In this document: positions 1-53,835 of the stretch, piece after piece | Numbering within the stretch: position 1 is the stretch's first letter | Layout of the letters: each line of letters begins with the position of its first letter | From: Verrucomicrobiota bacterium | GTDB lineage: Bacteria > Verrucomicrobiota > Verrucomicrobiia > Verrucomicrobiales > Akkermansiaceae | Length of the DNA stretch: 53,835 nt | Reading direction: 5' to 3' | Assembly (NCBI GenBank): GCA_004294095.1 | Contig: RDZR01000038.1 | Location: 1 to 53,835 of the forward strand | The notes under the pieces: model-generated | Databases searched by the model: none | Told to the model about the DNA's origin: nothing | Seen by the model: only the letters and a program-made list of their open reading frames with translations | Position numbers and translations under genes: made by a program

Positions 1-14
1 AGTGAGGAGCATGA

Positions 15-1013
15 TTAGCCACCGAGGTAACTCATTTCCGCTTTTTTTTGCGAATGCTTCCCGCGCTCTTCCGAGTATCGATCGCGGCGGGCTTGCCAGA
101 TGCCAGATAGCGCTTTTTCTAACACATCATCATCGCTTCCACTTCGAATCAAGCCACGCAGGTCATGGCCGTGAGATGCGAATAAACAGGTGAAAAAATG
201 GCCGTCGGCAGAAAGCCGCAACCGTTGGCAATCACCGCAAAATGGCTGAGTGACGGCTTGAATCAGACCGAGCTCCGGCTTCTTTCCTTTATGCGCCCAA
301 TGCACCGCCACTTCCCCGCGATACGCGGCGGTGCGTGGCTTCAAGGCAAACTCGCGTTCTAACAGATCCAAAATTTCCGCGCCTGGCACGACGTGCTGCA
401 TCGCCCAACCGTTCGATTCACCAACGTCCATGTATTCGATGTAGCGAAGATCGATTTGATTTTCCAAAGCCCAGAATGCTAGGGGTAAAATTTCTGACTC
501 GTTGACGCCGCGTTGGATCACGGCATTGATTTTAACCGGCAAGCCAAATGTTTGCGCCGCATGGATGCCTGCGAGAACACGCTCAACCTTCGCGCCAACT
601 CCATTCATGCGCGCGAACAATTCAGGATTCAGCGCGTCCAAACTGACGGTGACTCGGCTGAGCCCAGCGAGTGCCAACGCTTCGGCGTGATGAGCCAGCA
701 ACGTGCCGTTCGTCGTCATCGCCAGATCGGTGATGCCCTCCACCGTTGCCAGCATGGCCACCAAATCCTCCAAACCCCGACGCAAAAGTGGCTCCCCGCC
801 GGTGAGCCGAATTTTACTCACCCCCAGCGGAACCGCCACTCGGACCAAGCGTAGAATTTCTTCAAAACTGAGCAATTCTTCGCGAGGAAGGAATTGGTAT
901 TCAGAGCCGAACTTCTCGATCGGCATGCAGTAGCGACAGCGAAAGTTGCAACGATCTGTGACCGAAATCCGCAAATCCCGCAACCCTCTGCCGTAAGCAT
1001 CTTCAACGAACAT
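15..1013 (-). CDS. moaA: GTP 3',8-cyclase MoaA (molybdenum cofactor biosynthesis)
   Basis: Radical SAM enzyme that converts GTP to 3',8-cyclo-7,8-dihydro-GTP, the first step of molybdopterin synthesis in the cytoplasm. The N-terminal cluster motif CxxxCxxC is visible (CNFRCRYC), as is the MoaA-specific C-terminal cluster (CGDC, 13 residues, C). The protein ends in the family's conserved GG tail (MSYLGG), so the 3' end is complete. The frame stays open upstream to 1133, but the start at 1013 (MFVEDAYGRGLRDLR) gives 332 residues, the usual MoaA length; the longer N-terminus has no family counterpart and would run into the neighbour's stop. No other moa/moe gene lies in the window. Function is very likely. 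Confidence 0.95.
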   Translation of the reverse strand: MFVEDAYGRGLRDLRISVTDRCNFRCRYCMPIEKFGSEYQFLPREELLSFEEILRLVRVAVPLGVSKIRLTGGEPLLRRGLEDLVAMLATVEGITDLAMTTNGTLLAHHAEALALAGLSRVTVSLDALNPELFARMNGVGAKVERVLAGIHAAQTFGLPVKINAVIQRGVNESEILPLAFWALENQIDLRYIEYMDVGESNGWAMQHVVPGAEILDLLEREFALKPRTAAYRGEVAVHWAHKGKKPELGLIQAVTQPFCGDCQRLRLSADGHFFTCLFASHGHDLRGLIRSGSDDDVLEKALSGIWQARRDRYSEERGKHSQKKAEMSYLGG

Positions 1014-1129
1014 GACGTTCTGAGAATGGAGCGCAAAAATCGAAATTTCAAGACTTAGAAAATCATCCGCGATTTCTGGATATGAGCTGAGTGAATTGAT
1101 TTTTTGTTGGTAGCCGATGATGACAACGC

Positions 1130-3379
1130 TCACTGATTTACCTGCACAGCGACGCGTGCGAAACGGCGGGTGAATACGGCCGAATCCTGCACCACGACGC
1201 GTTCCCAGGTGGAGTTTATCGAAGAAATTGTAGTCGTAGCTCCAGCATTTTCGAGCCAGCTGCCATTTTCTAGGGTTGAAGAAAATTGCACCACATAGTT
1301 AATTCCCGGATTTGAAGACGCTTTTCGTCGGACTAACTCAACCTTGAGATGGCCAGTGCTATCAAGCGAGATTAAGGGAAGGCCGACTACTCCACCGGGA
1401 ATAAGCTGGGTGGAATTGGGAGTGGTGATCGAGGAGCTTTGGCTAGGCCCAGAGCCAATCATGTTAAAAGCATACTTAAGCAGATTTGGCACTGAATCAC
1501 TTGCTGGGGTGGCTGCATCATCAGAGCCATCCGCGGCAAGCATATGTGTGCTGCGGAAAGCAACCAAATCAGACGACGATGAAAGGATATTTCCTTGCAT
1601 CGCAATTCCTAAACTCGGGTGAAGAAATTTCCCACATCCAGATTCGATGACTTTCACCGCCTTAACCATATACCAATTTCCGAAATTATAGCTATTAAGG
1701 ACGAATGAATTTCCACTAACCACACTCGTAGAGACTCTGTTAAATCTTCCAAACTCGGAAGTGCTTTCGTAAATATGATACCCAAGCACGCTAGGGTCTG
1801 GTGAACTACTCCAATTTATTTGAACATTACTACCTACCCTAGTCATTGTGATATTTGATGCAGGGCGAATTTGATACAAATTGATTGTAGGATCACCGTA
1901 AAATGCAAAATGAGTCCTATTCCACCATTCTTCGGTGTCATACTGTTGAGGCGGTTTTTCTAAATACTGATTCGATGAGTTATGATTCATGATTGTCTTC
2001 ATCGCAAGCCCGAGCGGTTGCCCGACACCGGCCTGATGAAAAATGTTAATCCCAGAAGTCGTCCATAATAGGATAAGGCATTTTGACTCGACGCCTAAAA
2101 TCGCCCGTATCCTGCTGTAACCGTCTGATGGCACACTTTGTGGAACGTCGCCAAATCCCCAATAGCTTTGATCACTGGAATATACTGTGGCATCCATGCC
2201 TTGTTCTTCCCAATGCTGAATTTCCGGACCAATAATATTCTGCATGAAGAATTTGAATGGCCCATTTTCCCTAACCCATCCTTCAGATATTCCTTCCGTA
2301 GTTGTTCTTTGGAAAACTTGGCTTGGTTTTGAAATATTAGGAAGACTTCTATACGTTCCATCATTTGAATTATCGTATCCAAAATTGAATCCAGTCTTTT
2401 CGCCCATATCATGCCCAGGTGCCACGTTGCGATACTTACTTAGGCGATCGAGATAGCGCTCTAGCATGACAAACTCACTAGCCGCCACCTCCGTAATGTC
2501 TGCAAAATCGATTCTTCCGAACGCCATTTCGATGTCAGACGGGAAAATATCTTGATCCCATTTGAAATCACCTGGTAGATTGATTGCGAAACTTGTTTGT
2601 AGGCCGCCTGGATTATACGTAGCTATATCGGTGTAAACACCGTCGATATCGGCATAGTATGAATCAGCACCCCGCGCGCCTTTGTTTTCATCATGCTCAT
2701 CGGGTGCCATAATCGACGTTGAACCACTTCTAGGTAAAGGAACGTGTCCAAGGATGAAGAGAATTTTGGGTTTATCCGTAGTGGGTGCCGCATTGTAAAT
2801 ATTAACAATACTATTTTTAATTGCTACTACCGCATTTCCACTATCCCAACTGGTTGCTCGAGGGACGATCAATTCGTTGACAAGCCATCCATCCGCAACA
2901 ATTTCCTTTTTCAAACGTGTATATTTGGCAGACAAGTTAGCCGGAATGTCGTTCGCTACCAATAAGACCATTTGTCCCTTGTAGTGTGTATTATCACTCA
3001 GCAAAGAGCCGATGGTGTAGCCGGTAGCGTCATAAGTAACATTATTGAATATTGTGGTGTTTTTCCTTTTAATTTGGTATTCCCATATTTCCCCAGGAGT
3101 CACATTTGTATCAGTCCAGTGTGGAGTGCCTGGCGGGAGAGCATTCGCAACAGGAGTCCACGCGGTGGCCCCTAATGCTCTTCGACTCACAAATGTCGGA
3201 TCCGATGTGTTAGATAAATGATCTAAAAACAGAATCTTGACTTGGTTGTTAGCAGCGTTGATTTCTGATGAAACGAGGCAAACTCTTTTGCCATTGTTAT
3301 TATAATCGAATGTAAAATTTTGAGCACTCGCATTCCAGTATAATACTATATAAAATATGGTAAATATAATTTTTTTCAT
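1130..3379 (-). CDS. Secreted C25 (gingipain)-like peptidase-fold protein with FN3-like and LLKYAF C-terminal modules
   Basis: A 749-residue secreted protein. The start at 3379 (MKKIIFTIFYIVLYWNASAQ) gives a classic Sec signal peptide; the frame is open 22 codons further, but those lack signal-peptide character. The middle resembles peptidase family C25: a segment ending KPKILFILGHVPLP, a GRIDFAD stretch like the family's GRxPV, and the closing FYGDPTINL. I could not place the catalytic Cys/His pair with confidence, so activity is uncertain. An FN3-like stretch follows (NVQINWSSSPDPSVLGYHIY). The last ~147 residues (1133-1580) match a module in the 6852-12512 protein (LLKYAFNMIGSG, RRKAS, RRFARV). 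Codon use is more AT-rich than in the neighbours. The gene appears to be transcribed alone. Confidence 0.7.
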   Translation of the reverse strand: MKKIIFTIFYIVLYWNASAQNFTFDYNNNGKRVCLVSSEINAANNQVKILFLDHLSNTSDPTFVSRRALGATAWTPVANALPPGTPHWTDTNVTPGEIWEYQIKRKNTTIFNNVTYDATGYTIGSLLSDNTHYKGQMVLLVANDIPANLSAKYTRLKKEIVADGWLVNELIVPRATSWDSGNAVVAIKNSIVNIYNAAPTTDKPKILFILGHVPLPRSGSTSIMAPDEHDENKGARGADSYYADIDGVYTDIATYNPGGLQTSFAINLPGDFKWDQDIFPSDIEMAFGRIDFADITEVAASEFVMLERYLDRLSKYRNVAPGHDMGEKTGFNFGYDNSNDGTYRSLPNISKPSQVFQRTTTEGISEGWVRENGPFKFFMQNIIGPEIQHWEEQGMDATVYSSDQSYWGFGDVPQSVPSDGYSRIRAILGVESKCLILLWTTSGINIFHQAGVGQPLGLAMKTIMNHNSSNQYLEKPPQQYDTEEWWNRTHFAFYGDPTINLYQIRPASNITMTRVGSNVQINWSSSPDPSVLGYHIYESTSEFGRFNRVSTSVVSGNSFVLNSYNFGNWYMVKAVKVIESGCGKFLHPSLGIAMQGNILSSSSDLVAFRSTHMLAADGSDDAATPASDSVPNLLKYAFNMIGSGPSQSSSITTPNSTQLIPGGVVGLPLISLDSTGHLKVELVRRKASSNPGINYVVQFSSTLENGSWLENAGATTTISSINSTWERVVVQDSAVFTRRFARVAVQVNQ

Positions 3380-3634
3380 GGGGTAATAAATAAAATCATT
3401 CAGCAATCTAATGAAGAATATTGCTGACCAAAGACAATGAGTCAAGGCGAATGTTTGCCAGAGATATGGGCTTCAATTGGAGACTCTATTCGCTTTTGGA
3501 ATTCGCCCGATTATCGCTAGATAGAGCAAGGCTATTGTTAGTTTGCCGCAGGTAAATTGTGACGGAAGCCTTCAATTTTTTAGGCAAGTTGACGAAGATT
3601 GCTTGCCACAGTGAGTTGATCAAAGGCAGGTTGA

Positions 3635-4741
<1,107 letters not shown>

Positions 4742-4800
4742 AATGACGCGTGCCTCATTTTTGCAATTCCGGTGCTCGTGATTTTTCGATAAGCTAGTGG

Positions 4801-5388
4801 ATGAGTTTAAATCACGGATTGCCGCGCAATATCATTTTGATCGGTTTCATGGGGTGTGGGAAATCCACCATCGGCCGTTCATTGCAGGGTAAACTCGGCT
4901 ACCCATGGATCGATACTGATGAGCACATCGAGCAGTGTGTGGGCATGAGCGTGAAAGAAATTTTCGCCAAACGCGGCGAGCAAGCGTTCCGTGAGTTAGA
5001 ATCTAACATTTTGTTAGATATGACCGAGCGCCGCATCCAGCATCACATTATTTCCACGGGTGGCGGCATCATTGGCCGCCAAGAAAATAGGAAAATGTTA
5101 GGCAAGCTCGGCTTCGTCGTTTGGCTGGTTGCATCCACGCAAGTGATCATGGAACGCACCGCCCGCAATCGAGATCGTCCGCTATTGCAGACGGATGACC
5201 CAAAAACTCGCATTGAAGCATTATTGCAAGAACGCCGCCCGCTCTACGAAGAAACGGCTCATATCTCGATTGAGACTCATGGGCTTGACAGCAATGAAGT
5301 CGCCTCGGGAATTATTGAAAGTGCTCGATATTTTTTCAATCAAGCAGATGCCACTCAAGTGTTAGACCGCGATGAATCTGTTAGTTGA
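4801..5388 (+). CDS. aroK: Shikimate kinase AroK
   Basis: Phosphorylates shikimate at the 3-hydroxyl with ATP in the chorismate pathway. The P-loop is GFMGCGKST at residues 15-23. The Asp of WIDTDEHIE, the Arg of FRELE, the GGG loop (STGGGII) and the lid segment with RNRDRPLL are all present. The protein has 195 residues, slightly long because of the C-terminal tail. The start codon has no clear Shine-Dalgarno sequence. The 3' end overlaps queG by 17 bases, suggesting co-transcription and coupled translation. The gene carries several copies of the TGTTAGA/TCTAACA heptamer. Confidence 0.95.
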   Translation: MSLNHGLPRNIILIGFMGCGKSTIGRSLQGKLGYPWIDTDEHIEQCVGMSVKEIFAKRGEQAFRELESNILLDMTERRIQHHIISTGGGIIGRQENRKMLGKLGFVVWLVASTQVIMERTARNRDRPLLQTDDPKTRIEALLQERRPLYEETAHISIETHGLDSNEVASGIIESARYFFNQADATQVLDRDESVS

Positions 5389-6406
5389 AGCGATCAAAAC
5401 GCATGCGATGGAGCTTGGCTTTGATGATTGCCGCATCGCCCGTGCGCAGCTTGCGACTCACGCCTCCGACTACGAAGCATGGCTTGCTGCCGACCACCAC
5501 GGAGACATGCAATGGATGGCTCGCGATCCAGCACGCCGCAGCGATCCTCGCCAAGTGCTCGCAGGCTGCCAATCGATCGTCTGCCTCGCACTCAATTATT
5601 TCCCGGGCGATGATGCGGGGAAAAATTACCGCATCGCCCGCTATGCTTGGAATGACGATTACCACGATCTGATCGAAAAACGCCTCGCGGAATTGGATAC
5701 TTTCATGCAATCGCTCGGCGGCACTCAGCGCTACTACGTCGATACTGGCCCGATCCTCGAGCGGGATTTCGCGACGGATGCCGGCCTAGGATGGAATGGA
5801 AAATCGACTGTGCAAATTCATCGCAAGCTGGGCACCTGGTTTTTTCTTGCTGAGTTGCTAACGACGCTGGATTTGACACCTGATCCAGCTTTTGGCGACC
5901 ACTGCGGGAAGTGCACCCGCTGCGTGACTGCATGCCCGACGCAAGCCATCATCGCTCCTCACCAAGTGGATGCACGCCGCTGCATTTCCTATCTCACCAT
6001 CGAGCATCGCGGGCCAATTCCAGAAGAATTTCGTCACGCGATGGGAAATCGGATCTACGGCTGTGACGATTGCTTAAATGCCTGCCCGTGGAATCGTTTT
6101 GCCAGTCAAGCGCGGGAAATTTCCTTTCATGCGCGAGACAGCATTTTTTCCATGGGCTTGAGAGATTTTTTGTATTTGGATGACGACGCATTTCGCAGAC
6201 TATTTGCAAAGTCTCCCATCAAACGCATCAAACGTCCGAGATTTTTACGCAATGTATGCGTGGCACTCGGCAACGTCGGTGATGAGTTAGACATGCCCGC
6301 GCTAGAAATGCTGAGCACCGATCCGGAGCCATTGATCGCTGAGCATGCACGATGGGCATGCCAGCAAATCAAACAGCGAATAAAAAAACACCCAACCCAA
6401 GGTTAG
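5372..6406 (+). CDS. queG: Epoxyqueuosine reductase QueG
   Basis: Cobalamin- and 4Fe-4S-dependent enzyme that reduces epoxyqueuosine to queuosine in tRNA wobble positions. It has two ferredoxin-type cluster motifs, CGKCTRCVTACP and CDDCLNACPWN, preceded by the QueG-type N-terminal half (YVDTGPILERDFA, GLGWNGKST). The C-terminal ~70 residues resemble the HEAT-like tail of the family (RFLRNVCVALGNVGD). At 344 residues it is a normal length. It overlaps aroK by 17 bases upstream. Downstream, its stop codon overlaps the stop of the convergent trxA by 4 bases. Confidence 0.95.
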   Translation: MNLLVEAIKTHAMELGFDDCRIARAQLATHASDYEAWLAADHHGDMQWMARDPARRSDPRQVLAGCQSIVCLALNYFPGDDAGKNYRIARYAWNDDYHDLIEKRLAELDTFMQSLGGTQRYYVDTGPILERDFATDAGLGWNGKSTVQIHRKLGTWFFLAELLTTLDLTPDPAFGDHCGKCTRCVTACPTQAIIAPHQVDARRCISYLTIEHRGPIPEEFRHAMGNRIYGCDDCLNACPWNRFASQAREISFHARDSIFSMGLRDFLYLDDDAFRRLFAKSPIKRIKRPRFLRNVCVALGNVGDELDMPALEMLSTDPEPLIAEHARWACQQIKQRIKKHPTQG

Positions 6407-6723
6407 GCGAGCGCTAACAGCTTTGCTTTGAGCTGATCCTTGGTCACCGCCGCGCCGACGATTTGGTCTTTCACTTCGCCATTTTTAAAGAATAACAAAA
6501 GCGGAATGGAGCGCACGTTGTATTTGACAGCCAATTGTCCTGCTGTATCCACATTGACTTTGCCAACCACCGCTTGGCCTTCAAGCTCGGCAGAAAGTTG
6601 ATCAATGACGGGGCCAATCATTTTGCAAGGTCCGCACCATTCGGCCCAAAAATCCACTAAAACGGGCTTATCAGAATCAATCACTTCCGATTGAAAATTT
6701 TGTTCGGTCAATTGTGTTGCCAT
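6403..6723 (-). CDS. trxA: Thioredoxin 1
   Basis: Small cytoplasmic dithiol-disulfide oxidoreductase of 106 residues. The active site is WCGPCK (around residues 31-36), preceded by PVLVDFWAEW and followed by the cis-proline segment RSIPLLLFF. Nothing is missing. It is transcribed convergently with queG, and the two stop codons overlap (6403-6406). The ATG at 6723 has no long leader before the terminator region of the next gene. Confidence 0.97.
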   Translation of the reverse strand: MATQLTEQNFQSEVIDSDKPVLVDFWAEWCGPCKMIGPVIDQLSAELEGQAVVGKVNVDTAGQLAVKYNVRSIPLLLFFKNGEVKDQIVGAAVTKDQLKAKLLALA

Positions 6724-6777
6724 GCAGGTATGTTCAACTTGATCGGACTTGAGTCAAGAGGGGGATCTCAAGATTCA

Positions 6778-6833
6778 TCAAAAAATAAAAAAGCGGTGCG
6801 GTGACTGGCCAGTAAGCCGCATCACCGCACCGC
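6778..6833 (-). terminator. Rho-independent terminator of the large surface-protein gene
   Basis: A perfect 12-bp stem: GCGGTGCGGTGA at 6793-6804 pairs with TCACCGCACCGC at 6822-6833, with a 17-base loop. Read on the minus strand, the stem follows the stop codon at 6852 by about 18 bases. It is followed by a long T-rich run (6778-6792, TTTTTTATTTTTT), the standard intrinsic terminator layout for the minus-strand gene. It also separates that gene from trxA. Confidence 0.9.
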
Positions 6834-6851
6834 CAAGAAATCAATCATCCT

Positions 6852-9800
6852 TTATGGGAAAGGCACTAGAACGCTGGTCGGCACGATTTGGGCAGGTTCG
6901 CTGCCAGCTCCGCTTGCAGGAGTTCTCCAGCCGGCAGAAAGGTGATTGCCGCCGGCACCTTGCTTATGCAAAACCTCGATGTAGTAGGTTTGACCGGCGG
7001 TGAGGGTTATGACTCCAGGGGCTCCTCCATTGAAGGTAAAGCTGTTATTGCTCGAGCGTTGCGTGGTTTCTTTGTTCCACTCATCCACATTCGTCCAATT
7101 ACTCACCTGAGCAACCATCACACGTCCCGCTGGGTTCGATGTCGGCGAGATCCAAAACTGTGAGGCATCGTCACTGCTGACCCAGAAGACATAATTGCCA
7201 GTGGCCGGAGCTGTTAGAATCGCGCGCAATCTTTGTCCATAATTATCTCCCCAGTCTGATGAGACCGCTGGATTGCTCCAATTTGTAGCTCGAAGGCGTG
7301 GCAGGATGTCTGATCCAGTCGGGTTGGCAGGGAAATTCGGATTGCTGGTGAGATCACTGATGGATCCGCCACCTATACCCGTCCAGTAGTCTCGGCGAAC
7401 TCCAGTGGGATTTGGGCCTTGCACAAAGTTTACGGTAATGGTGAGTGTTTCCGTATCGCTGGCAGCTGCATTCGTGGCAGTGAGGTTCACCACATAGACC
7501 CCGTCCAGAGTCGGTGTGCCACTGATCAAGCCCGTCGTCGTATTAACGCTTAGGCCAGGTGGTAGTGGGCTGGCAGAGAAACTAGAAACAAATTGGGTTG
7601 CCGTGATTTGATAGTTGAAGGCAGAGCCTATATTTACCGTAGCCGTAGTGGGACTATTGATCACTGGTGGCAATAAACTAACGGTGATGGTGAGCTGAGT
7701 ATTGACCGTGCCTGCTGCGTTGGTGGCACCTATCGTTACCACAAAGGTGCCAGACGTTGTCGGATTTCCACTAAGTATGCCTGTCGCGGCATTGATCGAA
7801 ATTCCGGGTGGTAATCCTACGGCGGTGTAAGACGTTGGATTGTCACTCGCAGCGATTGAGTAGCTGAATGGAGCACCTTGGTTGACGGTTGTTGCGATCG
7901 GGCTGATAATGATCGGGGCATTTTCAGCATTAGCTGCCACCAAGACGCGTGCAAACCGGCGAGGAATGAGTTGTGAATCACGGACTACCACGCGCTCTAG
8001 CAAAGTAGTTAATGAGGTCACGCCTGTCACTGCTGCGGAATTGGTGCTCCAGCCGAGCAAATCATTTGAGAATTGAACTTCGTAGCGTATTCCGGGTGAT
8101 TCAGAAGCCTTGCGACGGACATAGGTGACTACCAAGTATCCTTCCGAATCAATGGTGATCAGAGGAAGACCGGCGGAGCCTGTAGCGCTCATCACATCGA
8201 CATTGGGCTGATTCACGTTGCCACGCTGGCCAGTGCCCGATCCAATCATGTTGAACGCATATTTCAGCAGGTTTGCTACCCCGTCCCCAGCTGGAGCTGC
8301 TGTGTCTGCGGAACCATCTGAGGCAATGGATTGGCTTGCGCGGAAGGCTGCGAGAGCCGCATTGTTATCTGGCGCAGCTGGCGATGAGCCATCGAGTTGC
8401 TGGAGGTAGGCGATCAAGTTGTTTTGATCCGTAGTCGATAGTGCGCGCACCTTGCGATGAGGATTCGCCTTGGCTAGGTCATTATTTGTCGAGACTGTCA
8501 TGTCATCGATGGCGATTGCGTCCATCGTGCTCGAGACCACAATCGTGTTTGAATTACCGGGATTGAGAGTGAAGCCCTCTAATCGGCCACTTCTCATCCA
8601 TGTATTGGTTTGCCAACCCGGTTGTTCACCCTGCAAGGCTAAAGGAAAGGGAGTTCCATTGACGGTGACTGTGATGCTTTTGCCCGGTGCACATGAGAAG
8701 CGGAAGTCCAAGGCACCTTGTCCAGCGGCAGTTCCGCCACGAATGTTGTTGAAGGTCACAGAGCCGGCTCCGTTAAATTGAACTAGGCCGTTTTTGTGCA
8801 CGGAGTTGGTAAAGTTGATGTTGATGAAGCCCGGCCGCTCAGTTGCGCCAGCAAGCACGCCATCTTCCATTTGATAGACTTCTCCACCGGCAACCTGAAA
8901 AACCTCGGCAAGAACGTCCGCTGAGCCATCGTGGAAGTAGGGTGCGGTCGCATGAATGCCAAGCAGTGTTGGCGTATCAATTCCCGCCAAATAATCTCCC
9001 AAGCGGCCTCCCGAGCTGGTGCGCATCGTGCCGACGTTTTCCAAACGCGGCACCACTCCAAAGCCGCCGCGTGAATTGCTGTAATTTGCTCCGCCATGGC
9101 AATCGGTGCAGCTTTGTGACTCGAACACCGCTTTGCCAGCAATAGCAGCCGCCGTCATGCTGCCATCCGCATTGCGGAATGGACTTTTAGGCAAGGTGTC
9201 TCGATCAAGGCTTGCGACGTAGCTGGCCAATTGATCGAGCGCGGTGCTGAGGCCCGTTTTAGGAGTGCCGAGAGGTGATGAGACGGAGGCAGCATTGATG
9301 AGGCCGGTGCCACCAAAGTGAGCGCGGATGTCATTTTCAAAGTCTTGGATTTCATCAAAATTTCCCGACCAGTGCACATTTCCGTGAGCCATACCCGCAC
9401 GGCCACGAAGGTCGGTGGTATTGCGGAATCCCTCACCGCGTTGGGTGAAATCCCATGTCCGGCCATCGAAAGCGCCATCAAGGTGGCATGTGGCGCAAGA
9501 CATATAGGTATCTTTGCTCATTGCATCTTTATCAAGTGCGTCTTTAAGCGATGCATTGTAGAAGATCTGCTTGCCAGCGAGCACATTACTGCTCAAGCGC
9601 TCAGTCGTCGCCGTCGGAACTTTCACCGAGCTCGGCGTGCGGGCGCCACTGACGAGGAAATCGGTCACATTGTGCACGGAGACGTTGCGAGCCATGAAGT
9701 TATTGACGAAAATTTTGTTTGTTTCGATGTCCATGACAGCACCTTGGGGCGCAAGATCGGTGGGAAAGCGCCACTTGGTGGATTTGGTGTCTTGGGCGCG

Positions 9801-12512
9801 GAGAGCAATGTCATCAAAGACGGCGATTTCATTATTTCCCTGAAGTGTTACGAATGCATAGGTGCCTCGGGGTGAAAAGACGACAGAAGTAGGCGACTCG
9901 CTATTATCGACATCGATGCGATTGATCTGATCAAAATTTTCTTGGTTATCTGCGAGACGGATTCTGGCAATAGCCGCACGCACGGTGTTCTCAGTATTTT
10001 GCAAGCCGGTGAAAAACGTTCCATGCTCGTCATTCATCTTAGAGCAAGTAATCCAAGCCCATTGATTATCAGGCGAGATGGTGATCCCTGCGAGCTGATT
10101 CAAAATACCCCGTCCATTGGATGAAGTATCACCTGCAAAGTTGCGAACCAGCGGGATCGTGCGGGTGAGCGTGAGTGGTGTGGTGTTGGCAACATCCCAC
10201 ACGTCAGCACGGTTAAGAGCGGCGGTAAATCTTGTGACAAGCACCCTTGATGCATCGCCAGTGATGGCGATGGCGCGAGGGGTGGGACCAAGATTGATGC
10301 TGCCGGTTTCGGCACGGGTGGAAGTATTGTAGCGTTTTAATACTCCGCTCCCAAAAAGTGTGACAAATGCAACGCTGCGGTCAGGAGTCATCGCAACGCC
10401 GTAAGGAACGCTGCCGTAGCCAGTGGCGATCGATCCGACAAGCGCCCCAGCAGGGCTGATGACGGCGATGCGGTCTGCATCATGGCAAGTCACCCACGCA
10501 TTTCCTGCAGCATCGACGGCGACGTTTCTGGGATCGGCACTGGTGGCAATACCTAGCAGCGCACGTAGATCATATTCTGCAATTTTCGCATTCGTATCGG
10601 CGTTAAGGATCGTCACTGTGTCTGCATCCGGGTTCACGGTCCAAACTCGGCGGTTGGCCAAGGTTGGAGAATTATTGAGTGAGATGGTAGAGGAATTGGT
10701 AGGACGGGTGCCAACAATCGCGGGCGAGACGGTCACGACGAGGCTCTTAGTTACCGTCGAAGTCGATCCGCCGGGCTTGGTGTCTCGCACCTGCACTTTG
10801 GCGTTAAAATGGCCATTGCTTGTATATGCCCGAGTCGCGGTAGGGCTGGATGTCCAGCTAGTGGATGGAGAACTATCTCCGAAAATGAAGCGGTATTGCA
10901 ACGGGTCTCCTTCAGGATCTGAGGCGGTTGCACTTAGCGTGACCGTCGTTCCGACCGTCGTTGGTGAAGGTAAGGCCGTGAAATTTGAAAGCACTGGAGA
11001 GGCGTTTCCGCCGGCAACCGAAGCGCCCGTCGAGAAGGTAAAAGTATAAGGTTGCATGCCATTTCCGGCTGCATCCTTGATGCCGTTTGCAGGGAGCACC
11101 ACTTCATAGGTTTTATTCAGAGCGAGATATTGCTTGGGTGTGATGGTCAGCATATCGTCATGCGAGAAGCTGATCCAACAATCAATAGGTGTAGTGGTGC
11201 CAACCTCGCGCAAGATCACACTGATGCCATTGATGATGGTGGACGGCTCCAGTGTCTCGTGAATTAAAATGCTCACTGGAGCCCCCACTGGGAAGTTGGT
11301 CTGCCCGGGACGCGGCACATGATAGCCGACATACGGGCCAGTCGTATCCGGAGCTGCTTGGTGCGCCCAAACGCCGAGATTGTCAGATGGCCCGAAACTA
11401 TAGCCACCGGTGATCAGCAAATTACCAATTGGCATCATGTATTGACTGGTATCGATCGGACCTACAGCAGAGCCAGCCGGACGATTATCACCCACTTGAT
11501 CCAATTCTAGAACCGGAGTGAAAGTGGTCATATCGATCTTCATTCTCTGGGCAAAGATGAAGTTGTCCTGGCATTGCACATAGGAGACATTCTGATCGCC
11601 TCGGAGTGCTGGCGTGCCGGCAGTATTGATTGACCGAACATGTTTCAAATCAGTGGGATCGCTTATATCAATGATATCCACTTTTGCTGCACCTTGGTCT
11701 GATAAAACTATGTAATTCTCAAATAGCACTGCGATATATGCGCCGAACGTGCCTGTTAGTTTATCGAGCAAAATTGGGCGCTCGGCGGGTGTTTTGAAGA
11801 CAGGCGAGATGTCGTAGGCGAGAATTCCTAGCTTCGAGTCATCTGAGGTGATAAAGAGAAGGTTCCCGAGAAGGATTGAATTTCCAGTTACTCCATCTTC
11901 GGCAAGTGAGTTCCAAGCAAACAAATCAACCGATCTTGGTGGCCCGGAAACACTTGGCCGCGTGATTGTAGTTGGTGTCGGTGAGTTCATGCCTGCATAT
12001 TGAATCCAATGAAATGGAAGAATCCAAGGCCAGTATAGTATGTGGCCGCTATTCACTTGGTTATAAACATTAAAATCTGGGAGCGTCTCCGAAAAGCCAT
12101 TCACCCCGTCTGAAACACGTTTGATCGCCATGCCAAAGACCCCCCCGAGATAGGGGGGGACGGATGTGTGTCCGTGATTTCCATGATCTGTCATGCTGGG
12201 AATGCTATCGCCATTGGCCGCGCTGAGCCGGATCCCGAAGGTGGATGCATCGTTTTTATTGCTAAACGACCACACTTTGTTGTCCGCGCCGGTGACCATG
12301 TTGGTGTAAAACCAGCCGTTCATGTAGCCGATGTTGGTGATGCGATTTTGGGTATTGGGGCTACGATAAAGCAATTTCCCGGGGACTTGAGTCGTGTTGG
12401 GAAATCCTTGGATCACATTCGGAATTTGCGCCATCCCAGATTGGCTCATAAACAGAATGCCTGAAATCCCGAAAATCCAATTTTCTGTTAGCTTTTTGAT
12501 GAGGTTTTTCAT
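6852..12512 (-). CDS. Giant secreted mosaic protein: beta-propellers, PKD, di-haem cytochrome c, Ig-like and PA14 domains
   Basis: 1,886 residues, starting at 12512 with a Sec signal (MKNLIKKLTENWIFG... SGMAQ). Approximate domain order: LVIVD-like propeller 30-395; SbsA/Ig-like 400-492 (KTYEVVLPANGIKDAAGNGM); PKD 502-595; YVTN-type propeller 604-957; a di-haem cytochrome c segment with CATCH at 1006 and CTDCH at 1135, plus TAPYFHDGS as in the MauG/cytochrome c peroxidase family; a carbohydrate-binding-like sandwich 1237-1342; the LLKYAF module 1382-1529 shared with the protein at 1130-3379; two He_PIG Ig domains 1532-1694 (LPPGISINAATGILSG, LPPGLSVNTTTGLISG); and PA14 1702-1886. A cell-surface or periplasmic redox and binding role is inferred; the substrate is unknown. 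The gene carries no TGTTAGA heptamer, unlike most neighbours. Confidence 0.85.
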   Translation of the reverse strand: MKNLIKKLTENWIFGISGILFMSQSGMAQIPNVIQGFPNTTQVPGKLLYRSPNTQNRITNIGYMNGWFYTNMVTGADNKVWSFSNKNDASTFGIRLSAANGDSIPSMTDHGNHGHTSVPPYLGGVFGMAIKRVSDGVNGFSETLPDFNVYNQVNSGHILYWPWILPFHWIQYAGMNSPTPTTITRPSVSGPPRSVDLFAWNSLAEDGVTGNSILLGNLLFITSDDSKLGILAYDISPVFKTPAERPILLDKLTGTFGAYIAVLFENYIVLSDQGAAKVDIIDISDPTDLKHVRSINTAGTPALRGDQNVSYVQCQDNFIFAQRMKIDMTTFTPVLELDQVGDNRPAGSAVGPIDTSQYMMPIGNLLITGGYSFGPSDNLGVWAHQAAPDTTGPYVGYHVPRPGQTNFPVGAPVSILIHETLEPSTIINGISVILREVGTTTPIDCWISFSHDDMLTITPKQYLALNKTYEVVLPANGIKDAAGNGMQPYTFTFSTGASVAGGNASPVLSNFTALPSPTTVGTTVTLSATASDPEGDPLQYRFIFGDSSPSTSWTSSPTATRAYTSNGHFNAKVQVRDTKPGGSTSTVTKSLVVTVSPAIVGTRPTNSSTISLNNSPTLANRRVWTVNPDADTVTILNADTNAKIAEYDLRALLGIATSADPRNVAVDAAGNAWVTCHDADRIAVISPAGALVGSIATGYGSVPYGVAMTPDRSVAFVTLFGSGVLKRYNTSTRAETGSINLGPTPRAIAITGDASRVLVTRFTAALNRADVWDVANTTPLTLTRTIPLVRNFAGDTSSNGRGILNQLAGITISPDNQWAWITCSKMNDEHGTFFTGLQNTENTVRAAIARIRLADNQENFDQINRIDVDNSESPTSVVFSPRGTYAFVTLQGNNEIAVFDDIALRAQDTKSTKWRFPTDLAPQGAVMDIETNKIFVNNFMARNVSVHNVTDFLVSGARTPSSVKVPTATTERLSSNVLAGKQIFYNASLKDALDKDAMSKDTYMSCATCHLDGAFDGRTWDFTQRGEGFRNTTDLRGRAGMAHGNVHWSGNFDEIQDFENDIRAHFGGTGLINAASVSSPLGTPKTGLSTALDQLASYVASLDRDTLPKSPFRNADGSMTAAAIAGKAVFESQSCTDCHGGANYSNSRGGFGVVPRLENVGTMRTSSGGRLGDYLAGIDTPTLLGIHATAPYFHDGSADVLAEVFQVAGGEVYQMEDGVLAGATERPGFININFTNSVHKNGLVQFNGAGSVTFNNIRGGTAAGQGALDFRFSCAPGKSITVTVNGTPFPLALQGEQPGWQTNTWMRSGRLEGFTLNPGNSNTIVVSSTMDAIAIDDMTVSTNNDLAKANPHRKVRALSTTDQNNLIAYLQQLDGSSPAAPDNNAALAAFRASQSIASDGSADTAAPAGDGVANLLKYAFNMIGSGTGQRGNVNQPNVDVMSATGSAGLPLITIDSEGYLVVTYVRRKASESPGIRYEVQFSNDLLGWSTNSAAVTGVTSLTTLLERVVVRDSQLIPRRFARVLVAANAENAPIIISPIATTVNQGAPFSYSIAASDNPTSYTAVGLPPGISINAATGILSGNPTTSGTFVVTIGATNAAGTVNTQLTITVSLLPPVINSPTTATVNIGSAFNYQITATQFVSSFSASPLPPGLSVNTTTGLISGTPTLDGVYVVNLTATNAAASDTETLTITVNFVQGPNPTGVRRDYWTGIGGGSISDLTSNPNFPANPTGSDILPRLRATNWSNPAVSSDWGDNYGQRLRAILTAPATGNYVFWVSSDDASQFWISPTSNPAGRVMVAQVSNWTNVDEWNKETTQRSSNNSFTFNGGAPGVITLTAGQTYYIEVLHKQGAGGNHLSAGWRTPASGAGSEPAQIVPTSVLVPFP

Positions 12513-12728
12513 AAGATATTTATTACTTAGCAAACACCCAAACATCGCGTGGATTTTAAGGCAAGAAAAAAGAATGCCGCCGATTCATTTTACGAGCTTA
12601 AAATAGTTGACAAATTATTTATAATCATTTGATTTGCAGCAAGTTAATTGAAATAAAAATCCCATTCAACTTTTTGGGAAAATTGATTTTCATCTTGCAT
12701 CTTGCAGCCAAATGCATCGTCTAACTGA
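12513..12728. other. Divergent intergenic region, AT-rich
   Basis: 216 bases between the divergent large surface-protein gene and the YwaF-like gene. It is clearly more AT-rich than its surroundings and must hold promoters for both. A TTGACA (12607-12612) and a TATAAT (12620-12625) occur on the plus strand but are only 7 bases apart, so they are not a sigma-70 pair. I see no hairpin or riboswitch. Confidence 0.4.
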
Positions 12729-13421
12729 ATGGAATCTTTTCGTCCTTTTTCGGCAGAACACGCTTGGGCCATCGCCGCTGGATGCTTCTGGATGTTGATC
12801 ATGCTTTGGCTTGGCAAACGCGGAGGCTCATCGGAAGTTTGGGCGAGGCGGATCCTAATCGGCATCCTACTTGCGGCGTATCCGGCGAACTTAGCGGCAT
12901 GGTCACTCGCCGATGCACCTCGAAGCCTGGACAATCTGCTGCCATTTCATCTGTGCGATGTAGCCACGCTATTAGCTGCCATCAGTTTGTGGAAAAAAAA
13001 TGACCTACTCGCTGCGATGACTTATTTTTGGGGGCTCGCGGCAACCATGCAGGGCTTACTCACGCCCGCGCTTTCACTCAACTTCCCGCACCCCGCGTTT
13101 TTCTCATTTTTCATCCAGCATATCGCGATCGTCATTACTGCGCTTTACCTGCCGATCGTGGCTGGTTGGCGGCCAAGACGGCCACTCATGAAGACCGTCG
13201 GCAAAGTCTGGCTCTACTCGATCGCCTACCTCGCATGCGCGATGGGGATCAATCGCCTGCTCGGCACCAATTTTGCCTTCGCTTCGCGCCCACCGGACAA
13301 CCCAAGCCTGATCGATCACCTCGGGCCGTGGCCATGGTATCTTGCAGCAATGGCCGCCATTGCTCTGGGTATTTTCAGCCTGTTAGCACTCCCGTTTCTG
13401 CGAAAATCTCCACATGGTTAG
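12729..13421 (+). CDS. YwaF/TIGR02206-family integral membrane protein
   Basis: A 230-residue polytopic membrane protein with about seven hydrophobic segments. The signature LPFHLCDVA near residue 75, the SFFIQHIAIV segment, and an FAFASRPPDNPSLIDHLGPWPWY stretch near the end are typical of the YwaF/TIGR02206 family, whose function is unknown. It is transcribed alone, divergent from the large surface-protein gene. The downstream SMP-30 gene is convergent, 21 bases away. TGTTAGA copies lie at the 3' end and in the short gap. Confidence 0.8.
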   Translation: MESFRPFSAEHAWAIAAGCFWMLIMLWLGKRGGSSEVWARRILIGILLAAYPANLAAWSLADAPRSLDNLLPFHLCDVATLLAAISLWKKNDLLAAMTYFWGLAATMQGLLTPALSLNFPHPAFFSFFIQHIAIVITALYLPIVAGWRPRRPLMKTVGKVWLYSIAYLACAMGINRLLGTNFAFASRPPDNPSLIDHLGPWPWYLAAMAAIALGIFSLLALPFLRKSPHG

Positions 13422-13442
13422 ATTATCTGTTAGAAAAAACGA

Positions 13443-14363
13443 TCACTCCTTGCGCTGATGGATAACTCCCGGCGTGAGGCATCTAACTGAGTAAAGAGAC
13501 TTGCCCGCAGTGATGAATAAGGTCTGGCCATCATCGCCGCCGAAGCAAACGTTGGTTGGGCGCTCAGGCATGGCCAAAACGGTTAGAAATTTTCCGTTAG
13601 AATCAAAAACCTTCACCCCATCTTGAGTGGTGGTGAAAAGACGGCCTTGCTGATCCACGGTCATGCCGTCGCTAACAGCATCAATTTCTCCAACTGGCTC
13701 TGCACAGATTTCTCCTACAGCAGGCGTTTGATAAATCAGAATCTTACCAATCGTCCCCATATCGGAAATATAAAGCCGCGTGTGATCCGGCGAAAATGCA
13801 ATGCCATTTGGCATGTCCAAACTACGATTCACGGCATCAATTTTGCCAGTGCTTGGTTCAAAGCGATAGACCCACTGTCCGCCGATATCACTCGGCTTTC
13901 CTTCCAGCCCATAAGACGGATCGGTAAACCAGATGCTGCCGTCTGAGTGCAAAGCAAGGTCATTTGGCGAGTTGAGCATTTTGCCCTCGAAGCGATCGAT
14001 GAGCACCGTGACTTCGCCATCATCTTCGAAGCGCACCAAGTTACGTCCTTGATGCTGACAACTCACCAAGCGTCCCTCATCGTCTAACATATTTCCATTG
14101 CTCTGCGCGGTATTTCTCAAAAATTTCGCGCCGTCATTTTTGGTCCACTGCATTTGCACGGATGCCGGAATATCGCTCCAAATAAGCATCTGCTTTTCCG
14201 GCAGCCAGACTGGGCCTTCGGTGAATTTCATATCCGTGGCCAAACGATCTAACTTCGCATCCGGAGCGAAAATCGCGGCTTGCTCAGCAGCGGTCGCAGC
14301 ATGCAAGCCACCCATAAAAATGGCCGTTAGAAAAGCGCAGAGAAACCGAAGATTTTTTTTCAT
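13443..14363 (-). CDS. Secreted SMP-30/gluconolactonase-family protein
   Basis: 306 residues with an N-terminal signal peptide (MKKNLRFLCAFLTAIFMGG, cleavage near HAATA). It then has the six-bladed SMP-30/LRE propeller: the metal-site Glu in KFTEGPVWLPE, an Asn in MLNSPNDLALHSDGSIWFTDPSYGL, and the Asp of ISDMGT/VSDGMTVDQQG. Family members hydrolyse sugar lactones or related esters with a divalent metal. The export signal points to a periplasmic enzyme, but the substrate cannot be told. It is divergent from the HTH gene at 14424 across only 60 bases, so the HTH protein could regulate it. Confidence 0.88.
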   Translation of the reverse strand: MKKNLRFLCAFLTAIFMGGLHAATAAEQAAIFAPDAKLDRLATDMKFTEGPVWLPEKQMLIWSDIPASVQMQWTKNDGAKFLRNTAQSNGNMLDDEGRLVSCQHQGRNLVRFEDDGEVTVLIDRFEGKMLNSPNDLALHSDGSIWFTDPSYGLEGKPSDIGGQWVYRFEPSTGKIDAVNRSLDMPNGIAFSPDHTRLYISDMGTIGKILIYQTPAVGEICAEPVGEIDAVSDGMTVDQQGRLFTTTQDGVKVFDSNGKFLTVLAMPERPTNVCFGGDDGQTLFITAGKSLYSVRCLTPGVIHQRKE

Positions 14364-14423
14364 GACGAAAGGTTGCTAGAATGTCCGCTTCCCATCCATG
14401 CATATTTTGTTTAGGAAAAAGGT

Positions 14424-14912
14424 ATGGAGAGCTACGAAGTATTGAGAAGAACTTTGCAAAAGACAACCCCCAAGGCCGTAGCCGCTGAACTGGGAGTATC
14501 TTTATCCCTCGTTTATAAATGGGCCGAGCAGCCCACGGATTTCAACGGTGGCAATAAAAATCCGCTCGCGCGGCTCTTGCAGATTATTGAACTCAGCGAG
14601 GACAATGGCATTGTCGATTGGCTATGCCGCAAGCGCGGTGGGCACTTCGTCAAGGATCCGGATGTGACCCGAGAGCGCATTCCGGACCTCACGCCGGCCA
14701 CGCAGGAAATCATCGGCCACTTTGCCAACATGCTCAGCGAAATTAGCCGCGCCGCCAATGACCAATCCGTCACCACCGATGAAGCCAAGGAGATCCGCGA
14801 AGTGTGGGATAAACTCAAAAGCTACGCCGAGGGCTTCGTCCGCAGTTGTGAAAACGGTGACTTCGAGGAAATGAGCCAGCTGGCCAAGCAAAGTCCGTTC
14901 CGGCAAAAATAA
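14424..14912 (+). CDS. Small helix-turn-helix protein of unknown function
   Basis: 162 residues. Residues ~12-35 (TTPKAVAAELGVSLSLVYKW) fit a helix-turn-helix of the CI/CII or XRE kind. The rest is mostly helical and charged, with no recognisable domain (DLTPATQEIIGHFANMLSEISRAA, WDKLKSYAEGF). The layout is reminiscent of phage CII-type regulators of similar size, but no phage gene is nearby, so it is more likely a resident regulator. The promoter region is shared with the divergent SMP-30 gene (60 bases). The convergent uup gene begins its 3' end 9 bases downstream. Confidence 0.6.
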   Translation: MESYEVLRRTLQKTTPKAVAAELGVSLSLVYKWAEQPTDFNGGNKNPLARLLQIIELSEDNGIVDWLCRKRGGHFVKDPDVTRERIPDLTPATQEIIGHFANMLSEISRAANDQSVTTDEAKEIREVWDKLKSYAEGFVRSCENGDFEEMSQLAKQSPFRQK

Positions 14913-14921
14913 TCAACCACT

Positions 14922-16823
14922 CTAACTGTTAGCAGCTTCACACTCTGCTTTCAAGGATTCGAGAGCTTCCCAGCGCTGGTAAAGTTCGCTCAGCTTCGTT
15001 TTTTCCTGCTCCAATTGCCGAATATGCTCCGGCAATTTTTCTAAATGCTTCACTTGAAAATCAGGATGATGAAGTGATGCTTCGAGCTGTTGGATGCCAT
15101 CTTCAAGCACCTCAATTTGCTTCTCAAGCGCGTCTAACGCCTGCCGGTCCCGATTGGAAAATTTACGTGGTTTGTTCGCTTGCGGAGGACGTTTACTCGG
15201 GACTTGCGAACTAGCAGTTAGATGCGCCCGCGCTGCCGCAAACCGCTGAACGCGCTTTTCCAAATAATAGGAATAATTCCCCTCGTGCACCACCACCCCA
15301 TCATCTTCAAACGCGATGATTTGATCACAAATACGATCTAAAAAATATCGATCGTGAGAGACCACCAGCACGCTGCCCTCAAAATCTGCTAGAGCATCTT
15401 CCAACATGCGCAACGAGGGTAAATCCAAATCATTCGTCGGCTCGTCTAACACTAACAGATTCCCCCCATTTTTCAGCACCTTGGCCAGCATCAATCTTGC
15501 GCGCTCACCGCCGGATAAAAGATCCACACGTTCATTCACGCGTTGATCATCAAATTGAAAGCGCCGCAAATAACTCCGCGCGCTGATCCATTGGTTGCCA
15601 AAAAGCACTTTCTCCTGTCCGCCGGAAACTTCGTCTAACAAAGATCCATTTCCATCTAACTGCATGCGCGTTTGATCAATGCAATTTACCACCACGCGCT
15701 TGCCTAACAGCGCTTTACCTTCGCTGGCTGAAACTTCTCCGAGGCAAAGTTTCAGCAGCGTCGTCTTGCCGGATCCATTTCGGCCAACGATGCCTGTGCA
15801 TTGCCCAGGTCTTAAAATGAAATCAAGATGGCGGAATAACCAACGCGGCTCGTCCTCCGCGCCAATTTGCACCCCCGCATTTTCTAACACCACCACCTGG
15901 TCTCCAAGCGCGGGCGGTGGCGGAATGAGCAAATCCATCTCGCGCTCTTCTGGCGGCGCAGCAAGCCCTTCCACTTCGTAAAATTGGTTAAGGCGGTTGC
16001 GCGATTTCGTGCCACGCGCTTTCACTCCAGACCTCACCCACTCCAACTCAGAGCGCAGGAAACGCTGCCGCCGCCGCTCGGTTTGGTTCGAGATTTGTTG
16101 GCGCACGGCTTTGGACTCGAGATAAGCCGTATAATTGCCGGGATGTGAAAACGCACGGCCTTGATCAATCTCAATAATCCGAGTGGCGATCGTGTCTAAA
16201 AAATAACGATCGTGCGTCACGAAAATCACCGCCCCAGAAAACGCACGCAGCGCGTCTTCTAACCAACGGATCGATTCCGAATCAAGATGGTTGGTCGGCT
16301 CATCTAACAAAAGAAGATCCGGCTGGCAACTTAACGCGCGGCAAAGAGCCACGCGCCTCAGCTCACCACCAGACAAATTTTCACAAATCGAATCTAACCG
16401 TGGTGTGGCGAGTGCTGTCGCCGTGGCGCGGATGCGGGCTTCTAAATTCCAGCCGTCCGCATGCTCGATGAAGTGCTGCAGCTCAGCAAGTTCCGCCGCA
16501 CTGCCGTCCCCCTGCTCATAGCGCTTGATCGCAGCCACCAAGTCCGCAGCTCCGGCGGCGATGTTCTCCATCACTGTGAGCTTTGGATCGAGTTCAAACT
16601 CCTGCGGCAGGTAGCCGATGCGCAGCCCGCGTTGTTTGGAAACTTCTCCAGAATCCGCCGCTTGCTCACCTGTTAGAATTTTTAGCAGCGATGTTTTGCC
16701 ACATCCATTGCGGCCTACTAAACCAACTTTCTCACCCGAGGAGACCGCCAGTGTAGCTCCTTCTAACAGCGCATGATAAGCGTAGCGTAGGCGAATTTCC
16801 GAAGCAGATAACAATGAAGACAT
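14922..16823 (-). CDS. uup: ABC-F ATPase, Uup type
   Basis: 633 residues with two ABC cassettes and no membrane segment. Walker A motifs lie near residues 35 (GRNGCGKTS) and 346 (GRNGSGKTT). Signatures are LSGGELRR and LSGGERAR, and Walker B motifs are LLLLDEPTNHLD and LLVLDEPTNDLD (~458). The linker has the Uup/Etta-like EWVRSGVKARGTKSRNRL. The C-terminal ~75 residues form a predicted coiled coil (DALEKQIEVLEDGIQQLEASL), a Uup hallmark. Family members act on ribosomes or branched DNA intermediates. This gene is especially rich in the TCTAACA heptamer. The pta gene lies just upstream on the same strand. Confidence 0.92.
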   Translation of the reverse strand: MSSLLSASEIRLRYAYHALLEGATLAVSSGEKVGLVGRNGCGKTSLLKILTGEQAADSGEVSKQRGLRIGYLPQEFELDPKLTVMENIAAGAADLVAAIKRYEQGDGSAAELAELQHFIEHADGWNLEARIRATATALATPRLDSICENLSGGELRRVALCRALSCQPDLLLLDEPTNHLDSESIRWLEDALRAFSGAVIFVTHDRYFLDTIATRIIEIDQGRAFSHPGNYTAYLESKAVRQQISNQTERRRQRFLRSELEWVRSGVKARGTKSRNRLNQFYEVEGLAAPPEEREMDLLIPPPPALGDQVVVLENAGVQIGAEDEPRWLFRHLDFILRPGQCTGIVGRNGSGKTTLLKLCLGEVSASEGKALLGKRVVVNCIDQTRMQLDGNGSLLDEVSGGQEKVLFGNQWISARSYLRRFQFDDQRVNERVDLLSGGERARLMLAKVLKNGGNLLVLDEPTNDLDLPSLRMLEDALADFEGSVLVVSHDRYFLDRICDQIIAFEDDGVVVHEGNYSYYLEKRVQRFAAARAHLTASSQVPSKRPPQANKPRKFSNRDRQALDALEKQIEVLEDGIQQLEASLHHPDFQVKHLEKLPEHIRQLEQEKTKLSELYQRWEALESLKAECEAANS

Positions 16824-16838
16824 GATCTAACAAACCAA

Positions 16839-17912
16839 TCAAACTTCTCCATCTGGATACAATTGGTGGAACTTGATCGCCTCCACCGCGATGGCCGCTG
16901 CCGTGCCAAAAATCGCCTCGACCGATGCCGTGCGCGGCACCTGTGCGGCAGGTCGCGAGAGACCAAGAATCAATTGACCATAGCACTGAGCACCGGCGAC
17001 GTGTTGGAGCAACTTCAGCGCAATATGGCCCGCATCCAAGTTGGGAAAAACCAGCACATCCGCAATCGGCCGCGCTTCTGGAGCTGGCATGATGATCTCC
17101 GCGGCGGTCGGATCCAGTGCCACATCGGCCTGAATCTCGCCCTCGATGACGATCTCAAGAAAGTCCGCTGCCGCTCGATCGCGGGCCAAAGTCGCCGCCG
17201 CCGCCACCCGCTGCGCATCGGCATTGCTCGCGGAGCCTTTTGTCGAGTGGCTCAACATCGCCACCAATGGACGCTGCCCCAAGAAGTGACGCGCGAGTTT
17301 TCCCGTCTCAAGCGCAATGCTTGCCAACTCCTCAATCGATGGCTGGGGAATCAATCCACAATCTGCTAGAAACAACAATCCATCACTCCCCAAGTTGGGC
17401 AAATGAGAACCTGTTAGAATGTTCACTCCGAAAATTTTCGGCACATGCGCCAGCGGCTTGATCGTGTGAATCAGCGCCCGAAAATACGCGGATGGTTGCG
17501 CAAGATTTCCGCCGACGATGGCATCTGCTTGGCCATACTGCACCATCAGTGCACCATAATAATGCGGCTTGGCCACCAGCTCTTCAGCCTTGGCCGATTG
17601 CACGCTGCGGTAACGGGCCATGTTTTCGACTCGTTGGCAAAATAACCCGAAATCCGTCGATACCGGCGGATCGATCAAGTGCACGAATTTCAAAGAAATT
17701 CCATGCTCAGCTGCCAACGCACGAATCTGATCCCTATTTCCTAACAAAATTGGTGCCACCGCTTCCTCAGCCACCAGCCGCGCTGCCGCCTCAATGACAC
17801 GCACGTCTTCTCCCTCGGTAAAAACAACCCGCTTTGGATGACGGCGGAGCTGCTCTAACAAGTGACGAGTCACACGGTTAGCAGATTCAGGATGGGTAGA
17901 AATTTCAGACAT
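16839..17912 (-). CDS. pta: Phosphate acetyltransferase
   Basis: Interconverts acetyl-CoA and acetyl phosphate. The 357 residues match the PTA_PTB catalytic domain, the short form without the DRTGG regulatory part. The sequence has RVVFTEGEDVRVIEAA at the N-terminus, QYGQADAIVGG in the middle, LSHSTKGSASN, VEGEIQADVAL, and FPNLDAGHIALKLLQ towards the C-terminus, all typical of Pta. The ATG at 17912 (MSEIST) is preferred to the one two codons upstream. No ackA gene is in the window. uup starts 15 bases downstream, so the two may be co-transcribed. Confidence 0.93.
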   Translation of the reverse strand: MSEISTHPESANRVTRHLLEQLRRHPKRVVFTEGEDVRVIEAAARLVAEEAVAPILLGNRDQIRALAAEHGISLKFVHLIDPPVSTDFGLFCQRVENMARYRSVQSAKAEELVAKPHYYGALMVQYGQADAIVGGNLAQPSAYFRALIHTIKPLAHVPKIFGVNILTGSHLPNLGSDGLLFLADCGLIPQPSIEELASIALETGKLARHFLGQRPLVAMLSHSTKGSASNADAQRVAAAATLARDRAAADFLEIVIEGEIQADVALDPTAAEIIMPAPEARPIADVLVFPNLDAGHIALKLLQHVAGAQCYGQLILGLSRPAAQVPRTASVEAIFGTAAAIAVEAIKFHQLYPDGEV

Positions 17913-17976
17913 GATCAAGCGATGGGCGCGCGCCCATGATGCAAGCTGATATTTTCTGTTCGTTCAACCGCTTTCC

Positions 17977-18807
17977 TTGTTAAATCTCGACGTGCCTGCC
18001 GATTACCACACTCACACGCCACTTTGCCACCATGCCCAAGGCACTCCGCAAGCATTTGTCGATGCCGCGATCGCCGCAAATCTCAGCGAATACGGCATTT
18101 CGGATCACGCGCCGGTTTGCCCAGAACCTTTCGATGATTGGCGCATGAAGTTAGCAGATGTTCCGACATATCTCGAGTGGATTGCTCAAGCCCGCAGCCA
18201 CGCTGCTGGCCGCATCCCCATCCGCGCGGGCTATGAGTGCGATTGGTTGCCGCACTGCGAGCCATGGATCGAAAAATTGGCCGCTCACGCCGAGTGGGAC
18301 TATCTGATAGGCTCGGTGCACTACTTGGAAGACTGGAACTTTGATGATCCAAAATGGCTCGGCCGCTGGGCGCAAGCGGATGTCGAGGACGTTTGGAAAA
18401 GGTATTGGCACAGCTATGCTGAAATGGCGATGAGCGGCTTGTTCGATTTGTTAGGCCATCCGGATTTGATCAAAAAATTCACGCATCTGCCGCCGGGTGA
18501 TCTCGATCGATTTTACGAGCCCGCCATCGATGCGATTGCCGCCGCAGGTTGCGCAATCGAAATCAACACCGCCGGCCTTCATAAACCATGCGCGGAAATG
18601 TATCCTGCGCCGAGATTTCTTGAACTCGCCTGCTCCGCTGGCATTCCCATCGTTATTTCCTCAGATGCTCACGACCCATCGCACGTCGCGCGGGATTTTG
18701 CGCAAGCCGCCGATCTCGCGCGCCAGATCGGCTTCCGCGAGACAGTCCTTTTTCACCAACGCCAGCGTTCGTATGAGCCGCTGCTCACCACGCCATGCGA
18801 ATGTTGA
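17977..18807 (+). CDS. Histidinol-phosphatase, PHP (HisK/HisJ) family
   Basis: About 276 residues. The PHP metal site is visible: DYHTHTPLCHHA near residue 10, YGISDHAP, a GYECDW segment, IGSVHYL, and SDAHDPSHVA near the C-terminus. These match the HisK-type phosphatases that release phosphate from L-histidinol phosphate. The start is not an ATG: TTG at 17977 or GTG at 17992 are both possible, the latter giving a protein that begins directly at the PHP motif. The 3' end overlaps the end of the convergent TonB receptor gene by 23 bases. No other his gene is nearby, so the assignment to histidine synthesis is by family. Confidence 0.85.
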   Translation: MLNLDVPADYHTHTPLCHHAQGTPQAFVDAAIAANLSEYGISDHAPVCPEPFDDWRMKLADVPTYLEWIAQARSHAAGRIPIRAGYECDWLPHCEPWIEKLAAHAEWDYLIGSVHYLEDWNFDDPKWLGRWAQADVEDVWKRYWHSYAEMAMSGLFDLLGHPDLIKKFTHLPPGDLDRFYEPAIDAIAAAGCAIEINTAGLHKPCAEMYPAPRFLELACSAGIPIVISSDAHDPSHVARDFAQAADLARQIGFRETVLFHQRQRSYEPLLTTPCEC

Positions 18808-20902
18808 AAATGCCATGGATGCCGGGTTCATTTTGGCCAGAGCCATGAATGCGGTAGCTCTGGTTGTTGATGTTTTCAATACCGGCGACGGCCTCAATAT
18901 TTTCACCCATTTTCCACCCTGCACGGAGCGAGGCAGTGACGTAGCCCGGTGTGCCATTCGTCGGAATGCGTTGAGAATCTGCCGCCTGATCTAACGGATC
19001 GGTGCGATCTTCTTTGGCGGCAGCAAGCACGCGCCCCTCGATCCATAAACGATCGCTCGGATGCGCCCAACGCAGGGCGATCGATCCGGAAAGCGGCAGC
19101 AATCGCGCGTTGGAGCGCGTCACCATCGGCCCGCCAATGAACGCTGGCGCATCGCTCTCACCATCTTGCCATGCAGCGAAGGCGGAGACTTGCCACTGCG
19201 GGTGAAATTGCCATGAGCCATCCCACTCGATGCCGTGCACATAGCCATCAGCGCTGTTAGTTGCGGTGCTGGTCTTGAGCGTGCCATCGGTGAAAATGGA
19301 TTGGATCACGCCTTCAGCCACGCTGTGGAAAATGGAGAGATTGCATTTAATCGTATCGGAAGCATATTTGATTCCCATTTCCCATGTGAGATACGTCTCG
19401 GGATCGAGATCGATATTTCCGAGCGTGATTGCGCCCGCTCTGGAAACGGCATTGCCTGATAGATCGACTAAATTCGGCGCACGAAATGCCTGAGAAATGC
19501 CGCCAAAAACCGTCCAAGATGCATCGATCGCATAGAGCGCGCGGATGGAACCGACCCACGAGTCCCACGCATCCGTTGTATTTCTCTGCTCAATTCCCGC
19601 GGCATCCACATAGCGGCCAAGGCTGGCTTCGGCATGCGTGTAGCGCACACCGGCGGTCACTTCCCAATCCTCGCTTGGCCGCCAGATCGTTTGTCCAAAA
19701 ATGCCGCCTAACTGATAGTTCGAGTCATCCGCGATCGGCAGCGATTCGTTTTTCGGCCCACCCATCGCATTGGATCGATGGCCCGAGGCATCAACTCGAT
19801 CGTCGTAAAAATCGATGCCATACACCGCAGTCACCTCGCCAAAGTCTGATTCAAGCGATAGATCAAAGCCGATCGTGCTCAAATCGATGTTAGATTTTTG
19901 CAACGCGTCATTGGCCGTCTCCGCTCGCGCTGGGCGGCGATCGATGCTTTCAGAATCCGCAGTTTTTTGCCATGAAAGAGTCGCCGTCCAACGATCCACC
20001 ATGGCTTCGGCGTGTGGGTTTTCTCCTTTGATTTTCAAATACGTCAATGCGCGCTCCTGATCGAAGTCATCGCGATTCCACAAGCCCGGCGTCGTGACGT
20101 GGGAGCCATCTTTCCAGCCAGAATTAGCCGTCGTGCGATGCCAGCGCGAGATGCCGTCTTGATCGACTTGTTGATGGGCGAGTGTGAGCTGCATGTCGGG
20201 CGTCACTGCCCAATCGATTTTCAAATCGAATGCAGATTCATCATAGCCGGTGCCCTTCATCCGGCCGATCCGGGGAGCATCGATGTCCCCAAAATTTTTT
20301 GCCGATAGACCCAGAAAAATACCGAATGACTCGCCCACGCCCGCATCCAATTCTAGTCGTGCAACGTGCGAACCTTGGCCATTGCTACGCGCTTCATAGT
20401 AGAGAGCTCCTTCATTGAAAAATTTTCCTTCCGGCTTCAAAAAAAATTGCGACCCCTTGGTCAACGCATTGAGTGTGCCACCAATCGCATCCGGCCCGTA
20501 AAGCACCGAGCCTTGGCTCAAGATAAGCTCGGTGCGCTCGACGGCTAACAGATCAATCGTATTCCAATACTGGATTGGCCCGCTGCGAAACGTCGAATTA
20601 TTGATGCGCACACCATCGACTAACAGAAGATTTTGTCGGCCGGTAAACCCGCGAATGAATGGCGAGCCGTGGCCGTGAGTGGTTTTCTGCACCAGAACGC
20701 CCGGCACATAAAGCAACGATTCCGGCAAGCTACGGCGCTGGCTTTCCTGAAAGATTGAGGCATTACTTTCCCGCACCGAGTATGGAGTCCTCTGAGACTC
20801 CTGCTCGATGCGACTCGCCGTGACGACCATCGGCTCGATCACTGTTTCTGCCGCGAGGCGTGCGGTAAAAATGGTCAGAATAATGCCTGCATGTTTCATC
20901 AT
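18785..20902 (-). CDS. TonB-dependent outer-membrane receptor
   Basis: 705 residues from the ATG at 20902, with a short signal peptide (MMKHAGIILTIFTARLAA). The plug begins with VIEPMVVTASRIEQ. Its core, VPGVLVQKTTHGHGSPFIRGFTGR, LLLVDGVRINNSTFR and LYGPDAIGGTLN, is standard for TonB receptors. The barrel ends in an aromatic residue (NIRMAW), as outer-membrane insertion requires. The plug/barrel layout resembles vitamin B12/haem/metal-type receptors, but nothing near the gene fixes the substrate, and no tonB/exbB is in the window. The C-terminal codons overlap the convergent PHP phosphatase gene. Confidence 0.93.
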   Translation of the reverse strand: MMKHAGIILTIFTARLAAETVIEPMVVTASRIEQESQRTPYSVRESNASIFQESQRRSLPESLLYVPGVLVQKTTHGHGSPFIRGFTGRQNLLLVDGVRINNSTFRSGPIQYWNTIDLLAVERTELILSQGSVLYGPDAIGGTLNALTKGSQFFLKPEGKFFNEGALYYEARSNGQGSHVARLELDAGVGESFGIFLGLSAKNFGDIDAPRIGRMKGTGYDESAFDLKIDWAVTPDMQLTLAHQQVDQDGISRWHRTTANSGWKDGSHVTTPGLWNRDDFDQERALTYLKIKGENPHAEAMVDRWTATLSWQKTADSESIDRRPARAETANDALQKSNIDLSTIGFDLSLESDFGEVTAVYGIDFYDDRVDASGHRSNAMGGPKNESLPIADDSNYQLGGIFGQTIWRPSEDWEVTAGVRYTHAEASLGRYVDAAGIEQRNTTDAWDSWVGSIRALYAIDASWTVFGGISQAFRAPNLVDLSGNAVSRAGAITLGNIDLDPETYLTWEMGIKYASDTIKCNLSIFHSVAEGVIQSIFTDGTLKTSTATNSADGYVHGIEWDGSWQFHPQWQVSAFAAWQDGESDAPAFIGGPMVTRSNARLLPLSGSIALRWAHPSDRLWIEGRVLAAAKEDRTDPLDQAADSQRIPTNGTPGYVTASLRAGWKMGENIEAVAGIENINNQSYRIHGSGQNEPGIHGIFNIRMAW

Positions 20903-21053
20903 CAACACAACGCGAAAATCGCAAAAATCTTAGAAAAAATTTTACAAATCAAGTTGCCAGCCATAGGCCAATCACATAAAGAAGCGGGATGGAATGAATC
21001 GATATCATATGCCGATTCGTTCGCGACACCAGCAATCCAACCCAATCACCATC

Positions 21054-21515
21054 ATGAAAATCACCAGTCTTGCAGCTACTTTAGCCGCTTCATTTCTATT
21101 GGCATCTTGCGCCCAAGACTCGCTTACGGGCGATGTCGTCTCGCGTTCAGAAGCAGGCCAAGCGCAGTCGGTTTCCTTCGGCAGAATCACCGCGATCCGT
21201 CCGGTGAAAATTGAAGGCGGCTCGCAAGGCGGCACCTTGCTCGGCGGCCTCGCAGGCGGCGCTCTCGGCAGCAACATCGGCAGTGGACGCACCGCCAATA
21301 CCGCTGGCGCGATTGGTGGGGCATTGCTCGGCGGTGCCGTCGGCTCGAATGCCCAACAATCCATGAGCAGCCGCAAAGGCGAAGAAATCATCTTCCGTCT
21401 CGAAAGAGGTGGCTCGGTCGCCGTCGTCCAAGAAATTTCTCCCAACGAGCAGTTTAGCATCGGCGATCGCGTCAAAGTCCTCAGCGGCGGTGGCCGCACT
21501 CGCGTGACTTTCTAA
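21054..21515 (+). CDS. SlyB-like outer-membrane lipoprotein (glycine zipper)
   Basis: 153 residues. The start at 21054 gives MKITSLAATLAASFLLASC with an LASC lipobox; the longer open frame from 20994 adds a charged tail that would spoil the signal. A glycine-zipper double helix follows (GGTLLGGLAGGALGSNIG, GAIGGALLGGAVG), then a short beta-rich C-terminus (RVKVLSGGGRTRVTF). This is the SlyB/PCP architecture of outer-membrane lipoproteins linked to envelope stability. ruvA begins 19 bases downstream with its own GGAG sequence, so the two may share a transcript. Confidence 0.85.
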   Translation: MKITSLAATLAASFLLASCAQDSLTGDVVSRSEAGQAQSVSFGRITAIRPVKIEGGSQGGTLLGGLAGGALGSNIGSGRTANTAGAIGGALLGGAVGSNAQQSMSSRKGEEIIFRLERGGSVAVVQEISPNEQFSIGDRVKVLSGGGRTRVTF

Positions 21516-21534
21516 CCCATTTTTCGGAGCCGCG

Positions 21535-22131
21535 ATGATCGCTCGTTTGAAAGGTCAGGTCATCGAGGCCTATCCGAACCGCTTGATCGTGGATGTGCAC
21601 GGCGTGGGATACGAAGTGCACGTCCCGCTATCCACGTTTGATCGCCTGCATGCCTCGATCGGCATCACCGTGGATCTTCGCACGCATCTGCACATTCGCG
21701 AAACGGCGCACACGCTTTACGGCTTTGCCTCGGAAGAAGAGCGCGATGTTTTTTTGATGTTGATCGATCGGGTCAGCGGCATCGGCCCATCGATTGCGAT
21801 GGCCGTGTTGAGTGGCATGCCCGTTTCCAGATTTAAACTAGCCGTCGTCGCGCGCGACATCGCAGAGCTTTCTCGCATCAAAGGTCTTGGGAAAAAAACC
21901 GCAGAGCGCATCGTGCTCGAATTGAAAGATAAAGTCGGCGTAACGGATACGTGGCAAGACGCCGCCGCTGGCCAAGTCACCCCTTCTGCCGCCGATGCCG
22001 AGCTCGCACTAATCGCCCTCGGTTACAAACAAGTCGATGCCCGCAAGGCCGTCCGAGGAGTGCTAGAAGCCGAACCCACTGCCACCACAGAATCACTCAT
22101 ACGCGGAGCCCTGCGCGGGCTCCAGAGCTGA
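21535..22131 (+). CDS. ruvA: Holliday junction DNA helicase subunit RuvA
   Basis: 198 residues, full length. The N-terminal OB fold (MIARLKGQVIEAYPNRLIVDVHGVGYEV) is followed by the tandem helix-hairpin-helix motifs (DRVSGIGPSIAMAVLSG, RIKGLGKKTAERIVLELKDK). The C-terminal domain that contacts RuvB has LALIALGYKQVDARKAVR. RuvA tetramers clamp Holliday junctions and load the RuvB motor during recombination. ruvB and ruvC are not adjacent. A GC-rich 7-bp hairpin (22105-22123) lies just before the stop codon but lacks a T-run. Confidence 0.96.
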   Translation: MIARLKGQVIEAYPNRLIVDVHGVGYEVHVPLSTFDRLHASIGITVDLRTHLHIRETAHTLYGFASEEERDVFLMLIDRVSGIGPSIAMAVLSGMPVSRFKLAVVARDIAELSRIKGLGKKTAERIVLELKDKVGVTDTWQDAAAGQVTPSAADAELALIALGYKQVDARKAVRGVLEAEPTATTESLIRGALRGLQS

Positions 22132-22222
22132 TAGCTTCTTCAGCGCCTTCGCTGTTAGGCACATCGAACGGTGTATTGCTCGGCTACAGCATTAAGCTCG
22201 TCGCGCATTCGATTTAATCAAT

Positions 22223-22240
22223 GGTGTCAAAACGGTGTCA
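22223..22240. promoter_or_regulatory. Tandem GGTGTCA repeats, candidate antitoxin operator
   Basis: Two exact copies of GGTGTCA at 22223-22229 and 22234-22240, spaced 11 bases start to start (one helical turn). They lie 42 bases before the DUF1778 antitoxin start. Ribbon-helix-helix antitoxins usually bind such short repeats on one face of the helix and autorepress their operon, so this is a plausible operator. The repeat is seen directly; the role is inferred. Confidence 0.5.
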
Positions 22241-22282
22241 TTTTATGATTGATCGCTGCCATCATGGCGGCATCATCTCCAC

Positions 22283-22582
22283 ATGAAACCGCCTGGTAAT
22301 AAAAGCAGCGGCAAAGTGGTCCGCGTGAACCCTCGTTTCCCTGAAAGCACGGCCAAGCGGCTCAAGGAAGCCTCGGCGATCCGTGGCCAGTCCGTGGCCG
22401 CCTTCGTGCTAGAAGTGGTTTCTCGGGAGGCAGAGCGCGTTCTTGAGGAGGAGAAGTATTGGACGATGAGCGTCGAGGCCTCGGAGAAAATCCAACGCTT
22501 ACTCATCAATCCTCCTTCAATCAACGCGGCCGCAAAAAAAGCAGCCAAGGATCTCGCCGCTCATGTCCGAATTCGATCTTGA
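22283..22582 (+). CDS. DUF1778 (TacA-type) antitoxin
   Basis: 99 residues. The N-terminal half fits a ribbon-helix-helix DNA-binding fold (VVRVNPRFPESTAKRLKEASAIRGQSVAAFVLEVV). The C-terminal part matches the DUF1778 toxin-binding tail (IQRLLINPPSINAAAKKAAK, compare the family's L..PP..N..L). It overlaps the GNAT toxin gene by 20 bases, the usual arrangement for this toxin-antitoxin class. Candidate operator repeats lie just upstream. The pair carries no TGTTAGA heptamer, consistent with recent acquisition. Confidence 0.85.
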   Translation: MKPPGNKSSGKVVRVNPRFPESTAKRLKEASAIRGQSVAAFVLEVVSREAERVLEEEKYWTMSVEASEKIQRLLINPPSINAAAKKAAKDLAAHVRIRS

Positions 22583-23060
22583 ACTGTTGGCAGATAGTCA
22601 CGACCGGAAGGGATTTCGCTGCGGCAGTGAATCCTTGGACCTTTATCTGCGTGAAACCGCAAAAGGACACCTCACCAAGGGCGTAAGCATCACCCGCGTG
22701 ATGGTCGAGCGAATCGACCGCGAACCAAAGCCTATTCTCGGATATTTCACCCTGACCAGCACGCTGGCGAAAGCCGCCAATTGGCCCAGTGCAGCCAAAG
22801 AGCTCCCTACCATGCCGCTTCCGATCGTGCTGCTCGGCCGACTGGCAGTGGCGGAGAATTGGCAGGGACGAGGGATCGCCAGGCTGCTTCTTGCTACGGC
22901 CCGTGAAATCGCCGCAAGTTCGATGCGCGGTATCGGCGGCGTCGGTTTGGTTGTCGATCCCACCGACGAGGCGTTGGTCGCCTTTTACGCTAAATACGGA
23001 TTCATCCGCGTTGATGAGCAGTCACTACGGATGTTCCTACCGTTTCAGTCGCTTTGCTGA
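22563..23060 (+). CDS. GNAT acetyltransferase toxin (TacT/AtaT-like)
   Basis: 165 residues of the GNAT fold. Family members paired with DUF1778 acetylate the amino group of charged aminoacyl-tRNAs and stop translation. Visible features are the N-terminal FRCGSESLDLYLRETA, the beta4-alpha3 acetyl-CoA loop in LAVAENWQGRGIARLLL (R/QxxGxG/A type), and AFYAKYGF with the C-terminal Tyr region typical of TacT toxins. The reading frame is intact, so toxin and antitoxin both look functional. It lies directly downstream of and overlaps its antitoxin. Confidence 0.88.
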   Translation: MSEFDLELLADSHDRKGFRCGSESLDLYLRETAKGHLTKGVSITRVMVERIDREPKPILGYFTLTSTLAKAANWPSAAKELPTMPLPIVLLGRLAVAENWQGRGIARLLLATAREIAASSMRGIGGVGLVVDPTDEALVAFYAKYGFIRVDEQSLRMFLPFQSLC

Positions 23061-23290
23061 GTGAACGCCCCATCTCATCCAGATGACTCAAGCCGCCTCA
23101 TCTGCCGTAACCTAACCCACTTCCTCACCCCATACGCCCCCCAACTGCGGATTCGCGATTCAAAATCTGCAATTCAAAGCATCCAATTCTTTGGCTAATC
23201 GTCGGGAATACGAAATGCCAACATTTGGATCAACGCTTAAAATTACATATTGGAAGCAGGAGCAATACAAATTTCGACTGCACAAGGCGA
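23061..23290. other. Intergenic stretch, nothing recognised
   Basis: 230 bases between the toxin gene and the convergent PEP-CTERM gene. It contains a repeated ATTCAAA word (around 23158-23180) but no convincing terminator, RNA gene or conserved reading frame. Confidence 0.4.
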
Positions 23291-24100
23291 CTAGATGCTT
23301 CTGCGACGGCGCATTGTCAGGCAGAATGAGATTAAACCGAGGAAAGTTGTCCCCGGTTCAGGAACAGCTCTCACCGTCACTGCTTGGATTCCAACATTGG
23401 TTCCTGGTCGGCGATCATCTTTGTCCAATATGTGTGAAATGGTGATTACATCACCTACGCTTCCCGACACGGTCAGATCAAACCAACCCTTGCCGTGATC
23501 CGAATCAAATCCATCTGTGAGGGTGACTATTTGAGAAAATGTAGCACCAGAACTAAGACTGGCCGTGAAAAGGTTGGTATTGTTACCCCAAGGTGCCCAC
23601 TGGGATTCCCAAACTGCCCATCGGGGGTCCCATACTCGATATGGGTTGGGACGTATTGGTCTATCCCATCCGTCGAAATCGATCAGATAGATCGTCATAT
23701 TGACGACGGGTGCTTCTAAGGTGTAATCAAACGAGATTCCCGCTCCAACGAGATCCCATCCAAAAGAAAAAGCAAAATTGCGGTATCCCGAGGCGGCCAC
23801 TGTGGGCGACCCATCAGTCCATGACATCAAAGTCGAGGCATCAATGCCAGTCCATAAGCTGGACCTCGCACCTCCAGGTGCTCTAACCAAAGCAATGTTA
23901 GAAAATGCGTCAGATCCTCCAGCTTTGGTGTTGGCAAATCCTCTAATCTCGAGCGTTGCCCAATTGAGGCTGCCCTCTGATGTTAAATCGATTGATTCAA
24001 GTCCAGGCTGGGATGGGTTGAATGAGCCGATTATCGTCGCTGCCTTAATGGTTGTAAGCAGCATGATCGAAGCAATGCAAAAATCCACGATTGATTTCAT
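23291..24100 (-). CDS. PEP-CTERM-sorted secreted protein
   Basis: 269 residues from the ATG at 24100, which begins a signal peptide (MKSIVDFCIASIMLLTTIKAA). The frame is open 33 codons further, but that extension has no signal character. The C-terminus is a clear PEP-CTERM tail: VPEP, a hydrophobic segment (TTFLGLISFCL) and a basic end (RRRRS). This tail is processed by an exosortase/archaeosortase-type enzyme in the inner membrane; no exosortase gene is in the window. The body is beta-rich with repeated Trp residues (WAVWESQWAPWGNN) and matches no family I recognise. It may be an extracellular or biofilm-matrix protein. Confidence 0.8.
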   Translation of the reverse strand: MKSIVDFCIASIMLLTTIKAATIIGSFNPSQPGLESIDLTSEGSLNWATLEIRGFANTKAGGSDAFSNIALVRAPGGARSSLWTGIDASTLMSWTDGSPTVAASGYRNFAFSFGWDLVGAGISFDYTLEAPVVNMTIYLIDFDGWDRPIRPNPYRVWDPRWAVWESQWAPWGNNTNLFTASLSSGATFSQIVTLTDGFDSDHGKGWFDLTVSGSVGDVITISHILDKDDRRPGTNVGIQAVTVRAVPEPGTTFLGLISFCLTMRRRRSI

Positions 24101-24608
24101 AGTGTTATTTCGGGACTTAGAACTTTTTGAAAATACGAGAAATGATAGCTGCGAGGTGAATCCGTCGGGCGCATTGCAGGTCGTTAAAAATCTCACCAAA
24201 AAAACGTCGTTTTAAGGCCAAACCAACTGCTATTTCGCATGACGGTATTTCTCACACAAATGGACATTAAAAGCAACTTTTTTATGCCACTCATTTTCTT
24301 CCGAACTGGCTCTGCGTGTAGAAAGAAGCTCGTCAGAGAGCTTGGAGGTTAGCAGGTAGATCTCTAAGGCAGCGGTTGGGAGTCGTCCACAAGGTTCGAC
24401 CACGCGGGACAAGGTTCCCACGAGGGAAATGCCGAAGCTCACGAAATACATTTGCGCCTGCGCAGTGCCCCTCTTACGCCCAGAGTAGAACCAAATGCCC
24501 CACAGCGATCAAGGTAGTATGCTTTAGCGGGTGCTGCCGTCACACAAAAAGAAAAAATTTTACACCTTGTTTTTTAGAAATATGTGCAGAGGGTAATCCG
24601 TTAAATCC
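24101..24608. other. Gene-poor interval between divergent secreted-protein genes
   Basis: 508 bases separating the PEP-CTERM and CAP-domain genes. Two short open frames cross it (minus 24230-24451, plus 24376-24612), but neither product has a recognisable motif and both are rich in Arg/Cys/Ser, as shadow frames often are. ACAAGGTTC occurs twice near 24390-24418. I saw no tRNA cloverleaf or terminator. It could hold a decayed gene or long regulatory leaders. Confidence 0.35.
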
Positions 24609-26516
24609 ATGAAAGTGATAGGCTTCACCTATTTTTTTACAATCATGGCCAGCCCTTTATTGTCGGCCTGGCAAGCGGGAGTTGCGCCTATCCCCGGACA
24701 AACTGTTGCTAGCTTAGGATTTAACGTGAACACCCAAAGCCGCAACCAAGTGATGGCTTTCTGGCACACGGTTTATTTAGCATCCGAAGGGTATGAGAAC
24801 CGCATTGATTGGACCGGAAATTACACCGGTAATCCAGGCACAGTCAGCTCTGCATTTAGCGTGGATATTGAGCGCCGCCTTAATTATTTTCGGGCGATGG
24901 CTGGAGTTCCAGCAAATGCACGCGTCAATTCTGGGGCTACGGTAAGAATCGATGCAACCGACGCGCACCAGCCGAGTCCAACGGAAACCAAACAAAGCGC
25001 AGCGCAGAAAATGGCCTTGATGCTGGCAAGAAATCACAACTCAGCCACTGGCCAAAATCCTGCCATGTCCCACGATCCAAGCCCAGATCTAGTTGGCTGG
25101 TCGGCCGCTGCATGGAATGGTGCCCTGCGAGGAAGCTTAGGCGTGGGCCTCTATGGCCCAGGAGCCATCACTCAATACATGGTGGAAAATTTACCCAAAG
25201 ATGCCACCACCTCCGCTTGGAACAAATTCGTGGGCCACCGCAGGCTTAACTTGCGCGCACGATCGACTGATTATGGCAGCGGCGATCAGCCGGGTTCCGG
25301 GTTATCGATGCTTGCCACCAACGTGCTCTATGTCGTGCAAAACGCTGGTGAATCCGCGACGAACGTTCCAATAAACTTCATTTGTTATCCAAACGCTGGT
25401 TTTTTCCCCGCGCCGCTCAACACGCGGTTCTGGTCAGCCAGCCGGAGTGGGGCCGTTTTTACCAATGCCACCGTCACCATGAATCGCCTAGATGGAACAT
25501 CAGTGCCGATCATCAATGTCAATCGCAATAGTTCTTACGCGGAACCTGCGCTCATCTGGGAAGTTGACGCAGCCACCGCTGAGACCGACATCAGCCAAGA
25601 CGTTACCTATCAAGTCTCGATCACCGGCATGAGCGGACCTGGCATTCCTCCAAATTACCAATATGAGGTGACATTGATCAACCCCTCAATCATCACTGCA
25701 AATCAAACGCTTCGCGGATCCAGAACGGCATCACTCCGAGCTGATACCCCTTACCAATGGGTTCGCCCGGTGGACGCGGAAGCAGTTGATATCATGGCCT
25801 TAGAAACCGAGCCAGCGACATGGGTTGAAAACGCAGAAAACCCCTCGACGGCGCAAATCATTGATCTGACCTCGCCGAATTACGCATTGATTCCCGCTGC
25901 CGGCGCTTACCCCGGCTACTCAAACTTTGCTGGAATTCGATCATTCCGTCTCACTTTTGGTTCACTTTACGATTCGATCTCTCGTGGAGTTAGAGAGGAA
26001 ATTTTTATGATCAACCGCGAAATTTTTACCGGACAGAGCCCAAGATTCCGGTTCCAGTATCGCCGTGGATATATGACAACGACGAGCCACCTCGCTATTG
26101 AGTATTCCGACAACCAAGGCGGGACTTGGCAAGCACTTGGCCCAGTCATCTCCGGCATTTCTAACAACCAACCTGGTTCAGGCACTTTTACATTTGATCA
26201 AGCCTTGCCGCCTAGCCGCAATCCGTTGCTGCTTCGCTTTCGTTTATACAGGAGCGGTGGGGCAATCTACACACAAGCAGATCATCCATCGCTCCCTACC
26301 GGAATTTTTGTTGACCAAATTCAAGTAACCAATTGCGATTCGCCCGTAGTGTCACGTTACCATCGTGACCCGCCGGCTGGGCTGCCATTTATTTTCAACA
26401 GTCAAACTGCTGGCAAGCCGCTACTTCGAGGCGACCAGTGGTTCCTGAGAATGCGCACCATGTTAGGTGGCCGCTGGTTTTATGGGCCATTACGCAGTGT
26501 GACCATCGAAAATTGA
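24609..26516 (+). CDS. Secreted CAP (SCP/PR-1)-domain protein with long beta-rich C-terminus
   Basis: 635 residues with a signal peptide (MKVIGFTYFFTIMASPLLSA). Residues ~80-230 fit a CAP domain: RRLNYFRAMAGVP, AQKMALMLARNHN, MSHDPSPD and the GHRRLNL motif near the end of the domain. The remaining ~400 residues are beta-rich, possibly a jelly roll with an exposed loop (RFRFQYRRGYMTTTSHLAIEYSD), and have no named family that I can assign. CAP proteins in bacteria are secreted and bind lipids or other small ligands; their roles are mostly unknown. The gene stands alone and is nearly free of the TGTTAGA heptamer. Confidence 0.78.
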   Translation: MKVIGFTYFFTIMASPLLSAWQAGVAPIPGQTVASLGFNVNTQSRNQVMAFWHTVYLASEGYENRIDWTGNYTGNPGTVSSAFSVDIERRLNYFRAMAGVPANARVNSGATVRIDATDAHQPSPTETKQSAAQKMALMLARNHNSATGQNPAMSHDPSPDLVGWSAAAWNGALRGSLGVGLYGPGAITQYMVENLPKDATTSAWNKFVGHRRLNLRARSTDYGSGDQPGSGLSMLATNVLYVVQNAGESATNVPINFICYPNAGFFPAPLNTRFWSASRSGAVFTNATVTMNRLDGTSVPIINVNRNSSYAEPALIWEVDAATAETDISQDVTYQVSITGMSGPGIPPNYQYEVTLINPSIITANQTLRGSRTASLRADTPYQWVRPVDAEAVDIMALETEPATWVENAENPSTAQIIDLTSPNYALIPAAGAYPGYSNFAGIRSFRLTFGSLYDSISRGVREEIFMINREIFTGQSPRFRFQYRRGYMTTTSHLAIEYSDNQGGTWQALGPVISGISNNQPGSGTFTFDQALPPSRNPLLLRFRLYRSGGAIYTQADHPSLPTGIFVDQIQVTNCDSPVVSRYHRDPPAGLPFIFNSQTAGKPLLRGDQWFLRMRTMLGGRWFYGPLRSVTIEN

Positions 26517-26604
26517 ACTGGCGGAGCTCCCCGGGCTCAGGAGATCACAGAGAGTTATGAAAACCGCCGAGCTTTGATCAATGAAAAGAAAAATCCATAC
26601 AGTT

Positions 26605-28632
26605 TCACGAAGGAATGCGGATCGCTTCATCAGCTTCATGGGACGACTGAACGCGAGGTTTTGATTTCCTCGAAACATCCATGCCCCACGCGATAAAGCC
26701 GTAAACGAGGAAAAGTCCGATGATGCCGTAGAACCACCAGATCGCATCCTTACCTGCGGTGAATCCATAATTGTGAAGTCCCACGCCGAGGAAATTCACA
26801 TGCCACCATGAGAAGACCACAATCACCGCGGTGAAAACGGCGGCGAGGTGAATCCCCCACTCTTTGATGATGCCACCTAAGCGGGCGTGCAAAATCGCCA
26901 GTGTCCAAATGACAATCATCAATGCCCCATTTTCTTTAGGATCCCAGCCCCAAAATCTGCCCCACGAATCGTTGGCCCAGATGCCACCGAGCACCGTGCC
27001 AACCAGTGAGAGAAATAATGTGAGGCAGATCGTTCCATAAACAGCACGAGTCAGACCACGCCGGATTGCTTGCTCATTATCTATCAGACGAAGGCCGCGT
27101 ATCAGAATGTAGGATGCTGCTAAAAAGGCGCTCAGTAGTCCCGCGGAATAGCCAAGTGTGATGGTGATGACGTGCGTGGTCAGCCAGTAGTTAGAATCTA
27201 ACACGGCAACGAGCGGATCCATGTGGTCCTTGGCATCGCCCAACTCATAGCGGCGCGCGAGGACGATTAAAAATGCACCGATCACAGGCGCAATGCCCAA
27301 AGCGAAACGCTGGCGCGTGAGCCACTCGACGATGAATGCGAAGAGGATGGCTGTGGTGGCGATGAAAATAATCGTATCATACAAATTTCCCACCGGCGGG
27401 CGTTGCATGATGATGCAGCGTTTCACGATCGCGACGATGCAGTAGCCAACTCCAAGCAACGTCAATCCTCCCGTGGCGTAGGCCATGACGTTGCCCAAGC
27501 GCGTTCTCCCGCACGTCCACATGGCGAAGGCCGAGATCGTTCCTAACAGGAAAAAAACGAGTGCGTAGAGAAACCAATTGATCTCATAGTAGGCTGCCTC
27601 GATTGGCACGAAACGATACTCGCCCCGAGCTTCGGCGCGTTGTTTCAAATCATCCCGCAGTGCTGCCAATTCTTTGCGGAATGCAGCTTCGCTGATGTCT
27701 TGCGAGCGAGCAGTTTTTTCTAACTGATGGATAATCTTGATTGCCTGATCCGTGTGGCCGGTTTCCGCAGTCATCACATTCATGATGACGTTGCCAGCGC
27801 TTTGCCAGATCCGTTCTTTTGGCTCGAACGGCGGAATCGAAAATAATCCAAACTTCGCGAAATTCGCACCATCAAGCATTTGCTCTAACAATTTTTGCAG
27901 GCGCGGCACCAACGGACTTCCTGCATGCTGGCTTTTTTTGATTTGCTCCCGCAAGATCGGCGCGGTGGCCATGACCGCGGAAAAATCCGTCGTTTTATCT
28001 GGTTCATTTCCAACGCCAGATCCGTGGAGCACGATGGGAAATCGAGCAAAGCCGAAGTAGCCAAGCAGGCTTTCGTAGGCACGCATTTTGTAGGCGAGAT
28101 CGACGATCTGCGATTGCACAGGATCGCGCTTTTTAGTCTCAATCGGCTCGTAAGTTTGTGCGAGCTCAACGAGTTTTTCTCGGCCTTTTTCCAAATCTGC
28201 GTAGGAATAGCGATCTCGCTTGCTGCGAGATTTGACGCCGATGGCGTTGAGCGCATCCGAGTTGTCCACGCGGAATGTCGGCTGGTGCACCGCCAAATGT
28301 GGACGGAAAAGAGCATCCAACATCCATTCGAGAGGGCCAATTTTAATTTCACGGCCGTCTTTGCCGATGAGTTTCATGGCTCTAGCGCCGTGCAATTCGA
28401 GCATCTGAAAGCCAGCTTCAGTGGACAATGGTTTCACTCTACCACCGCTTTGGATCGGAATGGTTTCCGCAATTTTCAGCGTCTCGGGTTCCCACGGCGT
28501 GTAATTTTCCACGGTGCGAACGTCGCCCTTGGGACGATTGTCATAAACTAACTGATAGAGAAGCGCGACCATGCATGAGAATGCAAGAAGTGCAGCAAAC
28601 CAGCGGCCTAGTCTGAACGATTTACGGGACAT
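26605..28632 (-). CDS. ccsA: System II cytochrome c biogenesis protein CcsA/ResC with large N-terminal extension
   Basis: 675 residues. The C-terminal half is CcsA: multiple membrane helices, the Trp-rich haem-handling WWD segment (WANDSWGRFWGWDPKENGA, ~546-564), and conserved His in TTHVITITLG and FSWWHVNF. With ResB it exports haem and ligates it to CxxCH apocytochromes. The first ~345 residues, after one membrane helix, form a soluble, helix-rich, probably periplasmic domain absent from the short E. coli-type or plastid CcsA. The start at 28632 (MSRKSFRLGRW) overlaps the resB stop by 11 bases, indicating translational coupling. Confidence 0.9.
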   Translation of the reverse strand: MSRKSFRLGRWFAALLAFSCMVALLYQLVYDNRPKGDVRTVENYTPWEPETLKIAETIPIQSGGRVKPLSTEAGFQMLELHGARAMKLIGKDGREIKIGPLEWMLDALFRPHLAVHQPTFRVDNSDALNAIGVKSRSKRDRYSYADLEKGREKLVELAQTYEPIETKKRDPVQSQIVDLAYKMRAYESLLGYFGFARFPIVLHGSGVGNEPDKTTDFSAVMATAPILREQIKKSQHAGSPLVPRLQKLLEQMLDGANFAKFGLFSIPPFEPKERIWQSAGNVIMNVMTAETGHTDQAIKIIHQLEKTARSQDISEAAFRKELAALRDDLKQRAEARGEYRFVPIEAAYYEINWFLYALVFFLLGTISAFAMWTCGRTRLGNVMAYATGGLTLLGVGYCIVAIVKRCIIMQRPPVGNLYDTIIFIATTAILFAFIVEWLTRQRFALGIAPVIGAFLIVLARRYELGDAKDHMDPLVAVLDSNYWLTTHVITITLGYSAGLLSAFLAASYILIRGLRLIDNEQAIRRGLTRAVYGTICLTLFLSLVGTVLGGIWANDSWGRFWGWDPKENGALMIVIWTLAILHARLGGIIKEWGIHLAAVFTAVIVVFSWWHVNFLGVGLHNYGFTAGKDAIWWFYGIIGLFLVYGFIAWGMDVSRKSKPRVQSSHEADEAIRIPS

Positions 28633-29857
28633 GTCTGGATTTGTGGATGGATGAGTTGAGATACAACCCAAGTTTTGTTAGAAAGGTCACCGCCATGCCA
28701 AAGGCGACAATGTAGAGGCTGTATTTCGGCCATTGATCGGCTGGATTTTTCACCACCTCAAAGACCGAATACATCGATTGGCCGGGGCCAGCGCCGGGTG
28801 GTCCGTAGCTTGCTTGGAAAAAGGTGAGCCCTTCGTAGCGCATCGGTTCATTCATCTGGATGGTCACTTTTGCTTCGTGTTGATTTTCGATGCGGGTGAC
28901 TTCGCTCACAAATTTTTCAGGCTTCATCGTGCCCGGATGAAAGTCAGCGGTGAATTCATCCAAGCGCAACGTGAATGGCATCGGCCATAGGCGTTTGCGC
29001 ATATCAAGCGTGAAGGTGCGGCCATCTTGCACGTAGGTAAACGGATGAAAACTTGCACCCGCGAGAATGAACAGCGGCGATTTGCTGCCGTCCTTTTGCA
29101 CGATGCGCACATAACACGCTGCCATGTTATTCTCAGCGTTCACCTCGCCTTTTTTCTCCATCAAATAATAACCATCTGCGATCGGTTGCTTGCGATCCGG
29201 AGCGCGCTCGACTTCGGAAACTGGCACCGCATTTTTCAAGTAACCGCCGATCTCGATCTGGAATGGCACATCGCCTAACGGAAACGTGCGCGATTTCCCA
29301 TCGTTCAAATCGGTTAGATAATTCCCACGAATGACTTGAATGGATTCCGGCTTGCCTTCTTTGATTTCTGAGACTTCGACGACGAATTCAAAGTAGTCTT
29401 CTGCGGCGTTGCTGGCTTCGCCTTCGCCAATGGCCATGTTGCCACGTTGTTCAAAGTGATGCGCCACCCCGCCGGCGATGAGCATGAAAATGATGCCAAA
29501 GTGTGAAATCAAATTTCCAGCGTGTTTCCAACCTTTGCGGATGCGGATGACCCCTCCCAGAATGAGATTCACCAGCAAAATCGCACCCACCCAGTAGCCG
29601 CTGAGTAAAGGCAATGGCACCATTTTACCTTTAATTTCCGGCACGATAATGACGGATTTCCAATTAAAATACTTATTGAGCGTGGCGTAGAGACCTTGAT
29701 CGATCTGCTCCAAAGTGGCCAACCATGTAAGCAGGCCAAGAATCAGTAAAAGTGCGGTGGCGAGATGAAATCCGGAGAGGAAATCAAAGATTTTTTTACC
29801 AATGCTCGGCTGAGTCTTGGCACGCTCTGGGGATGGTGAAATTTCGGAACTATCCAT
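28622..29857 (-). CDS. resB: ResB/Ccs1-family cytochrome c biogenesis protein
   Basis: 411 residues. Three N-terminal membrane helices (LATALLLILGLLTWLATL, YWVGAILLVNLILGG, NLISHFGIIFMLIAGG) are followed by a large periplasmic domain and a last helix near the C-terminus (YSLYIVAFGMAVTFLTKLGLYL), the ResB layout. The ISHFGIIFM and FFQASYGPPG stretches are typical of this family in Verrucomicrobiota, Planctomycetes and Bacteroidetes. It sits between a lipoprotein gene (12 bases upstream) and ccsA (overlapping), forming a haem-delivery operon. Confidence 0.88.
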   Translation of the reverse strand: MDSSEISPSPERAKTQPSIGKKIFDFLSGFHLATALLLILGLLTWLATLEQIDQGLYATLNKYFNWKSVIIVPEIKGKMVPLPLLSGYWVGAILLVNLILGGVIRIRKGWKHAGNLISHFGIIFMLIAGGVAHHFEQRGNMAIGEGEASNAAEDYFEFVVEVSEIKEGKPESIQVIRGNYLTDLNDGKSRTFPLGDVPFQIEIGGYLKNAVPVSEVERAPDRKQPIADGYYLMEKKGEVNAENNMAACYVRIVQKDGSKSPLFILAGASFHPFTYVQDGRTFTLDMRKRLWPMPFTLRLDEFTADFHPGTMKPEKFVSEVTRIENQHEAKVTIQMNEPMRYEGLTFFQASYGPPGAGPGQSMYSVFEVVKNPADQWPKYSLYIVAFGMAVTFLTKLGLYLNSSIHKSRHVP

Positions 29858-29869
29858 GAAGTTAGGCGA

Positions 29870-30460
29870 TCAGGGGATAACGCGCACCGTGCTTAGATAA
29901 TTACGAAGTGCAGGCATAGCTTTCTCAACCTCAGCAGACGGCCCCACCATTTTCACGGTGAGAATTTGCTCAGGCAAAGGCACGACAACTCCGGCCAGCG
30001 AATAGCCCGGCTTCGGCTCCTGGCCCATACCAGATGCATAATTCCCGCTGGCTTCGACCCAACTGGCGTTGTGTTCGGCCACGGTCATCGTGGGAAGTTT
30101 GGCGAGTTGCTCAGCAGTCAAAGGATCGAGTTCAAACTGGCCCAACCAGCGGTTGACGTTTTCCAGCAGCGAGCCGCTAGAAAGAGAAACCCAAACTTCA
30201 CCAAGACCGGATTCCCCAAAGCGATAATTGAGCAGGCGGAACTGGCTGGCGGGCAATTCCAACCAGCCATCAGGCGTGGTGGCGGTTACCGGACTCGGCT
30301 TGGCATCACGGAAGCGTTGATCGCTGGTGGCATGCAACTTGGGTGCTGCATCACGCACCGCGAGCGGCCTTGTTTCCAGCTTGAAATCATCGTCGGAAGA
30401 ATCGCACGCAGCTGCAAAAAAGCAGGTAAATGCCAGCAGCGCGCCCAAAATGAATTTCAT
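29870..30460 (-). CDS. Lipoprotein of unknown function, first gene of the resB-ccsA operon
   Basis: 196 residues from the ATG at 30460, giving MKFILGALLAFTCFFAAAC with an AAAC lipobox. The open frame extends to 30610, but that part overlaps lutC and lacks a signal. The mature protein is a small alpha/beta domain (DGWLELPASQFRLLNYRFG, WLGQFELDPLTAEQLAKLP, QILTVKMVGPSAEVEKAMPAL) with no catalytic motif that I recognise. It lies 12 bases before resB in the same direction, so a role in cytochrome c assembly or in the respiratory complex it serves is a reasonable guess, not a demonstrated one. Confidence 0.65.
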   Translation of the reverse strand: MKFILGALLAFTCFFAAACDSSDDDFKLETRPLAVRDAAPKLHATSDQRFRDAKPSPVTATTPDGWLELPASQFRLLNYRFGESGLGEVWVSLSSGSLLENVNRWLGQFELDPLTAEQLAKLPTMTVAEHNASWVEASGNYASGMGQEPKPGYSLAGVVVPLPEQILTVKMVGPSAEVEKAMPALRNYLSTVRVIP

Positions 30461-30516
30461 GATTGGAGATAGGCTTGAGATTTGGGCGGCGCAAGTGGAA
30501 TCAACCCATATCATTT

Positions 30517-31128
30517 TTAAAAAAGCAGCGCGATTTGCTCGCCTGGACCATGAACTCCTTCGATTAAAATGCCCTCGACATCGGCGGTCTTGGACGGGCC
30601 CGTGGCCCAAATGATATTCGGACTTTCGCCAAGCGCGGCGATGGCCTCTGGAATCGTGCGGTGAATTTCATCCCGGCGCAACAGGCCAATGTGGACCCAA
30701 GGCGCAAGCGCGGCGAGCCGTGAGCTGGTGTGATGATCATCCAAAATGAGCGTGCCGGACTCCGCGATCGCGCCCGTAGCTCGCGTGATGCCGAACTGAT
30801 AGCGGTCGATTTGATCGCGCTCAAAACTCGTATCTACGGTGAGCCCGGCAGCCGCCAACTTCGCACCTACCGCCTCGAACAACGCTGGATCGCAATAACC
30901 AACGAGCTGGCCAGTCGATTGCAAAAATGCGATGAGCACATCGATCGAATCCATCGGGCGTCCATTGACTGCTGAAAAATTTCGCGAAAAAATTTCCCAC
31001 GCGTCGTCGCCGGCTAAGCGTTTGGCAGAGAGCAACATTGCCGGATCATACGTCGGATAGTCTGCCTTCGCCTTGAGAGCGGTGGTGGCGGATTCTATTT
31101 TCTGATAGATAGTGGCGCGAGCGTCCAT
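30517..31128 (-). CDS. lutC: LutC/YkgG-family (LUD domain) protein
   Basis: 203 residues of the LUD domain. The C-terminal half has the family core: FGITRATGAIAESGTLILDD, LAALAPWVHIGLLRRDEI, IWATGPSKTADVEGILIEGVHGPGE. In other bacteria LutA, LutB and LutC together oxidise L-lactate; here lutA and lutB are missing from both sides. The gene lies between metY (30 bases upstream) and the lipoprotein gene. It may be an orphan subunit working with distant partners. Confidence 0.88.
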   Translation of the reverse strand: MDARATIYQKIESATTALKAKADYPTYDPAMLLSAKRLAGDDAWEIFSRNFSAVNGRPMDSIDVLIAFLQSTGQLVGYCDPALFEAVGAKLAAAGLTVDTSFERDQIDRYQFGITRATGAIAESGTLILDDHHTSSRLAALAPWVHIGLLRRDEIHRTIPEAIAALGESPNIIWATGPSKTADVEGILIEGVHGPGEQIALLF

Positions 31129-31158
31129 GGTCTTGGGATAGATTTTGTTAGAACGAAT

Positions 31159-32442
31159 TTAAACAGTGGCCGCAGCGATCGCTTGTGCGAGATCATCGAT
31201 GATGTCATCGATGTGCTCAATGCCGATGGAGAGGCGGACCAACTCGGGTGGAATTCCGGCTGCAAGTAACTGCTCGGAATTGAGCTGCGAGTGAGTCGTC
31301 GTCGCCGGATGAATGGCGAGAGATCTGGCATCGCCGACGTTTGCGAGGTGCTTGATCAGCTTGAGTGAATCGATGAAAGTCGCACCTGCTTTTGCACCGC
31401 CGCGGATGCCGAAGACGACCATCGAGCCGCCGAGGCCGCGCAGATATTTTTCATTCAGATCAGCTTGTGGATCGCCAGCCAACCCAGGGAAACGAACCCA
31501 CTCGACGGCGGGATGCGCCTTCAAATATTTGGCAACCGCCAAGGCATTTTCACAATGGCGTTGCATGCGCAGTGGCAAGGTTTCGATTCCTTGCATGGCG
31601 ATCCAGGCATTATCAGGAGAAAGGCATGCGCCAAGATTCCGCAGCGGGCCAGTGCGCATCCGCAAAATGTAGGCCAACGGCGCGAGTGGCGCTGGCAAAT
31701 CGTGGCCCCAACGCAGCCCATGATACGATGGATCTGGTTGATCAAAAAGTGGATGCTTGCCCGCAGCCCAATTAAATTTCCCAGAATCAATCACAATCCC
31801 GCCGATGCCGGTTCCATGCCCGCCGAGCCACTTGGTGAGCGAATGAATCACCACATCCGCGCCATGCTCGATCGGACGAACAAGATACGGCGTCGAGAAA
31901 GTCGCATCGACTAACAACGGCAAGCCATGCTGATGGGCGATCTCAGCGATTTTTTCCAAATCCGCAATTTCGAGGGCGGGATTGGAGACCGTTTCACAAA
32001 AAAACGCGCGTGTCTTCTCATCCACCGCTGCCGCAAAATTCGCCGGATCGTTGGAATCTACAAAACGCACCTCAATCCCAAGCGCGGGCAAGATGTCTTT
32101 GAACTGCGTGTAAGTCCCACCGTAAAGATTTCTCGCGGAAACGATGTTATCGCCGACTTGTGCGAGATTGATGATTGAGTAAAAAATCGCCGATGTGCCC
32201 GAGGCGATGGCCAAGCCCGCGGCGCCGCCTTCCATCGCGGCGACGCGTTGTTCGAGCACGTCATGCGTCGGGTTCATCAAGCGCGTGTAGATATTTCCCA
32301 ATTCGCGCAGGGCAAATAAATTGGCCGCGTGCTCGGTATTTTTAAACTGATAGGCAGCGGTGCGATAAATCGGCACGCCACAGGAGAGCGTCGTCGGATC
32401 AGCCTGATAGCCTGAATGGAGGCATTGAGTTTCTAATTTCAT
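31159..32442 (-). CDS. metY: O-acetylhomoserine sulfhydrylase (Cys/Met PLP family)
   Basis: 427 residues, the length of MetY rather than the shorter MetB/MetC. The PLP lysine is in [16 protein letters not shown]. Other family marks are [61 protein letters not shown], and [10 protein letters not shown] at the C-terminal end. It makes homocysteine (or methionine with methanethiol) from O-acetylhomoserine and sulfide. No metX is nearby. I found no SAM riboswitch fold by eye in the 167 bases upstream. Confidence 0.93.
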
Positions 32443-32609
32443 AAGGTGAGAAAAAATGGTGCAACTTTGCGATGATTCATGCCGCGCAGTCCATCGACTA
32501 TTTGCCTCTCGTCATCGAGATTCAAGTCATGTTTTCGAGTTTATCCGCAGGTGCCTGGCTTGGTGAAAAATGATTGCCAGCACACCCGCTGCCGGTAGCA
32601 TCGCTGCCT

Positions 32610-33800
32610 ATGGTCATTGCACCCAAAATCCGCGGATTTATCTGCACCACCGCGCATCCGATCGGCTGCGCCAAGCACGTTGCTGAACAAATTGAAGTCG
32701 TTCGCTCGCGAGGCCCGATTGCCAATGGCCCGCAAAAAGTGTTAGTGATCGGCTCATCCACTGGCTACGGATTATCATCGCGCATTGCGGCCGCATTTGG
32801 CTGCAACGCCGCCACTCTGGGAGTGTTTTTCGAGCGCGGTAGCGAAAATGGACGCACAGCCACCGCGGGCTGGTATAATTCCGCCGCTTTTGAACATGAG
32901 GCAAAGGCCGCCGGACTCTACGCGCGTTCGCTCAATGGCGATGCGTTTTCCGATGAGCTTAAGCAGCAAGTCATCGCCGCCATTCGCGAAGACCTCGGCC
33001 AAGTGGATGCGATTGTTTACAGCCTCGCCTCCCCTCGCCGTGCGGACCCCAAAACGGGCGAAGTTTTCAAATCCGTGCTCAAGCCAATCGGCGCGAGTTA
33101 CACGAATAAAAATCTCAACACCTCCACTGGCGAGGTCAATGAAGTGACATTAGAAGCTGCCCAAGGCGATGACATCGCGCAAACCGTTGCCGTGATGGGC
33201 GGCCAAGATTGGGAATGGTGGATCGAGGCGCTGTTAGAAGCCGGAGTTGTTGCACAAGGCGCGTGGACCGTGGCCTATTCTTACATCGGCCCAGAAGTCA
33301 CTTGGCCAATTTATAAAAATGGCACCATCGGCAAAGCCAAAGAAGATTTGGAACGCGCCCAGCATGCGTTAGATCAAAAACTTGTCGCCATCGGTGGCAA
33401 GGCGTGGGTCTCGGTGAACAAAGCGTTAGTCACCCAAGCCAGCTCGGCGATTCCCGTGGTGCCGCTCTACATTTCACTGCTCTACCGCGCGATGAAGCCG
33501 GAAGGCACGCACGAAGATACCATCGAGCAAATGGATCGATTATTCCGTGAGCGTTTATGCAATGGCGCGCCGCAGCCAGATGAGGCAGGCCGCATCCGCG
33601 TGGATGATTGGGAAATGGCTCCAGCTCTTCAAGCATTGCTCAGCGAGCGATGGGACTCCGTGAATACCGAAAATTTACCTGAACTCGGCGATCTCGATGG
33701 CTATCAGAAAAGTTTTCTTAGACTCTTTGGCTTTGGCCTCGATGGCGTGGACTACGCCGCCGATGTCGAGCCCGATGTCGCCGTTCCATCACTTGCATAG
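32610..33800 (+). CDS. fabV: Trans-2-enoyl-CoA/ACP reductase FabV (NADH)
   Basis: 396 residues from the ATG at 32610 (MVIAPKIRGFICTTAHP, the conserved FabV start). The NAD loop is GSSTGYGLSSR. The catalytic Tyr-(8 residues)-Lys is visible in WPIYKNGTIGKAK. Further family marks are VYSLASPRR and AYSYIGPEVTWP. FabV reduces the enoyl thioester in the last step of fatty acid elongation and is naturally tolerant of triclosan in other bacteria. No fabI is in the window. A PotB-like permease gene follows 15 bases downstream. Confidence 0.95.
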   Translation: MVIAPKIRGFICTTAHPIGCAKHVAEQIEVVRSRGPIANGPQKVLVIGSSTGYGLSSRIAAAFGCNAATLGVFFERGSENGRTATAGWYNSAAFEHEAKAAGLYARSLNGDAFSDELKQQVIAAIREDLGQVDAIVYSLASPRRADPKTGEVFKSVLKPIGASYTNKNLNTSTGEVNEVTLEAAQGDDIAQTVAVMGGQDWEWWIEALLEAGVVAQGAWTVAYSYIGPEVTWPIYKNGTIGKAKEDLERAQHALDQKLVAIGGKAWVSVNKALVTQASSAIPVVPLYISLLYRAMKPEGTHEDTIEQMDRLFRERLCNGAPQPDEAGRIRVDDWEMAPALQALLSERWDSVNTENLPELGDLDGYQKSFLRLFGFGLDGVDYAADVEPDVAVPSLA

Positions 33801-33815
33801 CACAATTTCCTATTG

Positions 33816-34649
33816 GTGAAAAAATCGCGCAAAGAACTTTGGATCACCCTGCCGAGTTTCGGTTGGCTGATGCTCTTTGTGTGCGTTCCCACGCTCATCG
33901 TCTTTGCGATTGCTTTTCGCACCACCGATCTTGCAGGAGGCATCGGAAAAGATTGGACGCTGGAGCAATTTCATTTTCTAACGGATAGAAGCACGCACAT
34001 TCTGCTCTGGCGCACGCTGTGGATCAGCGTCTTGGTCACCGTGATGTGCTTGGTTATTGCGCTGCCTTGCGCGTGGTTCATCGCCCGCGCAACGCCCCGC
34101 TGGCGGATGTTCATTCTTTTGCTGATTATTGTGCCGTTTTGGACGAACTTTTTGATTCGCGTTTTTGCTTGGAATCAAATTCTACACTCGGAAGGAGCAC
34201 TGGCTCGGGGACTCCGCGCAATCAATCTGTTAGGCGAAAATGACTCATTACTTTTCAATTCTGGAGCGGTCGTTTTGGTCAGTTTTTACAACTACTTGCC
34301 ATTTGCGATTTTACCCCTCTATGCGGCGGCGGAAAAATTTGATTTCAAATTGTTAGATGCGGCGCGGGATTTGGGCGCAGGTTCTTTGCGGGCCGTGCGC
34401 GATGTGTTTTTGCCCGGCATCCGGAAAGGCATCACCACCGCGGTGCTCATCGTTTTTATTCCGATGTTAGGCTCATACGTGGTGCCTGATTTGGTCGGCG
34501 GCACCGATGGACAAATGATCGGAAATAAAATTGCCCAACGGAATTTTTCGGATCGCAATCTACCTGCCGCCTCGGCGATGGCAGCGGTCTTGATGTTGTT
34601 TGTGCTGACTCCAATGATTTTGAAAGGCAAAGTCAGAGAGCGAGTTTAG
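33816..34649 (+). CDS. potB: PotB-type ABC transporter permease (spermidine/putrescine family)
   Basis: 277 residues with six predicted membrane helices. The EAA loop that contacts the ATPase is present (LLDAARDLGAGSLRAVRDVFLPGIRKGI). N- and C-terminal parts match PotB/binding-protein-dependent permeases (SFYNYLPFAILPLYAA, FIPMLGSYVVPDLVGG). The start is GTG at 33816 (or TTG at 33813). The usual partners PotA (ATPase), PotC (second permease) and PotD (binding protein) are not adjacent: fabV lies upstream and a convergent rhomboid gene downstream. Its 3' end overlaps the rhomboid gene by 17 bases. Confidence 0.85.
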   Translation: MKKSRKELWITLPSFGWLMLFVCVPTLIVFAIAFRTTDLAGGIGKDWTLEQFHFLTDRSTHILLWRTLWISVLVTVMCLVIALPCAWFIARATPRWRMFILLLIIVPFWTNFLIRVFAWNQILHSEGALARGLRAINLLGENDSLLFNSGAVVLVSFYNYLPFAILPLYAAAEKFDFKLLDAARDLGAGSLRAVRDVFLPGIRKGITTAVLIVFIPMLGSYVVPDLVGGTDGQMIGNKIAQRNFSDRNLPAASAMAAVLMLFVLTPMILKGKVRERV

Positions 34650-35499
34650 AAAATGGCTGCCTAACCGCAGCGACGACTAAGCCCAACACAAATCCACAAG
34701 CGAAGCCAAAGACGTGGCCGAGCACATCCACGCGGCCATCGAGTGCATTGCCTCCGAGCATCGCTAAAATCACCAAGCCACCTAACAGCGGCGCGATGCC
34801 ATGCATGATGGATTTTGGTTTACGCTTCACACGAAGAGTCACCAACGCATAGCCTGATAGAATTCCTAGCGCGGCAAACGAGGCCGTCGAAGCACCGATG
34901 GAAGAAAAATTTTCGCCACTTTTCGTGATGGCAGTCAGCGCATTTCCCGCACTGCCGGCGATGAGGATCATGGCCAAGCCGAGCCAGCGGCCAAATCCTT
35001 CCGCAACCCAATAGGCAAAGATCGATCCACTGAGCAGATTGCCTGACAAATGGCCAATATCGGCATGAAGTAGCAGGGCCGTCGCCACTCGCCACCACTC
35101 GCCATGCTCGACAATCGCACGGCTCGATGATGCGTATGATTCTAACACATTCGGCATTTGGTTTTGATAAACATAGCCAGTAACTAACAGAAAAATCCAT
35201 GCCAATGAGGCGTGCCAACATGCCCGCCGCGGGCTTATGTCATCCACAAAATCGCGCTCCGGCTGCCATTGCGTTTGTTCCTCAGCGAACGCGCGGAACT
35301 CATCGATGACGTCCGCGAAGTCCTTGGCATCGACGAATAATGATACTTGCTGAGTTTCTGGAAATTGCCGCAACCAACATGCCCGCCCCATGGCGAGCAC
35401 CACTAACTGATAGTCCCAAGCAATTTCCACTGACGGATAGATTCCAGCCACGGTCAACGCATCCCAATCGACATCTTCATTTTCTAAAGGATCACTCAT
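34633..35499 (-). CDS. Rhomboid-family intramembrane serine protease
   Basis: 288 residues: a cytoplasmic N-terminal domain of ~100 residues, then about six to seven membrane helices. The rhomboid signature HADIGHLSGNLL (HxxxHxxxN type) is followed by the nucleophile loop SIGASTASFAALG, with the catalytic Ser in GAS, and the partner His in VDVLGHVFGFACG. The usual GxSG is GAST here, which some active rhomboids tolerate. The substrate is unknown. The gene lies between a convergent permease gene and the GT51 gene, which is 15 bases upstream on the same strand and possibly co-transcribed. Confidence 0.88.
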   Translation of the reverse strand: MSDPLENEDVDWDALTVAGIYPSVEIAWDYQLVVLAMGRACWLRQFPETQQVSLFVDAKDFADVIDEFRAFAEEQTQWQPERDFVDDISPRRACWHASLAWIFLLVTGYVYQNQMPNVLESYASSSRAIVEHGEWWRVATALLLHADIGHLSGNLLSGSIFAYWVAEGFGRWLGLAMILIAGSAGNALTAITKSGENFSSIGASTASFAALGILSGYALVTLRVKRKPKSIMHGIAPLLGGLVILAMLGGNALDGRVDVLGHVFGFACGFVLGLVVAAVRQPFSKLAL

Positions 35500-35514
35500 G
35501 CAAAAAATGAAATC

Positions 35515-37224
35515 CTATTGCTTGCCGAGCCGAGTGACAAATTCGTCTAACAAAGAATTGAGCCGCTTCTCTTTGGCGATCGCTCGCGGTTGATCAAAGC
35601 CAATCCACACCGCTGTGGCACCACTGGGCCCGAGGCGCATCATCCACGCATCTCGCTCCGAGCCGGTTGCTCCTACAAAGTTGCGAGTGCTATTGCTGCT
35701 TTTGAGCACGCTCAGCGCTTCATCCGCCGCTTGGGATGAGAGCGCGGCATTCAAAAATGGCTTCATCTGATAGATTTTTTCACCCGCTGCGTTGCGAATT
35801 TCACGAATAAAAATCGGCTCCGGACGTTTGCCGCGATTTCCCAAAGTCGCCAAACCGATGGACATCTCTAACGGAGTCGCCGCCACGGATCCGCGGAAAA
35901 GATCTTCTGTTTTTAAAAACGGTCCATCAAAGCCGCAACGTTTCGCGATGCGCTCAACTTCCGCCGGACCGATTTGCCTGCCCGTCTGCATCGGCCGCCC
36001 AGGCAGCACCAATTTCCCCCGCTCCGCTGCGGCGGCGGCGACGAATGGCTCGAAGGCTGAGCCGAGATCGCGGCTAGAGCGAGTGCGATCAAAACGGGAG
36101 TGGCGGAAATCGCGGCCACCGATGAGCGCGAGCACCTCACCGGTCGTTGTTTTGGTCGTCACCGCAGCGTATTGCAAATAGGTTGGCTCGCTGTTAGATG
36201 TGTGTTCCGCAATCGATGTATGCTGCCAGCTTGTTTCACTTTCCAATGCTTCGACGGCATGAGTCAGCTCTTGCTCCACACGGGTTTGCCAGCCCATGTC
36301 CAAAGTGGTGTAAACTTTCAGCCCGCTGATGGCGGATCCGTCAAGCTCAAGCCAGCGATCCAGTGCGCGGCGCACTGCTTGCATGGCATAAGACGTTTGA
36401 TTCGATTCGGTGCTGTCTGCAGCTAAATGAACTGGCTCGTTGGCAATGCGATCACTCTCAGCGCGATCGATCGCTTTCATCGCCACCAAGCGATTGAGCG
36501 TCTGCCGCCGCTGCTCCAGTGCGGCGGGCAAATTCCGCAATGGCGAAAAAATATGCGGACCACGAATGATTCCGACAATCAACGCGCACTCCCCTTTGGA
36601 AAGCTCGCGAGTGCTTTTCCCAAAATACGTTTGCGCCGCTTGCTCGATACCGTCCGCACCCGCGCCGAAGTAAATGCGGTTGAGGTAATTTGTTAGAATT
36701 TCATCCTTGGTGTAGTGCGCTTCTAACCGAAGTGTCAGCGCGATTTCCAAAAATTTTCGATGCAACGATTTTTGCTTCATTTTGAAACAATTTCTCGCCA
36801 GTTGCATGCTCAACGTCGAGGCACCTTGGGTGAAACTGCGGTCTTTGAGATTGCGCACCGTCGCCCTCGCCAACCCGCGGACATCGACTCCGCCATGCTC
36901 AAAAAAACGGGCATCCTCTCGCGCTCGCAGCGATAAAACCAAAAAATCGGGAATATCTTCGCGTTTGACCAACTTGCGCGAAGCTGCGCCGCTCACTTCG
37001 ATTTCTTGCCCGTGGCGATCGAAATACTGGGTGCCGGCGGGTAGTTTTTTGACTTCCGCCATGTCAAACTGCCGCGCCAGCATGAAGTAATATAACACAC
37101 CACAAGCAATGACGATGGTGCCGAAAATGCCGCACAAAAAACCCAATTTCATGATCCCATGCGTCCATGTTGGCAAGCAGCGCTGCCATAAAGGTTCAGG
37201 AGCAATCGGACGCCAAGTGGACAT
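35515..37224 (-). CDS. GT51 peptidoglycan glycosyltransferase with degenerate transpeptidase domain (PBP1-like)
   Basis: 569 residues. There is one N-terminal membrane helix (IMKLGFLCGIFGTIVIACGVLYYFM). An intact GT51 domain follows: REDARFFEHGGVD with the catalytic Glu, GASTLSMQLARN, and LTNYLNRIYFGAGADGIEQAA. The second half aligns with a class A PBP transpeptidase, but the key motifs are lost: the SxxK position reads SAFE (Ser389, Glu392), the KTG box reads ATG (Ala519-Thr-Gly in GATGSERDAW), and no SxN is recognisable. It should polymerise glycan from lipid II but not cross-link it. It is also shorter than classic PBP1a proteins. Confidence 0.88.
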   Translation of the reverse strand: MSTWRPIAPEPLWQRCLPTWTHGIMKLGFLCGIFGTIVIACGVLYYFMLARQFDMAEVKKLPAGTQYFDRHGQEIEVSGAASRKLVKREDIPDFLVLSLRAREDARFFEHGGVDVRGLARATVRNLKDRSFTQGASTLSMQLARNCFKMKQKSLHRKFLEIALTLRLEAHYTKDEILTNYLNRIYFGAGADGIEQAAQTYFGKSTRELSKGECALIVGIIRGPHIFSPLRNLPAALEQRRQTLNRLVAMKAIDRAESDRIANEPVHLAADSTESNQTSYAMQAVRRALDRWLELDGSAISGLKVYTTLDMGWQTRVEQELTHAVEALESETSWQHTSIAEHTSNSEPTYLQYAAVTTKTTTGEVLALIGGRDFRHSRFDRTRSSRDLGSAFEPFVAAAAAERGKLVLPGRPMQTGRQIGPAEVERIAKRCGFDGPFLKTEDLFRGSVAATPLEMSIGLATLGNRGKRPEPIFIREIRNAAGEKIYQMKPFLNAALSSQAADEALSVLKSSNSTRNFVGATGSERDAWMMRLGPSGATAVWIGFDQPRAIAKEKRLNSLLDEFVTRLGKQ

Positions 37225-37353
37225 GAGAAGGGTGATGCAAAAACAGCGGCTGAGGCAGACTGTCGCGCGCTGTATGATTCTGCAAGCTCATCCCCGTGCC
37301 GCAATCACATTTGGCATTTGACAATCGTGGGTGATTTATCGCCAGCATGGCAC

Positions 37354-37908
37354 ATGATTCGAGATATTGTGCAATATGGCCATCCGGTCCTGCGCCTACG
37401 TTGCCGCGATGTGGATGCGAACGATCAGCAGCTCACCGATCTAGTCGCTGATATGTTAGAAACGATGAAAAATGCCAACGGCGTCGGCCTCGCTGCACCT
37501 CAAATCGGCATCGATCTCAGACTCGCAGTGATCGATATTTCCCACGATCCTGAATCGATCACTTATCTAACAGTCAATGGCAGCGATGCGGAGTTGGACT
37601 CGATCATGCCGCTGGTTTTCATCAATCCGGAATTGGAGTATGGAGCTGAAAAAGAATTCGGCACCGAAGGTTGTTTAAGCATTCGCGGCATCACCGCTGA
37701 GGTGAAACGCCCTGAAGCCGTCAAAGCCACTTTGCCGCAACTCGATGGATCCACACTTGTGATCGAAACGGATGGCCTGCTCGCCAGGGCACTGCAACAT
37801 GAAATCGATCACCTCAATGGGGTTCTTTTCGTGGATCGCCTGCCAGCAGTGGCTAAAGTGACGATGAAAAATCGTTTGAAAAGACTGTTAGAAAAGTCCG
37901 ATTCTTAG
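37354..37908 (+). CDS. def: Peptide deformylase
   Basis: Removes the formyl group from the N-terminal Met of nascent proteins, using a metal ion. 184 residues from the ATG at 37354 (MIRDIVQYGHPVLR), the conserved Def beginning; the frame is open to a TTG at 37318 that adds no family sequence. All three motifs are present: GVGLAAPQ, EGCLSI with the metal Cys, and QHEIDHLNG with the two metal His and catalytic Glu. Between motifs 1 and 2 an insertion (DPESITYLTVNGSDAELDSI) is longer than in E. coli. Convergent with the ligase fusion gene, whose end is 9 bases away. No fmt gene is adjacent. Confidence 0.95.
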   Translation: MIRDIVQYGHPVLRLRCRDVDANDQQLTDLVADMLETMKNANGVGLAAPQIGIDLRLAVIDISHDPESITYLTVNGSDAELDSIMPLVFINPELEYGAEKEFGTEGCLSIRGITAEVKRPEAVKATLPQLDGSTLVIETDGLLARALQHEIDHLNGVLFVDRLPAVAKVTMKNRLKRLLEKSDS

Positions 37909-37917
37909 AAAATTTAT

Positions 37918-40626
37918 CTACAACTGCACCAGGCTACGGGCAGTTTGCAGCGTATCAATTTCCGCGAGTGTTTTATCATGGCGGACGCACTTGATCCGCG
38001 GAAATCGCAACGCCAGACCAGAATCGTGGCGTTTGGATGCGCGGATGGAATCAAACGCCACTTCGATGATCACTTCTAGAACCACTTCGCACTTGCGTCG
38101 CTCTTTCCTGAGCGTGATTTTTTTGAAATGTTCTGTTAGAGTTTCTAACTCTTCATCCGTGAGTCCGGTGTAGGCCTTGCCGAGCGTGAGAAGCTTTCCA
38201 CTTGGTTCATCACGCACGGCAAATGTGTAATCGGAAAGCACCTCGGCACGCTTGCCATGACCTTGCTCAACGTGTGTCACCACGCAATCGAGCGTGGGCA
38301 TCACGCCTTTGAGTTTGATCCATGATTTCCCGCGCTTTCCTGGGCTGTAAAAACTGTTAGGGTCTTTCGCAATGAGTCCTTCATGCCGATTTTGCAGGGC
38401 GGTTTTGAAAAAACCTTCAATCGCATTCACATCGGCAGTCCGGTAGCATGGGATGGCTTCTAACATTTTTGGGAAATCTATCTGAGTGAGTCGCTGCCGC
38501 CGTTCGTGCAATGGTTGATCTAACAAATTTAGTTGTTGGTGCCACAGTAAATCAAAGGCGATCAAGCGCAGCGGGATTGAAGAAGTGGAATCGTCTGATG
38601 TTAGAAAGAGGTCGCTTTCCACCATTTTTCGGCCGAGGCGTTTTTGTAAATCCGCGAAGCCGAGTTTGCGTCCCTGCGCGTAAGCAATCAACTCGCCGTC
38701 GCAGATGAAATCATCATCCACGCTGAGAGCCGCCGTGATGATTTCCGGAAATTCATGATCCAAGCGGCGTAAATCACGGGAAAAAAGCGCAGCCTGCTTG
38801 CCGACTTTATGCAGTTGCACGCGGATGCCGTCATACTTCGGCTCTAGCCAATAAGGTGGCTCAAACGGCAGGCTCTCAAACATCGGCAATTGATCATCCT
38901 CATCGCGCTCGAGTGGCGAAGCGAGCATCGGACGGATTGGCACCAACGGCCGCAGTGAAGCGGATTCCAACGTGCCATGGCGGGCAAAAACCGCCGTTTC
39001 GCCAAGATCGCCTGTGAGCATGTGCGCCCGTCTCACCAATCCAACATCGCTGGAAAAAGCGTCTGCGATGGCGTCTTCCACCAAACTCGCCTTCAGACCG
39101 ATGCGCAAATCTCCGGTGATCAAGCGCACGATCGTCTCACTTTCCGCTGGGTGCAGCTGTTCAAAACGCGTGCTTAGAAGCGCCATGCGTTGATTGAAAC
39201 TGTTAGAATCAAGCAAGGATTGAAAGAATGCCTGGCATTCTAACAGACTGATAGATTGAGCTTGCAAGTGCAGTTCTTGCAGCAACAAGCGGGCGGTGCG
39301 AGCCATGTCATTTTGTGCGAGGGAAATTTCCCGATATCGTTCTTCACGAGCGCCGCGCACTGCCAACAATGCTTGCCGGATTTGTGCCGAGCCCACTCGC
39401 AAAGCACGATGGCCAGATGCTCGGCTAAAAATTTCTCCGCCCAACCAACGTGCGGCGATGCCAAGAGTTTCGTTATTCTCTAACTGTTTGAAATAGTTGG
39501 CTAGGTAATCGATTTTTGCCAAACGGCTATTGGTCTCTGCAATCAAGCGGCACAAGTCACTGAGATCCGCCAAGCCACAGATCGGGCGCTGATGCCGCGG
39601 AGCAAGTTTGGCGGCAGTGCTCGCAGCTTTAGTTTGCGGAAAAAGCTTAAAATCTAACTGATCCGTTCCATTGACGGACCACGCATCGATCCCACGAAAT
39701 CTCAGATCCGCAGCAAATTCCTTGGTGTAGCCGTGGATAGTTAGCACTCGCTGCGGGTGCACCCGTTGCACACAATCTAACAGCGAAGGGTAATCCGCAT
39801 GATCAGAAAGCGGAAAGCATTCATCCACTTGATAGCGGAACTTCGCACCGGGTTGCAGCGCCCAGCCGGTCAGCATCGCCGTCCGTTTTTGGCGTAAATT
39901 GCGAATCGCCCGGGAGCGCACGGCATTCGGTGGCGCGATGAGCACATGGCCAGCCGGCACATGTGCGGCAAACGTTTCACTATCTGATAGAATATCGAGT
40001 CCCGCATCGCGACACGCTGTGGACATGGCGGCTACCGTGGGATGAAGCATCACCGGAATGCCGTGCTCAGCAAACAACGCTTGAGCTTCTTGAGCCTTAC
40101 CCAAGGCGTAGCCAAAGAACACAGGCGTATCGCCATCGGCCAGCGCATCTTCGACAAAGCGTAGCATCTTTGACTCAATTTCCATGGCTGGAGGAAAGAC
40201 CCATTGCGGCAAGCCAAAGGTCGTCTCCATCACCAATTGATCCGCGCGCAGCAGACTGATCGCCTCGCTCGTTTTGCCTTTGCGCATTTTGAAATCGCCG
40301 GTGTAAAGCAGCGTCGCTTGATCCTGCAAACGAGTGACGTGAAGCATGGCAGAGCCGAAAATATGGCCTGCGGGCAACATTCTAAGACGAAAGCCGCGCA
40401 CTTCGATTGTTTCATGAAATGGCATCGGCCGCATTTTGCCACTGCCCATCCGGAACCTTTTTTCTAACAAATATGCAGTGATTTCAGAACAACACACGGC
40501 ATCGTGCCTCGCAAAATGATCGGCATGTGCGTGCGAGATAAAGGCCCATGGTTTTGCGTCCCAAGGGTCAAGCCACAGGTCGAGCTCCGGCAGATGCAAG
40601 CCGCGGTTAAATCGAATTTCAATCAC
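37918..40626 (-). CDS. Fusion of metallo-beta-lactamase DNA exonuclease and ATP-dependent DNA ligase
   Basis: 902 residues from a GTG at 40626 (VIEIRFNRGLHLPELDLWLDP); an ATG at 40689 is the alternative. The first ~340 residues are a beta-CASP/MBL nuclease (SHAHADH at ~28-34, GHIFGSAML, TGDFKMRKG, FPLSDHADY), matching the ligase-associated exonuclease family. The rest is an ATP-dependent DNA ligase with an N-terminal helical domain, the nucleotidyl Lys in EPKYDGIRVQ (~594), EGLIAKDPNSFYSPGKRGKSWIKLK, and an OB-fold end. In many bacteria these are two adjacent genes that often accompany an Lhr helicase; here they are one chain, and no helicase gene is adjacent. A DNA repair role is inferred. 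Confidence 0.88.
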   Translation of the reverse strand: MIEIRFNRGLHLPELDLWLDPWDAKPWAFISHAHADHFARHDAVCCSEITAYLLEKRFRMGSGKMRPMPFHETIEVRGFRLRMLPAGHIFGSAMLHVTRLQDQATLLYTGDFKMRKGKTSEAISLLRADQLVMETTFGLPQWVFPPAMEIESKMLRFVEDALADGDTPVFFGYALGKAQEAQALFAEHGIPVMLHPTVAAMSTACRDAGLDILSDSETFAAHVPAGHVLIAPPNAVRSRAIRNLRQKRTAMLTGWALQPGAKFRYQVDECFPLSDHADYPSLLDCVQRVHPQRVLTIHGYTKEFAADLRFRGIDAWSVNGTDQLDFKLFPQTKAASTAAKLAPRHQRPICGLADLSDLCRLIAETNSRLAKIDYLANYFKQLENNETLGIAARWLGGEIFSRASGHRALRVGSAQIRQALLAVRGAREERYREISLAQNDMARTARLLLQELHLQAQSISLLECQAFFQSLLDSNSFNQRMALLSTRFEQLHPAESETIVRLITGDLRIGLKASLVEDAIADAFSSDVGLVRRAHMLTGDLGETAVFARHGTLESASLRPLVPIRPMLASPLERDEDDQLPMFESLPFEPPYWLEPKYDGIRVQLHKVGKQAALFSRDLRRLDHEFPEIITAALSVDDDFICDGELIAYAQGRKLGFADLQKRLGRKMVESDLFLTSDDSTSSIPLRLIAFDLLWHQQLNLLDQPLHERRQRLTQIDFPKMLEAIPCYRTADVNAIEGFFKTALQNRHEGLIAKDPNSFYSPGKRGKSWIKLKGVMPTLDCVVTHVEQGHGKRAEVLSDYTFAVRDEPSGKLLTLGKAYTGLTDEELETLTEHFKKITLRKERRKCEVVLEVIIEVAFDSIRASKRHDSGLALRFPRIKCVRHDKTLAEIDTLQTARSLVQL

Positions 40627-40733
40627 GCCACGAATCGATCCTTTCTGATGGTTGAGAATTTTCCAACTCTCAATTATCAGGCCGATCACTCTGCTTTACC
40701 TTTGGTGAAATTTGGCTAGGTTGGTTTTTATCG

Positions 40734-41465
40734 ATGGAGGAGAATGCCAAGCTAGATACGTTGCAGACATTGGAACTTGCCGATGGAGTCAGCATCCGCC
40801 TGAGAGTTTCAGGCCCGATCTTGCGTGGCCTCGCCTATGCGTTGGATCTGATGATACGGCTGGTCATTTTCATCGCTGCGGTGGTCATCATCTCGTATCT
40901 TGATTTTGCAGTTGGAGATAAGGTGGCTCAAGGGATCTATCTGTTAATTTGGTTTGCGCTTGATTGGTTTTATCCGATTGTTTTTGAAGTCGGAAAACAT
41001 GGTGCGACTCCGGGGAAACTCATGCTCGGGCTGCGCGTGGTGCAAGTGAGCGGCGCGCCCATCACTCTGGGGCAAGCAGTCATTCGCAATTTTATGAGAT
41101 TCATCGATAGCATGCCATTTTTCACGTATGGCTTCGGATTAGCTTCGTGCGTTGCGAGCCAACGTTTCCAACGCCTGGGTGATCTAGCAGCCGGCACATT
41201 GGTGATTTATCATCGCATGCCAAAGGCGGTGCAGATGCCGACGCCTCCGCCGCTGGCTGCGGTGCAGGTGCCGGTTGCGTTGTCGAGAGACGAGCTTTTT
41301 GCGCTGGCGATGTTTCGCGATCGGGCAAGTCTTTGGTCCGAAGCGAGGAGGATCGAAATCGCCAACCAAGCGACTGAACTCACAGGAGCTGAGGGAGTCA
41401 CCGGCATGAATCGCCTGTTAGGAATGGCCCACTGGACTCACCGGCAAACTACGCACCGCCAATGA
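40734..41465 (+). CDS. RDD-family membrane protein, first gene of the MoxR operon
   Basis: 243 residues. The RDD domain (residues ~30-165) shows the family Arg and Asp positions (ILRGLAYALDLMIRLVIF, HGATPGKLMLGLRVVQ, RNFMRFIDSMPF, QRLGDLAAGTLVI), with three or four membrane helices. The function is unknown; it commonly accompanies SpoIIM and MoxR genes. A Pro/Ala-rich linker and a short helical tail follow. Its stop overlaps the spoIIM-like start in an ATGA, so the two are translationally coupled. The promoter region (~45-107 bases) is shared with the divergent ligase-fusion gene. Confidence 0.85.
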   Translation: MEENAKLDTLQTLELADGVSIRLRVSGPILRGLAYALDLMIRLVIFIAAVVIISYLDFAVGDKVAQGIYLLIWFALDWFYPIVFEVGKHGATPGKLMLGLRVVQVSGAPITLGQAVIRNFMRFIDSMPFFTYGFGLASCVASQRFQRLGDLAAGTLVIYHRMPKAVQMPTPPPLAAVQVPVALSRDELFALAMFRDRASLWSEARRIEIANQATELTGAEGVTGMNRLLGMAHWTHRQTTHRQ

Positions 41466-42436
41466 ATTCAAGCGATTTTGAACAACTGAATCACCACCGT
41501 TGGGAAGAGTTTGAAAAACTTCTCACCCATGTCGAGAAGGGTCGTGATCATCCCGATAAACAACTTTTACCCAAACATTTTCGGGAAATTTCTGCGGATC
41601 TATCACTTGCGCAATCACGCATGGCCTCCTCCCACGTGATCGATCGGCTCAACGCGCTGGTGATCCGCGCGTATGAGCAAATCTATCAGAATAAACGCGG
41701 CACGCTGGATGTGGTGATGCGTTTCATCATGATCGATTTTCCGATTGCTGTTAGAAAAGATTGGCGGCTTTTTTGGTTATGCAGCGTGATTTTTTGGTTG
41801 CCGTTTTTTTGCATGATGTTTTCTGAAAATATAGATGCGCGTTGGGTGCAGGCGGCTTTGGGCCCAGAAGGAATGGCCTCGATGGAGCAAATGTATGGTG
41901 GGAAAGAGCAGCAAATCGCCCACCTGCGCGAAGAATTCGGCTCGAATTTCATGATGTTTAGTTTTTACATTTATAACAATGTGGCGATTGATTTTCGCAT
42001 CTTCGCGGGCGGCATTCTCGCTGGGCTGGGGACTTGTTTTTTCCTCGCCTTCAATGGCTTTTACTTGGGAGCCGCCGCTGGTTATGTGAACCATGCGGGA
42101 AATCCGGAATCATTTTGGACCTTCGTCGCCGGGCACTCATCCTATGAACTGTTAGGAATGATCATCGCTGGCATGGCCGGCATGCGCATCGGTATGGCTA
42201 TTTTGCATCCGGGAAGATTGCCGAGAGTTAGGGCATTGGTGCAAGGTGCGAAGCAAGCGTTGCCGCTCATTTATGGTGCCGCCATGCTGACGACGCTTGC
42301 CGCGCTGGTGGAGGGGTTTTGGTCTGCTGAGCCGCATCCGTCGATGGTCAAATACGCGGTTGGCATCGCGGGGTGGATCGGACTCAGTGCCTATTTGATT
42401 TGCATGGGAAGGAGTCGCAAAAAACATGCAGCTTGA
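41462..42436 (+). CDS. SpoIIM (stage II sporulation protein M)-family membrane protein
   Basis: 324 residues. The N-terminal helical segment (FEKLLTHVEKG, LPKHFREISADLSLAQSR, LNALVIRAYEQIYQ) is characteristic of DUF95/SpoIIM proteins of non-sporulating bacteria. About five or six membrane helices follow, with the GILAGLGTCFFLAFNGFYLGAAAGY and GHSSYELLGMIIAGMAGMRIG motifs. The organism need not sporulate: this family regularly occurs beside RDD and MoxR genes. It overlaps the genes on both sides (4 and 11 bases). Confidence 0.88.
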   Translation: MNSSDFEQLNHHRWEEFEKLLTHVEKGRDHPDKQLLPKHFREISADLSLAQSRMASSHVIDRLNALVIRAYEQIYQNKRGTLDVVMRFIMIDFPIAVRKDWRLFWLCSVIFWLPFFCMMFSENIDARWVQAALGPEGMASMEQMYGGKEQQIAHLREEFGSNFMMFSFYIYNNVAIDFRIFAGGILAGLGTCFFLAFNGFYLGAAAGYVNHAGNPESFWTFVAGHSSYELLGMIIAGMAGMRIGMAILHPGRLPRVRALVQGAKQALPLIYGAAMLTTLAALVEGFWSAEPHPSMVKYAVGIAGWIGLSAYLICMGRSRKKHAA

Positions 42437-43892
42437 GACCATCACTGCGGTGCTCAGGCCGCGCACCGAGTGGGAAGCTGTCGATATGGGGTTTGCCATG
42501 ATTCGTCGTGATTTTTGGACGGTGTGGCTGGCGTGGTTATTGACCATGCTGCCGATGACCGCCGTCTTGGTTTGGCTTTTGTGGGATTCATACCCGATGC
42601 TGATGATGATGATTTTTTGGTGGGGAAAATCAGCGGGTTCGCGCATTGTTTTATACGTGATTAGCCGTCGGCTTTTTGGAGAAAATCCAAGCTGGCGATC
42701 AATTCTGTTAGAAATTCCCAAAGCATGGACGAGGCGATTTTTCTATCGATTTCTGTGGGCACGTTTTTCACCATGGCAGCCGGTGACGATGCCAGTGGGA
42801 GAACTTGAGGGATTGCGAGGAAAGAACTATCAAAGCCGCGTGCGGCAGCTTCTCATGCGTGGTGAATCGACAGCGTTCACGCTCTACTCGCTGGCGGAGC
42901 TGCTCAGCGTATGGATCGCTTTTGCGCTGTTAGGGCTAGCGATCATGTTGATTCCGGAGGGGCAATTGAATTGGCGAGAAATCTGGGTGGAAAATTACGA
43001 TCCAAGCACGCCATTCACGATTCCCTTGCCGATTCTTCAAGGAATAGCGCTGGCCATGATGATTTCATTTTCTCTAACCGATATTTTCCTATCAGGTGCA
43101 GGCTTCGGAGTTTATTTGAACAATCGCACATGGTTAGAAGGTTGGGACGTGGAATTGGCCTTTCGCAAAATGAATGGCCGGTTGGCGAAGGGCATCGGTT
43201 TTTGCCTCGTCTGTTTGTTTGTTTTCGGCGCGCCCACGGTGCAAGCAGAGGATCAACGCACGGCATCTGAGGTGATCGCAGAAGTCAAAAGCCATCCTGA
43301 TTTTAAGGTCCATAAGGTGGTCCAGCGTGTGCCCATTTCCAATCAGGATGAGAAGCCAAAAAAGTCGCACGCTTGGGTGAAATTTTTGGCTCAGTATGCC
43401 GATTTGCTCAAAGGCATTTTGCTCGTGTTAGCAATCGGCTTGGCCGTCTGGCTGATCTGGAAATTTCGTCATTTGTTGCAGCGGCCGATTGCGTTAGATT
43501 CAACTGCATCGCATGCTACTTCCGGCCAACACCTGACCATCATGGGAATGGATACTAATCGGGCGAGCTTGCCGGATAACATTCCCGCTGCGGCATGGAC
43601 TTTTTGGTCACAAGGCAATCATCACGCAGCACTTGCCCTGTTGTATCGAGGTGCGATTTCACGCATCATTGAGCAAACACATGCTGAAATTCGTGAGTCC
43701 GATACCGAAGGTGATTGCGTGCGCCGCGCGAATGACATCGGGGCCGAGGCTCATCCCCAATTTTTTCAAAATCTAACCGAAAAATGGATTGCCTTTGCCT
43801 ACGCGGATCAGTTGCCGGATGAGACATCAATCCGCAGCATGTGCGAGCAATGGCCGTATGAAAAATCTTCTGAGAAACGGAGGCGGTTGTGA
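42426..43892 (+). CDS. DUF4129-containing membrane protein
   Basis: 488 residues. The N-terminal half has several membrane helices (WTVWLAWLLTMLPMTAVLVWLL; SVWIAFALLGLAIMLIP; ILQGIALAMMISFSLTDIF). A stretch with a signal-like break follows (FGAPTVQAEDQ), then another helix (ILLVLAIGLAVWLIWKF). The C-terminal ~95 residues are the DUF4129 domain (WTFWSQGNHHAALALLYRGAISRI). DUF4129 proteins occur with MoxR/DUF58 systems and some are transglutaminase partners; the role here is unknown. The stop overlaps the GTG start of the next gene. Confidence 0.8.
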   Translation: MQLETITAVLRPRTEWEAVDMGFAMIRRDFWTVWLAWLLTMLPMTAVLVWLLWDSYPMLMMMIFWWGKSAGSRIVLYVISRRLFGENPSWRSILLEIPKAWTRRFFYRFLWARFSPWQPVTMPVGELEGLRGKNYQSRVRQLLMRGESTAFTLYSLAELLSVWIAFALLGLAIMLIPEGQLNWREIWVENYDPSTPFTIPLPILQGIALAMMISFSLTDIFLSGAGFGVYLNNRTWLEGWDVELAFRKMNGRLAKGIGFCLVCLFVFGAPTVQAEDQRTASEVIAEVKSHPDFKVHKVVQRVPISNQDEKPKKSHAWVKFLAQYADLLKGILLVLAIGLAVWLIWKFRHLLQRPIALDSTASHATSGQHLTIMGMDTNRASLPDNIPAAAWTFWSQGNHHAALALLYRGAISRIIEQTHAEIRESDTEGDCVRRANDIGAEAHPQFFQNLTEKWIAFAYADQLPDETSIRSMCEQWPYEKSSEKRRRL

Positions 43893-44977
43893 AGATAGCG
43901 AAAATCATTCTCGCACTGATCGGGCTTAGCCTTTCCTCATGCGAATTTGAAGAAATCGAGCGAGAGATCGGCTACGAAGGAGCGGCCAAAGCCAATCCGT
44001 GGCTTGCACTGGAAAGGTTTTGCGAAGCCTATGATTGGAATGTGAGCCAGATCCCGACATGGCGCGCACCTAACGAATCTGATGCGATGTGCATCATCCC
44101 GGCGAGTCTGCTGAACAATGAAACGTATGTGCAGGCCGCTGAAAGATGGACTCAACGTGGCGGCCACATGATTATTTTAATCGATCATGCGGAAAGCTAT
44201 TCGAATGATTGGTTACTTCTTTCATCATCCACCGCGCAGATCACTCCCGCGCTTGAAAAATGGTTAGAGCGCATCGGCCTGAGCATCCAACACCATGCTC
44301 GATTACCTAACAAATCTGCAGAACCTGCCGATCTTGAAAATGGATTGAAGCTCGCGATGGATAGCCCATACAGCATCGATACGCCGACGAAAAAATCCCT
44401 CAAATGGGTATCGATGGCACTCGGCGAGGGCATGATCACCATACTCTCAGATGCCTCCATTTTTCGCAATCGATGGATTGGGGATCACGACCATGCGGAG
44501 TTTTTGAAAAATTGGTTAGATGCCACTCCTAAGCATGGAAACTTGCTGATATATCGCGGCGGGAAACTATCATTGTGGGAGTTATTGCGCGATGAAATCG
44601 GCTTAGTTCTAATCGCCCTCGTCATTTGCTTTGTGGTCTGGTTATGGATCAATCTCAAACGCTTCGGCCCGATCGATTCCAGCCAAGAGCCTGAAACCCT
44701 ACGCCGCTTTGATCAGCACTTGGAGGCAACTGGGCACTATCTTTGGCGGATAGATCGTGCGGCGGAAGCGATGAAATCTGTTAGAAATCAGGTGTTAGAT
44801 CGGATCCCACGAAGTAAGCAACAAGAAGAACATTTCACCGCCAAACTCGCGGAAAGATGCCAACTTCCGGAAAATGATGTGGAGCTGGCGATCAATGATC
44901 ACGCGCCAAGAGATAGCTCTGAGTTTATCCGAAAAGTCGCCACCTTACAAAAAATCAACCACTCCCTCAATCCTTAG
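43889..44977 (+). CDS. DUF4350-type lipoprotein/membrane protein
   Basis: 362 residues with a GTG start overlapping the previous stop (GTGA). The N-terminus (MKIAKIILALIGLSLSSC) has an LSSC lipobox. The middle fits the DUF4350 fold, a GATase-like domain (MCIIPASLLNNETYVQAAERW, RGGHMIILIDHAE). One membrane helix near residue 240 (LVLIALVICFVVWLWINL) is followed by a cytoplasmic helical tail with RFDQHLEATGHYLWRIDRAAEAM. These parts recur in MoxR operons of several phyla. The biochemical function is unknown. Confidence 0.8.
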   Translation: MKIAKIILALIGLSLSSCEFEEIEREIGYEGAAKANPWLALERFCEAYDWNVSQIPTWRAPNESDAMCIIPASLLNNETYVQAAERWTQRGGHMIILIDHAESYSNDWLLLSSSTAQITPALEKWLERIGLSIQHHARLPNKSAEPADLENGLKLAMDSPYSIDTPTKKSLKWVSMALGEGMITILSDASIFRNRWIGDHDHAEFLKNWLDATPKHGNLLIYRGGKLSLWELLRDEIGLVLIALVICFVVWLWINLKRFGPIDSSQEPETLRRFDQHLEATGHYLWRIDRAAEAMKSVRNQVLDRIPRSKQQEEHFTAKLAERCQLPENDVELAINDHAPRDSSEFIRKVATLQKINHSLNP

Positions 44978-44982
44978 ATCCA

Positions 44983-45975
44983 ATGAACACGCATGACACC
45001 AATACGGGCGATGATTCTGAGCAGGCCCCAAACCAAATACGCCAAACCATCCAGTTACTGCGAAGGCGGATCGAATCGGTCATTCTCGGGCAGCCAAAAG
45101 CAATCGAGCAAGTTCTAGCCGCATTACTTGCAGGAGGGCATGTTTTGTTAGAGGGCAAGCCGGGCCTTGGTAAAACGCATCTCGCAAACACTCTGGCGCG
45201 TTGCATCGGTGGCAACTCTGCTAGAATCCAGTTCACTCCGGATTTGATGCCATCGGACGTCACGGGATTCCGCCTTTTTGATATGAAAAGCCAGACGTTT
45301 CAAATGCGCTTGGGGCCGATCTTTACGCACATTTTACTCGCCGATGAAATTAACCGTGCTCCTGCCAAAACTCAGGCGGCTCTGTTAGAAGTGATGCAAG
45401 AGCAACAAGTGACCATCGATGGCGAAACCATTCGGTTAGAGGCACCATTTTTAACGTTGGCGACGCAGAACCCAGTCGAGCACGAAGGCACCTATCCCCT
45501 GCCTGAAGCTCAGTTAGATCGCTTTGCACTCAAAGTGCTGATTGATTACCCGGAGCACACTGCCGAGTGTGAAATTATCCGCCGCGCATCTGCGGCACCC
45601 AATGTCTCAGTGACTCGGAATATTCAACCAGTCTGCCAACCCGCAGACATCATCATCGCGCAGCAAGCCACCGCGGCATTGCATGTGGCTCCCGAGGTGA
45701 TCGAATACGCACTTGCCATCGCGGTGGCGACGCGCCGGTCTCGATCCGTATCGCTCGGCGCTGGAACTCGCGGTGCTATTAGCCTAGTGCGCATCGCCAA
45801 AGGATTTGCTTTTCTAGCAGATAGAAATTTCGTGATGCCAGACGATGTTAAAAAAGCGGCACTTCCGGTGCTGCGGCATCGGGTGCAGTTGACGCCAGAA
45901 ATAGCAATTCGCGGGACTGAAGTGGATGAGGTGCTTCAATCCATCATCGATGAAGTCCCAGCTCCTCGCCAATAG
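44983..45975 (+). CDS. MoxR-family AAA+ ATPase
   Basis: 330 residues. AAA_3 ATPase: Walker A in EGKPGLGKTHLAN, Walker B in LLADEINRAPAKTQ, sensor region with LATQNPVEHEGTYPLPEAQLDRF, and the C-terminal lid (GAISLVRIAKGFAFL). MoxR ATPases act as chaperone-like activators of VWA- or DUF58-domain partners; the partner here is encoded 18 bases downstream. It is the fifth gene of the RDD-SpoIIM-DUF4129-DUF4350-MoxR-DUF58 operon, and all parts look intact. Confidence 0.93.
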   Translation: MNTHDTNTGDDSEQAPNQIRQTIQLLRRRIESVILGQPKAIEQVLAALLAGGHVLLEGKPGLGKTHLANTLARCIGGNSARIQFTPDLMPSDVTGFRLFDMKSQTFQMRLGPIFTHILLADEINRAPAKTQAALLEVMQEQQVTIDGETIRLEAPFLTLATQNPVEHEGTYPLPEAQLDRFALKVLIDYPEHTAECEIIRRASAAPNVSVTRNIQPVCQPADIIIAQQATAALHVAPEVIEYALAIAVATRRSRSVSLGAGTRGAISLVRIAKGFAFLADRNFVMPDDVKKAALPVLRHRVQLTPEIAIRGTEVDEVLQSIIDEVPAPRQ

Positions 45976-45993
45976 GCCTAAGAGGCAAATCCG

Positions 45994-47298
45994 ATGAGCC
46001 CGACATCACGATTTCTCACCTGTGCCATGATTTGGCTGCTCATGTCCGTCTTGAGCGTGCCATTTCCTGACAGCACACAGTGGATCATCGTCATCGCATG
46101 CGTTGCTCTCGTCATCATTGTCTTGGATGGGATATTCGTTTTTCTAACAAAAAAACCTAAGATCGAACGCCAGTTACCCACCCGTTTTGCTGTAGGATCT
46201 GAGGATTTGGTGCGCATCACCATTTGGAATCCGTTAGAAAAACAACTGGTGTTAGGGTTCTTTGATGGGATTCCCAATCATGCGCAGGCCAAGACGCTAC
46301 CATGGTCGGGCAAAATTGCTGCCAAATCGATCGCTAAAATCGCTTACCCCATCACTCTGCAAAAACGTGGTGAAGTCGAGTTCACTCAACTGCACATTCG
46401 CATGCTCTCCCCGCTTGGCTTTTGGTGGCGTTTTTACCGCGATCTCAAATGCGAGACTGTGAAAGTGTATCCCAATTATGAGCCAGTCATTCGTTGCTCG
46501 TTACTGGCGATGCAGCATCGTGAAAATGCGATCGGCCTGGTGCACCGTGCGCGGCATGGCAACAGCCAAGAATTCCATCAATTACGCGACTATCAAGAGG
46601 GCGATCCGCTCACTCGCATCGATTGGAAATCGACGGCTCGGCGGCAGGTGCTGATCAGCCGCGACTTTCAAGAACAACGCAATCAGACGCTCGTTTTTCT
46701 GTTAGATACAGGCCGCCGCATGCGGGTGATCGATGGTGATTTACCTCAATTCGATCATGTGCTGAATGCGATTCTGTTAGTCGCACATGTGGCATTGAGT
46801 CAGGGGGACCAAGTCGCGATTCAATCATTTGGCGGCACAAATCGATGGCTGCCACCGCTCAAAGGAAAATTTGCCATGCCGCAACTTCTGAACCATTTAT
46901 ACGACTACCAAACGCAGCCATCGCCGAGTGATTTCACCCAAGCGGTGGAGAGTGTCATGGCGCGACAACGGCGGCGGGCGATGGTTTTGCTAATCACCAA
47001 TTTACGGAGTGAAGACGGCCACCAATTAGTGCCAGCCTTGCAAGTTCTATCCAGCAAGCATCTCGTCATGTTGGCCAGCTTGCGCGAGCAAGTGTTAGAA
47101 GATCATCTCAAGCAGTCCATCGATTCATCTTCCAAAGCACTCAGCTATTTAGCCGCCGTGCGCTCCCATCAAGAGCGCGGGGAAATTCTCTCAGTGCTCA
47201 AGGCCCATGGCGTGCTCACGCTCGATACCACTTCGAGCCAATTTGCCATCAGCCTTGCCAATCAATACAAGCAAATCAAAGCCGCAGGAAAAATCTAA
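45994..47298 (+). CDS. DUF58 (VWA-like) protein, MoxR partner
   Basis: 434 residues. Two membrane helices at the N-terminus (FLTCAMIWLLMSVLSVPF; WIIVIACVALVIIVLDGIFVF) are followed by the DUF58 signature REF/HQLRDYQEGDPLTRIDWKSTAR. A von Willebrand A-like domain follows (TLVFLLDTGRRMRV, with a partial MIDAS). It is the last gene of the MoxR operon. In other bacteria such MoxR-DUF58 pairs have roles in envelope stress or metalloenzyme maturation, so a membrane-anchored quality-control role is plausible but unproven. The TGTTAGA heptamer is frequent here. Confidence 0.9.
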   Translation: MSPTSRFLTCAMIWLLMSVLSVPFPDSTQWIIVIACVALVIIVLDGIFVFLTKKPKIERQLPTRFAVGSEDLVRITIWNPLEKQLVLGFFDGIPNHAQAKTLPWSGKIAAKSIAKIAYPITLQKRGEVEFTQLHIRMLSPLGFWWRFYRDLKCETVKVYPNYEPVIRCSLLAMQHRENAIGLVHRARHGNSQEFHQLRDYQEGDPLTRIDWKSTARRQVLISRDFQEQRNQTLVFLLDTGRRMRVIDGDLPQFDHVLNAILLVAHVALSQGDQVAIQSFGGTNRWLPPLKGKFAMPQLLNHLYDYQTQPSPSDFTQAVESVMARQRRRAMVLLITNLRSEDGHQLVPALQVLSSKHLVMLASLREQVLEDHLKQSIDSSSKALSYLAAVRSHQERGEILSVLKAHGVLTLDTTSSQFAISLANQYKQIKAAGKI

Positions 47299-47357
47299 CA
47301 GTTAATTATTAGGAATGAATAGTCACGGCCATTTTGTATGCTTTGTGGATTGGAATT

Positions 47358-47990
47358 TCAAGAATCATCTGCCGCAGCCGCGCTAGCCTTGCGCAGGTAT
47401 TCACAAATTACCGGAATTCTTTCACCGACCCATTCCATTTCTAACAATTTTTGGCGCAAATCCGCCTCGTGGATAAATTGTTGGCAGATGATGTCTGTCA
47501 TCAATGCAGGTTCGTGGGCGCGATCTAACAAAGAAAAAACTCCTTGTTGAACCTCATCGGGAAATGGACGGATCGCATCTTCCACGGCACCGCGTAGAGT
47601 TTTCATCGCGGCCGTGGATTGCGACTCGGTTCGGAATACGGAAATGACTGGCTCAATTGCTGCGTAAGGATATGGCTTTTCATTCAACCATTCGAGAAAG
47701 CGCACACGCATCACGCCATGGAGCAATAGTCTGGACGTGCCATCTTGCAATTGACGGGAAGCACGCACGAGGCCAATCGTGCCAATGGGTGCAACGCTAA
47801 CTGTTAGATCCGAATCCTCATCTCCTAACAATCTAGCAACTGCGAAAAAACAATCACCATGAAGAGCATCCTCAAGCATTTGGCGGTAGCGGGGTTCAAA
47901 AATAGTGAGCGGAAATCCGCCGTGAGGGAAGAGTGTGCAATCCGGCAATAACATGACTCCACAACGCTTTGGAATGTCTATTTGCACCAT
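47358..47990 (-). CDS. Lon N-terminal (substrate-binding) domain protein
   Basis: 210 residues consisting only of the LON substrate-binding (PUA-like) domain and its helical tail: VMLLPDCTLFPHGGFPLTIFEPRYRQML, GTIGLVRASRQLQDGTSRLLLHGVMRVRF, and the helical EVQQGVFSLLDRA. It lacks the AAA and protease domains of full Lon, as is common in stand-alone family members. It is convergent with the MoxR operon (59 bases) and divergent from the Gld-like operon. Its target is unknown. Confidence 0.88.
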   Translation of the reverse strand: MVQIDIPKRCGVMLLPDCTLFPHGGFPLTIFEPRYRQMLEDALHGDCFFAVARLLGDEDSDLTVSVAPIGTIGLVRASRQLQDGTSRLLLHGVMRVRFLEWLNEKPYPYAAIEPVISVFRTESQSTAAMKTLRGAVEDAIRPFPDEVQQGVFSLLDRAHEPALMTDIICQQFIHEADLRQKLLEMEWVGERIPVICEYLRKASAAAADDS

Positions 47991-48101
47991 AACAACGGGA
48001 AAATAATCTATCCCCAGTTAGACGCAAGCGGCGTTTGAAAAATGATTTTCGCCGATTGACGCGTAGATCAAAACAAGTCCAACATTTTCAAACAAACAGC
48101 A

Positions 48102-48146
48102 TCTGCGGAAACGCTATCCGCGCAAAGCGTATTCGCGAAAACACCA
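48102..48146 (+). repeat. Three imperfect 15-bp tandem repeats in the leader of the Gld-like operon
   Basis: 48102-48116, 48117-48131 and 48132-48146 line up as TCTGCGGAAACGCTA, TCCGCGCAAAGCGTA, TTCGCGAAAACACCA. Adjacent copies agree at 9-10 of 15 positions and share a TxxGCGxAAA core. They end 6 bases before the ATG at 48153, so they lie in the leader and cover the ribosome-binding region. A regulatory or RNA-structural role is possible; the similarity could also be chance in a GC/A-rich leader. Confidence 0.4.
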
Positions 48147-48152
48147 AAATCC

Positions 48153-48884
48153 ATGATCCAAGTCGATAACCTCAGCAAACATTTCGGCACAAAAGTCGCC
48201 GTTGATCACATTTCACTCACGGTGAATAAAGGCGAAGTCCTCGGATTTCTCGGCCCCAACGGAGCGGGTAAATCTACAACGATGCGCATGATCGCCGGCT
48301 TTATTCCGCCAACCTCTGGCGATGCCAAAGTCTGTGGCCATTCGATCACTGACGAGCCTGCTCTAGCAAAAATGAAAATCGGCTACTTGCCTGAGTCTGC
48401 CCCACTTTATCAAGACATGACCGTGATCGGGTTCCTCAAATTTTGCGCCAGCATTCGAGGTCTCAGCGGCAGCGACCGCAAGGCTGCCGTGGATCGCGCG
48501 ATCGAGACGTGCTTTCTCAACAACGTCGCCGAGCAATCGATCGACACTCTATCCAAAGGCTATCGCCACCGCACATGTCTAGCCCAAGCGCTGCTCCACG
48601 ATCCTGAAGTGCTGATCTTGGACGAGCCGACCGATGGCCTCGATCCTAACCAAAAATATGAAGTCCGCGAGTTGATTAAGCGCCTCGGGGAAACCAAAGC
48701 GATTTTGTTTTCAACGCACATTCTGGAAGAGGTGGAAGCCGCGTGCACCAGAGCGGTCATTGTCGATCGCGGACGCATCGTCATCGATGGCACTCCTGAA
48801 GAACTTTTGAAAAAATCCAAAACTGGCTCGCTCACGGATTTATTCCGCGAAGTGACTTCTAACGATACGGATGCCGCTGCCTAA
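48153..48884 (+). CDS. ABC exporter ATPase, GldA-like
   Basis: 243 residues. Walker A is GPNGAGKST, Walker B is LILDEPTDGLDP, and the H-loop is STHILEEVEAA. The signature is LSKGYRHR rather than LSGGQ, a change typical of GldA-type ATPases in Bacteroidetes and of related exporters. The downstream genes (ABC-2 permease, GldG-like, DUF4340) complete the GldAFG-type set. In Flavobacterium these genes are needed for gliding; outside that group the substrate is unknown. The operon leader has tandem repeats. Confidence 0.9.
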   Translation: MIQVDNLSKHFGTKVAVDHISLTVNKGEVLGFLGPNGAGKSTTMRMIAGFIPPTSGDAKVCGHSITDEPALAKMKIGYLPESAPLYQDMTVIGFLKFCASIRGLSGSDRKAAVDRAIETCFLNNVAEQSIDTLSKGYRHRTCLAQALLHDPEVLILDEPTDGLDPNQKYEVRELIKRLGETKAILFSTHILEEVEAACTRAVIVDRGRIVIDGTPEELLKKSKTGSLTDLFREVTSNDTDAAA

Positions 48885-48930
48885 GGCGCGGATTTCCTGC
48901 ATATTTTTTAACCCATTATCGCCACCGATT

Positions 48931-49662
48931 ATGCCCACCCTTACGATTTATAAACGCGAACTTAGCAGCTACTTTTCACAGCCTACCGCCTACGCCATCA
49001 TCGTCATTTTCTTATTTTTGGCAACCGGCTTGTCCTTCAGCTTCGGCAAATTCATGACCATCGGCGATGCCTCGCTGGAGTGGTCATTTTTCTTTTGGCA
49101 CCCGTGGATTTACATGCTGCTCGCACCGGCAGTGGGCATGAAATTGTGGGCCGATGAGCACCGCACCGGAACGATCGAGCTGTTAGGAACATTTCCGATC
49201 TCCACTTGGAGCGCTATTTTAGGGAAATACCTTGCTGCGGCTACGGTCTGGCTGGTGGCTCTATTGATGACTTTCCCAATCTGGATCACCGTCAATTACT
49301 TGGGCGATCCCGACAATGGTGCCTTAATTTCCGGCTACATCGCAAGCTTTCTCGTTTGCTGCACCTTCCTCGCCATCACTCTGTTAGTTTCCGCGTGCAC
49401 GCGTGATCAAGTCGTTTGCTTGATCGTCTCCGTGGCGATCTGCGTGCTGATGGTGCTCTGTGGCTACGATGATTTCACCCGAGAATTGAGCAAAGCGGTC
49501 TCTCCCGGAGTTGTTCAAGCGATTGTAACGATCGGCGTATGGGATCATTTCAGCTCTCTGAATCGCGGATTGATGAGGCTGCAAGACATCATCTGGTTCT
49601 CATCGATCATTCTGGTCTGCTTGTTAGGAACAAGCGCCATCCTTTCCGCAAAACGCGCCTAA
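48931..49662 (+). CDS. ABC-2 type permease, GldF-like
   Basis: 243 residues from the ATG at 48931 (MPTLTIYKRELSSYFSQPTAYAI), the standard beginning of GldF-like permeases; the frame is open a further 20 codons upstream without signal or family sequence. There are about six membrane helices (IIVIFLFLATGLSF; WIYMLLAPAVGMKLWADEHRTGTIELL; ILGKYLAAATVWLVALLMTF; FLVCCTFLAITLLVSAC). The EHRTGTIELL motif is characteristic. It starts 46 bases after the ATPase gene. It would form the transmembrane part of the exporter. Confidence 0.9.
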   Translation: MPTLTIYKRELSSYFSQPTAYAIIVIFLFLATGLSFSFGKFMTIGDASLEWSFFFWHPWIYMLLAPAVGMKLWADEHRTGTIELLGTFPISTWSAILGKYLAAATVWLVALLMTFPIWITVNYLGDPDNGALISGYIASFLVCCTFLAITLLVSACTRDQVVCLIVSVAICVLMVLCGYDDFTRELSKAVSPGVVQAIVTIGVWDHFSSLNRGLMRLQDIIWFSSIILVCLLGTSAILSAKRA

Positions 49663-49704
49663 CCTAAGCTGTTAGAAAAATTTTTATCCCATTTTTTGAT
49701 CTTC

Positions 49705-51606
49705 ATGAAGACCAACCATCCTGTTACCCGCGCCGGCCTTGGAATTGCCGCACTCGCCTTGATTGCCATTTTAGTCAATTGGCTGATTTCGCTCACGCCA
49801 CTTGGCAATCGCGGCATCGATTTCACGGAAAATAAAACGCACACGCTTTCCGATGGGACTCGCTCCATTCTCAAAGAGTTGGATACTCCGGTGACGCTTC
49901 GCTACTATGCCTCTCGTAATACAGATTTCATGCCTGAGGAGCTCAAGCTGCACATGCGCCGCGTGGATGACTTGCTCAAAGAATATAGCAATTTATCCAA
50001 AGGCAAAATACGCGTCGAAAATCTCGACCCAGAGCCAGATACGGATGCGGAAGACTCTGCAAATCTCGACGGCATCAGCGGCCAACGCATGGATGATCAA
50101 AATTTGTATTTCGGCATCGCCATTTCCTGCTTGGACCGCACCAGTGTGATTCCATTTCTCAATCCGCAGGAAGAAACGATGTTGGAATATCGATTGTCCA
50201 AGGCCATTGCAGAAGTGACCGCGACGTCCAAGCCGAAAGTCGGCCTCATGACGGCTTTGGACATGAAAGGTGGCCCAGCGATGATGCCCGGGCAGCCGAA
50301 AAATCAAGGCTGGATGCTCTACACCCAACTCAAGCAATCTTATGATGTCGTTGATCTGCCGATGGATGGCAGCCCGATAGACCCCAAGCAAATCAAGGTT
50401 CTGCTGTTATTTCACCCAGCGAATATCACCCCTCTAGCAGAATTTGCAGTGGATCAATACCTGCTTGCCGGTGGCACGGTGATTGCCTGCTTGGATGCGT
50501 ATTCCGTCGCCGCTCAAATGACGAATCCGCAAAGCAACATGATGATGGGCGGTGGAAATCAAAATCCAGTTTCATCCACATTGCCAACTTTGCTTTCCTC
50601 ATGGGGCCTCAATTTTGATTCGACGCAAGTGCTCGCAGATTCATCTCTGGCCACCAAATTTGGCGATCGCCTTGGGTTGTCTGTTCTAACCACCACTGAT
50701 AAATCCTTACCTCAGAAAGATAACGTGATTACCAAAGGCGTGGGCTCTTTGACTTTCTTACTGCCGGGCGTGCTAACCAGCAGTGGCGGAGCGGGTGTCT
50801 CGGTGAATTCATTGGTCCGTTCCAGCGATTTGGCTGGCCCAGTCGATGCGGAAAAAGCCTCTCAGTTAGATCCTTCCTTGACCATGAGCTTTCGCCCAAC
50901 CGGAAAAACATATGATCTAGTGACGCATCTATCAGGAAAATTCAAAACTGCCTTCCCTAACGGAAAACCTAACAGCGAGGCAGCCAAGCCCGATGCCGCT
51001 GGCGAAACGAAAGAAGCCAAAGACACCAAAGACGACTCACTCAAAGAAGGAAGCGCAGCGGGAAATGTTTTTGTCATCAGCGATATCGATGCCTTTTACG
51101 ATCGCTTTGCTTTCAACCCGCAATTGTTGCAAATGGGGATGGCATCGCCGATCAATGGCAATTTTTCCTTATTGCTCAACATCCTGGATCAAGCGGTTGG
51201 CTCGAAGTATCTGATCGGTTCTCGTTCGCGCGCCGCGATTCGCCGCCCATTCACGGTGGTGCAGGAAATGGAAGCGAAGTTCAATCAAACCGTCGGCTCA
51301 AAAATCGAAGAGTTTGAAAAAAAGCAAACCGCAGCCCAAGAAAAGCTCCAAGAACTGCAATCGCAGAAATCTAACAGCAACGATCTCTATCTCTCACCCG
51401 CCCAAGAAGAAGAAATTAAAAACCTGCGCAAGGAGCAGGTGGAATACTCAAAACTCATCCGCGAACAACAAAAAGATCTACGCCGCCAGAAAGATAAACT
51501 CGCAGGAAACATCACGCTTCTCAACGTGTTCTTCATGCCTGCGCTGATCATCCTTCTCGGCTTAGGCTTGTTATTCAAACGCCGCACGGCGACACGCGCC
51601 CGCTAA
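49705..51606 (+). CDS. GldG-like ABC-type uncharacterised transport system protein
   Basis: 633 residues from the ATG at 49705. One N-terminal membrane helix (LGIAALALIAILVNWLISL) is followed by the GldG/ABC_transp_aux domain (FTENKTHTLSDGTRSILKELDTPVTLRYYAS, LKVLLLFHPANITPLAEFAVDQYLLAGGTVIACLDAY). A low-complexity Lys/Glu/Asp/Ala stretch lies near 430-460. The C-terminal part is a coiled coil (FEKKQTAAQEKLQELQ) ending in a membrane helix (TLLNVFFMPALIILLGLGLLF) and a basic tail. GldG is the large periplasmic partner of GldF. A TGTTAGA copy lies in the gap before it. Confidence 0.88.
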   Translation: MKTNHPVTRAGLGIAALALIAILVNWLISLTPLGNRGIDFTENKTHTLSDGTRSILKELDTPVTLRYYASRNTDFMPEELKLHMRRVDDLLKEYSNLSKGKIRVENLDPEPDTDAEDSANLDGISGQRMDDQNLYFGIAISCLDRTSVIPFLNPQEETMLEYRLSKAIAEVTATSKPKVGLMTALDMKGGPAMMPGQPKNQGWMLYTQLKQSYDVVDLPMDGSPIDPKQIKVLLLFHPANITPLAEFAVDQYLLAGGTVIACLDAYSVAAQMTNPQSNMMMGGGNQNPVSSTLPTLLSSWGLNFDSTQVLADSSLATKFGDRLGLSVLTTTDKSLPQKDNVITKGVGSLTFLLPGVLTSSGGAGVSVNSLVRSSDLAGPVDAEKASQLDPSLTMSFRPTGKTYDLVTHLSGKFKTAFPNGKPNSEAAKPDAAGETKEAKDTKDDSLKEGSAAGNVFVISDIDAFYDRFAFNPQLLQMGMASPINGNFSLLLNILDQAVGSKYLIGSRSRAAIRRPFTVVQEMEAKFNQTVGSKIEEFEKKQTAAQEKLQELQSQKSNSNDLYLSPAQEEEIKNLRKEQVEYSKLIREQQKDLRRQKDKLAGNITLLNVFFMPALIILLGLGLLFKRRTATRAR

Positions 51607-51658
51607 TTGCCGCTGCCCGACTTTTTTTCTAACCCATCACGACTCTATTCCACTCATC

Positions 51659-52972
51659 ATGAAATCACGTCATGTCACACTCTTTTGGATTCTCGCACTG
51701 GTTCTTGCTGCGATCATAGCCATCATCAAATTCAAGCAAAAACCGAGCGAGGAAAAAGCGAGCACGCGCTCACCCGGCCAAACGCTACTCGATTCATTCA
51801 AAGCAGCCGATGTCCAAAAGCTGTCCATTCAAGGAGCAGACGCAACGGTGAATTTAAGCGTGAAGGACAAGCAATGGATCGTGGAAGAGCGTGAAAATTA
51901 TCCCGCCAATACCCGCTCGATCAACGAGTTCTTGCGCACCGTGGGTGAATTAAAAATCACCCAAGCACAAGCAGCCGGGCCGAGCTTTGCGCCGCGCTTT
52001 GGGATGGATGAGGCATCTTCCGTGGCCGCAGATCGTGGCATCAAAGTCATCTTCAAAGACTCCGCCGGCAAAGATCTAACCACCATTTCGTTAGGGAAAA
52101 GTATTTCAAGCGGCAGTCAAAATGACATGATGTCTGGCGGCGGATTTGTCGGCCGTTACGTCCGCAATCATGCTGATGAAAGTGCGTTTTACGCGACGGA
52201 GGAAACATTCCCAAGCATCGAAAGCAGCCCGAAATCTTGGCTGGATGATGCATTTATCGCTCCAGAAAAAATCAAATCCATCCGCGTGACCGAGCCGGAT
52301 GCTGAGACGATTGCCTGGGAAGTCACCCGCGAGGCGGAAGAGGCGGAGTTCAAACTTGTGGGCGCCACACCCGATGAAAATTTGGATGCTGCCGCTTCGG
52401 AGCCTTTCAAATCATTGCTCTCTTATGCCAAATTCGACGATGTTCTATCAGCTCAAGCAGCCAAGGAACGCACCGAAGAAAAAGGCAAGCGCGTCGCCAC
52501 CATCGTGACCTTCGATGGCTTTACCTACACGGTGACGATCACGCCAATGAAGGCACAAACCGAGCCGCCCGCCGCGCTTGCCACCCCGAGCGATCCACAA
52601 ACTGAGGCAAAGGTCATTCTCACCATCGATGTCAAGGCCGAGCTCGCAAAAGAAAGAACCAAAGCTGCTGATGAAAAGCCGGAAGATGCCAAGAGCAAAG
52701 ACGAAGCATTTGCCGCCCGCCTCAAAGAACTCTCCGAAAAACTTGCGAAAGAAGCCAAAGTCCACGGCTGGAATTATGAAATTTCAAAATCCGTCGTCGA
52801 ATCACTACTTAAAGACCGCGCCAGCCTCATAGCCAAGCCGACCGCCGAGGGTGCCGATCCCAACGCAGGCGGTGTGCAAAATTTCCCCGGAGGCATGATC
52901 GCCCCAGCTCAAAGAGGTGCGCCGATTGAAGCAGTGACGCCGCCGATTTCCGTCCCTGCCGCGACGGAATAG
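51659..52972 (+). CDS. DUF4340 protein of the Gld-like operon
   Basis: 437 residues. An N-terminal membrane helix (FWILALVLAAIIAIIKF) is followed by DUF4340 repeats: VQKLSIQGADATVNLSVKDKQWIVEE, INEFLRTVGELKITQ and the second half with FKSLLSYAKFDDVLS. The C-terminal ~100 residues are Ala/Lys/Glu-rich and then Pro-rich. DUF4340 proteins regularly sit downstream of GldF/GldG genes in Bacteroidetes, Verrucomicrobiota and Proteobacteria, presumably as a periplasmic partner of the exporter. It is the last gene of the operon; the next gene is convergent. Confidence 0.88.
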   Translation: MKSRHVTLFWILALVLAAIIAIIKFKQKPSEEKASTRSPGQTLLDSFKAADVQKLSIQGADATVNLSVKDKQWIVEERENYPANTRSINEFLRTVGELKITQAQAAGPSFAPRFGMDEASSVAADRGIKVIFKDSAGKDLTTISLGKSISSGSQNDMMSGGGFVGRYVRNHADESAFYATEETFPSIESSPKSWLDDAFIAPEKIKSIRVTEPDAETIAWEVTREAEEAEFKLVGATPDENLDAAASEPFKSLLSYAKFDDVLSAQAAKERTEEKGKRVATIVTFDGFTYTVTITPMKAQTEPPAALATPSDPQTEAKVILTIDVKAELAKERTKAADEKPEDAKSKDEAFAARLKELSEKLAKEAKVHGWNYEISKSVVESLLKDRASLIAKPTAEGADPNAGGVQNFPGGMIAPAQRGAPIEAVTPPISVPAATE

Positions 52973-52982
52973 GCACTTGGGT

Positions 52983-53009
52983 TGCTGGTTTTTTGAAAAG
53001 AGACCAGCA
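52983..53009. terminator. Weak hairpin between convergent genes
   Basis: TGCTGGT at 52983-52989 pairs with ACCAGCA at 53003-53009 around a 13-base loop. It lies 10 bases after the DUF4340 stop and also downstream of the convergent membrane-protein gene. There is no T-run beyond the stem on either strand, so it may only partly terminate. Low confidence. Confidence 0.3.
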
Positions 53010-53175
53010 TCAAGTTCAGCAATCAGGCGAAGACTTTCAAAGTCATCCATACCCAGTTTCCCTCCTTTTTTTGCAATTCGTGATAATCGTGCTCGAGGAA
53101 TCCAATAGTCCAGAATCAGCAACATGTCCGTCGTAGTCCCGCTGCTGCGGGGCGAAGTCGGATCCCCAGCTTCGA

Positions 53176-53835
53176 TCATTCCTCCGAAGAAATGGGCGAT
53201 TTGTTTACTTCGACATCCCGTGCGGATAGCGGATCATAGGCGCAATGAGCTTGCCAGATAGAAAGGAGATCGTCGGCCAGTTGCTGGTTCCCAAGAATTT
53301 GGTGGACCTGAATGAGTTTGTGATACGCCGCGGAACGGTAGGGATAATGTTCGATGGCTTTTTCGAGCGAGCGAATCGGGCCTGTTGGGTTGTCTCCGCG
53401 CTGCAGACTCAGCACGGCACCGTTTAGTAGTGAAGGATAGTGGCGTTCATTGATGCGCAGGCAATGGCTAATGAGTTTTTCTCCCGAGCGCCAGTGAAGC
53501 TGTTGCCGTATCGACAGCGGAATCAATGTCATGATAAGGATGGCCAGAAGCAACTGCCATTGTGTCGTGACAAAAGTCTGACAGGAAATCAGAAGAACAG
53601 GAATGAGAAGGCTGCTGGGTAGATAAGTGAGGCGGTCTGCTGTGAATTCGAGCGGAGTGGATACGATCCCCGAGGCAGGCAACCAAAGTCCTCCCGCCCA
53701 AAGGAGACCGAAGGAGAGAAGATGCCGCCTAGTTTTTATGGATAACATCAAAGCGAGAAACCAGAAGACGACGATCAGTAAACCGAGACAGGCCCATGCA
53801 TTTTTGGAAATGGGAGTGGGGTAGTCTGGGAGCAG
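53176..53835 (-). CDS. 3' part of a polytopic membrane protein with TPR-like tail (TMTC/glycosyltransferase-like), truncated by window edge
   Basis: The frame runs open to the window edge: codons upstream of the apparent start near 53751 continue without a stop and encode more membrane sequence (YPTPISKNAWACLGLLIVV), so this is the C-terminal ~219 residues of a larger protein. The motif TADRLTYLPSSLL resembles the ADRYxYLPS segment of TMTC/O-mannosyltransferase-like membrane proteins found in Planctomycetes and Verrucomicrobiota. After the last helices a TPR-like region follows (GPIRSLEKAIEHYPYRSAAY, HQILGNQQLADDLLSIW). Sugar transfer is inferred from these likenesses; the catalytic part lies outside the window. 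Confidence 0.65.
   Translation of the reverse strand: MLPDYPTPISKNAWACLGLLIVVFWFLALMLSIKTRRHLLSFGLLWAGGLWLPASGIVSTPLEFTADRLTYLPSSLLIPVLLISCQTFVTTQWQLLLAILIMTLIPLSIRQQLHWRSGEKLISHCLRINERHYPSLLNGAVLSLQRGDNPTGPIRSLEKAIEHYPYRSAAYHKLIQVHQILGNQQLADDLLSIWQAHCAYDPLSARDVEVNKSPISSEE

Follow-up and report, generated by a model that had tools for sequence, protein, structure and literature searches.

A class A penicillin-binding protein of the Akkermansiaceae with a degenerate transpeptidase half

Class A penicillin-binding proteins (PBPs) are the textbook bifunctional synthases of the cell wall and the classic targets of penicillin. In PBP1a and PBP1b, a glycosyltransferase (GT) domain (PF00912) is combined with a transpeptidase (TP) domain (PF00905), whereas the monofunctional glycosyltransferases (MGT/MtgA; TIGR02070) polymerise without cross-linking. 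A TP-dead class A PBP has been described in Escherichia coli, where, according to excerpts of the study, PBP1b S510A still serves glycan elongation together with YcbB (PMC5089857). For Akkermansia and its relatives, excerpts of the published work class Akkermansia among the bacteria that have retained class A PBPs (PMC8406291), name class B PBPs in an essential-gene study of Verrucomicrobium spinosum (PMC12283558), and describe, in a review, the peptidoglycan of A. muciniphila as type A1gamma with extensive de-N-acetylation (PMC11382707). In the open-licence literature we found no report of a naturally occurring class A PBP of this group whose TP domain is dead; this is weak evidence of absence.

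The window, the whole stretch of 53,835 nucleotides of an Akkermansiaceae genome that was analysed, encodes a protein (P0001) whose closest PDB sequences in a phmmer search were PBP1a and PBP1b. Its gene has the following features:

35515..37224, minus strand: whole gene of P0001, class A PBP-like, with GT51 and a dead TP domain, 569 amino acids (open frame, Pfam)
37072..37170, minus strand: presumed membrane anchor, residues 19-51, a long hydrophobic-type helix (helix 19-51 in the structural model)
36490..36999, minus strand: GT51 glycosyltransferase domain, residues 76-245 (PF00912, found at the same place in the genome profile search)
36916..36918, minus strand: codon of Glu103, GT motif 1 (Glu in 141/141 homologs and 31/31 intact partners)
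36745..36747, minus strand: codon of Glu160, GT motif 3 (Glu in 141/141 homologs and 31/31 intact partners)
35518..36189, minus strand: pseudo-transpeptidase domain, about residues 346-569 (alignment, model pLDDT, PBP fold matches)
36049..36060, minus strand: SxxK position, Ser389-Ala-Phe-Glu392 (alignment, codons read)
35989..35994, minus strand: deletion site at about residues 411/412, lacking the SxN segment seen in intact relatives; gap placement approximate (alignments)
35671..35679, minus strand: KTG position, Phe516-Val517-Gly518 (alignments)
34633..35499, minus strand: rhomboid-domain gene directly downstream of the P0001 gene (PF01694, 1.1e-17)

The frame at 35515-37224 is continuous over 569 amino acids, with neither a stop nor a frameshift. 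Residues 76-245 were identified as a GT51 domain by PF00912 (E=2.6e-54; 183.8 bits against a curated cut-off of 27). The first-pass annotation had described the GT51 motifs as intact, and both Glu103, which we take to be the first GT catalytic glutamate (motif 1), and Glu160, presumably the second conserved GT glutamate (motif 3), were found in P0001 and in all of the 141 aligned homologs. Residues 19-51 are presumed from the sequence to form a membrane helix. The TP profile PF00905 scored only 25.7 bits (cut-off 22.1), with its best match at residues 445-504. P0001 stayed below the curated cut-offs of both the PBP1A family TIGR02074 (329 against 508.75 bits) and the monofunctional glycosyltransferase family TIGR02070 (119.7 against 182.65 bits). 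The Rfam search of the window gave no match.

P0001 shares the membrane helix, the GT51 glutamates, the TP fold, and the domain order with the bifunctional class A PBPs; it differs from them in lacking the SxxK lysine, SxN, and KTG, in having about 57 fewer TP residues, and in its score below the TIGR02074 cut-off. Polymerisation without cross-linking, as predicted for P0001, would be common to it and MGT/MtgA; unlike them, it carries an extra 220-residue domain, a pseudo-TP predicted to be folded. PBP1b S510A is likewise a TP-dead class A PBP, but it is a laboratory point mutant, whereas P0001 belongs to a natural conserved family.

The losses in the TP half were read from codons and alignments. 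At the SxxK position, Ser389 is kept and the lysine is replaced by Glu392, so that the reading SAFE of the first-pass annotation holds, as does its statement that SxN is absent: alignment with intact class A PBPs indicated that about 57 TP residues including SxN are missing. That annotation had also assigned KTG to an ATG at Ala519. The loss of the lysine was borne out; the residue assignment was not, as the column of the KTG lysine, anchored on the following DAW (MAFFT, and phmmer against PDB 3udf), is occupied by Phe516 of the segment F516-V517-G518, and ATG lies three residues later. Its further claim that the domain keeps close to the usual spacing had to be dropped. The distance from Ser389 to the Ala519 column is 130 residues in P0001, from which the SxN stretch is deleted, and the intact class A PBPs of the family (31 distinct proteins in 32 rows, one row being a duplicate) have an equivalent span of 185-192 residues. 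In the intact class A PBP of its own genome (C97), the span is 187 residues, and SxxK, SxN, and KTG are all present in the intact type.

To follow these substitutions through the relatives, 141 rows were aligned, comprising the window protein, two sets of 69 and 60 homologs (one genome contributing two copies), ten loci of the genus g3, and one contig outside the family. The GT glutamates were kept in 141 of 141, the SxxK lysine and the KTG lysine were each found in none (five of the proteins being truncated at KTG), and the SxN columns were gapped throughout; no other lysine occupied the SxxK position, where such a residue would have spoken against the first-pass reading. The same losses in every aligned homolog argue that they are not a matter of chance. 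In all of 31 intact partners, the GT glutamates, SxxK, SxN, and KTG were present together.

The short protein was found across the Akkermansiaceae, two relatives carrying it at 72% and 67% identity to P0001. Among 195 genomes searched in the family, 129 (hand count) had a match of at least 300 bits, a threshold above the longer class A PBPs of the family listing, which score about 283 or less; the protein of all 129 was aligned, two of them by way of the loci L009 and L010, which look equivalent. None of the 40 g3 genomes among the 195 had a match of at least 300 bits, because the copy of this genus is divergent. A profile search of the order recovered a version of 602-641 amino acids in 14 of 22 g3 genomes, with matches only to longer PBPs in the other eight, and thus the short gene can be lost, or diverge past detection, in this genus. 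The ten aligned g3 loci were about 31-33% identical to P0001, and in the nine copies that were read the serine of SxxK was replaced as well and the lysine was absent. In one g3 copy tested (from G119; the copies are L131-L137 and L139-L141), the Pfam profile recognised GT51 only and the pseudo-TP half was invisible to it.

Beyond the family, a search of 288 genomes of the phylum at E<=1e-22 gave 23 genomes with a match, all in the family of the window and none outside; this threshold is harsh, as the short protein of G063 (L133), found at E 3.6e-22 in the order search, escaped it, and divergent members may exist elsewhere. Among the 112 genomes of the order search, 80 of which belong to other families by our count, there was one strong match in another family (L138, G236:C500), which was 62.5% identical to P0001 over 489 residues. 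Its gene sits at one end of a contig of 9.6 kb in a genome that is 77% complete, and a misplaced contig is more likely than an occurrence outside the Akkermansiaceae.

In 42 of 69 loci, the gene directly upstream of the short one, on the same strand and no more than about 450 bases away, encoded an intact class A PBP; in one further locus, the intact PBP gene lay 1.6 kb upstream. In the remaining 27 loci, which include the 1.6-kb case, it was not adjacent within the stretch examined, some stretches being short. Of 30 pairs measured, 28 had a gap of about 14-203 bases between the two genes, and the other two had gaps of 435 and 1641 bases (median 53); the start codons were taken from the alignment, and gaps on the minus strand are overstated by three bases. 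From the tandem order and the short gaps, co-transcription of the two genes is likely where they are adjacent. In the genome of the window, the intact partner is not adjacent and lies on another contig (C97, against C81 for the short gene). A conserved shared neighbourhood including the rhomboid, deformylase, ligase, and other genes was rejected, as none of the nine window neighbours searched for recurred beside homologs in the 69 loci; many of these loci extend no further than about 1.5 kb from the gene, and remoter shared neighbours could be missed.

A midpoint-rooted tree of the GT domain (73 rows) grouped the short proteins in one clade (100/99), placed beside all of the intact orthologs of the order (97/88), and the nearest group to this clade was that of the intact class A PBP orthologs. 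The duplication that separated the short and intact genes may thus predate the family and have been followed by losses elsewhere; alternatively, faster evolution may have pulled the short clade down in the tree. A duplication within the family is not favoured by this placement, which is itself subject to the midpoint root and to possible rate effects.

The structure of P0001 was modelled with AlphaFold2 from a 70-row alignment (mean pLDDT 87; mostly 88-97 from residue 351 on). The model superposed on PonA1 (5crf_B) with an rmsd of 2.5 over 271 residues (278-569) and a Z score of 27.9. For the G119 homolog (L139; mean pLDDT 86), the corresponding values on 5crf_A were an rmsd of 3.2 over 289 residues and Z 24.5. 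The pseudo-TP half is therefore predicted to keep the PBP transpeptidase fold, with Z scores of up to 27.9 for TP-only chains. Superposition of both domains on E. coli PBP1b (3fwl) was loose (rmsd 13.1 over 495 residues, Z 31.4), which indicates that the domains are set differently. The L139 model has a long C-terminal helix (residues 538-578).

The reading that we prefer, with a probability of roughly 0.6, is that P0001 is a dedicated glycan polymerase in which the TP fold now has a non-catalytic part as scaffold or regulator, probably in concert with the intact PBP. It would be a membrane-anchored GT51 peptidoglycan glycosyltransferase descended from a bifunctional class A PBP, which most likely still polymerises lipid II and should be unable to cross-link; covalent penicillin binding would not be expected. 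The pseudo-TP half, having kept the PBP fold and lost the SxN segment lining the active site, may serve as a non-catalytic scaffold or an allosteric module, and the glycan made by P0001 would probably be cross-linked by a partner, the intact class A PBP whose gene lies immediately upstream in many relatives. This explanation is based on the GT residues, the loss of three motifs, the predicted fold, purifying selection, and the tandem order, and has a precedent in PBP1b S510A of E. coli (PMC5089857). Several observations speak against it: the partner gene is not adjacent in the genome of the window or in 27 of the 69 loci, the pseudo-TP half is less conserved than the GT domain and the TP domain of the intact partner, its dN/dS exceeds that of the N-terminal half in four of 13 pairs, and no short version was seen in eight of 22 g3 genomes. 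The proposal of the first-pass annotation, a non-catalytic pseudo-domain with cross-linking left to another PBP, is in its core well supported by the losses in 141 of 141 homologs, the selection on the domain, the modelled TP fold, and the intact class A PBP elsewhere in the genome; its premise of usual spacing and its KTG residue were revised as above.

Selection was examined in 13 pairs of short genes that are not mutually independent (Nei-Gojobori, own script): three came from g3, and the others were the ten closest among 351 further pairs. The dN/dS of the dead half ranged from 0.024 to 0.152. It was below that of the N-terminal half in nine of the 13 pairs and above it in four (the three g3 pairs and, slightly, L024/L026). 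Purifying selection acts on the pseudo-TP half throughout the Akkermansia family, and the retention of this half under selection suggests that it has been put to a non-catalytic use. In 135 near-complete proteins, nine residues of this half (D386, R402, P411, T414, R416, R429, D441, L442, and R444) were 82-94% conserved, and at these positions the intact partner shows either a different residue or no predominant one, although P411-R416 adjoin the gap and their pairing with the intact partner depends on its placement. A further-reaching proposal, which we offer tentatively, is that the TP domain has been neofunctionalised by removal of its SxN side and the gain of new conserved charged residues; it could then be a regulatory subunit, either docking on or switching the intact PBP or else acting as a sensor of nascent peptidoglycan, and the Akkermansiaceae would possess a specialised polymerase pair, with two of three class A PBPs having no classical cross-linking activity.

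Alternatively, the pseudo-TP half could be an inert relic that stabilises or orients the GT domain, with neither partner nor regulation, in an effectively monofunctional glycosyltransferase. The overall conservation of 0.55 for the pseudo-TP half, against 0.70 for the GT domain and 0.70 for the TP domain of the intact partner, is what a relic might show, and so are the many substitutions of the nucleophile, which is serine in only 48 of 141 homologs. We nevertheless consider this rather unlikely: selection on the dead half was as strong as or stronger than that on the N-terminal half in nine of 13 pairs, its conserved charged residues are not found in the intact paralog, and the domain was dropped by none of the 136 untruncated homologs.

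Another route would leave the intact PBP aside, with P0001 as a beta-lactam-blind polymerase feeding L,D-transpeptidases, so that YkuD enzymes cross-link its glycan. Eleven YkuD matches in the genome of the window and nine in G119 are compatible with this route, for which excerpts of the E. coli work on PBP1b S510A and YcbB supply a precedent (PMC5089857). Comparable numbers, however, occurred in two genomes of other families in which the order search did not find the short protein (G201, 17; G199, 8), and the tandem order points to the intact PBP; we regard this route as improbable. A link to L,D-transpeptidases was rejected, as the six genomes examined showed no correspondence between the YkuD number and the presence of the short protein. 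The 11 and nine matches are many for genomes of 3.0 Mb (G000, that of the window) and 2.7 Mb (G119).

It is very improbable that the TP half is still catalytic through other residues. Ser389 has counterparts in 48 of 141 homologs and new polar residues are conserved, yet the nucleophile column otherwise reads P in 34, T in 16, A in 14, D in 12, E in 11, and others in six, SxN is gone from all 141, and the only Ser, Thr, Cys, or Lys among the pseudo-TP columns conserved to at least 80% is T414 (93%). A pseudogene, frameshift, assembly error, or recent decay, which the motif changes alone could have suggested and for which no other support was found, has a negligible probability and was ruled out by the open frames, the same losses in 141 homologs, and the low dN/dS, in agreement with the first-pass statement that no frameshift is needed.

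The preferred reading of P0001 as a polymerase with a non-catalytic TP fold can be set beside the other class A PBPs of the genome. The third of these (C1:7452-9881; L008, L081) reads TALF at SxxK, SKI at SxN, and KGG at KTG. Among 50 aligned family proteins of this type, all have threonine for serine, no SxxK lysine, and S-K-[I/V/L] at SxN, and 48 keep K-x-G at KTG. Of six similar proteins from elsewhere in the order, outside the family, five also lack the lysine; the exception, L146, has TAFK, and both L146 and L147 are placed apart from the main group in the GT tree. Like P0001, L008 combines GT51 with a TP half lacking the SxxK lysine; unlike P0001, its TP half is of full length and it has a separate place in the GT tree. 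Proteins of the L008 type have either a dead TP domain or an unusual chemistry. One of the three class A PBPs in the genome of the window has intact TP motifs, and in G119 SxxK and KTG, the two motifs read there, were found in one of three. Gene counts by PF00912 and PF00905 thus overstate the cross-linking capacity.

The bacterial family studied here, of which the gut commensal Akkermansia muciniphila is apparently a member, has retained a class A PBP whose TP half is dead but selected, often in tandem with a live one. It offers a natural system for asking what non-catalytic roles a TP domain can have, and whether paired PBPs split polymerising from cross-linking.

Two other genes of the window were also noted. 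At 37918-40689 (minus strand), an ATP-dependent DNA ligase with all three Pfam parts is fused to an N-terminal half that resembles a metallo-beta-lactamase-type nuclease (RMMBL, 21.3 bits; cut-off 21.6). At 6852-12545 (minus strand), a protein of 1897 amino acids has Ig-like, PKD, and PA14 matches together with weak cytochrome c-like (RoxA/MauG) matches.
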